A stretch of DNA of 64,000 nucleotides from Mediterranea massiliensis (GTDB lineage Bacteria; Bacteroidota; Bacteroidia; Bacteroidales; Bacteroidaceae). The first letter of the stretch is position 1; every line of letters begins with the position of its first letter. Shown piece after piece: positions 1 to 64,000 of this stretch. The notes under the pieces were generated by a model. The model had not been told where the DNA came from and ran no database searches. It was given only the letters and a program-made list of their open reading frames with translations. The stretch covers positions 248,001 to 312,000 of the forward strand of contig SUYA01000002.1 of the NCBI GenBank assembly GCA_015060695.1, given 5' to 3'. A program made the position numbers and the translations under genes.

Positions 1-35
1 CTAAAAATGGTTGTAATACATCTATTTTGTGCGCT

Positions 36-162
36 GAAACTATCCGTTTCTCCCCATGAAACAAACTGTTTCAAGGCGTGAAACAAAGTGTTTCAGCGTA
101 CGAAACAAACTGTTTCACCCCATTGAAACAAAGAGTTTCATAGCGATGAAACAGATAGTAGT
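36..162. repeat. Tandem array of short palindromes GAAAC-N5-GTTTC (5 full copies plus 1 degraded), period 22-23 bp
   Basis: Copies read directly: GAAACTATCCGTTTC 36-50, GAAACAAACTGTTTC 58-72, GAAACAAAGTGTTTC 80-94, GAAACAAACTGTTTC 102-116, GAAACAAAGAGTTTC 125-139, degraded GAAACAGATAGTAGT 148-162. Confidence 0.93.
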
Positions 163-203
163 TGCAATGTAAATAGGTATCAATATAGAATAAAGCCTCC
201 GAT

Positions 204-1028
204 TTACTTCAAATTGAAATAATAAGTAATGGTTCCTTGCTGATTGTTCAAGCCACCGACACTATTGAAGCGAGCCTTCTTAGCTGCCTCTTCGGCTGCG
301 CGACGCAAAGCGGTGCTGACCGTATTGGTTTGACGATTGATAGCGGTTGAAATGACTTCGCCTTGAGGATTGACAATGATGGTTACAACCACACGACCTT
401 CTTCCTGTACATTGTAGGTAGGTTTAGGAAGACCACCGGGACCTAACGAGCGACCATCTAAATTAAATGAACCATATCCACCAACACCGGTAGGCATTCC
501 AGCAGGTGCATTACCTGTAGGGCTACCCTGTACTCCTTGTCCGGTAGTAGTACCTTTATCACCCATCTGCGCCCCTCGGCCGAAAGCATTGGCCACCCGA
601 CGACGAGCGGCTTCTTCGGCGGCTTTCCGTTCGCGTTCGGCTTTTTCGGCTTCCAAGCGTTGCTTTTCGGCCGCAATCTCTTCGGCACTCTTTTCAGGTT
701 TCTTCACCTCTTCTTTTTTAGGTGTAGGTGGAGTTTTAGGAGGAATTGCCACCGTTTCTTCTACCTCTTGCGTAATCATCTCTTGTTCCACTACTTCCTC
801 GACCGGTGGTATCGGTTGCTGTTGGGGCATTACATCTACCTTCACCAAAGTAGGATCTGCCGCACCGAACGCATCAGGCATTTCTCCCAACAAAACAGAA
901 ACTCCTCCCTCTTCTTCCGGCTTGGGCACAGTAAATCCCACTAAGAGTAAAAGCAATAACAGGGCAAGATGCACCAACAATGCACCTGCCAATCCCATGT
1001 ATTTACTTCTCTTCTTCGGATTCATCAT
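204..1028 (-). CDS. tonB: TonB family protein (energy transducer)
   Basis: N-terminal TM segment, Pro/Lys/Glu-rich middle, C-terminal TonB-like fold; adjacent to exbD/exbB. Confidence 0.85.
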   Translation of the reverse strand: MMNPKKRSKYMGLAGALLVHLALLLLLLLVGFTVPKPEEEGGVSVLLGEMPDAFGAADPTLVKVDVMPQQQPIPPVEEVVEQEMITQEVEETVAIPPKTPPTPKKEEVKKPEKSAEEIAAEKQRLEAEKAERERKAAEEAARRRVANAFGRGAQMGDKGTTTGQGVQGSPTGNAPAGMPTGVGGYGSFNLDGRSLGPGGLPKPTYNVQEEGRVVVTIIVNPQGEVISTAINRQTNTVSTALRRAAEEAAKKARFNSVGGLNNQQGTITYYFNLK

Positions 1029-1029
1029 G

Positions 1030-1440
1030 TTATTTCTCCGGGGGACGAGTAGCCAACACCATCTTGAACTGATTTTCGTTGGCGATATTGAGTACTTTCA
1101 CTATTTCTCTGTAAGGAACCGATTCATCGGCATAGAGGGCCACATACATCTCCGGCTCACGAGTGGCACAAGCCCGAAGAAAATCGGGCAACTCATCGAG
1201 CGACAGAGATTGTTCCTTATCGTTGCCGAAAGCTGCATAAAAGTTCAACTCTTTATCAATGATGACACGCGTCAATGGCTTGGCCGATGTCTGCTGTTTT
1301 CCTTGAGGCAACAACACCTTTATGGCATTAGGTGACACCATGGTAGAGGTAATCATAAAGAATATCAGCAACAGGAATATGACATCTGTCATAGATGCCA
1401 TACTGAATGCAGGCGATATTTTGGCTCTTCGCTTTAACAT
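1030..1440 (-). CDS. exbD: ExbD/TolR biopolymer transport protein
   Basis: Single N-terminal TM with 'MASMTDVIFLLLIFFMITSTMV' motif typical of ExbD. Confidence 0.9.
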   Translation of the reverse strand: MLKRRAKISPAFSMASMTDVIFLLLIFFMITSTMVSPNAIKVLLPQGKQQTSAKPLTRVIIDKELNFYAAFGNDKEQSLSLDELPDFLRACATREPEMYVALYADESVPYREIVKVLNIANENQFKMVLATRPPEK

Positions 1441-2147
1441 GGCTCGTTCAACATATCCATGAATGCCATGGTTTTGGCTTCCATCTTGTTAACTACTCCA
1501 TCGACCAATGTTACCAAATAATTGTAGGCAAACATAGCAATGATACCAACCACCAAACCACCCACGGTAGTAATCATAGCCTCGTAAATACCACCGGAAA
1601 GCAGTGTAATATCTATGTTATTTCCGGCATTGGCCATCTCGAAGAAAGCTCGCACCATACCGGTTACTGTCCCTAAAAAACCAATCATAGGCGCACCGCT
1701 GGAAATGGTAGCCATAATGGTTAAACCCTTTTCTAATTTTGCCACTTCTATGTTTCCAGCATTCTCAATAGCTGCCTGCACATCTTGGGTTGAACGTCCC
1801 AAACGACTGATACCTTTTTCAATCATACGAGCCGCAGGGGTGTTGACACCGCGACAATAAGAAACAGCTGCTTTTACTTCACCCGACTTGATGTAGTCTT
1901 TTATCTTATCCATAAACATTGGGTCTTCCTTAGCTGCCGCACGAATTACAAAGATGCGTTCGAAAAGAATGTAAAAGCAAACTACCGACAACAATGCCAA
2001 TATTAACATAATCCATCCACCTTTTAAAGCCATGCTCCACAATGTCATGGTTTCGGGACCGGTTACCGGAGTCAACACCGGATTATTGCCGGCCAAAGTA
2101 TCGGCCAGCGAAGGGGCCACTTGGGCTAAAAGCATCATCATTTCCAT
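1434..2147 (-). CDS. exbB: MotA/TolQ/ExbB proton channel family protein
   Basis: 'APMIGFLGTVTGMVRAF' and 'YEAMITTVGGLVVGI' motifs; start set at the Met overlapping the pdxJ stop. Confidence 0.9.
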   Translation of the reverse strand: MEMMMLLAQVAPSLADTLAGNNPVLTPVTGPETMTLWSMALKGGWIMLILALLSVVCFYILFERIFVIRAAAKEDPMFMDKIKDYIKSGEVKAAVSYCRGVNTPAARMIEKGISRLGRSTQDVQAAIENAGNIEVAKLEKGLTIMATISSGAPMIGFLGTVTGMVRAFFEMANAGNNIDITLLSGGIYEAMITTVGGLVVGIIAMFAYNYLVTLVDGVVNKMEAKTMAFMDMLNEPC

Positions 2148-2860
2148 TACTTCAAACAATTTTTATATTCTTGAATAGTACGTTCCAATCCCAAATAAAG
2201 AGCATCGCTTATCAAAGCATGACCTATCGACACTTCATCCAACCAAGGAATATTTTGATAGAAATACTTCAAATTCAGCAAGCTAAGATCATGCCCTGCA
2301 TTCAGTCCTAACCCTAATTTACGTGCTGCTTGCGCTGCCTCAACAAAGGGAGCAACGGCCTCAGCAGGATTTTGAGGATACAATGTTGCATAGGGTTCGG
2401 TATAAAGTTCCACCCGATCGGCACCTGCTTTAGCGGCATATTCCACCATTTCTGAATCGGCATCGACAAATACTGAAGTACGAATACCCACTTGCTTGAA
2501 CTGTTCTAAGATTTCTACCAAGAAATCGAAATGTTCTTTGGTGTTCCAACCGGCATTCGATGTTAATTGAGTAGGAGTATCGGGCACCAATGTTACTTGA
2601 TGAGGTTTTACTTTCAACACCAAATCTGTGAATTCTGGCGTCGGATTACCTTCTATATTAAACTCCGTGTGCAGCAGAGGACGTAAATCATATACATCTT
2701 TCCTACGAATATGTCGCTCATCGGGACGGGGATGTACCGTAATACCATCTGCTCCAAAACTCTCGCAATCCAAAGCTACCTTTACCACATTAGGTACCTC
2801 ACCACCACGAGCATTGCGCAATGTCGCAATTTTGTTAATGTTTACACTTAATTTTGTCAT
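2147..2860 (-). CDS. pdxJ: Pyridoxine 5'-phosphate synthase
   Basis: [20 protein letters not shown]... and '[16 protein letters not shown]', characteristic of PdxJ. Confidence 0.96.
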
Positions 2861-2969
2861 AAATCAGTCTATAGTTCGGTGCAAAATTACAAATAATACC
2901 TGTATTATCGTTGCTTTCTGAGAAAAAAATGGCATCTTTGCACCCAAACCATTATCAGATAATGAGATT

Positions 2970-3833
2970 ATGAAATTTGCCATATTCGGAAATACATACC
3001 AAGCCCACAAATCATCGCATGTCGAAAAATTATTCCGTCTATTAACCGAGCGCAATGCTCAATTGTGTATTTGCAACAAGTTTTATCGATTCCTGACAGA
3101 TGAAATCCACCTTAATCTACCACAAGTAGAGCTCTTTGAAGGAGAGGAGTTTGATGCTGATATGGTTATCAGCATGGGGGGAGACGGCACATTTTTGAAA
3201 GCAGCTAGTCGGGTTGGCAAAAAAGGGATACCAATTTTGGGTATTAACACCGGAAGGTTGGGTTTCTTGGCCGATATATCGCCCGATGATATGGAAAAGA
3301 CTATTGACGAAATTTACAATCAACACTATAAGATAGAAGAACGAAGCGTATTGCAACTGAAATGTGAAGGTCTTCAACAATCACCGTATGCATTGAACGA
3401 AATTGCTGTTTTAAAACGAGATACTTCGTCGATGATTACTATCCATGCGGCTATCAACGGTGCCCCACTTACTACTTATCAAGCTGACGGATTAGTGATT
3501 GCCACACCCACCGGATCGACCGCCTATTCGCTCAGCGTAGGAGGCCCTATCATGGTACCACACAGCAAAACGATTGCCATTACCCCCGTAGCACCTCATA
3601 GCTTAAATGTACGTCCCATAGTAATTTGCGACGATTGGGAAATTACGCTGGATGTAGAAAGCAGAAGCCACAACTTCTTGATTTCCATAGATGGACGAAG
3701 TGAAAAATGTAATGAGACTACCCGCCTGACCATCTGTAAGGCTGATTATTGCATAAAGGTAATTAAACGATACAACCATGTTTTCTTTGATGCTTTGCGT
3801 AATAAGATGATGTGGGGAGCAGACATAAGATAA
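2970..3833 (+). CDS. nadK: NAD kinase
   Basis: '[12 protein letters not shown]' (GGDG), '[10 protein letters not shown]', '[16 protein letters not shown]'. Confidence 0.96.
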
Positions 3834-3861
3834 TAAGATTTAAATACTAATAATACAAAAA

Positions 3862-3889
3862 AAAGGGATGGAACATGTTCCATCCCTTT
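3862..3889. terminator. Bidirectional intrinsic terminator between convergent nadK and mdh
   Basis: Perfect 28-nt palindrome AAAGGGATGGAACATGTTCCATCCCTTT. Confidence 0.85.
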
Positions 3890-3911
3890 CAAAATTCTAT
3901 TTCTCAACGAA

Positions 3912-4853
3912 TCAAAGAGCACCTACTTCAGTCAAAGCTGCATTGGTCTTGCGAACAGCTTCGGCACTAGCAACGAACTTAGCCATTTCATCCGCATTGA
4001 GTTCAAGTTCAACAATCTTTTCGATACCGTTCTTGCCCAAAATAACAGGAACACCGATACAGATGTCTGATTGACCATATTCACCTTCCAAGAATACCGA
4101 GCATGGAATCATCTTCTTTTGATTATGAAGAATAGCCTCCACTACAGCTGCACCAGCTGCACCCGGAGCATACCAAGCCGAAGTACCGAGGAATTTAGTC
4201 AGTGTAGCACCACCTACCATTGTAGAAGCAACCACTTCATCCAACTTTTCTGCAGGAAGCAATGTGCTTACAGGAACTCCCTTGTAGGTAGCCAAACGAG
4301 CCAAAGGTATCATAGTTGTATCACCATGACCACCTATCACCATACCTTCTACTTCGTTTGCATTGCATTCCAATGCTTGAGACAAGAAATACTTGAAGCG
4401 TGAGCTATCCAAAGCACCACCCATACCAATAATACGGTTCTTAGGCAAACCAAGTGATTTAAGTGCCAAGTATGTCATTGTATCCATCGGATTAGAAATA
4501 ACTACGAGGATTGCATTAGGAGAATATTTCAAGATGTTTTGAGCAACCGACTTAACGATACCAGCATTTACACCTATCAGCTCCTCACGAGTCATACCCG
4601 GCTTACGAGGAATACCTGAAGTAATTACCACAACATCAGAGTTTGCAGTCTTTTCATAATCGTTTGTACAGCCCACAATGGTTGTATCGAAACCTAACAA
4701 TTGGGCTGTTTGCATCATATCCATTGCCTTACCTTCAGAAACGCCTTCTTTCACATCCAGCATTACAACTTCGTCGGCTACTTCATTAAAAGCCAACACA
4801 TTGGCGCATGTAGCACCTACGTTACCTGCACCTACTACGGTTACTTTTGACAT
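3912..4853 (-). CDS. mdh: Malate dehydrogenase
   Basis: NAD-binding 'VVGAGNVGATCANVLA'; 'GGHGDTTMIPLARLATYKGVPVS' active-site region. Confidence 0.95.
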   Translation of the reverse strand: MSKVTVVGAGNVGATCANVLAFNEVADEVVMLDVKEGVSEGKAMDMMQTAQLLGFDTTIVGCTNDYEKTANSDVVVITSGIPRKPGMTREELIGVNAGIVKSVAQNILKYSPNAILVVISNPMDTMTYLALKSLGLPKNRIIGMGGALDSSRFKYFLSQALECNANEVEGMVIGGHGDTTMIPLARLATYKGVPVSTLLPAEKLDEVVASTMVGGATLTKFLGTSAWYAPGAAGAAVVEAILHNQKKMIPCSVFLEGEYGQSDICIGVPVILGKNGIEKIVELELNADEMAKFVASAEAVRKTNAALTEVGAL

Positions 4854-5030
4854 AATTCTTTATTTTTTGTTTATAAAAGTGTTTTAAAGTTGCTACAAAA
4901 ATACACAGACATTCGCTATTAAAGAAATATTTCCATAATAATTTTAGTTAAATAGAATAATTACATACTATAGTTTATTTTTGATATGGGCTTTTATGAC
5001 TATTTTTGTGCCCAAATCAAAATATATAGT

Positions 5031-5903
5031 ATGAAAAATAAAACGTTAATTGCAGTAGGTAGCTTATTAATATTAGTACTGATAGTGCTAACAGCTTTAT
5101 TAATTTCTGAAAAGCAGACCAACAAAGAATTGATACAAGAGTTTCAATTGGAAAAGGAGGATTTAGAAAACGAATACACGGCTTTTGCCAAACAATATGA
5201 TGAGTTGAAACTGACTGTATCGAACGACTCGCTGGCTTACTTATTAGAACAGGAACAACTGAAATCGCAACGCTTACTTGAAGAATTGCGCACCGTAAAG
5301 AGCAGCAATGCAGCAGAAATACGCCGATTGAAAAAGGAATTGGCTACACTACGTAAAGTAATGGTGGGATATATTAATCAGATTGACTCACTGAACCGAC
5401 TGACTGCACATCAGCAAGAGGTGATTGCCGAAGTAACCAAAAAATATACTGCAGCATCGCGTCAAATAGACAATTTGACTGAAGAAAAAAAGAATCTGGA
5501 TAAGAAAGTAACTTTAGCTGCTCAACTGGATGCTACCAATATTACTATCTTACCAGCCAACAAACGAGGCAAACAAGCCAAAAGAATAAAAGATGTAAAG
5601 AAGTTCATTATAGACTTTACCATCGTAAAAAACATCACTGCCGAAACCGGTGAACGAACACTATACGTCCGCATAGCCAAACCAGATAATAGTGTGTTAG
5701 CCAAGGATCCTAACAACACCTTCGACTACGAAAACCGTCAGTTGACTTACTCCATAAAAAAATACATTGAATATACTGGTGAAGAACAGAATGTAACGGT
5801 ATATTGGGATGTGGAAGAATTCCTACATGCCGGAACTTATCGTTTCGATATTTTTGCCGACGGTACTTTGATTGGTTCAGAAGAGTTAACGATGAAGAAA
5901 TAA
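5031..5903 (+). CDS. Hypothetical coiled-coil protein with N-terminal TM
   Basis: Start moved from 4986 to 5031 (MKNKTLIAVGSLL...) because a TATTTTTG -7-like element lies at 5001-5008; long Glu/Lys-rich helix. Confidence 0.7.
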   Translation: MKNKTLIAVGSLLILVLIVLTALLISEKQTNKELIQEFQLEKEDLENEYTAFAKQYDELKLTVSNDSLAYLLEQEQLKSQRLLEELRTVKSSNAAEIRRLKKELATLRKVMVGYINQIDSLNRLTAHQQEVIAEVTKKYTAASRQIDNLTEEKKNLDKKVTLAAQLDATNITILPANKRGKQAKRIKDVKKFIIDFTIVKNITAETGERTLYVRIAKPDNSVLAKDPNNTFDYENRQLTYSIKKYIEYTGEEQNVTVYWDVEEFLHAGTYRFDIFADGTLIGSEELTMKK

Positions 5904-5966
5904 AGAGAAAACACCATTAATGCCCACAAAAAAAGGTGGACAGTAGTGAGAAAATATTATATAAAC

Positions 5967-6005
5967 AGAAGCGGTTGGCGATAACACTCATTGCCAACCG
6001 CTTCT
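5967..6005. terminator. Bidirectional intrinsic terminator
   Basis: AGAAGCGGTTGGC (5967-5979) pairs with GCCAACCGCTTCT (5993-6005), 13-bp perfect stem between convergent genes. Confidence 0.85.
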
Positions 6006-6015
6006 TCTATAATCA

Positions 6016-7083
6016 TTACTTAATCAATTTTTTAATAACCGGCAACAAGGCTTCGGCATAACGCATAAAGCCCAAATCGGTAAAGTGGCAAGCATCTACG
6101 GTTGCTTCGCCATCGGAGCCAATCATATTCTCAGAAGTAAACAGATGCACATTCTTATCTCCTTGTTTCTTTAACTTTTCAACTATTTCACCCAATAATT
6201 TATTTTCGGTAGCCAATTCCTTGGCTATCTCTTGATTGAATAATGCATTAGGGAAAGGTGGGTTTTCTATAAATAATATAGGTGTATCGGGATGTGCCTT
6301 ACGAATAATGGCATAGAATTGCTCCATACTTTCATTAACTTTCTCCGGAGTAACATTGGGCAGACAATCGATGACAAACAGTGATGCATTTTCTACCGAA
6401 GCCATCAAATGAGCAATCTCATAATCAAGACGGGCATTGCCACTAAAACCTAAATTGATACACTCACGTTGCAACCAACGTTGAAGTATGTTAGTATGAG
6501 TCATACCCGGACGATTGGCACAGCCACCTTGTAAAATACTGGTACCATAGAATACAATAGGCGAATCTTGCGCTGGCAAATCTACCATCGGTTGAGAGAG
6601 AGTTGCCAAAGAATCAACACCTATTTCTAAAGCAATAGGTCCATCATAAAGCGGCAAATGAAGCATAAACTCACGTTCTTCAGTAGTCATATTCTTTACA
6701 ATAGTTGCCTTGCTTTGCTTCCCCTGAGTCATCCCTGTACCAGCGTAAATCCATTTGCCATCAACCAAGCAATAGAGGTCAAGGCCACAAATACCCGTTG
6801 CAGTCATGTGATTCATCCGAAAATTGTTGCGTGTTTCCCAACGAGCTGCAACTGATGTTGAATTCGTACGAAAACGAACAGTAAGTCCCGCACTATTGCG
6901 TCCTAAATCCCATAATTGCTTTCGAAGAGCAGTTTCTAAATTACCCGGTAAACGCTCATAGCGTGACAAAGTATTTTCTGTGGCTTTCCCCAACACAGGA
7001 AATTTAGAAGCGTCGTAAAAAACAAGCTGAGCATGAATAGACAGTCCCAACAAACAAGCTAAAACAGTGAAAAATGTTCTCAT
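6016..7083 (-). CDS. Secreted SGNH/GDSL-type hydrolase
   Basis: Signal peptide; 'FYGTSILQGG' (block I), 'DACHFTDLGFMRYAE' (block V). Confidence 0.8.
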   Translation of the reverse strand: MRTFFTVLACLLGLSIHAQLVFYDASKFPVLGKATENTLSRYERLPGNLETALRKQLWDLGRNSAGLTVRFRTNSTSVAARWETRNNFRMNHMTATGICGLDLYCLVDGKWIYAGTGMTQGKQSKATIVKNMTTEEREFMLHLPLYDGPIALEIGVDSLATLSQPMVDLPAQDSPIVFYGTSILQGGCANRPGMTHTNILQRWLQRECINLGFSGNARLDYEIAHLMASVENASLFVIDCLPNVTPEKVNESMEQFYAIIRKAHPDTPILFIENPPFPNALFNQEIAKELATENKLLGEIVEKLKKQGDKNVHLFTSENMIGSDGEATVDACHFTDLGFMRYAEALLPVIKKLIK

Positions 7084-7165
7084 AGACTTAAATTTTATTA
7101 TAACTAGATGCGAAGATAAGGTTTTTCCAGCTATTCATTGTATTTTTGAAGAAAAGATTGAAGAT

Positions 7166-7672
7166 ATGAAACGTTTTTATTTAATCATACTGGCAATACT
7201 CATGAGTTTATTGGCCGGTAATATGCAGGCACAAAGCCATAAAGTACACCATGCCGGTGTAGTTAGCAATCAAGATTTGTTCCGTTCCATCATCGGTCGG
7301 TTTCAAGGAAAAGTTATATTGGTAGATTTTTGGGCAACCTGGTGTGGTCCATGCCGCATGGCCAATATTGCCATCAAACCTTTAAAAGAAGAATTGAAAG
7401 GAAAAGATATTGTTTACCTATATTTAACAGGAGATACTTCTCCTAAAGAGAGGTGGGAAGAGATGATCCCAACATTGCACGGTGACCATTTTCGTCTAAC
7501 AGCCGAGCAATGGGCGTATTTGGGAAGAGAATTGGGTATACAAGCCATTCCCACCTATCTTATTATAGATAAACAAGGAAAAATCTGCTATCAACAAAGC
7601 GGATTTCCCGGTATCACCATATTAAGGGAAGAATTACAAAAAGCGATGAATGGGGATGATCAGAAGAATTAA
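7166..7672 (+). CDS. Thioredoxin/TlpA-like protein, exported
   Basis: Signal peptide MKRFYLIILAILMSLLAGNMQAQ; 'DFWATWCGPCRMA'; the ORF start at 7067 lies upstream of a TATTTTTG element at 7141-7148. Confidence 0.85.
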   Translation: MKRFYLIILAILMSLLAGNMQAQSHKVHHAGVVSNQDLFRSIIGRFQGKVILVDFWATWCGPCRMANIAIKPLKEELKGKDIVYLYLTGDTSPKERWEEMIPTLHGDHFRLTAEQWAYLGRELGIQAIPTYLIIDKQGKICYQQSGFPGITILREELQKAMNGDDQKN

Positions 7673-7675
7673 CCA

Positions 7676-8779
7676 TCACCCTTTCTTCACCGATACAATT
7701 CGAGTTGGTTCTTGCTCAATATTCCGCTTATCTACTTGACGTACTACCGCAGCAGCCAATTGCAAAAATGCATTACCTGTCATGGTCGTAACATCAAGTG
7801 CTACCGGTGTGCCCTTATCACCACTTTCACATATACCTTGTACCAAAGGTATTTGTCCCAACAAAGGCACATTCATCTCTTCAGCCAACCGTTTTGTTCC
7901 CTCTTTACCAAATATATAATATTTGTTTTCAGGCAATTCGAGCGGAGTAAACCATGCCATATTTTCCACCAAACCAAGAATGGGTACATTCACCTTTTCG
8001 TTAGTATACATATCAATTCCCTTACGGGCATCGGCCAAGGCCACTTGTTGGGGAGTACTTACAATGACCGCACCGGTAATAGCCAATGTTTGTAACAATG
8101 TAAGATGTATATCACTGGTACCTGGAGGGGTATCAAGAATGAAATAGTCGAGTTCCCCCCAATTAGCATCAGCCACCAATTGTTTCAATGCATTACTTGC
8201 CATACCGCCACGCCACAAAGTAGCCGTATCCGGATCGACAAAGAAACCGATAGATAACAGTTTGATGCCATACTTTTCAACTGGAATAATAAGGTCACGT
8301 CCGCCAATCTGTTCGGCATAAGGACGTTCATCTTCTACTTGAAACATTTTAGGAACTGATGGGCCGAAAATATCGGCATCAAGTAAACCCACCTTAAAGC
8401 CTAATTTCGACAATGAGATAGCCAAATTGGCTGCTACAGTCGATTTTCCAACTCCGCCTTTACCAGAAGAAACAGCAATGACATTCTTTACTTGCGGAAG
8501 CAATTTACCCACCTCCGGACGTGCTGCCTGACGGCTCTCGGTTGTAATAGTTACCTCGACTTCAGAAGAGATATAAGTATGAATGGCTGTTTCGGCTGCC
8601 TTCAGCATTGATTTCATAAAAGGATCGGTAGGTTTCTCAAAAATCAATGAAAAACTAACTTTCATACCATCAATACGAAGATTATCGGCCACCATCTCGG
8701 CCTCAACCAAATTTTTCCCATTTCCAGGATAGCGCACTGTTGCCAGTGCATCCATTATCAGTTTAGGATATAGTGTCAT
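7676..8779 (-). CDS. Mrp/NBP35-family Fe-S carrier ATPase
   Basis: 'VSSGKGGVGKSTVAANLA' deviant Walker A; 'LDADIFGPSVPKMF'; N-terminal MIP18-like domain. Confidence 0.93.
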   Translation of the reverse strand: MTLYPKLIMDALATVRYPGNGKNLVEAEMVADNLRIDGMKVSFSLIFEKPTDPFMKSMLKAAETAIHTYISSEVEVTITTESRQAARPEVGKLLPQVKNVIAVSSGKGGVGKSTVAANLAISLSKLGFKVGLLDADIFGPSVPKMFQVEDERPYAEQIGGRDLIIPVEKYGIKLLSIGFFVDPDTATLWRGGMASNALKQLVADANWGELDYFILDTPPGTSDIHLTLLQTLAITGAVIVSTPQQVALADARKGIDMYTNEKVNVPILGLVENMAWFTPLELPENKYYIFGKEGTKRLAEEMNVPLLGQIPLVQGICESGDKGTPVALDVTTMTGNAFLQLAAAVVRQVDKRNIEQEPTRIVSVKKG

Positions 8780-8781
8780 AA

Positions 8782-9540
8782 TTATTTGCTTGTTTGTAGT
8801 CCACTGCGTTTACTACGGTTATAGCTTCGATATTCATCTAATTCTATTTCTACATCAGGCTCTATTAAATCCCCTTCTGGTGGAAGATGGAATTTTAGAT
8901 ACTTAATATTCAAGCCTCTATCAAGCCATTGTTGCTCGTAATATGTTTTTATACTGAGAATATCATCAGCCATACCAGAGTGATATAAATCTTCTGTCAT
9001 CACTTCTACCGGCATTTGGTTAGTTTCTACCATATACTTAGTATAAGTGAACATGAAGTTACTATCTGTTTTTAAATGTATTAAACCGTTAGGTTTCAAG
9101 AATCTGCGATAACGCTCCATAAAATAGGTCGAAGTAAGCCGCTTGGTCGCTTTTTTCATCTGAGGATCACTAAAGGTAAGCCAAATTTCACTGACTTCAT
9201 CTTTTGCAAAAAAACGATCAATGATTTCAATATTGGTGCGTAGAAAAGCTACATTAGTCATTCCGGCTTCATACGATTCCTTAGCACCACTCCACATTCG
9301 AGCACCTTTTATATCTACTCCAATAAAGTTTTTTTCAGGAAAAAGTTTACCAAGTCCTACGGTGTATTCACCACGGCCACATCCTAATTCCAATACAATG
9401 GGACGTTCATTCTTAAAGAATGATTTACCCCATTTACCTTTCATGTCAAACGAAACATTTTCCACGATCGAATAAGGATATTCGAAGACGTGTGGGAATT
9501 GAGCCATATCGGCAAATTTTGCTAATTTTCCTTTACCCAT
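8782..9540 (-). CDS. trmB: tRNA (guanine-N7-)-methyltransferase
   Basis: '[14 protein letters not shown]', '[18 protein letters not shown]'. Confidence 0.92.
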
Positions 9541-9574
9541 TATTGAGCATTATTTAAATTTATAAAATGTATTA

Positions 9575-10594
9575 CTACTCAACAATAGTCACCCAACCAT
9601 GTATATCCGGTTCATCACCATATTGGATAGCTCGCAGTTTATTATACAGCTTGGTACTTAGTGGCCCTGGTTTTCCATCCTTAGCAATAACATAAGAATG
9701 TCCGTTTTCAGGGTCATCAATACGCAAAATTGGACTAATAACGGCTGCTGTACCACAAGCACCTGCTTCCTCGAAGGTTACCAATTCTTCTTCAGGTATA
9801 GGACGACGTTCTACTGCCATACCCATATCTTCGGCCAACTGAATCAGACTTTTATTAGTTATAGAAGGTAAAATGGATGAAGAAAGAGGGGTTATATATG
9901 TATTGTTTTTGATACCAAAGAAATTGGCTGCACCACATTCATCAATGTATTTCTTTTCCTTGGCATCAAGATAAAACTCTGCCGAATAACCTGCTGCATG
10001 GGCTTCGTGACTAGCACGAAGACTAGCCGCATAGTTTCCACCAACCTTATAAATACCTGTACCTAACGGAGCAGCACGGTCATACTTACGAGTTATAACA
10101 TAAGGAGTTGCTGCAAAGCCGCCTTTAAAGTAAGGGCCTACTGGTGTTACAAATACAACAAACAAATATTCTGTAGCAGGTTTAACACCTACTTGAGCCG
10201 TTATGCCAATAAGCAATGGACGAATATACAAAGAGGCGCCACTTTCATAAGGAGGGATAAAACGCTCATTAAGTTTTACTGCCTTGCAAACAGCTTCTTT
10301 AAAACGTTCGGTAGGTAATTCAGGCATCATAATGCCGCGACAAGTAGATTGCAAACGAGCAGCATTCTCCTCTAAACGGAAAATACGTATTTTGCCGTCC
10401 TGTCCACGAAAAGCTTTTAAACCTTCAAATGCCTCTTGGCCATAATGCAAACAAGATGCTGCCATATGCATCGGGATAGTCTCTTCACTACAGATTTCTT
10501 GTTCTCCCCACTGACCGTTACGATAATAGATTCTCACGTTATAATCTGTCTTCATGTAATTGAATGACAGATTAGACCAATCAATTTCTTTCAT
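9575..10594 (-). CDS. ilvE: Branched-chain amino acid aminotransferase
   Basis: 'ALHYGQEAFEGLKAFR'-like motif, 'GGNYAASLRASHEAHAAGYSAEFYLDAKE'; start at MKEIDWSN rather than the ORF start, which overlaps xseB. Confidence 0.94.
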   Translation of the reverse strand: MKEIDWSNLSFNYMKTDYNVRIYYRNGQWGEQEICSEETIPMHMAASCLHYGQEAFEGLKAFRGQDGKIRIFRLEENAARLQSTCRGIMMPELPTERFKEAVCKAVKLNERFIPPYESGASLYIRPLLIGITAQVGVKPATEYLFVVFVTPVGPYFKGGFAATPYVITRKYDRAAPLGTGIYKVGGNYAASLRASHEAHAAGYSAEFYLDAKEKKYIDECGAANFFGIKNNTYITPLSSSILPSITNKSLIQLAEDMGMAVERRPIPEEELVTFEEAGACGTAAVISPILRIDDPENGHSYVIAKDGKPGPLSTKLYNKLRAIQYGDEPDIHGWVTIVE

Positions 10595-10646
10595 TATTAT
10601 ACTGTTTTTACAAATATTCATTCTACATTTTGTGCAAAAATAATGC

Positions 10647-10859
10647 TTATTTGTCAGATTCCTCCTTATCTGAGAGTATTTTTTCAATTTCAGCATCAGC
10701 TTTTGTTAACTTATCATTACAAAAAGCGATGAGGCGGTTGGCTTCTTTTATTTTATCGCTCAGCTGGTCTATTTCCAATTCATTATCATCTATCATCCGC
10801 ACAATTTCTTCCAATCGTCTAATTGCTTCCGAATAGGTCGGTTGTTTTTTTGTTGCCAT
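10647..10859 (-). CDS. xseB: Exodeoxyribonuclease VII small subunit
   Basis: 'YSEAIRRLEEIVRMIDDNELEIDQL' typical XseB; immediately downstream of xseA. Confidence 0.93.
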   Translation of the reverse strand: MATKKQPTYSEAIRRLEEIVRMIDDNELEIDQLSDKIKEANRLIAFCNDKLTKADAEIEKILSDKEESDK

Positions 10860-10886
10860 CTATATGATATGTTAATTAATAGTTTG

Positions 10887-12119
10887 TTATTTGACTACAG
10901 AAGTTATTTCTCCCTGATGCAAACGTGTAACAATTTCGTCACCCACATTCAACTGTGAAACATCTTTCACTATCTGCCCCTTTTTGAGTGTTATGCTATA
11001 ACCACGAGCTAATAGTTTTTCTGGTGAAGCACCTTGAATGCGTTGTTGCCATAATTCCAAACGATGACGCTGACGAAGTAGAGACGATTCTACTGAACGA
11101 GTTATATCTTTACGAATATTCAATATAGACAATTTACCCTCATTCAGACATCGAGATGCTACTATCGGAATAGTTTGACATGTTTCTGCTAAACGAAGTC
11201 GCTCTGTCTGCAACAAATAGCGAGTACTATCTTGTAACCGGCCAACTGTAGCTGTCAAAAGATTAGCAGCTTTGACCATACAATTTATCAGATATTCGGC
11301 AGCAGCCGTAGGAGTCTTAACTCTGGTATGTGACACAGAATCAAGTACTGTATCGTCACGTTCATGTCCAATACCCGTAATGATTGGCAGTGGGAATTGA
11401 GCACAAGTAGCAGCAAGCATATAAGTATCAAAATCGGCAAGGTCTGAAGTAGCTCCCCCACCTCTAATTATAACCACCACATCAAAGTCGTCTAATCGTT
11501 TATTGATAACATCGAAAGCAGACAATACCGATGACTCTACTTCTGTCCCTTGCATCATAGCCGGAAACAATTCTATCTTAAAGTAATAACCATAAATATT
11601 ATCTACTAATTGATGGAGAAAGTCACCATATCCGGCAGCTGTTGCCGATGAAATAACCGCAATTCGCTGTGGCAACATAGGCATGTGCAACTCTTTGTTC
11701 AATGTCAAAACCCCTTCAGCCTCCAATTGCATTAAAATTTCCTTGCGACGACGGGCTAAATCGCCTAAGGTATAAGAAGGATCGATGTCTAATACCGTCA
11801 AACTATAGCCATATAGTTCATGGAAATTAATAGCAACTTTTACTAAAACCTTAATACCTGCACAAAATAATTGGCCGGTAGTTTTTTCAAAATAAGGCTT
11901 CAGCAAACTGAAGATATTGGCCCATATCGTTCCTCTTGCTTTAGCAATCAGATTATTGTTTCGAGTATCTTTTTGAATAAATTCCAAGTAACAATGACCC
12001 GTACTGTTGGTACGTACATCACTCAACTCGGCCTGTATCCAATATTCAGTTGGTAAGGTTTCTTGCAAAGCTGTACGAACTAACGCATTAAGATCGTATA
12101 GTGTGAGTGCTTCCATCAA
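10887..12119 (-). CDS. xseA: Exodeoxyribonuclease VII large subunit
   Basis: 'RIAVISSATAAGYGDFLHQL', 'IIRGGGATSDLADFD', 'TGIGHERDDTVLD'. Confidence 0.95.
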   Translation of the reverse strand: MMEALTLYDLNALVRTALQETLPTEYWIQAELSDVRTNSTGHCYLEFIQKDTRNNNLIAKARGTIWANIFSLLKPYFEKTTGQLFCAGIKVLVKVAINFHELYGYSLTVLDIDPSYTLGDLARRRKEILMQLEAEGVLTLNKELHMPMLPQRIAVISSATAAGYGDFLHQLVDNIYGYYFKIELFPAMMQGTEVESSVLSAFDVINKRLDDFDVVVIIRGGGATSDLADFDTYMLAATCAQFPLPIITGIGHERDDTVLDSVSHTRVKTPTAAAEYLINCMVKAANLLTATVGRLQDSTRYLLQTERLRLAETCQTIPIVASRCLNEGKLSILNIRKDITRSVESSLLRQRHRLELWQQRIQGASPEKLLARGYSITLKKGQIVKDVSQLNVGDEIVTRLHQGEITSVVK

Positions 12120-13471
12120 TGATTCTGTTCATAGGCTTTCCACATATCGGGAATGCCATATCCATATACATTGTCTGGGTATTCTGAACGATCGCCCACA
12201 CTACGCACCAATTCTATAAGTTGTTTGGCTGTCAGTTGAGGGCAGGCTTGCCATAGACATGTCACCATACCGCACATAATAGGCGAAGCGAATGAAGTTC
12301 CGTTTGCGCGTCCTTGATTTCCATTGGTACGCATTACATCAGAGCCAAGTCCTACGGCTACGACATCGGGCTTAATACGTCCATCAGCAGTAGTACCGAT
12401 AGAGGAGAAAGGAGCCAGTTCGCCTTTTTTATCTATGGCACCAACAGTTAATACATTTTCGGCATCGCCCGGAGGAGTAATTTTCTTCCAAGCACTCATG
12501 CCCGAATTACCGGCACTGCAAACCAGCACCATTCCTTTATCAGCCATACGGGCAGCTTGCCGAGACATCAAAGCAAAACGGCCATCTAAATCACGCAAAT
12601 GATAGTTTTTTGTTTTATCATCAAAGGCGTAATAGCCCAATGATGTATTAACTACGTCTACACCTACACTATCGGCAAATTCAACTGCTGCGGCCCAATA
12701 GTCTTGCTCTACCAAGTGTTCACTGTATGCATCTTCCGAACGAAGGAGCCAAAACGACGCTTCAGGAGCTGTACCTACCATTACACCGGGTTGATTCATA
12801 GCAATACAAGAGAGAACACCCGTTCCATGGCTATCTTCGGCAAAGATATCTGAACTCGGATTTACAAAATCTTTTGTACCCAGAATATGGATGTTTTGCA
12901 TAGAAGCTACCTTATCTACATTGTGGAAACCGGCATCAATGACTGCAATAGTCATTCCTTTTCCTCGAAATCCTGCTTCATGCAATTTATCTGCCTTGCT
13001 AAGTTGTATTTGAGTAATAGCCGGACCGTAAATCGTATCTTTATAAACTTTAGGTTCGTTAATAAGTGAGTCACGAGTGGTTCTGAATTGTTTGCCACGA
13101 GGAGATGTCCATACTTTCTCTACCTCACGAACAAACGGTAAGGCTGCTATGCGATCTATAAGGGTAGAATCGTTGCACGAAACCGTTACAAAATTATCCC
13201 ATTTACCGGTTACAACGATGTTCACTCCCTGCTTACGAATGGCATCAATATAGGTTGCACATACAGGCAGGTCGGTCGAATCGATAGCAAGTCCTTGGCG
13301 CTTACGACGTTCAATAGCTTTTTCCGAAAGGTACTTTTCGGGTTTTTCTAATGAATAGATAGTAGGTAATTTGTCTGTCAAACTGATACGATACTTCAAA
13401 GAGTCTTGGTTGGCCATAGAGGTGGTTGCAATCAAAACCATGACAAGGAGTGAGAAAAGTTTCTTTTTCAT
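12116..13471 (-). CDS. S8 family subtilisin-like serine peptidase, exported
   Basis: Catalytic motifs 'IAVIDAGF', 'SHGTGVLS', 'GTSFASPIM'; N-terminal signal peptide; 4-bp overlap with xseA. Confidence 0.92.
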   Translation of the reverse strand: MKKKLFSLLVMVLIATTSMANQDSLKYRISLTDKLPTIYSLEKPEKYLSEKAIERRKRQGLAIDSTDLPVCATYIDAIRKQGVNIVVTGKWDNFVTVSCNDSTLIDRIAALPFVREVEKVWTSPRGKQFRTTRDSLINEPKVYKDTIYGPAITQIQLSKADKLHEAGFRGKGMTIAVIDAGFHNVDKVASMQNIHILGTKDFVNPSSDIFAEDSHGTGVLSCIAMNQPGVMVGTAPEASFWLLRSEDAYSEHLVEQDYWAAAVEFADSVGVDVVNTSLGYYAFDDKTKNYHLRDLDGRFALMSRQAARMADKGMVLVCSAGNSGMSAWKKITPPGDAENVLTVGAIDKKGELAPFSSIGTTADGRIKPDVVAVGLGSDVMRTNGNQGRANGTSFASPIMCGMVTCLWQACPQLTAKQLIELVRSVGDRSEYPDNVYGYGIPDMWKAYEQNH

Positions 13472-13480
13472 GTTCTTATA

Positions 13481-14575
13481 CTATAATTGTTCATTAATAT
13501 ACATTGCTATGCCGCGCTGAGAAGCAATGAAAGCTCCTCCTACCATACGGTTACCTTGATAAAAAACGGCCGACTGACCCGGTGTAACAGCAGATGCTTC
13601 TTCTCGAAAATGTACTAACAATCGACCATCGTCTATAGGACGCACATCACAAGGAATAGGACGACTACGGTAACGAATACGCACGGATAAATCAGCCAAC
13701 CCTACAAAATCCATTTGATTAGGGAAGAAAGGTTGCTCCACTAACATATAGTAAGTTTTCAGTTGTTCGGCATCACCCAACATTACTGTGTTTTTCTGCG
13801 GATTTATTTTAAGCACATATGCAGGCTTTCCTAATGCTATTTCCAATCCTTTACGCTGGCCGATAGTATAATAAGGGAAGCCTTTATGTTCACCCAACTT
13901 CACTCCTGCTGAGTTAACAAACCAACCTCGTCCTATCTGTTCGTCTATTTGGGGGGAATATTGCCGCAAAAAGTCGCGATAATCTCCTTGAATGAAACAC
14001 ACTTCCATACTTTCTCCTTCTTCGGCTTTTAATGAATATCCTTTCGACTTCAAATAATCGCGAACTTGCAATTTTGTAAAAGTGCCTAAGGGAAAGATGC
14101 AACGACGCAATACATCTTGCGAGAGTTGCCAAAGGAAGTAGGATTGGTCTTTTTTCTCATCCTCGCCTACTGCAATATAGACTGTATCACCCTCTTCCTC
14201 CAAACGACTGTAGTGGCCGGTAGCTATATAAGTACAATCCAAACGGTCGGCCCATTGGGTAAGGATACGGAATTTGAAGCGAGGATTACAGATGACACAT
14301 GGATTTGGGGTACGTCCGTTACAATATTCATCTATAAAGTTCTGTACTACCACTTGACGAAAGGCTTCGCGCTCATCTACAATGTAGTGTTCAATATTCA
14401 TTTGTTCAGCCAAACGACGTGCTTCAACCGGCTTTTCACCCCACACCCACATAGTCAAGCCCACAACATCATAGCCCTGTTCTTGCAACATTAAGCAGGT
14501 GGCAGTACTATCAATACCCCCACTCATCCCTACCAACACTCTGTTTCCTTTATGCTCCATTCTTGCATTATTCAT
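13481..14575 (-). CDS. mnmA: tRNA-specific 2-thiouridylase MnmA
   Basis: '[18 protein letters not shown]' PP-loop; 'TPNPCVICN', 'ATGHYSRL', 'SMEVCFI'. Confidence 0.94.
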
Positions 14576-14781
14576 TCGGGAAGCAAATATACAACATTTC
14601 GCTTGATATAAGTAGAATTTTCCTATAAATAATTTAAGTTTCGCAAGTAAAGAAAGTATAGTTTTTGGTGCTGTATATCACAGAAAAAATGAATCGCTTT
14701 CAGAGTCACTAAGTAGTACTTAATCCTAATAGCAATGAGCCAAATAGATTAGCAATCGAAGGATTTTTCCATCTACCTGAT

Positions 14782-14861
14782 TTACCTATAGGTAGAAGAG
14801 CAACTACCTATAAGTAGTGAGCCAACTACCTATAGGTAATCGACTAACTACCTATAGGTAG
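14782..14861. repeat. Tandem array of 14-bp palindromes (CTACCTATAGGTAG), 4 copies at exact 22-bp period
   Basis: TTACCTATAGGTAG 14782-14795; CTACCTATAAGTAG 14804-14817; CTACCTATAGGTAA 14826-14839; CTACCTATAGGTAG 14848-14861; 8-nt spacers ending in AA. Confidence 0.95.
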
Positions 14862-15169
14862 ATGAATAACTTGATATAGACAATCTAAATATTTAATTAT
14901 CAACATATTAGAATCATCACAAGTTAAACACACAAACACTACAGCAAAACCATTTGCATGCTAACTAAATGTAACGCATGTTCGTCATAAAAACAGACGT
15001 TTTCTTATGGCCTTTGATTTTCTTTCAAAAGAGTAACCCATGCAGCTTGCGAAACTTAAATACATAACATTTGTTAGCTATAAGAGTTATCATGCAAATC
15101 AATATCTATGAAAGAATAAAATCTGTACATTACAATCCTATAATTAAGACTCTCAAATGATTACTCTTA

Positions 15170-15580
15170 CTATTTTTGCTTCGATTTATCCACCTCCTCC
15201 AAAAGAGTATCATCGTAATTCCCCAACCAATCGTATAACTTCATACGAGCTTTTTCCTTAATAGCAGGTGTTATATTGATCCATACAGCATGAAGTGCCC
15301 AGAGCAATGCCGAAAAGTCATCAGTATATCCAATTATAGGAAATACATCGGGCAAAAGATCGAGCGGCAATATAAAATAGCCCAATGCACCATATATCTT
15401 GGCTTTATCTGCCTTAGGTACATCGGGTGATTGCAACACATAATAAAGTAATAATACAGCATAAAGAGGACGCGCACCGGCTTTACGACCGGTGCGTTTT
15501 ATCTTTGTCCACAAATGGTTTTCATCATAATGTTTTGCGTAACTTTCAATATTCTTCGGTTGTCGTTTCATAGAGGGCAA
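15170..15580 (-). CDS. YkvA/DUF1232 family protein
   Basis: 'KIYGALGYFILPLDLLPDVFPIIGYTDDFSALLWAL' characteristic DUF1232 motif. Confidence 0.85.
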   Translation of the reverse strand: MPSMKRQPKNIESYAKHYDENHLWTKIKRTGRKAGARPLYAVLLLYYVLQSPDVPKADKAKIYGALGYFILPLDLLPDVFPIIGYTDDFSALLWALHAVWINITPAIKEKARMKLYDWLGNYDDTLLEEVDKSKQK

Positions 15581-15624
15581 AGCTACAAAACTTTATTGAA
15601 ACCGCAAGAAAAAGCAAGCAAAAC

Positions 15625-16392
15625 TTATCCCATCTTACCTGTCAGATAGGCACGAGTACGCTCGTCTGTAGATTGAGAGAACATGGAAATAGTATCGTCA
15701 TACTCAATCAAATCACCCAAATACATAAACATTGAACGAGAAGAGATGCGCTTAGCCTGCCCCATATTATGAGTCACTATCAGAATAGTAACCTCACTCT
15801 TCAGTTGCATCAATAATTCCTCTATATGTTTGGTAGCAATAGGATCAAGTGCCGATGTAGGCTCGTCCATCAACAACACATCGGGCTTCAAAGCCAAGGC
15901 GCGAGCAATACAAAGACGCTGTTGCTGACCACCCGAAAGGAAAGTTCCTTTCTTATTGAGCACATCTTTCACTTCATCCCACAAAGAAACGTTGCGCAGA
16001 CAACGCTCTACCACCTCATCTTTTTGACTTCGAGACAAACGAATACCATTCAACATATAACCGGCAAGCACATTGTCGTAAATACTCATTGTGGGAAACG
16101 GATTGGGGCGTTGAAAAACCATACCGATACGACGGCGTACATCAATAGCCTCCATACGCAGAATATCTTCTCCATTCAACAAGATTTCACCTTCAACATG
16201 AATATTCGGATACAATTCATGCATTCGATTGACAGCACGAAGCAAGGTACTCTTTCCACATCCTGAAGGTCCCATAATGGCTGTTATAGTATTCGACTCA
16301 ATAGAAGCAGAGACATCCCTTACCGCTTTACGATCTTGAGTATAAGAGATAGAAACATTCTTGAACTCTAAAACAGGATTCATTATTTCCAT
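15625..16392 (-). CDS. pstB: Phosphate ABC transporter ATP-binding protein
   Basis: Walker A 'GPSGCGKSTLLRAVNRMHEL', 'LSGGQQQRLCIARALALKPDVLLMDEPTSALDP'. Confidence 0.95.
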   Translation of the reverse strand: MEIMNPVLEFKNVSISYTQDRKAVRDVSASIESNTITAIMGPSGCGKSTLLRAVNRMHELYPNIHVEGEILLNGEDILRMEAIDVRRRIGMVFQRPNPFPTMSIYDNVLAGYMLNGIRLSRSQKDEVVERCLRNVSLWDEVKDVLNKKGTFLSGGQQQRLCIARALALKPDVLLMDEPTSALDPIATKHIEELLMQLKSEVTILIVTHNMGQAKRISSRSMFMYLGDLIEYDDTISMFSQSTDERTRAYLTGKMG

Positions 16393-17246
16393 TTTTTAGC
16401 AATAATTTTAGCAATGATATTTAAAAACAATACAAACAACAATAGGAAGAGTGAAGCTCCCCAAATAAGATCTTGCAGATTAGGATCATTAAAAAACTCC
16501 CAAATCAGCAAAGGCACAGCCGCCATGGGTTGATCTACATCCCAACGAACTATGGAACAACCTAATGCCGTGAACATAAGCGGAGCCGTCTCACCAATAA
16601 CACGAGAAACAGCCAGCAATACACCAGTAAAAATACCACTAAATGCCGATGGCAACATGACATGCATCACCACACGAGAATAGCTACCACCCAAGGCCAA
16701 TCCTGCTTCCTTCAATGAGACAGGAAGAATTTTCATCGTCTCCTCGGTAGAGCGAATAATAAGAGGAAGCATCATGATAAACAATGCCACACTACCCGCA
16801 ATGGCAGAATAACCACGCATCGGAACTACCACCCAAATATAGGTAACGATACCAATGATTACAGATGGGGTACCCTGAAGCAAATCGGTCAGATAACTAA
16901 CAAATTGAGAAAAACGCCTCTTGCGATTTTCTGCCAAATAAATACCACATAAAATACCTATAGGAACTGCTAACATTGATGCCATAGAGAGCATTAACAA
17001 CGTACCTACTATACCATTGGCTATACCCCCGGGAATAGATTCACCGGCAGCAACAGCCTGCATAGCTTTATAAGCAGTAGGTGTAGCTTCGGTAAAGAAA
17101 GACCAATTCAATTGATGCCACCCGCGCACTAATACTTCGCCCAAAATAGCCAATAAAGGTACAGATGTTAATGCCGCAAAAAAACAAACTACGACATACA
17201 CCAAACGATTAACATACACACGACGTTTCACAGAAATTTCTTGCAT
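16383..17246 (-). CDS. pstA: Phosphate ABC transporter permease PstA
   Basis: Multi-TM; 'LGGSYSRVVMHVMLPSAFSGIFTGVLLAVSRVIGETAPLMFTA'; start at MQEISVK. Confidence 0.93.
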   Translation of the reverse strand: MQEISVKRRVYVNRLVYVVVCFFAALTSVPLLAILGEVLVRGWHQLNWSFFTEATPTAYKAMQAVAAGESIPGGIANGIVGTLLMLSMASMLAVPIGILCGIYLAENRKRRFSQFVSYLTDLLQGTPSVIIGIVTYIWVVVPMRGYSAIAGSVALFIMMLPLIIRSTEETMKILPVSLKEAGLALGGSYSRVVMHVMLPSAFSGIFTGVLLAVSRVIGETAPLMFTALGCSIVRWDVDQPMAAVPLLIWEFFNDPNLQDLIWGASLFLLLFVLFLNIIAKIIAKKWK

Positions 17247-17272
17247 TTTTCTTTCTATTTTTAGGATACAAA

Positions 17273-18130
17273 TCAACTGATACGAGCCCGTTTTATCAAC
17301 ATCTTACCTAATAAATTTACCACAGCTGTGATAAAAAACAGCATCAAGGCTATGGCTATCAATGATGAAAGGCGTAAGCCATCGGCCTCACCAAACTGAT
17401 TGGCTATAATACTTGCCATGGTATTACCGGTTTCAGTCAACGAACGAGGCATCTGATTTGTATTTCCTATCAGCATTGTAACTGTCATCGTTTCCCCCAA
17501 GGCACGCCCAATCGCCAAAATATAAGAAGAAAAAATACCCGAACCGGCAACCGGGAATATCACCCAACGAATCACTTCAGCACGGGTAGCTCCTAAGCTA
17601 TAGGCTCCTTCTTTCAAATCAGCAGGTATCATTTTAATAAATTCGGCACTAAGCGATGCTGCATATGGTACAATCATTATAGCCAACACTAAAGCAGCTG
17701 TCAAAATACCCAATCCTTGAGAAGAGATTCCCAAAGACATAATAAGTGGACGAAGCAAATAAAAGCCCCATAATCCATAAATTATAGAAGGAATACCAGC
17801 CAATAAGTCGGTTATTGTACCCAACAATGAAGCAACTTTCTTTCCCTTAAAATATTCACCCACAAACAATGCTACAGGCAAAGAAAAAGGAATGCAGAAA
17901 AACAATGCCAACAAGGTAGTTAGCAAAGTACCTGTCACAAATGGCAATGCACCATACTGCTCATTACCCGGAGTATAACTCCATTCAGAAGAAAATAAAA
18001 AACGAAAGAAGCCAAAATGAGTCAAAGCCGGCGAAGCAACCGACACTAACGAATAGATAACTCCGCCGCAAACCATAGGTATCACAAAGGCTGCAACAAA
18101 TAAAATTGTCTTGAAAACCTTATCATTCAT
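17273..18130 (-). CDS. pstC: Phosphate ABC transporter permease PstC
   Basis: Multi-TM; 'GIPSIIYGLWGFYLL', 'AIGRALGETMTVTMLIGN'. Confidence 0.94.
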   Translation of the reverse strand: MNDKVFKTILFVAAFVIPMVCGGVIYSLVSVASPALTHFGFFRFLFSSEWSYTPGNEQYGALPFVTGTLLTTLLALFFCIPFSLPVALFVGEYFKGKKVASLLGTITDLLAGIPSIIYGLWGFYLLRPLIMSLGISSQGLGILTAALVLAIMIVPYAASLSAEFIKMIPADLKEGAYSLGATRAEVIRWVIFPVAGSGIFSSYILAIGRALGETMTVTMLIGNTNQMPRSLTETGNTMASIIANQFGEADGLRLSSLIAIALMLFFITAVVNLLGKMLIKRARIS

Positions 18131-18145
18131 GCTGCCTAAAACAAA

Positions 18146-19207
18146 TTATTGAATAGGAGAACCTTCCCATGTCATATTTTTCAAATTCTGAACACTCAAC
18201 TCAACCGCCTTTTTAGGTAATGGAGCATAATGAATCTGTGAGGTAATTTGCTGTGCTTCATCACTCAGCACGTAATGCAACAAATCAATGGTAGCCTTGG
18301 CTTGTTGTATAGAACGACGACCATAATTCTGCTCTTTATAAATAACAAGCCAAGTGAAACAGCTTATAGGATAAGCCCCCTGTGCCAGTGAATTGGTAAT
18401 ACTAGTACGTGTATCGGCAGGTATATCCCCAGAAGCTGCAGCAGAAATACTCTCTGACGTAGGAAGTACTAATTCACCACAAGCATTTTTCATTACCGCG
18501 TAAGGTATGCGCTGAGCAAAGGCATACTCTGAACCAACATATCCAATAGAGTAAGCTGTTTGTGAAACCAAACCAGCCACTCCAGGATTACCTTTTGCCG
18601 CTTGACCAACAGGGAAATTAACAGACTTGCCAGTTCCTATTTCATTCTTCCACTCCTCACTAACCTTACTCAAATAATCAGTAAATACAAAAGTAGTACC
18701 ACTACCATCCGAACGGAAACAAGGTACAATAGATACATCAGGGAGTTTAACATCTGCATTTAATGCTTGAATACGAGAGTCATTCCATTTGCTAATTCTA
18801 CCTGCATATATATCAGCTACTATTTCACCCGACAAATTCAACTTATCTATATTGGGTAAATTATAAGCCAATACAACAGCACCCATACAAGAAGGAATAT
18901 GGATTACCTCCGGCATTTCGGCCATTTCTTTGTCTGAAAGGTAAGCATCAGTACCGGCAAAATCTACAATCTGATCTTTCAAATTGCGAATACCTCCTCC
19001 ACTACCTATCCCACCATAGGCAACAACATCTCCATACTTCTGTCCAAAATTCTCGAAAGCCACATTATAAAATGGAAGGGGGAAAGTGGCTCCTGCACCC
19101 GATAATTCTACAGAAGGACGAGCTCCATCACTCTTCTGATTACTCTTACATGCTGTAAACACACACAGCAACAAGGCTGCAAACAAACATACATTCAATG
19201 TTTTCAT
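18146..19207 (-). CDS. pstS: Phosphate ABC transporter substrate-binding lipoprotein
   Basis: Lipobox ...VFTAC; 'GAGATFPLPFY', 'RSDGSGTTFVFTDYLSK'. Confidence 0.95.
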   Translation of the reverse strand: MKTLNVCLFAALLLCVFTACKSNQKSDGARPSVELSGAGATFPLPFYNVAFENFGQKYGDVVAYGGIGSGGGIRNLKDQIVDFAGTDAYLSDKEMAEMPEVIHIPSCMGAVVLAYNLPNIDKLNLSGEIVADIYAGRISKWNDSRIQALNADVKLPDVSIVPCFRSDGSGTTFVFTDYLSKVSEEWKNEIGTGKSVNFPVGQAAKGNPGVAGLVSQTAYSIGYVGSEYAFAQRIPYAVMKNACGELVLPTSESISAAASGDIPADTRTSITNSLAQGAYPISCFTWLVIYKEQNYGRRSIQQAKATIDLLHYVLSDEAQQITSQIHYAPLPKKAVELSVQNLKNMTWEGSPIQ

Positions 19208-19357
19208 TTCTCTTACTTTAATTAATAGACAAATAATAACGCCAGAAAAACTAATACAAGTTTTTTCTGACGTTACAAAAGTAGTATGTTCGTATAACAG
19301 GATTCTTTCAATACTGTTACTATACGATAAAAAAGAGATTACAAGAGTATTACATAA

Positions 19358-20341
19358 TTACAAGCCAAATCTACAACTAATAAATGCCGCATAATCAGTA
19401 GAAGTACCATCTGCTTTAGGCTTCCATACTCGGAAATTAGGAGCTATATTAAAGTATTTGCCTAATTTAAATTCAAAACCTGCCATACCCATTGTTCCAT
19501 CCTTAGCTTCATTCCAATCATCCTTAGAAGTCAAGTGGTCTGCACGAGCATATAGACTCGTTCCTTTACTCAATTTCAAAGAAGTATATACTGAAAAACC
19601 AGATTGATTAGCATTTTTCACATAACCACCATTCAAATAACTATTATACTCAGCTCCTATAGAAAAGATTTCATCTGCATAACCAATAAAGGTTGCCAAA
19701 TTATACGAATCCTTCATCTCATCAGAATTCGCCTCATTTACAGAGCCATACAAACGTAAAACAAGAGCATCAAACAAAGTGGCTGTTAATCCTAAACCGT
19801 AATTCAAGCCATCATTAACTTGTACCTTCTTATAACCTTCCCCATTTACAACAATAGCATCGGCAGATAACCAATCAGAAAATTTATAAGAGGCTGAGAT
19901 ACCCAAGTCTGCACTACTACCGAATTTATATTCATCTTGAAACGATTTCATAATATAACGGTATCCCCAAAACTTTTCTTGCATATTGAATTGAGTAGTT
20001 GATATGAGACCTCCACTCAGCTTCCAATTACCAGTTTTCCAAGTCAATTGAGCATTTTTAATATAAGCAATGCGATGATAATCATCCACATTCTTTGACT
20101 GACCAACATCCATAACAGCCTTCAGTTCCAAATTCCCAGGAAGGTTGCATTGATACCCTAAATAACTACGATCTAACTCAAAACCACGGTCATGATTATT
20201 AGAACCAAAGCCGGAATGAAAATTACCAAAGACATTAATAATCATCTTACCGTCAGAAATTACATCTTTCGAATTCTGTTGAGCATCTACAGAAATACAC
20301 ACAAACGCCAACAAAGTAGCCAAAATCCATTTACTTTTCAT
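19358..20341 (-). CDS. Outer-membrane porin-like beta-barrel protein, probably phosphate-related
   Basis: Signal peptide; alternating beta-strand pattern; terminal 'AAFISCRFGL' with a bulky hydrophobic C-terminus; directly upstream of pstS on the same strand. Confidence 0.7.
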   Translation of the reverse strand: MKSKWILATLLAFVCISVDAQQNSKDVISDGKMIINVFGNFHSGFGSNNHDRGFELDRSYLGYQCNLPGNLELKAVMDVGQSKNVDDYHRIAYIKNAQLTWKTGNWKLSGGLISTTQFNMQEKFWGYRYIMKSFQDEYKFGSSADLGISASYKFSDWLSADAIVVNGEGYKKVQVNDGLNYGLGLTATLFDALVLRLYGSVNEANSDEMKDSYNLATFIGYADEIFSIGAEYNSYLNGGYVKNANQSGFSVYTSLKLSKGTSLYARADHLTSKDDWNEAKDGTMGMAGFEFKLGKYFNIAPNFRVWKPKADGTSTDYAAFISCRFGL

Positions 20342-20425
20342 TATTCTTTATTTAAAATTGACGGTACAAAAGTAAGGCTTTACTTCTCAAGAAAAGTTAC
20401 AAGCAGATAAAAAGGAGGTTACAAT

Positions 20426-20914
20426 TTAATTACAATTATCATTTACTATCAAAACAGTAGCATAAGCTGATATACCCTCTTCACGGCCAGTAAACCCTAA
20501 CCTTTCTGTAGTAGTAGCTTTAATAGAAATGTCATCAATATCTATATCCATCACTGTAGAAAGCGTTTCCTGCATAATTGGAATATAAGCTTTAAGTTTA
20601 GGTCGCTCAGCACAAATAGTTGCATCAATATTTCCTACCCTATAACCCTTAGTTGCTATCAAATCTATTGTTTTCTTCAGCAATATCTTACTGTCGATAT
20701 TTTTATATTCTCCAGCATTATCCGGAAAATGGTAACCGATGTCACGCATATTGGCAGCACCTAACAAGGCATCACAAATTGCATGAATTAGAACATCTGC
20801 ATCACTATGCCCCAACAGCCCTTTGGTATGTTCCAAAAGAATACCACCTAACCACAATTCACGTCCTTCAACCAGTTGATGAACATCAAAACCAAATCCT
20901 ACACGTATTTTCAT
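20426..20914 (-). CDS. ispF: 2-C-methyl-D-erythritol 2,4-cyclodiphosphate synthase
   Basis: 'RVGFGFDVHQL', 'LLGHSDADVLIHAICDALLGA'. Confidence 0.96.
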   Translation of the reverse strand: MKIRVGFGFDVHQLVEGRELWLGGILLEHTKGLLGHSDADVLIHAICDALLGAANMRDIGYHFPDNAGEYKNIDSKILLKKTIDLIATKGYRVGNIDATICAERPKLKAYIPIMQETLSTVMDIDIDDISIKATTTERLGFTGREEGISAYATVLIVNDNCN

Positions 20915-20945
20915 AAATCATAAAAAATAAATCTCGTATCTTACT

Positions 20946-21563
20946 CTATCGAATATAGAAATCAAGTAGTTTCATATCTCGAATATATCCTTGCAAATGT
21001 TGCCCAATACTTATAGGTCCCACACCGGCCGGAGTACCTGTAAAAATCAGATCACCAATCTTCAACGTCATAAATCTACTGACATATGCTATAATCTCAT
21101 CTACCTTGAACAGCATATCCGATGTATTACCACGTTGAACCACTTTTTCATCAATATCCAAATGAAAATCTATATTCTGTACATCTCCACCAACCTGTTC
21201 CAAAGAAACAAAATCACCTATGGCTGCCGAATTGTCAAAACCCTTAGAAAGTTCCCACGGATGTCCCAAGTCACGAAACCGATTCTGTAAATCACGAGCA
21301 GTAAAATCAATGCCAACAGTTACAGCATCATAATAACGATGAGCAAACCTCGGTGCTATACATTTTCCTAAACGGCAAATACGAACCACCAATTCAGTTT
21401 CATAATGTATCTCATTAGAAAAGTCTGGCAAGAAGAAAGGTTTACCATCTCTTAAAATAGCAGAGTCTGGCTTTAAGAAAATAACCGGTTCATAATTCTC
21501 TTCCGTATGCCCCAACTCTTGCTTATGCAAGGCATAATTCATGCCAACAGCTATGATTTTCAT
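20946..21563 (-). CDS. Fumarylacetoacetate hydrolase family protein
   Basis: 'VGIDFTARDLQ', 'GDLIFTGTPAGVGPI'. Confidence 0.9.
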   Translation of the reverse strand: MKIIAVGMNYALHKQELGHTEENYEPVIFLKPDSAILRDGKPFFLPDFSNEIHYETELVVRICRLGKCIAPRFAHRYYDAVTVGIDFTARDLQNRFRDLGHPWELSKGFDNSAAIGDFVSLEQVGGDVQNIDFHLDIDEKVVQRGNTSDMLFKVDEIIAYVSRFMTLKIGDLIFTGTPAGVGPISIGQHLQGYIRDMKLLDFYIR

Positions 21564-22219
21564 TATATCTTCTTATTTAAATTCAATCTATTAAACATCA
21601 CTGCCAAATGAGCATAAAGTGAAGTGTTCTGCACCACTATGTCTTCCGGCACTCTAATACGAAAAGGAGTAAAATTCCACACAGCTTTAATCCCTCCATC
21701 AACCATCATATCCGTAATAGATTGGGCTATCTCAATAGGAACAGTCAACACGCCTATTTGCACATTAAATTCTTTTAATTTCTGTTCAAACTCATCCGAA
21801 TGGTAAATAGGAATACCATTCAATTCAGTACCCACTAACTTTGGATTAACATCAAAAGCTGCTACAATCTTCAAACCAAAATGACTCAAACCTGAATCGT
21901 GCAACAAGGCTCCTCCTAAACTACCTACTCCAAACAAAAATGCTTTATGCAGTGTGGTAAAACCCAAAAAATCCTCTAATACAGATATCATTGTATCAAT
22001 TTCATAACCAACCCGGGTACGTCCTGTAATCCGCACATAAGAAAGGTCTTTCGCTATTTGAGAAGCATCAATATTTGTCTCTTTCGAAATCTGGGTAGAT
22101 GATACATAGCGTTCCCCTCTATTCTTTAACAACTTCACATTGGACAAATACCATGGAAGCCTACGCAACGTCGGTTCAGGTACTTTCACAAAATCTTTAT
22201 GAAAATCATGCAAATCCAT
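21563..22219 (-). CDS. rex: Redox-sensing transcriptional repressor Rex
   Basis: 'VPEPTLRRLPWYLSNVKLL', Rossmann 'LFGVGSLGGALL'. Confidence 0.92.
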   Translation of the reverse strand: MDLHDFHKDFVKVPEPTLRRLPWYLSNVKLLKNRGERYVSSTQISKETNIDASQIAKDLSYVRITGRTRVGYEIDTMISVLEDFLGFTTLHKAFLFGVGSLGGALLHDSGLSHFGLKIVAAFDVNPKLVGTELNGIPIYHSDEFEQKLKEFNVQIGVLTVPIEIAQSITDMMVDGGIKAVWNFTPFRIRVPEDIVVQNTSLYAHLAVMFNRLNLNKKI

Positions 22220-22320
22220 ACTGGTTGTATTCTGTACTTAAAGGTTTCATTCTTAAAATACAAAAATACATTATTTCAAATAAAAGAATGAAGACTGTTA
22301 ACATTATTTCGTCAAAAAGA

Positions 22321-22351
22321 TTGCAAAAGTAAGGATAAAAGCGTACTTTTG
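22321..22351 (+). promoter_or_regulatory. Candidate Bacteroides sigma-ABfr promoter (TTG-N20-TACTTTTG)
   Basis: TTG 22321-22323; TACTTTTG 22344-22351; matches the Bacteroidales -33/-7 pattern upstream of the SUI1 gene. Confidence 0.55.
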
Positions 22352-22371
22352 TTTAATTAATAGAATCAACT

Positions 22372-22719
22372 ATGAAGAAAAACGATTGGAAAGAGCGATT
22401 GAATGTTGTTTATTCAACAAATCCCAATTTTAATTACGAAACAGAAGAAGAGGAAATCATCGTTACCCTACCGCCACAACAACAACGATTAAGAGTGCAA
22501 CTTGACCGAAAGAATAGAGGAGGGAAAATTGTAACACTAATTACAGGATTTGTCGGTAACGAAGACGATTTAAAAGAATTAGGCAAATTCTTAAAATCGA
22601 AATGCGGCGTAGGAGGCAGTGCCAAAGAGGGAGAAATCCTTATTCAAGGAGACTTCAAACAAAAAATTTTAGAGCTATTAAAGAAAGAGGGATATACTCA
22701 GACCAAAACCATCGGATAA
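22372..22719 (+). CDS. SUI1/eIF1-like translation factor (YciH family)
   Basis: 'LDRKNRGGKIVTLITGFVGNEDDLKELGKFLKSKCGVGGSAKEGEILIQGDFKQKILELLKKEGY'. Confidence 0.92.
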   Translation: MKKNDWKERLNVVYSTNPNFNYETEEEEIIVTLPPQQQRLRVQLDRKNRGGKIVTLITGFVGNEDDLKELGKFLKSKCGVGGSAKEGEILIQGDFKQKILELLKKEGYTQTKTIG

Positions 22720-22723
22720 TAAA

Positions 22724-22765
22724 AAGAAGAGTGACTATTATAACAATATAACGGTCACTCTTCTT
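22724..22765. terminator. Bidirectional intrinsic terminator
   Basis: AAGAAGAGTGAC (22724-22735) pairs with GTCACTCTTCTT (22754-22765) between convergent genes. Confidence 0.8.
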
Positions 22766-22783
22766 ATTTAATGTCTGCTATAA

Positions 22784-23776
22784 TTATTCAGCACGCAAAG
22801 TAAAACGCTTGAAAGCAACAATCTGCAAATCAGCATCAGCAGCCTTCAAAACTTCTCTTACAGTCTTCTTGCCATCCATAATATCTTCTTGGTTCAACAA
22901 GCAAACTTCCTTCATAAACTTAGCCAAACGACCTTTAGCGATGTTTTGAATCATTGCTTCAGGCAAGTTAGCAGCCTTTTCAGCAGAAACAGTAGCAATA
23001 ATTTCCTTAGCCTTAGCAACATCCTCAGCAGTAATCCAACCCTTAGTCATATTACTTTCCATGTGATCTTCGCTATCCACATGAGCAGGATTGATACCAG
23101 CCTTCTTCAAAGCTGCTTCTACTGCCTTCTGTACTTGTTCAGCCTTAGTTTTTTCAATAGCAACATTGATTTCTTGCTCTTTCACTGATTCAGGAACACC
23201 ATCTTCATCAATTGCAATGGGGTTCATTGCGGCAATCTGCATAGCAATTTGCTTTGCCAACTGTTCGTCAACCACTTTATTGAAAGCAACAATTGTACAA
23301 AGACCATTTCTATTCATGTGGTTATAAACAACAGTGCTTTCACCTGCTACTGTCATATAGCCATCCAACTCCATCTTTTCACCAGTGATACCGCTACGGT
23401 CAGTTACAGCATCTTGTACTGTACCGTTACCCATAGGCAACGCTTTCACCTCATCCAAAGTCTGGCAATTATTTGCTACAGCAAGATCCAAAATATCTTG
23501 AGTCAATTTTACGAAGTCAGCATTGTTAGCAACGAAGTCTGTTTCACACTTCAAAGCGATAATCGCAGCAAGTTTACCTGTAGTTTTCGCCAAAACACAA
23601 CCTTCAGAAGCCTCACGATCAGAACGCTTTGCAGCAACTGCTTGTCCTTTCTTGCGAATGATTTCCATTGCCTTATCGAAATCGCCCTCTGCTTCATTCA
23701 AAGCATTCTTACAATCCATCATACCAGCACCTGTCATTTTGCGGAGCTTAGTAATATCAGCCATTGTTACAGCCAT
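22784..23776 (-). CDS. tsf: Elongation factor Ts
   Basis: MAVTMADITKLRKMTGAGMMDCKNAL; 'CETDFVA'; start reassigned from 23848 to 23776. Confidence 0.96.
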   Translation of the reverse strand: MAVTMADITKLRKMTGAGMMDCKNALNEAEGDFDKAMEIIRKKGQAVAAKRSDREASEGCVLAKTTGKLAAIIALKCETDFVANNADFVKLTQDILDLAVANNCQTLDEVKALPMGNGTVQDAVTDRSGITGEKMELDGYMTVAGESTVVYNHMNRNGLCTIVAFNKVVDEQLAKQIAMQIAAMNPIAIDEDGVPESVKEQEINVAIEKTKAEQVQKAVEAALKKAGINPAHVDSEDHMESNMTKGWITAEDVAKAKEIIATVSAEKAANLPEAMIQNIAKGRLAKFMKEVCLLNQEDIMDGKKTVREVLKAADADLQIVAFKRFTLRAE

Positions 23777-23827
23777 AGTAATTTCTTTATTTTTATGAGT
23801 TAATAATATACATGAAAACAAAATTGA

Positions 23828-23900
23828 GAATTGAGAATTGAAAATCAAGAATCAAGAGAACATGCTCCATCCTTAACTTTCAATTTTCAATTCTCAATTC
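23828..23900. repeat. Inverted repeat in the rpsB-tsf intergenic region
   Basis: GAATTGAGAATTGAAAAT (23828-23845) versus ATTTTCAATTCTCAATTC (23883-23900), 18-bp perfect arms. Confidence 0.9.
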
Positions 23901-23908
23901 AACTTATA

Positions 23909-24742
23909 TTAAGCTTCTTCTTCCTTAATGAAAGCAGCAGCCTTAGAAGCATTGATGGCTTCTTCGTCTGATTTATCAAGACGAGCCTTAGAAGTTCTCT
24001 TTCTACCCTTTGCAGCAGGAGCCTCACCTGCAGCTTCCATATCAATCTTCTCAGCCTTACGTTCTTCCAAGCCCTCTTGCATAGCTGCACAGCAAGCATC
24101 AAGAATTACTTCAATTGATTTGGTAGCATCATCATTTGCAGGAATTACAAAATCAACATTATTAGGATCTGAATTTGTATCTACGATACCAAATACAGGA
24201 ATACCCAAACGGTTGGCTTCGCGTACCGCAATATTCTCCTTCATTACATCCACAACGAACAATGCAGAAGGAAGACGAGTAAGGTCAGCAATAGAACCTA
24301 AAGTCTTGTCCAACTTAGCACGTTGGCGAGAAATTTGAAGAATTTCTCTCTTAGAAAGATTTGAGTAAGTACCATCGTTAGTCAACTTATCGATAGTAGC
24401 CATCTTCTTAACAGCCTTACGAATAGTCGGGAAGTTAGTCAACATACCACCCGGCCAACGTTCAATTACATAAGGCATATTTACAGATGTAGCCTTGTCA
24501 GCAACAACTTGCTTAGCTTGTTTTTTAGTAGCAACAAACAATACCTTCTTACCTGACTTAGCAATTTGCTTCAAAGCTTCAGCAGCTTCATCTACTTTAG
24601 CAACAGTCTTGTTCAGGTCAATGATATGAATACCATTGCGCTCCATGAAGATATAAGGAGCCATTGAAGGGTTCCACTTTCTCTTTAAGTGACCGAAGTG
24701 GCAACCTGCTTCCAATAATGTATCAAAATTTGTTCTTGACAT
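23909..24742 (-). CDS. rpsB: 30S ribosomal protein S2
   Basis: 'LLEAGCHFGHLKRKWNPSMAPYIF', 'ERWPGGMLTNFPTI'. Confidence 0.97.
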   Translation of the reverse strand: MSRTNFDTLLEAGCHFGHLKRKWNPSMAPYIFMERNGIHIIDLNKTVAKVDEAAEALKQIAKSGKKVLFVATKKQAKQVVADKATSVNMPYVIERWPGGMLTNFPTIRKAVKKMATIDKLTNDGTYSNLSKREILQISRQRAKLDKTLGSIADLTRLPSALFVVDVMKENIAVREANRLGIPVFGIVDTNSDPNNVDFVIPANDDATKSIEVILDACCAAMQEGLEERKAEKIDMEAAGEAPAAKGRKRTSKARLDKSDEEAINASKAAAFIKEEEA

Positions 24743-24954
24743 TTTCTTTAGTCTTTTAAATTCGTTTACTTTCTTTTTTGTTTTTATAAACCAACCATCA
24801 GGTAGTCTGCATATAGAGTCCCGATAGTTTAGATGCTAAACGTTTTTCAGTTCTTAAGTTTTTTGAGTTTTAAGTTTTTAAGTTCCTTGTCCGTCAGAAA
24901 CAGATTAGTTATGAACTTTTGCAACTTACAAACTAACAAACTGACAAACTCAAA

Positions 24955-25341
24955 TCAACGTTTACTGAACTGGAATCTACGACGAGCTTTCGGTTGACCA
25001 GGTTTCTTACGTTCAACAGCACGCGGGTCACGTGTCATGAAACCTTCAGCACGGAGAGCAGCTTTGTCTTCAGGATTAATTTTCACCAAAGCACGAGCGA
25101 TAGCCAAGCGCAAAGCTTGAGATTGGCCTGTATAACCACCGCCACAAAGATTCACCTTAATATCATATTTTTCAGCAGCACCGATTTTGTTCAACGGTTG
25201 TTTAACTACATACTGAAGAATGCTTGATGGAAAGTACACTGCAAGGTCTCTCTTGTTAATAGTAATCTTTCCGGTACCTTCGCTTACGAAAATACGTGCA
25301 ATTGCACTTTTACGTCTGCCTAATGCATTTACTACTTCCAT
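24955..25341 (-). CDS. rpsI: 30S ribosomal protein S9
   Basis: 'ALGRRKSAIARIF', C-terminal 'KKPGQPKARRRFQFSKR'. Confidence 0.97.
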   Translation of the reverse strand: MEVVNALGRRKSAIARIFVSEGTGKITINKRDLAVYFPSSILQYVVKQPLNKIGAAEKYDIKVNLCGGGYTGQSQALRLAIARALVKINPEDKAALRAEGFMTRDPRAVERKKPGQPKARRRFQFSKR

Positions 25342-25347
25342 TATCTC

Positions 25348-25809
25348 TTATTTAAGTGCGTTAATATCAATCATTTTCGGTTGTTGAGCTTCATGCTTGT
25401 GTTCGCTACCTGCATAAACATAAAGGTTGGCCAACAATTTAGCACCCAACTTATTCTTAGGCAACATGCCCTTTACGACTTTCTTCAACAATCTTTCATC
25501 CCCATTAGGCTTTGCTTGCAAAGCAGCAGGAGTGATTTCACGTTGACCGCCAGGATAACCTGTGTATGACAAATACACCTTGTCAGTCCATTTGGCACCA
25601 GTCATTTTCACTTTGTCGGCATTGATAATGATTACATTATCGCCACAATCTACATGAGGGGTAAAGTTTGGTTTATACTTTCCTCTCAACAGTTTCGCAA
25701 CTTTAGAGCCCAGACGTCCGATTACTTGGTCTGTAGCATCAACGATGACCCATTCTTTTGTCACCGTAGCTTTGTTTGCAGAAATGGTCTTGTAACTTAA
25801 AGTATCCAC
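25348..25809 (-). CDS. rplM: 50S ribosomal protein L13
   Basis: 'WVIVDATDQVIGRLGSKVAKLLRGK', 'GMLPKNKLG'. Confidence 0.97.
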   Translation of the reverse strand: MDTLSYKTISANKATVTKEWVIVDATDQVIGRLGSKVAKLLRGKYKPNFTPHVDCGDNVIIINADKVKMTGAKWTDKVYLSYTGYPGGQREITPAALQAKPNGDERLLKKVVKGMLPKNKLGAKLLANLYVYAGSEHKHEAQQPKMIDINALK

Positions 25810-26050
25810 TCTTTTAATTGTTTTTAAAATGTTACTACTAAAATTTTCTTTCTCACCACGAGTTCATCATCCCGGACAAAGACTTACTAACTCGCTATGA
25901 ATTAATTGCTTATCCTTTTTAGATAATAATCGGCTTGCAAAGGTACGAATTTTCTTATAACTGACAAACTTTTCTTTTCTTTTTTTGATTTTCAACAACA
26001 GAGGCGAATGCTAATGCACTCGCCTCTATCATCTACTAACACTCTAACAA

Positions 26051-28456
26051 TTAATAGGTCTGAAGTTTTGTCTTTACCTTTTTAAAGCCTTCACCCTCGG
26101 TGATAAGGGTTATCTCACCCGGTGTTTGGCCGGCACGTAGAATAATCATAGCCGAACCTTTAAACAATTTTCTCTGATGAGATACATGCATTTCATCCGA
26201 AACAATGTTTCCATTATCCACTGCCACAATCTTAGCATCGCCTTCAATCGCAAATGTCAGTTGCTGTTCAGCACCCAAGACACGGCGACCTTTCTTATCT
26301 ACAGCAACCACTCTCAAGTGTTGCAAATCCATGCCATCAGCTTTCCAATTTGCATTATCCGGCACCACTTTCAATGCAACAGCTTTTCCGGTTGTTTCAA
26401 TACGATGACGAGCAACCACCTTACCGTTTGTTTTGGCCACAGCTTCCAAATAACCGGGAGCATATTTAATATTATCCCATTTTAATTTATTGCGATCGCG
26501 ACCTTCCGTATTCTTCTTCACACCTAAGCTTTTTCCATTCAACACAAGTTCTACCTCTTCCGCATTGGTATAAGTATACAGAGAAAGTACCTCACCTTCA
26601 ACGCGATTCCAATTTTCACTCATGTGTGCTGTTCCCACTTGAACATCATTCCACTCCAAAGCCACTTGGTTATCAATCACACCAATATGTACTACCGGTT
26701 CATCTGTAAACATACTCTTCAACAGATATGCTATAGGTTTGGGTTGCAAAGATATATCAAATGCACCTTGTGCCCAGCCCTTAGCCGGCCAACCACCACT
26801 TTCTCCCAAATAATCTATTTGTCCCCAATAGGCCAATCCAATCACTTTATCCAAATCCATTTCAAAGAAATTGGGTCCCATATTGCTTGTATTTGCTTCA
26901 CTTTGATAGAATATCAAATTAGGGAAGCGACGTGAGTCACCCGGGAAATACATGTAACGATAGTTATAAGAAGCTATATCGGTTTCATGCACCAATGGAG
27001 CAGGCAAAGAATCTGTTTCTAAACTACGACCACGCGGATGCATTGCCACCGTAATCAAACGTGTATCATCATAACGCTTCAACAATTCACGTTGCATACG
27101 ATAAGGAGTAACTCCCCAGTCAGCATGTGGCAGATTCCAATAAGTTTGCAACTCATTACCCAAGCTCCACAACACCACCGAAGGATGGTTACGGTCACGT
27201 TTAATCCACTCAGGAATATCCTTTTGCCACAAAGAAGCCCACTCAGCACGTCCTCCACAATATTGATCAAGCCATTTGTCATATAACTCATCTACTACCA
27301 AAATTCCATATTTATCACACAAGTTCATAAAGCCCTTGCTATATGGATTATGAGAAGTACGGATATGATTTACACCAAACTCTTTCAATAACTGAATACG
27401 TTTTTCAATAGCACGGTCATACGCAGCAGCACCCAACGCTCCCAATGTATGATGGTTAGCTATACCTTTCAGTAAAACCTTCTTGCCATTAAGTTTCAAA
27501 CCATATTCAGGCGAAAATTCCACTGTACGCACACCAAAATGCTCACTTACTCTATCAGCCACAGAACCATCTTCATGATAAAGAGTCAATTCCACTTTAT
27601 ACAAATGAGGATTCTCACAATCCCACAAAAGAGGTTTCTCCAATTGAATAGGTTTTAGCTTATATTCACAAGTACGCATCTTCCTATTAAACGGCAACTC
27701 ATCCACTTGTTGAGCAACTACCTGACCGTTAGCATCCGTAATAATCATCTCCGTCTTCAAGATAGGCTGTTGGGTATAACAAGCAATCTCTGCCTGTACA
27801 TTTACCGTTGCACCATCAGCCGAAACTTGCGGTGTTGTTATATAAAGCGGATGACGCATAAAATAAGCCTTAGCATCAGTAACAACCAAATGTACATCTC
27901 TAAACAGACCTCCACCAGTGTACCAACGTGAATTTTGCGGATTGCTTGTATCTGCTTTTACAGCTATCACATTAGGCTTTCCATACTGCAATCGTTTAGT
28001 AATATCAATTTCGAAGCCCACATAACCATAATCAGTACCTCCTATCCGTTCACCGTTCAAATAGACGTCGCCCAAATACATGATACCTTCAAAATCAATC
28101 AAAACCCGTTTATCTTTCCAAGAAGATTCAGGCACAAATTCTTTCCGATACCAACCAACGCCCATTTCCTTGAAACCACGACTACTCAAACGACTACGAA
28201 TGTTTGCCCCCGGATCACTATTATCAGGACGTTCATGCGCTTCCGGTGACACCCAAGGCTGCTCTATCTGAAAATCATGAGGTACATCAATTACCCGCCA
28301 AGAAGCATCATCAAACTGTGGTTGCTCAGCTCCTGCCACATCACCGGCATGAAACCGCCAACCTAAATTAAAGTTTTTCACACATCTTCCACCATCGGTT
28401 GCTTGCGCCACCAATGCAATGAAAAAAGCGACAAGTATCAATACGTTTTTTTTCAT
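26051..28456 (-). CDS. Glycoside hydrolase family 2 (beta-galactosidase-like), exported
   Basis: GH2 architecture; 'VNHIRTSHNPYSKGFMNLCDKYGILVVDELYDKW', 'WSLGNE'. Confidence 0.93.
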   Translation of the reverse strand: MKKNVLILVAFFIALVAQATDGGRCVKNFNLGWRFHAGDVAGAEQPQFDDASWRVIDVPHDFQIEQPWVSPEAHERPDNSDPGANIRSRLSSRGFKEMGVGWYRKEFVPESSWKDKRVLIDFEGIMYLGDVYLNGERIGGTDYGYVGFEIDITKRLQYGKPNVIAVKADTSNPQNSRWYTGGGLFRDVHLVVTDAKAYFMRHPLYITTPQVSADGATVNVQAEIACYTQQPILKTEMIITDANGQVVAQQVDELPFNRKMRTCEYKLKPIQLEKPLLWDCENPHLYKVELTLYHEDGSVADRVSEHFGVRTVEFSPEYGLKLNGKKVLLKGIANHHTLGALGAAAYDRAIEKRIQLLKEFGVNHIRTSHNPYSKGFMNLCDKYGILVVDELYDKWLDQYCGGRAEWASLWQKDIPEWIKRDRNHPSVVLWSLGNELQTYWNLPHADWGVTPYRMQRELLKRYDDTRLITVAMHPRGRSLETDSLPAPLVHETDIASYNYRYMYFPGDSRRFPNLIFYQSEANTSNMGPNFFEMDLDKVIGLAYWGQIDYLGESGGWPAKGWAQGAFDISLQPKPIAYLLKSMFTDEPVVHIGVIDNQVALEWNDVQVGTAHMSENWNRVEGEVLSLYTYTNAEEVELVLNGKSLGVKKNTEGRDRNKLKWDNIKYAPGYLEAVAKTNGKVVARHRIETTGKAVALKVVPDNANWKADGMDLQHLRVVAVDKKGRRVLGAEQQLTFAIEGDAKIVAVDNGNIVSDEMHVSHQRKLFKGSAMIILRAGQTPGEITLITEGEGFKKVKTKLQTY

Positions 28457-28474
28457 GGTATAATCATTTATATA

Positions 28475-29878
28475 TTAGAACTCTGCATTACGAGGAGTAC
28501 GTGGGAACGGTATCACATCACGAATATTGGCCATACCGGTAACAAACAGCAACAAACGTTCAAAGCCGAGGCCAAAACCTGCATGAGGACATGAACCATA
28601 TTTACGAGTATCCAAATACCACCACATATCTTTCATGGGGATATTCAATTCTTGAATACGATTCATCAACTTTTCATAATTCTCTTCACGTACACTACCT
28701 CCAATAATTTCACCAATTTGTGGGAACAGTACATCTGTACCTTGAACCGTCTTACCATCTTCGTTCTGTTTCATATAGAACGCCTTGATTTCAGCAGGAT
28801 AATCGGTCATGATAACCGGCTTTTGGAAATGTTCTTCTACCAAATAGCGTTCATGCTCACTGGCCAAATCACAACCCCAATATACTGGGAATTCAAACTT
28901 CTTGCCTTTCGCAATGGCTTCTTCCAAAATCTTGATACCTTCAGTATAAGGCAATCGTACAAACTCTGTATTCACCACCTTCTGCAAACGTTCTATCAAT
29001 CCCTTGTCAATCATCTTATTCAAGAATTCCAAGTCATCCTTGCAATTGTCAAGTGCCCATTTCACACAGAATTTAATGAATTCTTCTTCCAAATCCATCA
29101 GTTCGGCCAAATCGGCAAATGCCACTTCCGGTTCTATCATCCAGAACTCAGCCAAATGGCGAGGAGTATTCGAATTTTCAGCGCGGAAAGTAGGACCAAA
29201 TGTGTAGATAGCACCGAGTGCGGTAGCCGCCAATTCACCCTCCAACTGTCCCGAAACCGTCAGGCTGGCCTGCTTACCAAAGAAATCATCATCATAAATA
29301 ATCGATCCGTTTTCATCCTTCTTCAAGTCATAGAGATTCTTGGTTGTCACTTGAAACATTTGTCCGGCTCCTTCACAATCAGACGCTGTAATAATGGGAG
29401 TATGGAAATAAAAGAACCCTTTTTGATGAAAGAATTCATGAATGGCAATAGCCATATTATGACGGATACGGAATACTGCTCCGAAAGTATTTGTCCGAGG
29501 GCGTAAATGAGCTATTTCACGCAAGAACTCCATCGAGCATCCTTTTTTCTGCAACGGATAGGTGTTATCACAAGTTCCCAACACCTCTATTTCTCGTGCC
29601 TGGATTTCTCCGGCCTGTCCCGAACCAATAGATTCTACCAATTCACCATTTACACTAATACATGCACCTGTAGTAATTTGCTTCAACACCTCTTCTTCAA
29701 AATTAGCCAAATCCACTACTATCTGTACATTATTTATTGTAGAACCATCGTTCAAAGCCACGAAACTCACCTGCTTACTGCCTCTACGAGTACGCACCCA
29801 ACCCTTCACATTGACCATTGCACCCCAATCTTTACGTTGCAACAGTTCAACTATTTTTGTTCTACGAATCTTTTCCAT
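28475..29878 (-). CDS. asnS: Asparaginyl-tRNA synthetase
   Basis: OB-fold plus class II core; '[25 protein letters not shown]', '[27 protein letters not shown]'; start at MEKIRRTK. Confidence 0.96.
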
Positions 29879-29915
29879 AATTCTTCTATTTTTATTCTTA
29901 GAGTAATTCTTATTT

Positions 29916-31211
29916 TTATTCAAAAGCGCCCATGCGCAACAGATTCACTTCTCTTTCTGTAAGGAAACGCCAATCTCCACGACGCAAGCCTTTTTTGGTC
30001 AAACCGGCAAAATACACACGGTCAAGTTTTACCACTTTATAGCCCAAAGACTCAAAAATACGACGCACGATACGATTCTTTCCTGAATGGATTTCAATAC
30101 CTACATTGTTTTTCTTATCCTCATCGGTATAACTGATTGCATCAGCATGAATTTCACCATCTTCCAACTCGATACCAGCCGCAATCTGTTCCATATCGGT
30201 TTTTGTCAGATTTTTATCCAAATGCACATGATAGATTTTCTTTTTAAGATACTTCGGATGTGTCAACTTTGATGCCAAATCACCGTCATTGGTCAACAAC
30301 AAAACACCGGTAGTATTCCTATCCAAACGTCCTACCGGATAAATGCGTTCATCACAAGCCCCCTTTACAAGATCAAGCACTGTGCGGCGTGCCTGAGGGT
30401 CGTCTGAAGTTGTCACAGTATCCTTTGGCTTGTTCAGCAAAACATAAATCTTACGCTCTATACTAACCACTTGGTCATGGAACTTAACCTCGTCACCACG
30501 TTTGATTTTTGTACCCAACTCTGTAACTACCACGCCATTAACCGAAACAACACCAGCCTCTATAAATTCGTCAGCCTCACGACGCGAACACACACCGGCA
30601 TTGGCCAAATACTTATTCAGACGAATCGGCTCATTTGGGTCTGTGAATTGTTCCTTATATTCTATCTGTTTTTTCTTGCTATACTTAGCATTGGGGTCAT
30701 AATCAGCGGTACGCTGACGACGTGGACGATTGTTGTATCCCCCACCCATTGGACGACCTCCTTCATTCGTAAAACGAGGACGGTATGAGCGTTGCGGGCG
30801 TTCAAAATCCTCCACATTGCCATACGAACGATAAGAGCGATCGTTATTATAAGTTCGCTGCACACGCTCTCCCTCCTCATTAAAACGAGGACGGTATGAA
30901 CGGTCGCTATTATACGGACGTTGCGGACGTTCGCCACCTTCATTATTGAAGCGAGGACGATAAGGGCGTTCGTTGTTTTGATATGAGCGTTGCGGACGTT
31001 CACCACCTTCACTATTGAAACGGGGACGATAGGGACGCTCACTGCTATATGCACGTTGCAAGCGTTCTCCATTATTAAATCTCGGTCTGGAAGCACGTTC
31101 ACCGTTCTCACGATTATAAGAAGGACGGTTATACTCTCTTTCATGGTAATTGCGACCATTTTCGCGACCTGCACCCTCTGCATTGCGCCATTTTTCGTTT
31201 TCTGTGTTCAT
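29916..31211 (-). CDS. RluB/RsuA-type pseudouridine synthase with long Arg/Asn/Tyr-rich N-terminal extension
   Basis: S4 domain '[21 protein letters not shown]'; catalytic '[20 protein letters not shown]'; start at [10 protein letters not shown]. Confidence 0.93.
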
Positions 31212-31327
31212 TTCTTTTATTCGAATAAAATTAAACGTTGGCCTCACGGCCTATATAATTAAAAATGAAGGAAGCCGAAAGCAGAAACCTCCGAATCAGT
31301 TCCGACCCCCTTTTATTTCTTACTTTT

Positions 31328-32674
31328 TCAGATACCTGTATATGTATGCGGTGTAATCACACGCAACTCTTTCTTGATTTCTTCGCTCACATTGAGGCCT
31401 TCGATGAATTCTTTGATAGAGGTTTCTGTGATGGCTTGGTTGGTGCGAGTCAGGGCCTTCAAAGCTTCATAGGGATTGGGATAGGCTTCACGACGCAAGA
31501 TTGTCTGAATAGCTTCTGCCACAACACTCCAGCAGTTGTCCAAATCGTTGTAGATAGCTGCCTCATTCAAAAGCAATTTACGAAGTCCCTTCAATGAGCT
31601 TTGGATAGCGATAGCAATGTGACCAAAAGGCACACCCACGTTTCGCAACACGGTCGAGTCGGTCAAGTCGCGTTGCAAACGCGATATAGGCAACTTGCTT
31701 GCCAGGTGTTCCAAAATAGCATTCGCTACACCCAGGTTTCCTTCTGCGTTTTCAAAATCAATAGGGTTCACCTTGTGAGGCATAGCACTCGAGCCTACTT
31801 CACCGGCTTTGATCTTCTGCTTGAAATACTCCATTGAGATGTATTGCCAGAAGTCACGGTTCATGTCAATCATGATGGTATTGATGCGCTTCAACGCATC
31901 AAACACAGCCGAGAGGTTGTCGTAGTTAGAGATCTGTGTAGTATATTCTTCGCGTTCCAAACCCAATTTTTCGGCAACGAACTTATTACCGAACGCCTTC
32001 CAATCGTATTGTGGATAAGCCACATTGTGGGCATTATAGTTACCAGTTGCACCACCAAATTTAGCCGTCAGCGGAGAAGCCTTTAAGATAGCCAACTGAC
32101 GTTCAAGACGATATACGAATACGTTCACCTCCTTGCCCAAACGTGTAGGTGAAGCCGGTTGGCCATGTGTTTTAGCCAGCATCGGGATGTTGGCCCACTC
32201 TTCTGCATAAGTGCGCAACTGAGCAATCAGCTCTTCTATCAGTGGGTAATAAACTTCTTGCAACGCTTCTTTCACCGACAAGGGGATAGAAGTGTTATTG
32301 ATATCTTGCGAAGTCAAGCCAAAGTGAATGAACTCTTTGTAGTCGTCCATGCCACCCATCTTGTCAAACTCTTCCTTCAAAAAATACTCTACGGCTTTCA
32401 CATCGTGATTGGTTACACTCTCGATGTCCTTGATGCGTTGTGCATCAGCCTCAGTGAAGTTACGATAGATATTTCTAAGTGTTTCAAACACAGCCTTGTC
32501 CACACCTGCCAATTGCGGCAAAGGAAGTTCACAAAGGGTGATGAAATACTCTACTTCTACCTGTACGCGATACTTAATAAGCGCAAATTCAGAAAAATAA
32601 GCTGCCAATGATTCAGCCTTACCTCTATAGCGGCCATCAATTGGAGAAATGGCAGTTAATAAGTCAAGTTTCAT
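31328..32674 (-). CDS. purB: Adenylosuccinate lyase
   Basis: 'AISPIDGRYRGK', 'EVGSSAMPHKVNPIDFENAEGN'. Confidence 0.96.
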   Translation of the reverse strand: MKLDLLTAISPIDGRYRGKAESLAAYFSEFALIKYRVQVEVEYFITLCELPLPQLAGVDKAVFETLRNIYRNFTEADAQRIKDIESVTNHDVKAVEYFLKEEFDKMGGMDDYKEFIHFGLTSQDINNTSIPLSVKEALQEVYYPLIEELIAQLRTYAEEWANIPMLAKTHGQPASPTRLGKEVNVFVYRLERQLAILKASPLTAKFGGATGNYNAHNVAYPQYDWKAFGNKFVAEKLGLEREEYTTQISNYDNLSAVFDALKRINTIMIDMNRDFWQYISMEYFKQKIKAGEVGSSAMPHKVNPIDFENAEGNLGVANAILEHLASKLPISRLQRDLTDSTVLRNVGVPFGHIAIAIQSSLKGLRKLLLNEAAIYNDLDNCWSVVAEAIQTILRREAYPNPYEALKALTRTNQAITETSIKEFIEGLNVSEEIKKELRVITPHTYTGI

Positions 32675-32770
32675 ACGTCGTATTTATATAGATAATTATC
32701 GGGCGACAAAATTACTTCTTTTTTTCGTAATCCTCACCATTTCCCAAGAATAAAAACATTATAAAAGCGA

Positions 32771-32803
32771 AAAAGTCTTGCAGAATTAATCTGCAAGACT
32801 TTT
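32771..32803 (-). terminator. Intrinsic terminator downstream of the tRNA-Val pair
   Basis: AAAAGTCTTGCAG / CTGCAAGACTTTT 13-bp perfect stem immediately 3' of the tRNA, followed by a T-rich tract on the minus strand. Confidence 0.85.
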
Positions 32804-32807
32804 ATGG

Positions 32808-32882
32808 TGGGCGTTGACGGATTCGAACCGCCGACCCTCTGCTTGTAAGGCAGATGCTCTGAACCAGCTGAGCTAAACGCCC
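32808..32882 (-). tRNA. tRNA-Val (anticodon TAC), CCA encoded (32805-32807)
   Basis: Minus strand GGGCGTTTAGCTCAGCTGGTTCAGAGCATCTGCCTTACAAGCAGAGGGTCGGCGGTTCGAATCCGTCAACGCCCA, cloverleaf intact. Confidence 0.96.
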
Positions 32883-32923
32883 GATTTGATTGCTTAGGTT
32901 TGGGAAATGCACGGATTCTGTAG

Positions 32924-32998
32924 TGGGCGTTGACGGATTCGAACCGCCGACCCTCTGCTTGTAAGGCAGATGCTCTGAACCAGCTGAGCTAAACGCCC
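32924..32998 (-). tRNA. tRNA-Val (anticodon TAC), CCA not encoded
   Basis: Same 75-nt body as the neighbouring copy; 3' flank reads CTA rather than CCA. Confidence 0.96.
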
Positions 32999-33335
32999 GA
33001 TGCACTTCCGTTTCAAAAGCGCTGCAAAGGTACGACTATTTTTCATATCTGCAAACAAATTCCCAAATATTTTTCAAAAAAAAGTCTCTTGGCGTCATTT
33101 TATACTCATTGCGACAAGAAGAATTAAACAATATCAATTGCCATTCCATCCTTATTCATCTTCTATTTCTCCCTTGTTTATTAGCTTTGCATAAAACATG
33201 TAATTTCATTTTCGTTAAGGTATAGTAAGGAAGAGAGGGAGCTGCTTGCAGAGAAGAGGTTTAGAATATACATTTAAACAAATTCCCCTCTCACTTGTTG
33301 TTTGACATAGCTATTAACTAAACAACAGAAAGAAT

Positions 33336-33827
33336 ATGTATAAATCTATCATCCCTACACTGCTCATGATGTGCCTCGCCATCCTCCCGATACGAGCCGA
33401 CTATGCACCATCTCACGTACAGGCCGCTCTAAAAAAACTATGTCCTCAAGCTATCGATATAACATGGCAACAGAGCAACAACCACTATATTGCTCAATTC
33501 GAAGAAAACAATTTTGATGTAGAAGTGTGGTTTAACAAACAAGGAGAATGGCTAATGAAGCAGACCGACTGGGGAAATATGGACGAAGTTCCCTCCGCCA
33601 TATTCAATGCCTACTCTATGGGAGAATATTCCGACTACGAAGTAAAAGATGTGATTTGGGTAGAATACCCCCAACAAGACGATATCATCGCATTAATAGT
33701 AAGCGAACCTAACGAAGAGACTACCTATCAACTGCTTTATAGTTCAAACGGCGAACTGATAGATACTCGTGACGTAACCTATCTATCAAACCAGCGGCGC
33801 AAAGCCCAACTTCTTGGCACGCTCTAA
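33336..33827 (+). CDS. Exported PepSY-like domain protein
   Basis: Signal peptide; pattern 'ALKKLCPQAIDITWQQSNNHYIAQFEENNFDVEVWFNKQGEWL' typical of PepSY-like proteins in Bacteroides. Confidence 0.7.
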   Translation: MYKSIIPTLLMMCLAILPIRADYAPSHVQAALKKLCPQAIDITWQQSNNHYIAQFEENNFDVEVWFNKQGEWLMKQTDWGNMDEVPSAIFNAYSMGEYSDYEVKDVIWVEYPQQDDIIALIVSEPNEETTYQLLYSSNGELIDTRDVTYLSNQRRKAQLLGTL

Positions 33828-35276
33828 CAAGAAGGCTTTGGCGGCCTCGTATTCATTAGGAATCAATCCATCAAGAATTGCATTCTTAAGGGCACTTTTC
33901 AACACTCCAACCTTCGGAGAGGGCGGCAAACCAAACATGGTCATTATCTCCGCTCCATCTATAGGGGGCTGAAAAAGTCGTTTATAATCGCGTTGTTGCA
34001 AGTCATCCAACTTTTCACGCACCAAACGGAAGTTATCCAAAAAGCGTTGCTTGCGTTCGTGGTTCTTAGAGGTAATATCTGCTTCGCAGAGTGTCATCAA
34101 GTCATCAATATCCTCACCGGCCTCGAACAGCAGGCGTCGCACCGCCGAATCGGTCACCTCCTTGTCTGCAATGACAATGGGACGCATGTGCAACCCCACC
34201 ATCTTTTGCACATACTTCATCTTCTCATTCATAGGCAGTTTCATCTTCCTACAGATAGCAGGAATCATCTTTTCGCCCAAAAAATTATGATTATGAAAAG
34301 TCCAACCCACTTTCGGGTCCCAGCGTTTGGTTGCCGGTTTGGCAATATCGTGCAACAGAGCAGCCCAGCGCAACCACAGTTTCCGCTCATGCTGAGGCAT
34401 CCTGTCAGAATCTTCATCCATCGTCTCCTTATTCCAATCCTTCGTAATACGAGCCACATTATCCAGTACTTCCAACGTGTGGTAAAAGTTATCTTTATGG
34501 GCACGACCATTACGGGTTTCCACTCCTTGCAGAGCTACCAATTCGGGAAATATCAGTTGCAAAAGTCCCGAACGGTCTAAATCAATAAACCCTTTAGAAG
34601 GAATAGGAGAAAGCATGATTTTATTCAACTCATCTATAATGCGTTCTTTAGAGATAATCTCAATTCGTTCACGGTTTCTACAAAGCGACTCAAATGTTTC
34701 GTCATCTATATAGAAGTTCAGTTGAGTGGCAAAACGGATACAACGCATCATACGCAAAGGGTCATCACTGAAAGTAACATCCGGATCAAGCGGAGTTCGT
34801 ATGATACGCTCTTTCATATCGGCCATCCCATCAAACGGGTCAACCAATTCTCCAAAACGAGCCCTATTCAAACACACCGCCATGGCATTGATGGTAAAAT
34901 CGCGGCGATTTTGGTCATCTTCCAACGTACCATCTTCCACAATCGGCTTTCTGGAATCATGGGTATATGACTCCTTACGGGCACCCACAAACTCTACTTC
35001 AACACCCTTATATTTTAGTTGTGCCGTACCAAAATTCTTATAAACGGCCACATGCGCTTTCCGGCCCAACCGTTTTCCCAAGGCTTCGGCCATCTCTATT
35101 CCACTACCCACCACAACCACATCAATATCCTTCGACGGTCGTTGCAGGAATATGTCACGCACGTAACCTCCCACTACATAGCATTCCACCCCCAATTCAT
35201 CTGCCGTTCCAGAAATCAGCTCAAATATCGGGTCGCAAAAATGTGCTTTCAGCTCCTCAGATGTCAATTCTATCAT
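33786..35276 (-). CDS. CCA tRNA nucleotidyltransferase / poly(A) polymerase family with HD domain
   Basis: 'YVVGGYVRDIFLQRPSKDIDVVV', 'RRDFTINAMAVCL', 'HDIAKP'. Confidence 0.93.
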   Translation of the reverse strand: MIELTSEELKAHFCDPIFELISGTADELGVECYVVGGYVRDIFLQRPSKDIDVVVVGSGIEMAEALGKRLGRKAHVAVYKNFGTAQLKYKGVEVEFVGARKESYTHDSRKPIVEDGTLEDDQNRRDFTINAMAVCLNRARFGELVDPFDGMADMKERIIRTPLDPDVTFSDDPLRMMRCIRFATQLNFYIDDETFESLCRNRERIEIISKERIIDELNKIMLSPIPSKGFIDLDRSGLLQLIFPELVALQGVETRNGRAHKDNFYHTLEVLDNVARITKDWNKETMDEDSDRMPQHERKLWLRWAALLHDIAKPATKRWDPKVGWTFHNHNFLGEKMIPAICRKMKLPMNEKMKYVQKMVGLHMRPIVIADKEVTDSAVRRLLFEAGEDIDDLMTLCEADITSKNHERKQRFLDNFRLVREKLDDLQQRDYKRLFQPPIDGAEIMTMFGLPPSPKVGVLKSALKNAILDGLIPNEYEAAKAFLLERAKKLGFAPLV

Positions 35277-35349
35277 AATTATTTCTTTGTGAGGGCAAAG
35301 ATACGGATATTATTTCTAATTTTGCCCCATAACTTACAAGAAGACCATT

Positions 35350-36183
35350 ATGATGAAAAAGATTTTATTCATATGCCTAAGTTGCACACTTTGGGCATGT
35401 AGCAATGTAGAGCAATTAGCAGAGCAAAAATTGCAAGCAGCAAGAACAGCCTACGAGCAAGGCAAGTACAACGAGGCCAAACTACTGATTGACAGCATAA
35501 AAATCCTATACCCCAAAGCCTACAAAACCCGCCGTGCAGGTATTGGACTTATGCAAGAAGTAGAACTGAAAGAACAAGAAAGAACAGTTGCCTATCTGGA
35601 TAGCCTGCTTCACGAGAAGCAAACTGCTTTCAATAAAATTAAAGGAAAATTCGTTTTCGAAAAAGACGAGGAGTATCAGACCATTGGCAACTACCTGCAC
35701 CCCTCGCAAGTTATAGAGAAGAACTTAAACCGCTCTTTCCTACGCTTCCAAGTAAATGAGTTGGGAGTAATGAGCATGACGTCTATCTATTGCGGTTCAC
35801 GTAACATTCATCACACCGCTGTAAAAGTCAGTGCGAATGACAATTTTGCCGAAACACCCCCTTCAACCGACAGCTACGAAACCAGCGATTTAGGCATCCA
35901 AATAGAAAAAGCCGACTATAAAATGGGGAAAGACGGCAATGTCATCGGATTCATTACCTTGAACAAAGATAAGAACATCCGAGTAGATTACATCGGTGAA
36001 CGGCCATACACCACCAACATGACTTCCAATGACCGCCAAGCGGCTGCCTCACTCTATGAGCTATCCCAAATTCTTACGGCCATTACCCAAATTAACGAAG
36101 AGAAAAAAGAAGCCAATCTGAAAATCCAATTCGTCAAAAAGAAAATGGAAGAACGCAAACAGAAAGAGGCTGTACAAGAATAA
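35350..36183 (+). CDS. Hypothetical lipoprotein, coiled-coil
   Basis: Lipobox 'LSCTLWAC'; no recognised domain. Confidence 0.7.
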   Translation: MMKKILFICLSCTLWACSNVEQLAEQKLQAARTAYEQGKYNEAKLLIDSIKILYPKAYKTRRAGIGLMQEVELKEQERTVAYLDSLLHEKQTAFNKIKGKFVFEKDEEYQTIGNYLHPSQVIEKNLNRSFLRFQVNELGVMSMTSIYCGSRNIHHTAVKVSANDNFAETPPSTDSYETSDLGIQIEKADYKMGKDGNVIGFITLNKDKNIRVDYIGERPYTTNMTSNDRQAAASLYELSQILTAITQINEEKKEANLKIQFVKKKMEERKQKEAVQE

Positions 36184-36220
36184 AAAAATATGGAGGAACA
36201 AACATTCCTCCATATTTTTT
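36183..36220. terminator. Bidirectional intrinsic terminator
   Basis: AAAAAATATGGAGGAA ... TTCCTCCATATTTTTT, 16-bp stem with 6-nt loop. Confidence 0.85.
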
Positions 36221-36277
36221 TAACACCTTCCCTTTTCCGGGCATCCCCCTCATAAACATAGGGAGAGTTGAGTTGCC

Positions 36278-39200
36278 TTATTTATAATCTTGCCAACTCT
36301 TTATCTGAATATCTTCTTGAGTCATTTCACAGAAAGCTTCGATAAAAGCACCGGCCAAACGAGCATTGGTTATCAATGGAATATTATGGTCGATGGCACC
36401 ACGACGTATCTTATAACCGTTGGTCAATTCACGCTTGGTGTGATTCTTCGGAATGTTAACAATCAAGTCAAACTTATGGTCGGCAATCATTTTCATCACA
36501 TTGTTTTCGGCATCAGCACGTTCATCCGGCCAGAATACCGGCTCAGTATTCACGCCATGAGCATTCAAGAATGCAGCTGTTCCGGCAGTAGCATAAATCT
36601 TATACCCCTTAGCAAAAAGCACTCGACTGGCATCCAGCAAATCCACTTTCGATTTCATGGCACCCGATGAGAACATCACACCTTTCTCTTTAGAAGGTAT
36701 AGAGAATCCGGTAGCAATCATGGCATTCAGTAACGCTTCCGAGAAATCATCGCCAATACATCCCACTTCACCGGTAGAGGCCATATCTACACCCAGCACA
36801 GGGTCTGCCTTATGGAGACGTGAGAACGAGAACTGACTTGCCTTCACACCAATCCAATCAATATCAAAGGCCGATTTATCGGGTTTGCTATAGGGCGCAT
36901 CCAACATAATCTTTGTAGCTGTTTCAATAAAGTTACGCTTCAACACCTTTGAAACAAAGGGGAACGAACGAGAGGCACGAAGGTTACACTCTATCACCTT
37001 CACTTCGTTGTTGCGTGCCAAGAACTGAATATTGAACGGGCCGGAGATATTCAACTCCTTGGCAATGCGGCGACTGATTTTCTTGATGCGACGCGCTGTC
37101 TCAAAATAAATCTTCTGTGCAGGGAATACCAAAGTAGCATCGCCTGAGTGAACACCTGCAAACTCAACGTGTTCGCTAATGGCATACTCTACCACTTCAC
37201 CATTCTGTGCCACGGCATCAAACTCAATTTCCTTTGTATTTTGCAAGAACTGCGATACCACAACAGGGAATTCTTTAGATACTTCGGCTGCCAACGAAAG
37301 GAATTCCTTCAACTCTTCTTCGTTGTAGCAAACGTTCATAGCCGCGCCCGAAAGTACATAAGAAGGACGTACCAACACCGGATAACCCACCTTGGCCACA
37401 AACTCTTCCATGTCTTCAATGCTGGTCAACTCTTTCCAAGCCGGTTGGTCAATGCCCAACTGATCGAGCATAGCCGAGAATTTATGACGGTTTTCGGCAC
37501 GGTCAATAGAGATAGGAGAAGTACCAAGAATGGGCACCGACTGACGATGCAACTTCATGGCCAAATTGTTTGGTATCTGTCCACCCACCGATACAATGAC
37601 ACCGTTAGGTTGTTCAAGGTCTATCACATCGAGAACACGTTCAAACGAAAGTTCATCGAAGTACAGACGATCACACATATCGTAGTCGGTCGATACGGTC
37701 TCCGGATTATAGTTAATCATGATAGACTTATAACCCAACTTACGAGCAGTCTGAACAGCATTTACCGAACACCAGTCGAACTCTACCGACGAACCGATGC
37801 GGTAGGCTCCCGAACCAAGTACCACCACCGACTTGTCGTTCTTGTAGTAGTTCACATCATAGCCCTGTACCGCATAAGTGAGGTAAAGGTAATTGGTCAG
37901 TTCGGGATGTTCGCTGGCCACCGTATTGATGCGCTTCACAGCAGGAAGAATATTCTTCTCCTTACGTAAAGCACGCACAGCCAAAAGTTGTTTTTCCATG
38001 TTCACACTGTCTTTCAACACAAAACGTGCAATCTGGAAGTCAGAGAATCCCAACACTTTCGCCTGACGGAGAACCTCTTCAGGTAATTCTTCTATTTTAT
38101 TATAAGTGGCCAATACAGCCTTGAAATCAACAATATTCTTCAGTTTTTCCAAGAACCAAGGGTCAATCTTGGTCAGTTCATGAATGCGTTCAATGGTATA
38201 TCCCTCTTCCAAAGCCGATGCGATGGAGAAGATGCGCAGGTCGGTAGGATGTTCCAATTCTTCATCCAGGTTCTCGAACTTGGTATGTTCGTTACCCACA
38301 AATCCGTGCATGCCCTGACCAATCATGCGCAAACCTTTCTGAATCACCTCTTCAAAGCTACGTCCGATAGACATGATTTCGCCCACCGACTTCATAGACG
38401 AGCCAATTTCGCGGCTTACTCCTACAAACTTTGTCAAGTCCCAACGAGGAATCTTACAGATGAGGTAATCCAACTGTGGTGCTACGTATGCTGAATTGGG
38501 GGTACCCATTTCGCCAATCTGATCGAGGGTATAGCCCAAAGCAATCTTAGCAGCCACAAATGCCAACGGATAACCGGTGGCCTTAGATGCCAATGCTGAA
38601 GAACGCGACAAGCGTGCATTTACCTCAATCACACGGTAGTCGTTGGTATCGGCATTGAAAGCATACTGAATGTTACATTCGCCCACAATACCCAAGTGAC
38701 GGATAGCTTTAACAGAAAGTTCTTGCAACATTTTCACCTGCTCGTCAGTCAACGAACAAGTGGGTGCCACAACGATGGATTCACCGGTATGAATACCCAG
38801 TGGGTCAAAGTTTTCCATGCTGGCCACAGTGAAACAATGGTCGTTGGCGTCACGAATCACTTCAAACTCTATCTCCTTCCAACCCTTCAGAGATTCTTCC
38901 ACCAAAATCTGATTAGAGAAAGTAAATGCGCTCTCGGCCAACTTCACAAACTCCTCTTCATTGCGACAAATGCCACTTCCAAGTCCACCCAAAGCGTATG
39001 CAGAACGCACCATAACCGGAAAGCCAATCTTATGAGCTGCTGCCAATGCATCTTCCATGCTCTCTACAGCCTGACTCACGGGAGTTTTCATAGGAATTTC
39101 ATCGAGCTTCTTCACAAAAAGGTCACGGTCCTCGGTGTACATGATTGCTTCTACCGAAGTACCCAACACTTCTACACCATACTCCTTCAGCACACCCTTT

Positions 39201-39508
39201 TGATACAACTCTGTACCGCAGTTCAAGGCTGTCTGTCCGCCAAAGGCCAACAGAATACCGTCGGGACGCTCTTTCTTGATGATTTCCTCTACAAAATAAG
39301 AAGTCACCGGCAAGAAGTAAACCTGATCGGCAATACCCTCCGAAGTCTGAATGGTAGCTACGTTAGGGTTAACCAATACTGATTTGATTCCTTCTTCTCG
39401 CAAAGCCTTCAACGCTTGCGAACCTGAGTAGTCGAACTCTCCGGCCTGACCAATCTTAAGCGCACCTGAACCTAAGACAAGCACTTTCTTCAATTTCTTC
39501 TTTTCCAT
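36278..39508 (-). CDS. carB: Carbamoyl-phosphate synthase large subunit
   Basis: Duplicated ATP-grasp architecture; 'VLVLGSGALKIGQAGEFDYSGSQALKAL', 'EVNARLSRSSALASKATGYPLA'. Confidence 0.97.
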   Translation of the reverse strand: MEKKKLKKVLVLGSGALKIGQAGEFDYSGSQALKALREEGIKSVLVNPNVATIQTSEGIADQVYFLPVTSYFVEEIIKKERPDGILLAFGGQTALNCGTELYQKGVLKEYGVEVLGTSVEAIMYTEDRDLFVKKLDEIPMKTPVSQAVESMEDALAAAHKIGFPVMVRSAYALGGLGSGICRNEEEFVKLAESAFTFSNQILVEESLKGWKEIEFEVIRDANDHCFTVASMENFDPLGIHTGESIVVAPTCSLTDEQVKMLQELSVKAIRHLGIVGECNIQYAFNADTNDYRVIEVNARLSRSSALASKATGYPLAFVAAKIALGYTLDQIGEMGTPNSAYVAPQLDYLICKIPRWDLTKFVGVSREIGSSMKSVGEIMSIGRSFEEVIQKGLRMIGQGMHGFVGNEHTKFENLDEELEHPTDLRIFSIASALEEGYTIERIHELTKIDPWFLEKLKNIVDFKAVLATYNKIEELPEEVLRQAKVLGFSDFQIARFVLKDSVNMEKQLLAVRALRKEKNILPAVKRINTVASEHPELTNYLYLTYAVQGYDVNYYKNDKSVVVLGSGAYRIGSSVEFDWCSVNAVQTARKLGYKSIMINYNPETVSTDYDMCDRLYFDELSFERVLDVIDLEQPNGVIVSVGGQIPNNLAMKLHRQSVPILGTSPISIDRAENRHKFSAMLDQLGIDQPAWKELTSIEDMEEFVAKVGYPVLVRPSYVLSGAAMNVCYNEEELKEFLSLAAEVSKEFPVVVSQFLQNTKEIEFDAVAQNGEVVEYAISEHVEFAGVHSGDATLVFPAQKIYFETARRIKKISRRIAKELNISGPFNIQFLARNNEVKVIECNLRASRSFPFVSKVLKRNFIETATKIMLDAPYSKPDKSAFDIDWIGVKASQFSFSRLHKADPVLGVDMASTGEVGCIGDDFSEALLNAMIATGFSIPSKEKGVMFSSGAMKSKVDLLDASRVLFAKGYKIYATAGTAAFLNAHGVNTEPVFWPDERADAENNVMKMIADHKFDLIVNIPKNHTKRELTNGYKIRRGAIDHNIPLITNARLAGAFIEAFCEMTQEDIQIKSWQDYK

Positions 39509-39535
39509 CGTTTATATATCTTGTTGCTATTAGAC

Positions 39536-39573
39536 AAAAAAAATGCGCCACCCTTGCGAAAAGGTCAACGCAT
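39536..39573 (-). terminator. Intrinsic terminator/attenuator hairpin just upstream of carB
   Basis: Minus strand ATGCG-TTG-ACCTTT-TCGC-AAGGGT-GG-CGCAT followed by TTTTTTTT; ends ~28 nt before the carB ATG. Confidence 0.75.
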
Positions 39574-39681
39574 CACCATGAAACTAACATTTACAGAAAC
39601 AGGAATCCCCACCACTTCCAGATGAGTTACAACCGGACAATGCATCGTTGGAGATTTCTGTTCTTTATATCGCATAGTCAT
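39565..39681 (-). other. Candidate leader ORF (38 aa) upstream of carB
   Basis: MTMRYKEQKSPTMHCPVVTHLEVVGIPVSVNVSFMVMR*; stop lies inside the terminator hairpin; starts right after a -33/-7 promoter. Confidence 0.5.
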
Positions 39682-39694
39682 TTTAAAATTTGTG

Positions 39695-39726
39695 CAAAGT
39701 AACGACTAATTTCCATAAGAACCAAA
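39695..39726 (-). promoter_or_regulatory. Candidate promoter of the carB leader (TTTG-N20-TTACTTTG)
   Basis: Plus-strand CAAA at 39723-39726 and CAAAGTAA at 39695-39702; 20-bp spacing matches the Bacteroides pattern. Confidence 0.6.
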
Positions 39727-39746
39727 TAATAAAAGAAAAGTTTTTG

Positions 39747-40922
39747 TTATTTCATCTCTTTTATTATTGCATCGGCCAATTGCTGCAAAGCTCGATGCAA
39801 CGTCTGTCGGGGACAACCCACGTTTAACCGCATGAATCCTTTTCCTTCGGGCCCAAACATAGTGCCATCGTTCAAAGCAAGCCCTGCCTTTTCCACAAAC
39901 AACTTCACCAGTTCCTCTTGCTGCAGGTTCAAATCTCGGCAATCCAAATAGACTAAATAGGAGGCTTGTGGGCGAATTATTTTCACAACCGGCAGATGGT
40001 CTGCCAAAAATTGTTCGGTAAAGTCAATGTTACCTTGCACATATTCCAACATCTGGTTCAGCCACTCTTCACCCTGCTCGTAGGCTGCTGCCGCACCTAC
40101 ATAGGCCAATAGATGGGCACCGTCAAACTCACCGGCCTCCATAAACTCTTGGAAACGGTGACGAATCTCTTCGTTTACCGCTACAGCAAACGAGCTGGCC
40201 AACCCCGGCATATTGAATGCTTTACTGGGTGCCATAAAAGTAAGCGATATTTGGGCAGCCGCTTCCGATACTGTGGCAAACGGATAATGCTTAAAGGGTT
40301 TCAATGTCAAGTCGGCATGTATTTCATCAGAGACAACCATTGCACCGGCCTGTTGGCATATTTCGGCTATACGCCGCAATTCGTCTAACGTCCACACACG
40401 CCCACCGGGATTGTGAGGATTACATAAAATCAACATCTTGCAACCTTGAACAGCCGACTGCAAGCGGTCAAAATCCAGCACGTAATGCCCGTCACGTAGA
40501 TCTAACGGACATCGCACCACCTCACGTTTCAGCTTCTCGGTCACTAAAAAGAAGGGGTGATATACCGGTGACATCACCAGCACTTTATCGCCGGGTTTCG
40601 TAAAGCATTGCAAGGCATGTGCTTGCCCCCGTACAATGCCCGGTACAAAGGTCAACATCTCAGCCTTTATGGCCCAGTCATAGCGACGTTTCAACCAAGC
40701 GATAATTGAGGTGTACCACTCTTGGCAAGGCAGGGTATAGCCCAGCACTTCGTGCTCCAACCGTTTACGCAAGGCTTCCATCACAAAGGGGGGAGTACGA
40801 AAATCCATATCGGCTACCCACAAGGGCAATAGGTCGTTGCGTCCCCACACGCCATTCATGCCGTCCCATTTCACACTGTCTGTACCACGTCGTTCTATGA
40901 TTTCGTCAAAATTATATTTCAT
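39747..40922 (-). CDS. MalY/PatB-type PLP-dependent aminotransferase (cystathionine beta-lyase family)
   Basis: 'DSVKWDGM', 'NPHNPGGRVWTLDELRRIAEIC', 'SDEIHADL', 'FMAPSKAFNMPGLASSFAV'. Confidence 0.92.
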   Translation of the reverse strand: MKYNFDEIIERRGTDSVKWDGMNGVWGRNDLLPLWVADMDFRTPPFVMEALRKRLEHEVLGYTLPCQEWYTSIIAWLKRRYDWAIKAEMLTFVPGIVRGQAHALQCFTKPGDKVLVMSPVYHPFFLVTEKLKREVVRCPLDLRDGHYVLDFDRLQSAVQGCKMLILCNPHNPGGRVWTLDELRRIAEICQQAGAMVVSDEIHADLTLKPFKHYPFATVSEAAAQISLTFMAPSKAFNMPGLASSFAVAVNEEIRHRFQEFMEAGEFDGAHLLAYVGAAAAYEQGEEWLNQMLEYVQGNIDFTEQFLADHLPVVKIIRPQASYLVYLDCRDLNLQQEELVKLFVEKAGLALNDGTMFGPEGKGFMRLNVGCPRQTLHRALQQLADAIIKEMK

Positions 40923-40933
40923 AATTCATTATT

Positions 40934-41557
40934 TTATATCGGGAACCAAATAAATACTGCCACATCCCATAAGGCATGAGAGATAATGATTGCCAAAAAG
41001 CGTTGCGGAAAGAAGCGGTAAAGCACGCCCCACACAACACCGGCCACCAAAGCGGCCATGGTTAGCATAAAGTTACACGACCCGGCATGCACCAACGCAT
41101 AAATAAGGGTGGTTATCACCAATCCCTTGTTGGGATTCCAGTGTTCAGCCAATGTACGCTGCACATATCCCCGCCAGAAAATCTCTTCGGCCGGACCTAT
41201 TAAGAACAGCATCAGGGCTGTCAACAGCCACGGCGATTCACCGGCTTTCATGCCATAAATCAAATCAACCTGCGGGCGGGCGAAATTGAACATCCAAGCC
41301 GATATTTTATCCCCAAGCCAAAATATACACCAAAGAGCCACCGCTATAACGATGCCCCATAATACATCGGCAATGCTCCAACGCAACATTTTCCACCAAT
41401 CTGGCCGAAAAACGGTAGCCAACAGGGAAAGCGTGCAAGCAGCCCCTGTCATCATCCACCAGAAGTTTACATAGGGAGCCGTCAACGGTGAGAACATTAT
41501 CGTCCACAGCAGGGTGGCCACAGCAACCGTAAACCAAACTTTTCTTATCTTACCCAT
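40934..41557 (-). CDS. CPBP family intramembrane metalloprotease
   Basis: 'IGPAEEIFWRGYVQRTL' (EExxxR), 'ALVHAGSCNFML', 'SHALWDVAVF'. Confidence 0.88.
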   Translation of the reverse strand: MGKIRKVWFTVAVATLLWTIMFSPLTAPYVNFWWMMTGAACTLSLLATVFRPDWWKMLRWSIADVLWGIVIAVALWCIFWLGDKISAWMFNFARPQVDLIYGMKAGESPWLLTALMLFLIGPAEEIFWRGYVQRTLAEHWNPNKGLVITTLIYALVHAGSCNFMLTMAALVAGVVWGVLYRFFPQRFLAIIISHALWDVAVFIWFPI

Positions 41558-42438
41558 GATGCCACAAAGAAGGATAAGGCAAACAATAATCCAAACATCA
41601 ATTGCAACTTAGCCGTCAGCTCATCCAATCCGGATATGGCTTCTATTCCCTGCTTAGGATAACGTAACATCATACGGACATTGCCTCCTGCCGGCAACAG
41701 GGCCAAAAGCACCAGCAACACCCACCAAGGGAACAGCCCCCCAACCGCACAACCCAGCACCCAAACAAAGGGGAAGAGCACTTCGAAACAATAGCCATAT
41801 ACCGATGCCTGCTTACCCATCAGCATGGCAAAGGTTTTGATACGGGCACGTCCGTCGTGCTCCATATCGCGAGTATTGTTGGCATGAAGAATACCCACTG
41901 TTATCAATCCTACCGGCACCGTCAACCACAATGTGTCGTAACAGAAAGTTCCCGTAGCCACAAAAGAAGTACCCAACATGGGCAAAACAGAATAGGTCAA
42001 GAATATGTCGGCATCGCCCAAGGCATGGTATTTCAGCCACGGATAGAACACTGTCAGCAACAAACCGGCACCACCTACATACAGCAAAGGCAAGCCGGTG
42101 AGCCACATCAACGCAATACCACCCGCAAGTGCCACTATCAACAACCCCAACGCCAGTCGTTTTATCTCCTGTGGTTGAAACATGCCACCGGTCAGAGTGG
42201 TTGCTCCATGCGTATCTTCCCTATCTACACCACGCTTATAGTCGTAGTAATCGCTCCATGTATTGCCGGCGGCGTGAAACACTATGATGTTGAGCAACGC
42301 CCAAACACCCATCAACCAATTTACCTCTTGTTGTGTCCAATGCAAATAGGCCAAAGTAACCACAACCGGCATGGCTGATGCCGGAAAAGACCAGGGGCGC
42401 ACCGCAAACAGCCATTCTTTCAAAGCATGTTTTTTCAT
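41545..42438 (-). CDS. UbiA family prenyltransferase (MenA-like)
   Basis: 'NTWSDYYDYKRGVDRED' DxxxD motif; 'NNTRDMEHDGRARIKTFA'. Confidence 0.88.
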   Translation of the reverse strand: MKKHALKEWLFAVRPWSFPASAMPVVVTLAYLHWTQQEVNWLMGVWALLNIIVFHAAGNTWSDYYDYKRGVDREDTHGATTLTGGMFQPQEIKRLALGLLIVALAGGIALMWLTGLPLLYVGGAGLLLTVFYPWLKYHALGDADIFLTYSVLPMLGTSFVATGTFCYDTLWLTVPVGLITVGILHANNTRDMEHDGRARIKTFAMLMGKQASVYGYCFEVLFPFVWVLGCAVGGLFPWWVLLVLLALLPAGGNVRMMLRYPKQGIEAISGLDELTAKLQLMFGLLFALSFFVASWVR

Positions 42439-42520
42439 TTCTACAATTTTTTAGTGGGTACAAAAGTACAAAATATCTTTGCTTTTCGTATTTTTGCAAC
42501 TCATAATTTTTACAACACGT

Positions 42521-43309
42521 ATGATAAAAGCCCTGTTTTTCGATATAGATGGCACTTTAGTCAGTTTCCAAACCCATGACATTCCGACTTCTACCATCGA
42601 AGCCTTAGAGGCCGCCAAGGCCAAAGGCATCCGAATTTTCATCTCTACCGGCCGGCCGCCGGTCATCATCAACAACCTGCAAGCCTTGCAAGAGCGCAAC
42701 CTGATAGATGGCTACATCACCATGAACGGTGCCTACTGTTTTGTGGGCAACGAGGTCATCTACAAAAGCCCCATCGCTCCTTCCGAAGCCAAAGCACTGA
42801 TAGACTTCTGCGTCGAAAACCAAAAGGCCTGCATCGTTGTGGGCGAAAAAGATATTCATGTCTGCCAAGAGAACGACGAGGTGCGCCGCATCTTCTACGA
42901 AGCACTGAAGGTAAACAAGATTCCTCCCATCGAGGCCGATGCCGCCCTGCGAAAAGAGATTTTCCAGCTCACCCCGTTCATCACTGAGGAAGAGGAGAAA
43001 GGGGTAAAACCCGACATTCCTCATTGCGAAATAGGGCGCTGGTATCCCTCTTTTGCCGACATCACCGCCAAAGGAAACACCAAGCAACGGGGCATAGATG
43101 CCATTATCGGACATTTCGGGCTGAACTTGGAAGAGACCATGGCCTTTGGTGACGGAGGCAACGACATACCCATGCTGCGCCATGCCGGCATCGGGGTAGC
43201 TATGGGCAACGCCTCCGACGAGGTGAAAAGCCATGCCGACTTCATCACCACCTCGGTCGATGACGGTGGCATTGCTCATGCGCTAAGGCATTTCGGCATT
43301 GTGGAGTAA
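42521..43309 (+). CDS. Cof-type HAD-IIB hydrolase
   Basis: 'LFFDIDGTLVSF', 'FGDGGNDIPMLRHAGIGVAMGNA'; start at MIKALFFDIDG. Confidence 0.93.
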   Translation: MIKALFFDIDGTLVSFQTHDIPTSTIEALEAAKAKGIRIFISTGRPPVIINNLQALQERNLIDGYITMNGAYCFVGNEVIYKSPIAPSEAKALIDFCVENQKACIVVGEKDIHVCQENDEVRRIFYEALKVNKIPPIEADAALRKEIFQLTPFITEEEEKGVKPDIPHCEIGRWYPSFADITAKGNTKQRGIDAIIGHFGLNLEETMAFGDGGNDIPMLRHAGIGVAMGNASDEVKSHADFITTSVDDGGIAHALRHFGIVE

Positions 43310-43445
43310 TGCTGCTTTCAGTTTTTCTCATGACAATTCTCTGTTAACGGATTGTGGCAGAGCAATAGGTTCTGCCTTGTTGCGAGCTACCACACCACCT
43401 ACCTCGTGCCTCTGCAGCAGCACTTGCCGGTGGATGGTTCGCTAC

Positions 43446-43590
43446 TCGGTCGCTTCTTGGCCGCTCCTCGCACGCTATGTGTACGCACGCTGTTCGGTCG
43501 TTCTTCGGTCGTTGTTCGGTGTTTGTTCGCTCTCTATAGGACCGAAGAACGACCGAAGAAACACCGAACAAACACCGAAGCGGGACCGAA
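43446..43590. repeat. ~11-bp periodic inverted repeat array (TTCGGTCGTTC / GAACGACCGAA family)
   Basis: Left units TTCGGTCGTTC 43493, TTCGGTCGTTG 43504, TTCGGTGTTTG 43515, TTCGCTCTCTA 43526; right inverted units ATAGGACCGAA 43536, GAACGACCGAA 43547, GAAACACCGAA 43558, CAAACACCGAA 43569, GCGGGACCGAA 43580; degenerate units extend left to ~43446. Confidence 0.9.
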
Positions 43591-43699
43591 CCAGAAGCGA
43601 GCCAAGTACGGCCGAGAAGCGAAGCGGGTTTTCGGTGGCCCCTTGAGGATAGCGTGGCCTTTGCTCTCCTCGCGGGACGTGCAAATATATAACACCACC

Positions 43700-43734
43700 C
43701 TTCGGTTTTAGCTACTCGGAAACCGAAGTTTTTT
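43700..43734 (+). terminator. Intrinsic terminator closing the 43.3-43.7 kb region
   Basis: CTTCGGTTT (43700-43708) pairs with AAACCGAAG (43720-43728), followed by TTTTTT. Confidence 0.8.
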
Positions 43735-44050
43735 CAAAATTAACAGTTGATAACATCGCAATTCATTGCGTGTCAAACAATTAAAAATCAAAGCTAAATA
43801 GTTTTGCTTGTTTTGTCAAGATATAAGAATTATTTCCATATTATTTTACGATTTAAAATTGTTTGTAAAATATAATCAACACAATCTTTGGTAAGCTATG
43901 AGGCATTTATAGAAATAAGAAAATCGTATAATAAACAGCTTCAATTGGAGCAACCCCACCTTTACAGTTGTCATATTACAATATCTTATTTGACGATTTA
44001 TAGCAAATGATACAAAAAAAATGTAACTTTGCCATCGCAGAAAAAAAACG

Positions 44051-45799
44051 ATGGCATTGAAATTTATTCCCGACACGCAAAACAAAGAGTTTCAAGATGC
44101 ATTGAACCTCATAAAATTCACCCGTCAATCGCTGTTTTTGACGGGAAAGGCGGGTACGGGCAAATCGACTTTCTTGCGCTATATCTGCGAGAATGTCCGA
44201 AAAAAGCATGTGGTATTGGCCCCAACGGGGATAGCTGCCATCAATGCCGGTGGAAGTACTTTACATAGTTTCTTTAAGTTACCTTTCTATCCGCTATTGC
44301 CCGACGACCCCAACCTCAGTCTTCAGAAAGGGCGCATCCACGATTTTTTTAAATACAACAAGGGGCACCGGAAACTATTGGAAAAGATTGAGTTGGTTAT
44401 CATCGACGAGATTTCGATGGTTCGTGCCGACACAATGGATGCCATAGACCGCATCTTACGGGTTTACTCACGCAACCTGCGAGAGCCTTTCGGTGGGAAA
44501 CAATTGTTGTTGGTAGGAGATGTATTCCAACTGGAACCGGTAGTTAAACCAGACGAGAGAGAGATTATAAATCGCTGCTACCCCACCCCTTATTTCTTTG
44601 AGGCAAAGGTATTCAGAGAGATTGATTTGGTTTCTATCGAATTGCTCAAGGCTTACCGACAAACGGACAAAAAGTTTGTTGCGGTATTGGATCGCATCCG
44701 AAACAATACGGCCACAGCTTCTGATTTGCAGTTGCTGAACAACAGGTATGGCACAGAGATAGCACAATCGGAAGCCGACTTATATGTTACATTGGCTACC
44801 CGACGTGACCAAGTGGATTACATCAACGAGAAGAAATTGGCAGAATTACCCGGTGAAAGCATCATGTTTCAAGGAGAGATATGGGGCGACTTCCCGGAAA
44901 GCAGTCTGCCCACGTCACAAGAACTGATATTGAAACCGGGGGCACAAATCATTTTCATTAAGAACGATTTTGAGAAGCGGTGGGTGAATGGCACCATTGG
45001 TACAATATCTGGATTTGACCCGATAGAGGAAACACTTTATGTCATTACCGACGACGGGAAAGAATGCGACGTAAAGAAGGAGATTTGGCGGAATATCCGC
45101 TATACTTACAATGAACAGAAAAAGGAGATTGAGGAAGAAGAATTGGGTAGTTTCAAGCAATTTCCCGTTAGGTTAGCATGGGCCATCACGATACACAAAA
45201 GCCAAGGACTGACTTTTAGCCGGGTGGTTATAGATTTTACCGGAGGAGTATTTGCCGGCGGTCAGGCATACGTGGCCTTGAGCCGATGTACCGCACTGGA
45301 AGGCATACAACTAAAAAGAAATATAGGACGGGCCGATATATTTGTCCGCCCCGAAATAACTGCTTTTGCCCAACAATTCAACAATCAGAAGAGTATAGAC
45401 CGGGCTTTAAAACAGGCACAAGCCGACATTGAATATGCCACAGCAATGAAAGCTTTTGACAAAGGCGACTTCCAGATGTTCTTGGATGAATTTTTCAAAG
45501 CCATTCACTCGCGATACGACATTGAGAAACCTGCCGCCCAACGACTTATACGGAGAAAGTTGAATATCATCAACCGACAAAAGGAGGAGATTCGTGTACT
45601 GAAAGAGGCAGCTTTGGAAAAAGAGAAGGCATTAGTAAAATATGCTCGTGAATACATAACAATGGGAGACGAATGTTTGAAACACGACATGCCGGAGGCT
45701 GCTATGCGCAACTACGAAAAGGCCATTGCCTTATGCCCCAAGTTCAAAGAGGCATGGACAAAAATTAAGAAGCTGGAAAAAGTAAGAAAAAAAGATTGA
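44051..45799 (+). CDS. PIF1-like AAA/SF1 helicase with C-terminal TPR-like tail
   Basis: 'LTGKAGTGKSTFLRYI', 'VIIDEISMVRADTMDAIDRILR', 'GDVFQLEPVV', 'AWAITIHKSQGLTF', 'YVALSRCTALEGI'. Confidence 0.9.
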   Translation: MALKFIPDTQNKEFQDALNLIKFTRQSLFLTGKAGTGKSTFLRYICENVRKKHVVLAPTGIAAINAGGSTLHSFFKLPFYPLLPDDPNLSLQKGRIHDFFKYNKGHRKLLEKIELVIIDEISMVRADTMDAIDRILRVYSRNLREPFGGKQLLLVGDVFQLEPVVKPDEREIINRCYPTPYFFEAKVFREIDLVSIELLKAYRQTDKKFVAVLDRIRNNTATASDLQLLNNRYGTEIAQSEADLYVTLATRRDQVDYINEKKLAELPGESIMFQGEIWGDFPESSLPTSQELILKPGAQIIFIKNDFEKRWVNGTIGTISGFDPIEETLYVITDDGKECDVKKEIWRNIRYTYNEQKKEIEEEELGSFKQFPVRLAWAITIHKSQGLTFSRVVIDFTGGVFAGGQAYVALSRCTALEGIQLKRNIGRADIFVRPEITAFAQQFNNQKSIDRALKQAQADIEYATAMKAFDKGDFQMFLDEFFKAIHSRYDIEKPAAQRLIRRKLNIINRQKEEIRVLKEAALEKEKALVKYAREYITMGDECLKHDMPEAAMRNYEKAIALCPKFKEAWTKIKKLEKVRKKD

Positions 45800-45800
45800 T

Positions 45801-46409
45801 ATGAGACTGAAACTTTACAACAAAAACAACAATCCGCAAGAGTTACTACGCATAGTGGAGATTCTGAACGATGGGGGAATCATTATTCTGCCAACCGATA
45901 CCTGCTATGCCATCGGTTGTCACGGTTTGAAAGAACGAGCCATCGAACGCATCTGTCACATCAAAGAGATTGACCCTAAGAAAAACAGTTTGTCTATCAT
46001 CTGCTATGACTTGAGCAACATCAGCGAATATGCCAAAGTGGACAACAATACGTTTAAGTTGATGAAGCGTAATCTGCCGGGACCTTTTACCTTTATACTA
46101 AACGGCACCACCCGATTGCCGAAAATATTCCGGAACCGCAAGGAGGTGGGTATCCGTATGCCCGACACCCCCATCACCCAAGAGATTGTCAGACTGCTTG
46201 GGGCACCTATCATGGTTACTTCGTTGCCACTCGAAGAAGAGGAAGAAATAGAATATATTACTGATCCAGAACTGATTGACGAAAAATGGGGCGAGCGAGT
46301 AGAATTGGTTATAGACGGAGGAATGGGTGGAACCGGATATTCGACCGTGGTAGATTGTACAGAGGACGAACCCGAAATTATCCGCCAAGGGTTAGGAGAA
46401 CTCGTTTGA
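45801..46409 (+). CDS. L-threonylcarbamoyladenylate synthase (Sua5/YciO/YrdC family)
   Basis: 'GGIIILPTDTCYAIGCH', 'KKNSLSIICYDLSNISEYA', 'PGPFTFIL'. Confidence 0.92.
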   Translation: MRLKLYNKNNNPQELLRIVEILNDGGIIILPTDTCYAIGCHGLKERAIERICHIKEIDPKKNSLSIICYDLSNISEYAKVDNNTFKLMKRNLPGPFTFILNGTTRLPKIFRNRKEVGIRMPDTPITQEIVRLLGAPIMVTSLPLEEEEEIEYITDPELIDEKWGERVELVIDGGMGGTGYSTVVDCTEDEPEIIRQGLGELV

Positions 46410-46549
46410 CACGTACTTTTTTTTGTTTTTCTTAATTTTGGATTCACAAGCTTTGACTCAACAATAAGATTTCCGGACATTGCGTTGGTAGAATGTATGA
46501 CGCACGTCGGGCTTCTCAGAGACAAAGTAGTTAAAAGGATATATAGAGA

Positions 46550-46591
46550 GAGGGGTGTGCATAAAAACAGATTTTGTTATGCACACCCCTC
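46550..46591. terminator. Bidirectional intrinsic terminator
   Basis: GAGGGGTGTGCATAA (46550-46564) / TTATGCACACCCCTC (46577-46591), 15-bp perfect stem between convergent genes. Confidence 0.9.
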
Positions 46592-46624
46592 AATAATTTT
46601 GCAGGCTACAGAAAGTCCCTCTTG

Positions 46625-47437
46625 TTACTTGAGCATCTTTTCCGGGTCGAGATTATCGGCTTCAATGTCTTTGAAGTAGCGGTAAGTACCCACCTTCAAT
46701 TCATCGGTAGCAGCGTCGTCACACACGATAATGCCTTTTTCGTGCATTTGCAGGGCACTGATGGTCCACATCTGCATTACGGGGCCTTCGACAGCATGAT
46801 ACAAAGCACGTGCCTTGTTGTGGCCATTCACAATAATCATCACCTCTTTAGCCGATAATACGGTACCTACCCCTACGGTAAGGGCAGTTTTGGGCACTTT
46901 GTTAACGTCGTTATCGAAGAAGCGAGAATTGGCAATAATAGTATCGGTTGTCAATGTTTTCTGGCGAGTGCGTGAGGTTAACGATGAACCCGGCTCATTG
47001 AAAGCGATGTGACCATCGGGACCAATGCCTCCCATAAAGAGGTCAACACCCCCGTATGACTTGATTTTTTCTTCAAACCGTGCACATTCGGCATCCAAAT
47101 CTTCGGCATTTCCGTTCAGTATATTGGTGTTTTCGGGCTTAATGTCGATGTGGCAGAAGAAGTTGTTCCACATAAATGAATAATAGCTTTCAGAGTGTTC
47201 TTTTGGTAATCCTACGTACTCATCCATATTGAATGTCACGACGTTTTGGAAAGAAACAATGCCCTTCTTGTTAAGTTCTATCAATTCTTTATACATGCCC
47301 AACGGAGATGAACCGGTAGGACAACCCAGTACAAAAGGGTTCTCCGGAGTTGGATTAGCTGCTTTGATTTTTGCAGCAACATAGTGTGCTGCCCATTTGG
47401 ATACAGATTGATAATCCGGTTGAATAATTACGCGCAT
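46625..47437 (-). CDS. nagB: Glucosamine-6-phosphate deaminase
   Basis: '[16 protein letters not shown]', '[10 protein letters not shown]', '[23 protein letters not shown]'. Confidence 0.96.
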
Positions 47438-47483
47438 AGTTTGTATATTTAAAGTTAAAAATGTAGCACTAAAATCTTAATTT

Positions 47484-48416
47484 TCATCCACAAAAATAGT
47501 GTTTTCCTTGATATGCCCCAAGTTCTTTCATCCTTTTTTGCAATCGATGATTAAATTCATGGTTTTTCAACCCCCATTCGGGCGCCAACAGCAATTCTTT
47601 GGGCGACTGGGAAACGAAGCGTTCCACAACTATATCGGGACGTAAATGTTGTAAATAATCTGCTACAACGTCTATATATTCGTTTAACCCGAAGAGGTGG
47701 AAATCTTGTGGTTTCTGTGCATATTCATTGGCCATTCGGGTTCCCTTGATTAATTGTAACTGATGCATTTTCAGGGTAGTCAATGGAAGCTTGGAGATGG
47801 CTTTTGCCTGCTTTACAATGTGATTGTGTGTCTCTCCCGGAAGGCCCAATATGACATGAGCGCCGGTAAGAATACCTCTGTCTGAAGTGCGTCTGACAGC
47901 ATCAGCGGCTACCTCGAAGGTATGTCCGCGATTGATGCGTTGCAGGGTTGCATTATCGGTGCTTTCTATGCCGTACTCAACAATCAGGAAAGTGCGTTTG
48001 TTCAGTTCCTCTAAATAATCCAGCAAGGCATCGGGCATGCAATCGGGACGAGTTCCGATAACCAACCCCACGACATCGGTAACCCCCAGTGCCTCCTCGT
48101 ACTTTTGCCTCAACTCGTCCAAATCGGCATATGTATTAGTATAGGCCTGAAAATAGGCCAAGTATTTCATCTCCGGGTATTTATACGAGAAGAAGCGTTT
48201 CCCCTCCTCCAACTGTTCGGTCACCGTTTTTTCCGTCCGGCAATAATCGGGATTAAAGGTTTGATTATTGCAATAAGTACATCCGCCATACCCCACTGTT
48301 CCGTCTCTGTTCGGGCAAGTAAATCCGGCATTCAACGATATTTTCTGCACCTTGCAAGCGAAGTGCCGGCGCAGAAATTGCGGAAATTCATTATACAAGA
48401 TATGTTCGGTAAGCAT
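47484..48416 (-). CDS. TIGR01212/YhcC-type radical SAM protein
   Basis: 'LNAGFTCPNRDGTVGYGGCTYCNN', 'IEYGIEST'-type motif. Confidence 0.9.
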   Translation of the reverse strand: MLTEHILYNEFPQFLRRHFACKVQKISLNAGFTCPNRDGTVGYGGCTYCNNQTFNPDYCRTEKTVTEQLEEGKRFFSYKYPEMKYLAYFQAYTNTYADLDELRQKYEEALGVTDVVGLVIGTRPDCMPDALLDYLEELNKRTFLIVEYGIESTDNATLQRINRGHTFEVAADAVRRTSDRGILTGAHVILGLPGETHNHIVKQAKAISKLPLTTLKMHQLQLIKGTRMANEYAQKPQDFHLFGLNEYIDVVADYLQHLRPDIVVERFVSQSPKELLLAPEWGLKNHEFNHRLQKRMKELGAYQGKHYFCG

Positions 48417-48515
48417 TGCTCTATCTTTTTATTTACACGGTGTACAAAGGTAAATGCTTTCTGCGAAAAAACTCTTAGGAAGGGAAAAATTATTTTTCAA
48501 GTAGGGAAGTTTTTA

Positions 48516-48546
48516 TTGGGTGTATTGTATTATTTCTTTAACTTTG
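48516..48546 (+). promoter_or_regulatory. Candidate promoter (TTG-N20-TAACTTTG)
   Basis: TTG 48516-48518; TAACTTTG 48539-48546; upstream of the DPP-IV gene. Confidence 0.55.
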
Positions 48547-48589
48547 CACACGGAACAATATATCAATCACAAAAGTCTATTATAAAACA

Positions 48590-50800
48590 ATGAAAAAGAT
48601 AACAATCACACTTTTATGGTGCCTTTGTACATTGGTAGCCTTGGCACAAACCGGCCGGTCGCTTGAATTGAACGAAGTGGTAAACGGTAGTTTTCGTGCC
48701 GACGACATCTACGGTGTAATTCCCATTCCCGGTGATGGTGAGCATTACTCACAAATGAATGCCGAGGGTACACAAATCATTAAGTACTCGTTCAAGACAG
48801 GGAAACCTGTCGAAGTGCTTTTCGATGCCGCCACTGCCCGTGAGTGTAGCTTCAAACATTTCGACAGTTATAGTTTCTCGCCCGATGGCAGTTGCCTGCT
48901 GATTGCTACCGAAGTTACCCCCATTTATCGACACTCTTATACGGCCGTACACTATCTGTATAGCCTGAAGCGCAACATAGAAGGGAAGATAAACAACGTA
49001 GTAGAACGCCTTTCGGACGGAGGTCCCCAACAAGCACCGGTATTTTCGCCCGATGGAAGCATGGTAGCTTTTGTGCGCAACAATAACATCTTTTTGGTAA
49101 AACGTCACTTCGGCAATAGTGAAAGTGCTGTGACCGAAGACGGAAAAATAAACGAAATACTAAACGGAATACCCGACTGGGTGTATGAAGAAGAGTTCGG
49201 TTACAACCGTGCTTTAGAGTTCAGTGCCGATAGCAAGATGCTGGCCTATGTACGTTGGGATGAATCGGAGGTTCCCTCATACAGTTTTCCCCTCTATGCC
49301 GGACAATCTCCTCGCTTGACAAACTATGAAAAATATCCGGGAGCATATACCTATAAATATCCCAAGACCGGCGAGGCCAACTCAAAAGTAACAGTACATA
49401 CATTCGACATCAAATCGAAAATTACACGACAGATGGCCGTACCCTTAGACAAAGAGGGTTACATACCTCGCATCCGCTTCACCCGCGACCCGGAGAAGTT
49501 GGCCATTATGACATTGAACCGTCACCAAAACCGCTTTGACCTTTACTTCTGTAACCCACGAAGTACGGTATGCAAATTGGTATTACGCGACGAAACCGAC
49601 ACCTATATTAAAGAACGGATTTTCGACAATATCCAATTCTATGACGAAGGATTTAGTTTCATGAGTGAAAAAAGTGGATACAACCACCTCTATTGGTACA
49701 ACATGGGGGGCAACTTGGTGAAACAACTCACGTCTGGAAACTATGAAGTGAAGGAATTCTTAGGACACAATGCTACTGACGGCAGCTTCTACTACAGCAG
49801 CAATGAAGAGTCGCCCCTGCAACAAGCTATCTATAAAATAGATCGCAAAGGAAAGAAACTTAAACTATCTGTTGCAACCGGAATCAACTCGGCCCAATTT
49901 AGCACCGACATGAAGTATTTCATGAATCGCTATACCAATTTGGAAACGCCCACCCTCATCACGCTGAATGACAACACAGGAAAAGTGCTGACCACATTGG
50001 TTGACAATGCCGCACTAAAAGCTAAGTTGGCTACATACAATCTGCCCGCAAAAGAATTCTTCACCTTCCGCACCTCACAAGGCATTGAACTGAACGGATG
50101 GATAATGAAACCAACACATTTTGCGGCTGGAAAGAAGTATCCGGTACTGATGTACCAATATAGCGGACCCGGCTCGCAAGAAGTTGAAGACCGTTTTGGC
50201 ATCAGTTGGGAAACCTATATGGCTACACAAGGGCTCGTAGTGGCATGCGTGGATGGACGCGGCACCGGAGGCAGAGGAGCCGAATTTGAGAAATGCACTT
50301 ATCTCAATTTAGGAGTAAAAGAGGCGCGCGACCAAGTAGAGACAGCTCTTTACTTGTCATCTCTGCCATATGTAGATAAGGAAAGAATAGGTATCTGGGG
50401 ATGGAGTTTCGGTGGATACATGACATTGATGAGTATGAGCGAAGGGACCCCCGTATTCAAAGCCGGGGCAGCCGTGGCCGCCGTAACCGATTGGCGATAT
50501 TACGACACCATCTATGGTGAACGATTCATGCGCACACCACAAGAAAACTTCGATGGCTACAATGCCGGTTCGGCCTTCAGCCGTGCAGAAAAGTTACACG
50601 GACGACTATTGTTGGTACACGGAATGGCCGACGACAACGTGCATTACCAAAATTGTGCCGAATATGCCGAGTACTTAGTACAAATAGGAAAACAGTTTGA
50701 CATGCAGATATATACCAACCGGAACCATAGCATATTCGGTGGAAATACCCGCCTACACCTCTATACTCGATTAACAAACTTTTTCAAGGAGAACTTGTAA
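48590..50800 (+). CDS. S9 family prolyl dipeptidyl peptidase (DPP-IV), exported
   Basis: Signal peptide; 'GIWGWSFGGYMTLM' nucleophile elbow; 'DDNVHYQN' and 'NHSIFG' acid/His positions. Confidence 0.94.
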   Translation: MKKITITLLWCLCTLVALAQTGRSLELNEVVNGSFRADDIYGVIPIPGDGEHYSQMNAEGTQIIKYSFKTGKPVEVLFDAATARECSFKHFDSYSFSPDGSCLLIATEVTPIYRHSYTAVHYLYSLKRNIEGKINNVVERLSDGGPQQAPVFSPDGSMVAFVRNNNIFLVKRHFGNSESAVTEDGKINEILNGIPDWVYEEEFGYNRALEFSADSKMLAYVRWDESEVPSYSFPLYAGQSPRLTNYEKYPGAYTYKYPKTGEANSKVTVHTFDIKSKITRQMAVPLDKEGYIPRIRFTRDPEKLAIMTLNRHQNRFDLYFCNPRSTVCKLVLRDETDTYIKERIFDNIQFYDEGFSFMSEKSGYNHLYWYNMGGNLVKQLTSGNYEVKEFLGHNATDGSFYYSSNEESPLQQAIYKIDRKGKKLKLSVATGINSAQFSTDMKYFMNRYTNLETPTLITLNDNTGKVLTTLVDNAALKAKLATYNLPAKEFFTFRTSQGIELNGWIMKPTHFAAGKKYPVLMYQYSGPGSQEVEDRFGISWETYMATQGLVVACVDGRGTGGRGAEFEKCTYLNLGVKEARDQVETALYLSSLPYVDKERIGIWGWSFGGYMTLMSMSEGTPVFKAGAAVAAVTDWRYYDTIYGERFMRTPQENFDGYNAGSAFSRAEKLHGRLLLVHGMADDNVHYQNCAEYAEYLVQIGKQFDMQIYTNRNHSIFGGNTRLHLYTRLTNFFKENL

Positions 50801-51675
50801 TGGAAAAACGAGTAAGAAAACCGGAATGGCTAAAAATACGCATCGGAGCCAACGAACGTTATACAGAAACCAAACGTATTGTTGAGTCGCACGGACTACA
50901 CACCATCTGCAGTAGTGGCCGATGTCCCAATATGGGCGAATGCTGGGGGAAAGGTACAGCAACTTTCATGATTGGAGGAAATATTTGTACCCGAAGTTGC
51001 AAGTTCTGTAACACGGCTACCGGTCGGCCGTTACCTTTAGACCCTAACGAACCGACACATGTAGCCGAATCGGTGGCACTGATGAAACTGGAACACGCGG
51101 TTATTACATCGGTAGACAGAGATGACTTGCCCGATTTGGGTGCAAACCACTGGGCAACCACCATTCGCGAAGTAAAAAAGATAAATCCAAAGACCACCGT
51201 TGAAGTATTAATACCAGACTTCCAAGGTTGCCAAGAATGGGTAAACATTGTATTGGAAGCCGGTGCTGACATCGTGGCACATAACATGGAAACGGTGAAA
51301 CGCATCAGTCCCTTGGTGAGAAGTGCAGCTCGCCACGAAACAAGTCTGGCGGTATTGAAGCAGATAGCGCAAAGCGGCACCACCACTAAGTCGGGCATCA
51401 TGGTGGGTTTGGGAGAAACACCCCAAGAAGTAGAAGAACTGATGGAGGAGCTACGAGCAGTAGGTTGCCATATTCTGACCATCGGCCAATACTTGCAACC
51501 CAGCCATCGTCATTACCCTGTTAACGAATACATCACTCCCGAACAATTTAACGAGTATAAACGCATTGGATTGGAGAAAGGATTCAAGCAGGTGGAAAGC
51601 GGCCCATTAGTACGCTCTTCATACCATGCAGACAAATTAATCTTGAAACTACAGAATAAAATAAAGAAGGGATAA
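50800..51675 (+). CDS. lipA: Lipoyl synthase
   Basis: 'CSSGRCPNMGECWGKGTATFMIGGNICTRSCKFCNTATGRP'. Confidence 0.97.
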   Translation: MEKRVRKPEWLKIRIGANERYTETKRIVESHGLHTICSSGRCPNMGECWGKGTATFMIGGNICTRSCKFCNTATGRPLPLDPNEPTHVAESVALMKLEHAVITSVDRDDLPDLGANHWATTIREVKKINPKTTVEVLIPDFQGCQEWVNIVLEAGADIVAHNMETVKRISPLVRSAARHETSLAVLKQIAQSGTTTKSGIMVGLGETPQEVEELMEELRAVGCHILTIGQYLQPSHRHYPVNEYITPEQFNEYKRIGLEKGFKQVESGPLVRSSYHADKLILKLQNKIKKG

Positions 51676-51729
51676 ACATTTGGGCATGTAGTTTTGTTAT
51701 ACTTGGTGAAACAATAATAATTAATCCAA

Positions 51730-52827
51730 ATGGTACAAAATAAAATTCTTTCACCTAAGTACAATATGGCATGGGGGATGACACCCGGTATCCTATCCAT
51801 GTTGCTATGTAGTTTTATTCCCCACCAAACAGCCATATATTGGGGAGTATCAGTCGGAATTATCTCTTGCCTTTATTTTTATGGGAAGCGAAAGAAGGTA
51901 CTTTCCCCTTATTTATTATACACTACAACCGGTATACTTACCGCATTGGCTGCCATACATTTGATACAACCATGCACTTCTCCCTCAAGTTTATATATTC
52001 TTACCATAGAAATAGCCATATTACTTCCTGTTGTAAGCATACTCTTATTAAGAAATTGGCTTAGAAAAAACATCATTAAAAAGCATTCACACATCCAAAA
52101 GCAAAGTATAGAGGCCACCCTGGTTTCTTGTCGCATTATTCTTATTTTAGGAATTGCCCACTTGGCCATCACTCTTCTGGCATGGTCGATTCAACATCCC
52201 ATGAATCATGTAATGCAATTTATTCTGCTAACCATAATTCCTTCACTTTTATTCATAACAGCCATTCTCATTAATCAACAATGCATTGGTTATTTCAATC
52301 GGTTGATGAAGAAAGTATTTTTCCTTCCTATCATCACTCCACAAGGCGATGTGATAGGGAAATGTCTGCCTGCCGACAGCAAAAAAGAGTATCTACACCC
52401 CGTCATACGAATTGCTGTTTCTGTACATGGTTTATTGTTATTGCGACCAAAGGGAGGAGAGCATCAAGCTGAAAAAGGGAAAAGCGACATCTTGATTGAG
52501 GACTTCTTACACTTTGGAGAAACATTGGAAGAAGGTGCTTGGCGAATGATAAAAAAGACCCTGCACAAAGTTCCGAAAAAAGCTCTTCGGTTTCATTTAG
52601 TTCACCCATTCAGTAACGAACATGGGCAACGACTTGTTTACCTATTCAGCTTGTGCCTGGCTGACGAGAAGAGCATACCAGGCAAGCAACTGATTGACGG
52701 AAAGTTATGGACTTTCAAACAAATTGAGCATGAATTAGGGAAACACTTCTTTAGCGAATGCTTCGAACATGAATACGACCAATTGAAAAGCATTATCAGT
52801 ATCCGAGAAAAATATAGAGAGAAATAG
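51730..52827 (+). CDS. Membrane protein with C-terminal NUDIX-like domain (degenerate box)
   Basis: About 6 hydrophobic segments, then 'AVSVHGLLLLRPKGG...DFLHFGETLEEGAWRMIKKTL...YLFSLCL', resembling a NUDIX fold without intact REx2EE. Confidence 0.6.
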   Translation: MVQNKILSPKYNMAWGMTPGILSMLLCSFIPHQTAIYWGVSVGIISCLYFYGKRKKVLSPYLLYTTTGILTALAAIHLIQPCTSPSSLYILTIEIAILLPVVSILLLRNWLRKNIIKKHSHIQKQSIEATLVSCRIILILGIAHLAITLLAWSIQHPMNHVMQFILLTIIPSLLFITAILINQQCIGYFNRLMKKVFFLPIITPQGDVIGKCLPADSKKEYLHPVIRIAVSVHGLLLLRPKGGEHQAEKGKSDILIEDFLHFGETLEEGAWRMIKKTLHKVPKKALRFHLVHPFSNEHGQRLVYLFSLCLADEKSIPGKQLIDGKLWTFKQIEHELGKHFFSECFEHEYDQLKSIISIREKYREK

Positions 52828-52886
52828 TTTCTCTAAAAAAAGAAAAAAGTATATTTGTACCGTTAATAGAATATACTTTTTACACC

Positions 52887-54239
52887 ATGAAAAACTACTT
52901 CATCACAACTCTTGCGGCATTCATACTGCTATCGTGCAATAGTAACAAAGCGGTAAAAGAAGAAATAAGGTATTCACAACTAATGGTAGAATCGCACGGA
53001 TTAAAGGACTTCTACTGCAACCGCAAATATAAATCAGAATTGAGTACATCCGGTTGGGACTACGTATCTGGATTGGTTGCTAATGCTGTATTGAAAACAT
53101 GGTTGTTATATCCCGAAAAAACGGCATATTACAATGCTGTAAAATCATTTGCTGACAACAGCTTAAATGACAACGGCACACAAATAGTGAATTTGAAAGG
53201 TGAATCGGCTCTTCGTTATAGTAACATAGATGATCTTCCGGCCGGGAACATCTTTTTTGTCTTATACAAAAAAGAAAAAGGGAACACCAAAGAGGCCGAC
53301 CGCTATAAGCGTGCGGCCGACTTGATAAGAAACAAACTTAAAAACGATCATTTACGCATTGCTGAAGATTTACCCGGAGCAGGAGGCTTTTTCCATAAAG
53401 CCATCTATCCCAATCAGATGTGGCTTGACGGACTTTACATGGGTTCTACCATTTATGCCGCTTGGCAACATAACTTTGGGACAGAGTGCATTGAAAATAC
53501 AGAGAGTTGGACAGACATTGCACACCAATTTAAAACTATTCATCATTTTACTTATGATAGCGAAAAGCAATTGAACTATCATGCATGGAGTGCCACTCCC
53601 GAAGATGAGAATTCGTTTTGGGCTCGCAAAGAAGGTCCGTTCAAAGGATGTAGTCAAGAATTTTGGGGAAGAGGAATGGGATGGTATTTTGCCGCACTGA
53701 CCGATGTCTTGGAATTTATGCCTAAAGAACATGCCGATTATCAAGCATTGTTAGCGATATACAACCAAGTAGCTGCCGGTTTGAAGCGTTGGCAAGACCC
53801 GGAATCGGGTGTGTGGTATCAATTGCTGCAATATGACAAAAGTATGCAAGCTGATGGCAAGGGAGATAGCATAGGAGATAAAGTTTATAATGTGGGCACT
53901 CAGACCAACTATTTAGAAGCCTCTGCTTCTTGTATTTTCACCTATGCTTATCTGAAAGGCATCCGTTTAGGACTGATAGATAAGGATGTTTATCTACCGG
54001 TAGCAGAAAAGGCTTACAACGGTTTGATTAAAAAATTTATCCGTCACACTGACAAAGGCATAGACATTGTGCAAAGTTGCGCATCGGCCGGATTAGGACC
54101 GGCAAAAGACCATTCAAGAACAGGTACATCAAATTATTATTTAGCTGGAAAAGACATCACTGTTGTAGAAAATGAAGGCAAAGCCATAGGTTCGTTTATT
54201 ATGGCATCAGTAGAATGGGAAATGAAAAATAACAAGTGA
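52887..54239 (+). CDS. GH105 family unsaturated (rhamno)galacturonyl hydrolase, lipoprotein
   Basis: 'PNQMWLDGLYMGSTIYA', 'EFWGRGMGWYFAALTDVLEF', 'WYQLLQ'; N-terminal lipobox 'ILLSC'. Confidence 0.92.
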   Translation: MKNYFITTLAAFILLSCNSNKAVKEEIRYSQLMVESHGLKDFYCNRKYKSELSTSGWDYVSGLVANAVLKTWLLYPEKTAYYNAVKSFADNSLNDNGTQIVNLKGESALRYSNIDDLPAGNIFFVLYKKEKGNTKEADRYKRAADLIRNKLKNDHLRIAEDLPGAGGFFHKAIYPNQMWLDGLYMGSTIYAAWQHNFGTECIENTESWTDIAHQFKTIHHFTYDSEKQLNYHAWSATPEDENSFWARKEGPFKGCSQEFWGRGMGWYFAALTDVLEFMPKEHADYQALLAIYNQVAAGLKRWQDPESGVWYQLLQYDKSMQADGKGDSIGDKVYNVGTQTNYLEASASCIFTYAYLKGIRLGLIDKDVYLPVAEKAYNGLIKKFIRHTDKGIDIVQSCASAGLGPAKDHSRTGTSNYYLAGKDITVVENEGKAIGSFIMASVEWEMKNNK

Positions 54240-55402
54240 TGAAACTAAGATTATTAGCAATATTATTATCCTGTTTCTGCATCACAATAGGGAATGCACA
54301 GGAAACAGAGGGAATGCGCTACGAAGTTTTAAAATGTAATATGCCACAATTTTATGAAGCATTGAAATCTCAACTTACTTATCCTCTGGCATGGGGAAAC
54401 AGTACAATAACAGATTTCAATGAGTGGCGTAACCAAGCCCGTAACAAAGTATGGGATTGCATGCAACAACTACCTCCTCAGGCTACCGATTACAACATGG
54501 AAATAGTTGCATGTGAAGAACGTGATGGGTATAGTGCACAGAAAATAGAATTCAATGTTTCGGCATGGAGTCGCATTCCTGGTTATCTGCTTGTTCCAAA
54601 AGGTAAAGGGCCATTTCCTGCTATTGTCATGCTTCACGATCATGGAGCGCACTTTTCCATTGGGAAAGAGAAAATGGTTAGACCATTTCACGTTGCAGAA
54701 GAAATTAAAGAAGATGCCGAGCAATGGGTTAAGAAGTATTATGATAATCAATATCTCGGAGACTATTTCGCAAAAAACGGTTATGTAGTATTAGCTATTG
54801 ATGCCTTATTTTGGGGTGAACGTGGTATGGAAGAAGGAAGCGATTATGATGGTCAACAAGCCTTGGCCTCTAATTTCTTGCAAATGGGTACTTCATGGGG
54901 AGCAATAATCAATATAGACGACGTGCGTAGTGCCGAATTCTTGACCACCTTGCCTTATGTAGATAGTACAAGAATTGGGAGCTTAGGCTTTTCTATGGGA
55001 GCCTACCGTTCGTGGATGATGGCAGCTTTAAGCGACATTGTAGCAGCCTCTGCTTCAGTTTGCTGGATGAATACAACCGAATATCTGATGAGCGTGACCA
55101 ACAATCAGAACAAGGGAGGCTCAGCCTATTCCATGATTCTGCCAGGCATACGTCGTTATTTAGATTATCCGCATGTAGCTTCTATTGCTTGTCCTAAGCC
55201 CACTCTCTTTTTTAATGGCAGCCAAGACAAATTATTCCCACAAGAAGGGGCATGGGATGCCTATAGAATCATGCAGCATGTTTGGGACAGCCAACAAGCA
55301 AGCAATAAATTGATTACAAAGACCTGGAACGAGAAACACTTATTTAATCGAACTATGCAAAAAGAGGTGCTCGATTTTTTTAACCGTTGGTTTATCTTTT
55401 AA
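54239..55402 (+). CDS. Exported alpha/beta hydrolase (dienelactone hydrolase / acetyl esterase-like)
   Basis: 'AIVMLHDHGAHFSIGKEKM', 'GSLGFSMGAYRSWMMAALS'; start set at the ATG overlapping the GH105 TGA. Confidence 0.88.
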   Translation: MKLRLLAILLSCFCITIGNAQETEGMRYEVLKCNMPQFYEALKSQLTYPLAWGNSTITDFNEWRNQARNKVWDCMQQLPPQATDYNMEIVACEERDGYSAQKIEFNVSAWSRIPGYLLVPKGKGPFPAIVMLHDHGAHFSIGKEKMVRPFHVAEEIKEDAEQWVKKYYDNQYLGDYFAKNGYVVLAIDALFWGERGMEEGSDYDGQQALASNFLQMGTSWGAIINIDDVRSAEFLTTLPYVDSTRIGSLGFSMGAYRSWMMAALSDIVAASASVCWMNTTEYLMSVTNNQNKGGSAYSMILPGIRRYLDYPHVASIACPKPTLFFNGSQDKLFPQEGAWDAYRIMQHVWDSQQASNKLITKTWNEKHLFNRTMQKEVLDFFNRWFIF

Positions 55403-57140
55403 TAATCAATAAATCGTTTCCGTTCTTTATCGGATTCCAACCGTCATCTCCTGCCAAGACAGATTCTATGTCATACCTCTGCAAATTTGATAGTTGATGA
55501 GCAAAAGGAACACGTTTGTTTACGTTGGCACCGGCACCCCTATTGTTATATTCAGCAAAAAATGCTGTTTTTTCTTTCTCTTTACTTCCCCAATTATGCC
55601 AACCTTCAGGCACAATGTGGCTACCCAATTCACATTGGATAAAAACAGATTGGCCATAGGGACGCCACGGACGCCCTAAATAAACCTTAGTCACTCCTTC
55701 AGAGGAGGTTAACTTACAGTCATAGAACAAGTAGCCATATTTCACCCCTTCGTCAGTAGCCGGTGCCGTCACATACCCATTACCCAAACTATGAATATGA
55801 CAACGATTAAAAACTGCTGTAGACCAGCCAAAGATAAAATCAACCGTACCTTCTATATAGCAATCTTCAAAATAATTACGCTGCCCCTTACCATAATTAT
55901 ACAAAGTATCTTGGAATCCTAAGAAACGACATTTTTTAAAGAATGCCCTATCGCCACTAATAAAACAAGCCACAGCTTGCCCTACTGGTCCGGAAGTATT
56001 CTCAAATGTAATATTCTCAGCATAGAAATCAGGCGCATAAATATAACACGAGGAAGAACCGGAAGTACCCATATTTTCGCCAAACTTATTTTTCTTATTG
56101 GCATAATCATCATATGACAAGACTGCACCTTCCTGCCCCATCAATGAAATATTTATCTTACTTTCGGGTATCACCAACTTTTCTTTATAAATACCAGGAC
56201 GCAACAGAATCGTAGTGCGAACATTCTTTCTGAAATCGGGAACTGCATTAATGGCTTCTTGCAAAGTAAAGAAATCGCCACTACCATCTTTGGCTACCAC
56301 AAAATCATAATGTCTCAGATAAGGTTTTAGCGCCGGAACAACTTCTGCTATGGCATCGACAGTTAACGCTGTAATGAGACGTCCACCATATACATTGAGA
56401 TGTGTATCATCTTCACGTCCTTTAGGCAATGCTGGAATCACACCTGGTTTTACCCATAAAAAGAGTTTTTTAGAATCTTCTGGCCCCATACTCTCTACCA
56501 ATTTTTTGGTTATTTGGTTCATATCCACAAACGGCACATTTAATTCTTTAGCTACATTGCGAGGAGATTCTAAATAGGCCCCGTGAGTATCTATTAATTT
56601 ATTACCCACTCGCTGAATTGCTTCCCCTATTTCCGGACGAGTATCATCCTCCATTACGGCATTCTGTATAACATCGGCATCGGCTATTGAGGCAAATTTG
56701 CGACGCACAATAGAGTTAAATAACACAGGAATTGCCCCTTTGGCACGAGCCTCATTTACAAATCGTCGCAGATTGGCATCGAAGGTTGTTCCTGGTTCTG
56801 TATGGCGATCGGCCTTGGGCTTCTCATCATTATGACCAAATTGAATAAAGAGATAATCGCCTGGTTTCATCAACTCCAACACTCTATCCCAACGTCCTTC
56901 ATCTATAAAACTCTTGCTGCTACGTCCATTTACGGCATGATTATCCACCCGGATTTCTTCACTCAAAAATCCGGGAAGCATCTGTCCCCATCCACGTTCC
57001 AAGTTTCCGCCTTCTATATTTTTATTAGCCATAGTAGAATCTCCTATCATGAATATGGTAGGTTTTTCTGTGTCAGCCTTAAATGCCGATAAGAATAATA
57101 ACATCGGCACCCATAATAATAATTTTAGCACATTTTTCAT
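55392..57140 (-). CDS. Bifunctional SGNH rhamnogalacturonan acetylesterase-like / CE8 pectin methylesterase fusion
   Basis: N-half 'IFMIGDSTMANKN', 'FGHNDEKPKADR', 'DDTHLNVYGG'; C-half 'QAVACFISGDRAFFKKCRFLGFQDTLY', 'CYIEGTVDFIFG', 'YLGRPWRPYGQ'. Confidence 0.93.
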   Translation of the reverse strand: MKNVLKLLLWVPMLLFLSAFKADTEKPTIFMIGDSTMANKNIEGGNLERGWGQMLPGFLSEEIRVDNHAVNGRSSKSFIDEGRWDRVLELMKPGDYLFIQFGHNDEKPKADRHTEPGTTFDANLRRFVNEARAKGAIPVLFNSIVRRKFASIADADVIQNAVMEDDTRPEIGEAIQRVGNKLIDTHGAYLESPRNVAKELNVPFVDMNQITKKLVESMGPEDSKKLFLWVKPGVIPALPKGREDDTHLNVYGGRLITALTVDAIAEVVPALKPYLRHYDFVVAKDGSGDFFTLQEAINAVPDFRKNVRTTILLRPGIYKEKLVIPESKINISLMGQEGAVLSYDDYANKKNKFGENMGTSGSSSCYIYAPDFYAENITFENTSGPVGQAVACFISGDRAFFKKCRFLGFQDTLYNYGKGQRNYFEDCYIEGTVDFIFGWSTAVFNRCHIHSLGNGYVTAPATDEGVKYGYLFYDCKLTSSEGVTKVYLGRPWRPYGQSVFIQCELGSHIVPEGWHNWGSKEKEKTAFFAEYNNRGAGANVNKRVPFAHQLSNLQRYDIESVLAGDDGWNPIKNGNDLLIIKR

Positions 57141-58132
57141 TTGTCTGTTATTCTACTTATACTATTAGTATTCTTTATCACTTCAGCAAACCATTCAGTA
57201 TCTTCCTCAAAGAGATAGTTCATGTCTTTATATTTCAGAGCCTCTTTAGAGGTTAGTTGCTTTGCCCATTTCACCCGTTCTTTACGCATTGCACCTTTCC
57301 CTTGATTTTCATATTCGGCATAACGAGCTGTTTTTTCATTCTCTGCATTACGCCAATTGTTCCATCCTTCAGGTTTGATAAAATCCCCCAATTCACAATG
57401 CATAAACAAAGTAAATCCATAGGGTCGCCACGGACGTCCCAGATATACTTGATTCACTGTGGAATCGGCAGTTATCCGACAACGGTGAAAGACATAGCCC
57501 ACAGCGACGTTTTTCGGTGTGGAAGCCGCTGTAATATAAGAATTACGTTTACAATGGATAAGACAATGTCTAAATAGAGCTGTTGCCGGGCCGAAGATAA
57601 AATCGGTAGTCCCTTCAATGTAACAGTTCAAGAAAAGCAGCTTAGCTTCACGCCCACCAGTGTAAATGGTGTCTTGATTGCCCAAGAAACGACAATTTAT
57701 AAAAGCCAACCGAGTACCCTCTGTATGGAGAGCAACTGCTTGCCCCAATAACGGAGCATTATTCTCTATGGTTAGGTTACGAAATGTTATGTTATTGCCT
57801 GCCACCTTAAACGTAAAGGTACGAAAGGTACCCATTTTATTGATATTGGCATGGTCATCGAAAGTAATAACGGTGTTTTCTACATCTTCTCCCACAAAGT
57901 CTACATTTTCTATTTGCTCTGGTAACACTATTTTCTCTTTATAAATACCTTTTTTAACACACACCGTTACTTTATAATCCATGAAGGCACGTATATTTTC
58001 AATGGCTTCAGTTATCGTAGTATAATCGCCCGTACCATCTTGAGCCACTAAAATTTTTCTTTTATAAGAATTGGCTGACACAGCAACAATAACAAAACAA
58101 CAAAAAAGTAAGATAGTCGTAAATCTCTTCAT
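57137..58132 (-). CDS. Pectinesterase (CE8), exported
   Basis: 'GQAVALHTEGTRLAFINCRFLGNQDTIY', 'CYIEGTTDFIFGPATALF', 'YLGRPWRPYGFT'. Confidence 0.94.
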   Translation of the reverse strand: MKRFTTILLFCCFVIVAVSANSYKRKILVAQDGTGDYTTITEAIENIRAFMDYKVTVCVKKGIYKEKIVLPEQIENVDFVGEDVENTVITFDDHANINKMGTFRTFTFKVAGNNITFRNLTIENNAPLLGQAVALHTEGTRLAFINCRFLGNQDTIYTGGREAKLLFLNCYIEGTTDFIFGPATALFRHCLIHCKRNSYITAASTPKNVAVGYVFHRCRITADSTVNQVYLGRPWRPYGFTLFMHCELGDFIKPEGWNNWRNAENEKTARYAEYENQGKGAMRKERVKWAKQLTSKEALKYKDMNYLFEEDTEWFAEVIKNTNSISRITDK

Positions 58133-58285
58133 GCAATTATTATTATGAGGTATTCAGAATTATTATACGTTACAAAAATAGTCAATAGTTTGAATATAAT
58201 AGAATGTATTATGTACAAAATGGAGGTTTTTCATGTATTTTCGTGCTCGATAACGCTAAAAAGCAAACATTTTTTTTGTTTTTAC

Positions 58286-58336
58286 TAATTATTATGCTTT
58301 TCAAATTTGAATAATTAAGAAAAGGTCTTAATTTTG
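58286..58336 (+). promoter_or_regulatory. Candidate promoter plus overlapping palindromic operator upstream of the EIIC-kduI-MFS operon
   Basis: TTTG 58306-58309, N19, TAATTTTG 58329-58336; perfect palindrome TTCAAATTTGAA 58300-58311 overlaps the -33; outer TAATTATT/AATAATTA arms. Confidence 0.55.
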
Positions 58337-58398
58337 AACCGTTTTTTTATTCTTACCATTAAGAAAAACATAATAAATATCAATTTAAATTATAAAGA

Positions 58399-59802
58399 AT
58401 GGAACAAGTTTTCAGTTACATTATCGGCTTAGGAGCAGCCGTAATGATGCCTATTATCTTTACGATTTTAGGAGTGTGTATCGGTATTAAATTCAGCAAA
58501 GCATTGAAAAGCGGTTTGCTAGTAGGTGTAGGTTTTGTAGGTCTTTCGGTAGTAACCTCTCTATTGACCAGTAGTCTCGGACCGGCTCTGAGCCAAGTAG
58601 TGGAAATCTACGATTTACAGCTTAAAGTATTTGATATGGGATGGCCGGCGGCAGCGGCGGTGGCCTATAACACTTCAGTAGGTGCTTTTATTATCCCTGT
58701 CTGTTTGGGTGTTAACATCTTGATGCTTCTCACCAAGACTACTCGTACAGTAAACATCGACTTGTGGAACTATTGGCACTTTGCCTTTATTGGTGCGGTT
58801 GTTTATTTTGCAAGCGGCAATATCTGGTGGGGCTTCTTCGCAGCCATCATTTGCTATATCATCACATTGATTATGGCTGACTATACAGCAGACAAATTCC
58901 AAGGTTTCTACGACAAGATGGAAGGTATTTCTATTCCTCAACCGTTCTGTGCTGGATTTGTTCCGTTTGCACTTATCATAAATAAGGCATTGGACAAGAT
59001 TCCCGGATTCGACAAATTGAATATTGACGCAGAAGGTATGAAAAAGAAATTCGGTTTGCTGGGTGAACCGCTATTCTTAGGTATTCTTATCGGTTGTGGT
59101 ATTGGTTGCCTAAGTTGCAAGAACGGTGCTGAAATGGTAGATAAGATTCCCAACATTTTAGGTTTGGGTATTAAAATGGGTGCCGTAATGGAGTTGATTC
59201 CACGTATCACCAGCCTGTTTATCGAAGGATTAAAGCCTATTTCTGACGCTACCCGTGAGTTAATTGCCCGCAAATTTAAAGGTGCTGTTGGTTTGAACAT
59301 CGGTATGAGTCCGGCATTGGTAATCGGCCATCCGGCCACATTGGTAGTTTCATTGCTACTTATCCCTGTTACCTTGTTATTAGCCGTATTATTGCCAGGT
59401 AACGAATTCTTGCCATTGGCTTCATTAGCTGGTATGTTCTATCTCTTCCCACTTGTATTACCCATCACTAAGGGTAACGTGTTGAAGACATTCATCATTG
59501 GTTTGGTAGTATTAACCATCGGTCTTTATTTTGTTACCGACTTGGCACCCTACTTTACCCAAGCAGCTCACGATGCTTATGAAGTAACCGTAGCTAAGGG
59601 TAGTCCAGACGGAGCATTGAAGATACCCGAAGGATTTGAAGGCGGTGCTCTTGACTTTGCATCCAGCCCATTTGCATGGATTATCTTCCACTTGACTTAT
59701 TCATTGAAGTATATCGGTGCCGGTGTATTGGTACTCATCACGCTGTTCTTGATGATACTTAATCGTCGTGCCATCATTAAATTTCAAAAGGAGACAAAAT
59801 AA
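58399..59802 (+). CDS. PTS galactitol-type EIIC (GatC-like) membrane protein
   Basis: Polytopic; 'GVGFVGLSVVTSLLTSSLGPALSQVVE', 'GWPAAAAVAYNTSVGAFIIPV' typical of EIIC-GatC. Confidence 0.88.
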   Translation: MEQVFSYIIGLGAAVMMPIIFTILGVCIGIKFSKALKSGLLVGVGFVGLSVVTSLLTSSLGPALSQVVEIYDLQLKVFDMGWPAAAAVAYNTSVGAFIIPVCLGVNILMLLTKTTRTVNIDLWNYWHFAFIGAVVYFASGNIWWGFFAAIICYIITLIMADYTADKFQGFYDKMEGISIPQPFCAGFVPFALIINKALDKIPGFDKLNIDAEGMKKKFGLLGEPLFLGILIGCGIGCLSCKNGAEMVDKIPNILGLGIKMGAVMELIPRITSLFIEGLKPISDATRELIARKFKGAVGLNIGMSPALVIGHPATLVVSLLLIPVTLLLAVLLPGNEFLPLASLAGMFYLFPLVLPITKGNVLKTFIIGLVVLTIGLYFVTDLAPYFTQAAHDAYEVTVAKGSPDGALKIPEGFEGGALDFASSPFAWIIFHLTYSLKYIGAGVLVLITLFLMILNRRAIIKFQKETK

Positions 59803-59851
59803 TAATACCCTTAAGTATAATAAAATCACAAACTAAAATAAATTAGAAATT

Positions 59852-60793
59852 ATGAAAAAGTTAGCAATTGCATTATTCATGGGTGTTGCCGCTATGTCGG
59901 CATCAGCCCAAGTGAACTACACAGTACAAACTGCTTGCCATCCGCAAGACGTAAAGCACTACGACACAGAGCGTTTACGCAGTTCATTCTTAATGGAAAA
60001 AGTAATGGCCCCGGACGAAATAAACTTAACTTATACCCTCTACGACCGTTTGATTTACGGTGGCGTAATGCCAGTAAACAAAGTGTTGAAGTTGGAAACT
60101 TTCGACGAATTGAAGGCCGAACACTTTCTTGATCGCCGTGAGTTAGGCGTTATCAATGTTGGTGGCGACGGTGTAGTTACTGTTGACGGCAAAGAGTATG
60201 CCATGAAGTTCAAAGAAGGTCTTTATGTTGGTTGTGGCAAAAAAGAAGTTACCTTCAAGAGCAACGACCCTGCTAATCCGGCAAAATTCTATATCAACTC
60301 TACTCCGGCTTATAAAGAATTTGTGACTCAGTTGATTACAACCGACAAGAAGGCCGACCCCAAAAAGTATGCTATTGCTCAAAGTGATGCCTACGGAAAA
60401 ATGGAAGATAGTAACGACCGTGTGGTTAACCAACTCATCGTTAGCTCGGTATTGAGCAAAGTAAAAGGTGGTGGTACCAACCAATTGCAAATGGGTTTAA
60501 CTGAATTGAAACCAGGTTCTGTATGGAATACCATGCCGGCACATACCCATACTCGTCGTATGGAAGCCTACTTCTACTTCAACGTTACTCCGGGTAATGC
60601 CATCTGTCACTTAATGGGTGAACCCCAACAACAACGTTTGGTTTGGATGCAAAACGAACAAGCCATTACATCTCCAGAATGGTCTATTCACGCAGCAGCC
60701 GGTACCAGCAATTACATGTTTATTTGGGGTATGGGTGGAGAAAACCTGAACTACGGTGACAAAGACGAAATCAAGTACACTGAAATGAGATAA
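59852..60793 (+). CDS. kduI: 5-dehydro-4-deoxy-D-glucuronate isomerase with apparent signal peptide
   Basis: '[16 protein letters not shown]' metal-binding motif; N-terminus [20 protein letters not shown]. Confidence 0.94.
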
Positions 60794-60814
60794 TGCTTCT
60801 TAAATCTGATTACC

Positions 60815-62257
60815 ATGAATCAAAAAATGACTAATTGGCGATGGTGGATTTGCTTGTTGCTTTTTGTGGCAACAACTGTAAACTACATGGACCGCCAAGT
60901 TCTTTCATTGACCTGGAAGGATTATATTGCACCAGAGTTCCATTGGACAGATTCTGACTATGGTACCATTACGGGCTTCTTCTCCATATTCTATGCCATT
61001 GCATGTCTTTTTGCAGGCAAATTTGTCGATTGGATGGGTACCAAGAAAGGCTTTCTTTGGGCCATCGGTGTATGGTCACTCGGTGCCTGTATGCATGCCG
61101 GTTGTGGTTGGGCCACTATGAGCATTGAGGGTGTAGAATCTATTGAAGCACTAAAAGCCATCGAAAACGGTTCTGAATTGGCATTGGCTGTGGCATCGGT
61201 CAGTGTATGGCTATTCTTGGTATGTCGTGCTATTTTGGCATTAGGCGAGGCAGGAAACTTCCCTGCAGCTATCAAGACTACCGCAGAATACTTCCCCAAA
61301 AAAGACCGTGCATTAGCTACTTCATTATTCAATGCCGGTGCATCGGTAGGAGCCTTAGCTGCTCCGCTCAGCGTTCCTCTGTTAGCCGACAAGTTTGGAT
61401 GGGAAATGGCCTTTATTATCATCGGTGTTTTGGGCTTCATTTGGATGTTCTTCTGGGTATTCATGTATGACAAACCGCAAGCATCGAAGTATGTTAACCA
61501 AGCCGAGTTGGAATACATTTTACAGGATGACACTAACGAAGGTAAGGAAGTAAAGAAAGAGAGTGCCAAGGAAGAAAAAGTCATTCCGTTCCTGCAATGT
61601 TTTACCTACAAACAAACTTGGTCGTTCATTGCCGGAAAGTTCTTTACCGACGGTGTTTGGTGGTTCTATTTGTTTTGGGCACCGGCCTATTTTTCTGAGA
61701 TGGGTAAACCTATGCAGACTACTGAAGGCAAGATGTTAGTATTTGTTCTGTACCTCATTGTTACTGTTATTTCTATCTTTGGTGGCTATTTACCCAAGTT
61801 GTTTGTCGAAAAGAAAGGTATGGAACCGTATGCCGGTCGCATGCGTGCCATGTTGATATTTGCCTTTTTTCCGCTGTTTGCCCTGTTTGCTCAGCCATTA
61901 CAGAGCTATTCGGTATGGTTCCCGGCAATTATCATCGGTATTGCTGGTGCAGGTCATCAGGCTTGGTCGGCCAATATATTCTCGACAATCGGAGATATGT
62001 TCCCCAAATCTACCATTGCCACCATTACCGGAATTGGTGCTATGGCAGGAGGTATTGGTTCGTTCTTGATTAACAAAGGAGCCGGTGTGCTATTTGATTA
62101 TGCAGCCAACCAAGGTGATGCTTTCACATTCTTCGGATTTGCAGGCAAGCCTGCCGGCTACATGATTATCTTCTGCATCTGTGCAGTGGCTTACATCATT
62201 GCCTGGAGCATTATGAAGACATTAGTACCGAGACATAAACCTATTGTGGCAGAATAA
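60815..62257 (+). CDS. MFS hexuronate transporter
   Basis: 'TTVNYMDRQVLSLTW', 'LALGEAGNFPAAIKTTAEYFPKKDRALATSLFNAGASVGA'; downstream of kduI. Confidence 0.9.
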   Translation: MNQKMTNWRWWICLLLFVATTVNYMDRQVLSLTWKDYIAPEFHWTDSDYGTITGFFSIFYAIACLFAGKFVDWMGTKKGFLWAIGVWSLGACMHAGCGWATMSIEGVESIEALKAIENGSELALAVASVSVWLFLVCRAILALGEAGNFPAAIKTTAEYFPKKDRALATSLFNAGASVGALAAPLSVPLLADKFGWEMAFIIIGVLGFIWMFFWVFMYDKPQASKYVNQAELEYILQDDTNEGKEVKKESAKEEKVIPFLQCFTYKQTWSFIAGKFFTDGVWWFYLFWAPAYFSEMGKPMQTTEGKMLVFVLYLIVTVISIFGGYLPKLFVEKKGMEPYAGRMRAMLIFAFFPLFALFAQPLQSYSVWFPAIIIGIAGAGHQAWSANIFSTIGDMFPKSTIATITGIGAMAGGIGSFLINKGAGVLFDYAANQGDAFTFFGFAGKPAGYMIIFCICAVAYIIAWSIMKTLVPRHKPIVAE

Positions 62258-62283
62258 ACGTTTATCTGAATTATAAACCTTTT

Positions 62284-62323
62284 AAAAAAGGGGAAGCATC
62301 GTAAGAAATGCTTCCCCTTTTTT
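62284..62323 (+). terminator. Intrinsic terminator of the EIIC-kduI-MFS operon
   Basis: AAAAAAGGGGAAGCAT / ATGCTTCCCCTTTTTT, 16-bp stem. Confidence 0.9.
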
Positions 62324-62362
62324 AGTCACGCAACAGATTTCTTAAAATATTTCCTTAAAAGT

Positions 62363-62393
62363 TTTGGTAGATAAAATAAAAGCTATATCTTTG
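62363..62393 (+). promoter_or_regulatory. Consensus Bacteroides promoter of tRNA-Met (TTTG-N19-TATCTTTG)
   Basis: TTTG 62363-62366, TATCTTTG 62386-62393; tRNA starts at 62415. Confidence 0.75.
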
Positions 62394-62414
62394 CACCCGC
62401 AATCGAGAAACGAT

Positions 62415-62488
62415 GGCGGGATAGCTCAGCTGGTTAGAGCGCATGATTCATAATCATGAGGTCCCCGGTTCAATCCCGGGTCCCGCTA
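62415..62488 (+). tRNA. tRNA with CAT anticodon (elongator Met; Ile2 not excluded)
   Basis: GGCGGGATAGCTCAGCTGGTTAGAGCGCATGATTCATAATCATGAGGTCCCCGGTTCAATCCCGGGTCCCGCTA; lacks the initiator GGG/CCC anticodon stem; no encoded CCA. Confidence 0.95.
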
Positions 62489-62543
62489 CAAAGAAACGGA
62501 CTGTTAGGTGGCTTCCACACTTGGCGGTCTTTTTTTGTATCTC

Positions 62544-63323
62544 TTAGTCATATAGCTTCATCTTTTTATCAATGCGGTAACGAGCCTTTATTTCGGCCGG
62601 TATATAACGGAAACCATTCTTCCGTAAGACATCGATTACGTTCTCATGGGGGTGGGCATTCATATAGAGGTTTACTTTTTGAACGTTGTTCATCTGAAGC
62701 CCTTTATTCCAAATATCTATGAACGAGCGCAAAGGGAGTTGCACTAATTTGTCGCGACGACGAAGGGAACGACGTCGTAAATGATATACATAGCCTTCGA
62801 TTTTTTCTTCGCGAGGTGCTAACAGGGTCATGGCGTTTTCTTGATTCAATCTATTCATCCACTTTACCCGATTGGTGAGGTTTGGTTCTACACCTTCGTA
62901 CCGGCAGAAGTGGTCGAGCACAGCATTGCGCACTTTTAACTGGCTCCAATACTCCATTCCATTGACTTCGGCCGCTTTTATGTTGCAACATAGTGCGTAT
63001 TCGCTGGAATTACTGAGGCATACATCCATTCCTCCCAATCCTTTGCGATGCATGTATAGTTTGCCGAAACGATTGGATTGCATGGTTCTGATTTCATCGT
63101 TGGTTTTGGGGTCGAGCATGCAGTGCATGTTACTATCCACATAGGGGAGATGTGCTTTCCGATTTACATAATAGATTTCTACTTCCTTGGGGTGAATTTC
63201 CAAGAATCCTCCATAGGAGAGTTTGTAATCTTTCAGCATAGCCTCGTTGAGGGCTTGTAGTTGGGTTGTGGGTAGTTGGGGTGCTTCAAGCAGTGCTTGA
63301 AGCAGTTTTTTCATCTTGTCCAT
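62544..63323 (-). CDS. Conserved hypothetical protein
   Basis: Long ORF with coherent composition; 'FGKLYMHRKGLGGMDVCLS...YALCCNIKAAEVNG' vaguely recalls methylpurine-DNA glycosylase folds but no firm match. Confidence 0.65.
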   Translation of the reverse strand: MDKMKKLLQALLEAPQLPTTQLQALNEAMLKDYKLSYGGFLEIHPKEVEIYYVNRKAHLPYVDSNMHCMLDPKTNDEIRTMQSNRFGKLYMHRKGLGGMDVCLSNSSEYALCCNIKAAEVNGMEYWSQLKVRNAVLDHFCRYEGVEPNLTNRVKWMNRLNQENAMTLLAPREEKIEGYVYHLRRRSLRRRDKLVQLPLRSFIDIWNKGLQMNNVQKVNLYMNAHPHENVIDVLRKNGFRYIPAEIKARYRIDKKMKLYD

Positions 63324-63414
63324 ATCGATTGTTTATATTTAATATTCAATGCAAATATAAAAAATAAATCGACATGGACAAGCTATAGAATTTTCGTTAA
63401 AAAAACACAAATGC

Positions 63415-64000
63415 CTATTTATCAGCGTTATGAACGGTGAGTTGTGGGAAGGGGAATGAGATGCCTTCTTTGTTGAACTCGGCATAAATCTGCTTATTCA
63501 TTTGGAAGAAGACGTCCCAATAATCGGCATTCTTAACCCAAACACGCACCACGACGTTGACGCTACTGTCGGCCAAGGCGGTGAGGGCTATAAAAGGTTC
63601 GGGGGTGGAAAGGATACGTTCGTCGGCAAGAATCAAACGGCGGATAACGGCCTCTACCTTGTCATACTCTTCTCCATACTCTACACTGAATGTCCAATCG
63701 ACACGGCGTAGGGCTTCTCGGCTGTAATTTACCACAACACCGCTGCTGAGCGAACCGTTGGGAACGTAGATTAGTTTGTTGTCGGGGGTGCGGAGGATGG
63801 TGTGAAAGATTTGGATTTCGACGACTGTACCCGAAACGCCTTGACACTCGATGTAGTCGTTTACTTTGAAGGGGCGCAGGAACAGGATAATGAGTCCGCC
63901 GGCAAAGTTTTGTAAATTGCCTGAAAGGGCCATACCGATGGCTACACCGGCCGAGGCCAAAAGGGCGGCAAACGAAGTGGTGTCTACCCCTAACTTACTG
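63415..64000 (-). CDS. MscS family mechanosensitive channel, truncated by the window edge
   Basis: Frame stays open to 64000: SKLGVDTTSFAALLASAGVAIGMALSGNLQNFAGGLIILFLRPFKVNDYIE; the Met at 63960 in the ORF track is a TTG codon, not the true start. Confidence 0.93.
   Translation of the reverse strand, partial: SKLGVDTTSFAALLASAGVAIGMALSGNLQNFAGGLIILFLRPFKVNDYIECQGVSGTVVEIQIFHTILRTPDNKLIYVPNGSLSSGVVVNYSREALRRVDWTFSVEYGEEYDKVEAVIRRLILADERILSTPEPFIALTALADSSVNVVVRVWVKNADYWDVFFQMNKQIYAEFNKEGISFPFPQLTVHNADK

Follow-up and report, generated by a model that had tools for sequence, protein, structure and literature searches.

The window analysed here, a 64,000-nucleotide stretch of the Mediterranea massiliensis genome, contains an array of four short palindromes at 14782-14861. 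The array is held within a non-autonomous MITE of 426 bp (14634-15059, plus strand), which was delimited from its two inverted ends, the copies elsewhere in the genome and the list of ORFs. The MITE sits between an MnmA/TrmU-type tRNA-modification gene (13481-14575, minus strand; PF03054, PF20258 and PF20259) and a gene for a DUF1232 protein (15170-15580, minus strand; PF06803). Its left end is 58 bp upstream of the mnmA start, and the gap between the two contains a candidate Bacteroides-type -7 motif (TATATTTG, 14584-14591, minus strand), assigned by motif match only. No relative with conserved mnmA-DUF1232 synteny was found among the genomes searched, and no unoccupied version of this insertion site was seen.

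The four units, none of which is assigned to a strand, are TTACCTATAGGTAG (14782-14795), CTACCTATAAGTAG (14804-14817), CTACCTATAGGTAA (14826-14839) and CTACCTATAGGTAG (14848-14861). The second is a variant found in identical form in other copies of the element, and the fourth is perfect. The pitch is exactly 22 bp, each unit has 6-7 of 7 possible arm pairs, and the three 8-nt spacers (AAGAGCAA, TGAGCCAA and TCGACTAA) all end in AA. The unit starts, pitch and AA-ending spacers are as described in an earlier sequence-only reading of this DNA. That reading also spoke of four copies of one 14-mer; there are indeed four palindromic units, but the exact 14-mer occurs in unit 4 only, and units 1-3 are each one base off. 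A degraded fifth unit, suggested at 14870, is not supported: it has 6 mismatches and 3 of 7 arm pairs, and the position is unconserved in other copies.

In ten Markov shuffles of the window, arrays with at least three phased palindromes were absent at every pitch from 15 to 35 bp. Phased palindromes are hence more frequent here than in shuffled sequence, contrary to one outcome that the earlier reading had allowed for, and a chance origin of the array is excluded. The only clear 22-bp matches in a scan of the window were this array and a second one at 36-162, described below. The array does not fit a CRISPR, in which repeats of the usual CRISPR length would be separated by spacers unique to the locus: its repeats are 14 bp and its spacers 8 nt, and the same spacers are present in different copies of the MITE.

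An IS4-type MITE and its copies

The left terminal inverted repeat of the MITE (TTAAGTTTCGCAAG, 14634-14647, plus strand) matches the right one (CTTGCGAAACTTAA, 15046-15059, minus strand) at 14 of 14 positions. Outside these ends are target-site duplications, ATAAATAAT on the left (14625-14633) and ATACATAAC on the right (15060-15068), which agree at 7 of 9 positions and have no strand. The array is preceded by an IS-derived left end, or leader (14633-14744, plus strand; 76% identical by blastn to an IS4-family left end), and followed by a tail segment (14862-15045, plus strand) in which no similarity to that IS4-family element was detected. No ORF of 80 or more amino acids lies inside the MITE, according to the ORF list for the window. 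The term MITE was applied to multicopy elements of 50-1000 bp that lack a transposase gene and have inverted ends, target duplications and an autonomous relative that shares their ends; size, copies, missing transposase gene, inverted ends, target duplications and end-sharing relative were all found for this element.

The relative was reached through left-end remnants in three other genomes (G060, G066 and G067). It is a complete 1.56-kb IS on a B. salyersiae plasmid (NZ_CP081900.1) with perfect 15/15 ends, TTCAAGTTTCGCAAG, and a transposase of 479 amino acids, a 405-residue part of which matches the NCBIfam model transpos_IS4_4 at 392 bits (cut-off 250). The first 112 bp of this IS, up to the start codon of the transposase, share 76% identity with the MITE at its left end (blastn). 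The plasmid IS is likely to be an autonomous relative of the MITE: the two have near-identical ends of 14-15 bp and similar left segments of 112 bp, but the IS carries a transposase and no palindrome array, whereas the MITE has no trace of a transposase body. Because the ends and the left segment match, the MITE is a derivative of the IS4 family, with the array and the tail in place of the transposase body. With IS ends but no transposase, it must have been mobilised in trans; no transposase of its IS4 family was located in its own genome.

A 60-residue query built from IS remnants in relatives (L113 and L118) led only to an HU-like gene joined to the remnant, and to no transposase. In both of these loci (positions 1261-1503 of each), the IS4 left end and the transposase start codon are fused in frame to an HU-like gene fragment, and the resulting 80-residue hybrid ORF adjoins a fucosidase-like gene.

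The 2.53-Mb genome (G000) contains 123 sites that match TACCTATAGGTA with at most one mismatch, compared with 9 for a reversed-pattern control, and 91 pairs of sites spaced by 22 bp, compared with none for the control. At least 110 of the 123 near-exact sites sit in phased arrays, which leaves roughly as many solitary sites as the control gives (9). The arrays occupy 30 loci in both orientations; they share their spacers and the mismatch in unit 2, and are therefore copies of one element. About 20 of the 30 loci are copies of the MITE, with homology extending well past the array, and many of these are truncated on one or both sides; the other loci, about 10, have the array without MITE flanks. 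Full-length copies measure 423-429 bp between the ends TTAAGTTTCGCAAG and CTTGCGAAACTTAA, and both ends are recognisable in at least six copies. Two copies have perfect 9-bp target duplications, AGATTTTAT at L044 (a reading that is ambiguous by one base either way) and ATAAAATAT at L045, and in older copies the duplications are weak or lost. By simple ORF calling all 30 loci are intergenic, with neighbouring genes in tandem at 18, divergent at 6 and convergent at 6, which is no orientation bias; nor is there any bias of array position toward promoters or 3' ends across the 30 loci. Comparison of the copies shows that this predicted mobile element made 9-bp target duplications, reached about 20 intergenic sites and later decayed. 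At one locus (L176, positions 106-326, on contig C24), a MITE with the CTACCTATAGGTAG array directly adjoins a 22-bp array of a different palindrome, GAGTTAACTC.

The closest described element is BrickBuilt, a MITE of P. gingivalis that consists of a leader, a 23-bp tandem minisatellite, a tail and short inverted ends (Klein 2015, PMC4596501). BrickBuilt has about 20 copies, all of them intergenic and many of them truncated or reduced to the repeat, and is characterized by the unit AGAYCATARTATCCTCTCRTRTG, up to 22.8 repeats, IS5-type ends GAGACCTTTGCA and irregular target duplications (PMC4596501). Both elements are mobile carriers of a minisatellite, and they agree in the leader-repeat-tail layout, intergenic placement, copy number and order of bacteria. 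The present MITE differs in having four palindromic 22-bp units of unrelated sequence, IS4-type ends (TTAAGTTTCGCAAG), 9-bp target duplications and a strong gradient of constraint, and membership in BrickBuilt is ruled out by the different unit, ends and IS family. The sequence-only reading could not assign the array to a named element. The array is now seen to form the central part of an IS4-type MITE with copies in many places of the genome, and knowing the IS family of the element that carries it explains its dispersal.

Constraint on the palindromes and their probable function

The mobility of the element must be distinguished from what is preserved within it: the IS4-type ends account for movement, and the palindromes and their pitch are what is kept. 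In ten copies of the MITE, the mean pairwise difference is 0.014 for the palindromes, 0.071 for the spacers, and 0.22 and 0.31 for the two 60-bp flanks (palindromes versus flanks, p = 2e-12; palindromes versus spacers, p = 0.004; columns treated as independent). In 30 arrays from other genomes, the units keep YTACYTATARGTAR and the spacers vary; the palindromes and pitch are likewise retained in other species with different spacers. Sequence comparison thus shows the MITE itself, its spread, and the constraint on palindromes and pitch.

One explanation for this conservation is that the array is an inert minisatellite that hitch-hikes in the MITE, having arisen by slippage and being conserved through youth or recombinational homogenisation, so that the 22-bp period is meaningless. 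Minisatellite-bearing MITEs are known (PMC4596501), and the number of units differs between arrays. The spacers are also conserved relative to the flanks, and homogenisation or gene conversion could thus explain part of the conservation of the array. However, the palindromes diverge five times less than the intervening spacers, they and the pitch are kept in other species despite different spacers, and a 22-bp period common to unrelated palindromes (see below) is not predicted by slippage. An inert array is accordingly rated as unlikely.

The palindromes might instead act as RNA hairpins or DNA cruciforms that affect mRNA stability, bring about termination or block a process by their structure; such roles have been put forward for REP and BrickBuilt. 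The array does fold strongly as RNA on either strand (z-scores of -8.8 and -9.2), but the z-score is uninformative because any tandem palindromes fold well. Compensatory arm changes, which had been suggested as a comparison, were looked for across the units, and no excess of paired changes was found. In other species, both sides of pair 1-14 had changed in 7 units against 10.1 expected, and both sides of pair 5-10 in 8 units against 10.6; in the genome itself the counts were 0 against 6.0 and 2.1, though units in MITE copies are related by descent and these counts are not independent. Conservation is highest in the central TATA, where a hairpin would have its loop, and all 112 units of the genome have it unchanged. 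In addition, no terminator-like site was found, no Rfam match exceeded the gathering score, and the 30 loci are not preferentially placed at 3' ends. A role as hairpins or cruciforms is for these reasons quite improbable.

Invariance of the TATA together with the lack of arm covariation fits a putative site for a dimeric protein whose outer positions are degenerate, and does not fit a hairpin under selection. A sequence-specific dimer site without arm covariation is also what would be looked for in an operator of an HTH_3 protein, and this is what the units present. The variable positions are C/G, so that mutation bias contributes, and AT-biased mutation could partly mimic the pattern.

A similar site occurs in a setting that suggests regulation. 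When 84,980 species were scanned for two units 22 bp apart, the 27 stretches recovered came from Bacteroides species and from four loci in Oscillospiraceae/Clostridia. The four Clostridia loci have the pair TTACCTATAAGTAG-N8-CTACTTATAGGTAA, with centres 22 bp apart, flanked by a small HTH_3 gene (PF01381) on one side and a small divergent gene on the other. This layout is that of a repressor operator, and shows that such a site and pitch can, as far as gene arrangement indicates, serve an HTH_3 protein. The Clostridia loci with HTH_3 proteins (XRE/Cro-CI type) thus resemble the MITE array in the palindrome and the 22-bp spacing of centres; they differ in having a two-site inverted operator at a single locus, whereas the MITE has four sites in direct orientation and has carried them to many loci. 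A search of the genome of the array gave no close homologue of this Clostridial repressor (best E 0.007, 28% identity).

Based on these data, the array is probably the internal cargo carried by a MITE of IS4-family descent, with its units serving as tandem operator sites for helix-turn-helix dimers. Each of the four YTACYTATARGTAR units would most likely bind one dimer of a sequence-specific helix-turn-helix protein. A value of 11 bp per turn is often given for negatively supercoiled bacterial DNA. The 22-bp pitch would correspond to two helical turns, so that adjacent dimers would lie on the same side of the helix and could bind cooperatively. Copies of the element would then scatter a ready-made docking platform for several dimers through intergenic DNA, and such a platform may act on transcription, by repression or insulation, or may attract a protein that organises the chromosome. 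We infer both the binding of dimers on one face and its downstream effect. A regulator site was among the possibilities raised in the sequence-only reading, and it fits the constraint data, the covariation data and the putative operator in Clostridia. If MITEs do spread working operator arrays, they would provide a route for regulatory rewiring in gut bacteria.

Other palindrome arrays with a 22-bp pitch

The second array in the window (36-162, no strand assigned) consists of GAAAC-N5-GTTTC palindromes at a 22-bp pitch and belongs to another dispersed family, which occupies 9 loci of this genome. Members of this family (the window array and L209-L216) share long flanks, with GGCGCACAAAACAGACGCAATACA on one side and a TGTCACA-rich segment on the other. 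In Bacteroides sp. UBA939 (L143, L146, L160, L162-L164 and L167), CTACCTATAGGTAG arrays are found in a different dispersed element, AAGGGAAAAACCGGGCAGGATAAGTCAA ... TGCATAAATAGCTTGTAAATATGC. Since the GAAAC, UBA939 and MITE elements differ, phased palindromes have been taken up by dispersed elements more than once. With 30 loci in the genome, the array at 14782-14861 is not a one-off duplication.

Sequence-blind scans of the same genome found 22.0-bp arrays of GAAAC-N5-GTTTC, TTGGCA-N5-TTGCCA, GAGTTAACTC, GTGAGCA-N4-TGCTCAC and GGAAAC-N4-GTTTCC, and scans of other Bacteroides found GTACCA-N5-TGGTAC, GAACCA-N5-TGGTTC, TTAAACTGACAGTTTA and TTGCCA-N6-TGGCA. In stretches that were not chosen for arrays, there were 6 in 400 kb of the genome itself, 2 loci in 360 kb of genome G065 and 1 in 400 kb of other Bacteroides genomes (L286-L305); none occurred in 277 kb sampled from the order's other families, and shuffled sequence gave 0-0.2 arrays per pass at 22.0 bp. 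The genus survey covered about 1.4 Mb of Bacteroides DNA in 70 stretches. Among the TRF rows taken from it (periods 14-46, at least 2.5 copies), period 22 is dominant, with 30 of 57 rows, some of which overlap. Palindromes with arms of at least 5 occur in 20 of the 30 period-22 rows, versus 5 of the 27 rows at other periods. The proposal that the class is set by palindrome architecture and 22-bp pitch, not by sequence, is therefore well founded, and no evidence was found for a common replication mechanism, which had been offered as one source of the arrays.

The exact 22-bp spacing of unrelated arrays across the genus suggests a shared use. A further proposal, which is offered tentatively, is that these are genus-wide intergenic nucleoprotein platforms: 3-6 palindromes of unrelated sequence would be spaced at exactly 22 bp, each kind binding its own protein from a family that shares an oligomer geometry, and would be repeatedly captured and dispersed by MITEs. 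It is the 22-bp geometry across unrelated palindromes that a specialist would find surprising, and it points to an undescribed DNA-binding protein or site family in a genus that is dominant in the gut. In the open-access full texts searched, phased palindromes with a 22-bp pitch were not found described for Bacteroides.

A single chromosome-organising or partition system (Noc/SlmA/ParB-like), with the phased arrays of varied sequence as its sites, would account for dispersed intergenic palindromes at about 30 loci and for several sequence families with one pitch. This is very unlikely, because pairs of the CTACCTATAGGTAG form are present in just 17 of the 160 genomes of the genus, with very uneven copy number, unlike a housekeeping system, and copy number tracks the spread of the element.

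REPs have a one-sided GTAG/CGTC tag and are associated with RAYT (PMC3733652). REP/BIME and the P. gingivalis repeats MITE464/PgRS resemble the array as dispersed intergenic palindromic or tandem repeats; however, the REP tag is one-sided and lies outside the stem, whereas the present unit is symmetric; a RAYT gene would be flanked by the repeats, and the Y1 gene of this genome shows no association with the arrays; and the PgRS unit is 41 bp versus 22 bp here. Mobilisation of the palindromes by a Y1 (REP-associated) transposase is scarcely credible: the palindromes are short, multicopy and intergenic with a GTAG end, and the genome has one Y1 transposase gene whose upstream palindrome resembles another 22-bp array, but that gene is not near the CTACCTATAGGTAG-type arrays, genome G065 has 22-bp arrays without a PF01797 match, arrays were present at 1 of 29 Y1 loci scanned, and the MITE has IS4-type ends and target duplications.

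The palindrome upstream of this only Y1 gene is GTGAGCA-N4-TGCTCAC (L103, 999-1016), and a 22-bp array of it lies elsewhere in the genome (L217, 13597-13660); this palindrome and the Y1 gene are possibly a true REP/RAYT pair. In another genome (G005), a contig with a Y1 transposase also has six AAAAGCCCGGGCTTTT palindromes, repeated every 41 bp (L242, about 1160-1390), and 41 bp is the length of the PgRS unit as well. A tandem array with a 23-bp period and 19.4 nearly identical copies (TACTGTAAGTTCGACTGTTGCCG) is present in a further Bacteroides genome (L305, 8208-8654).
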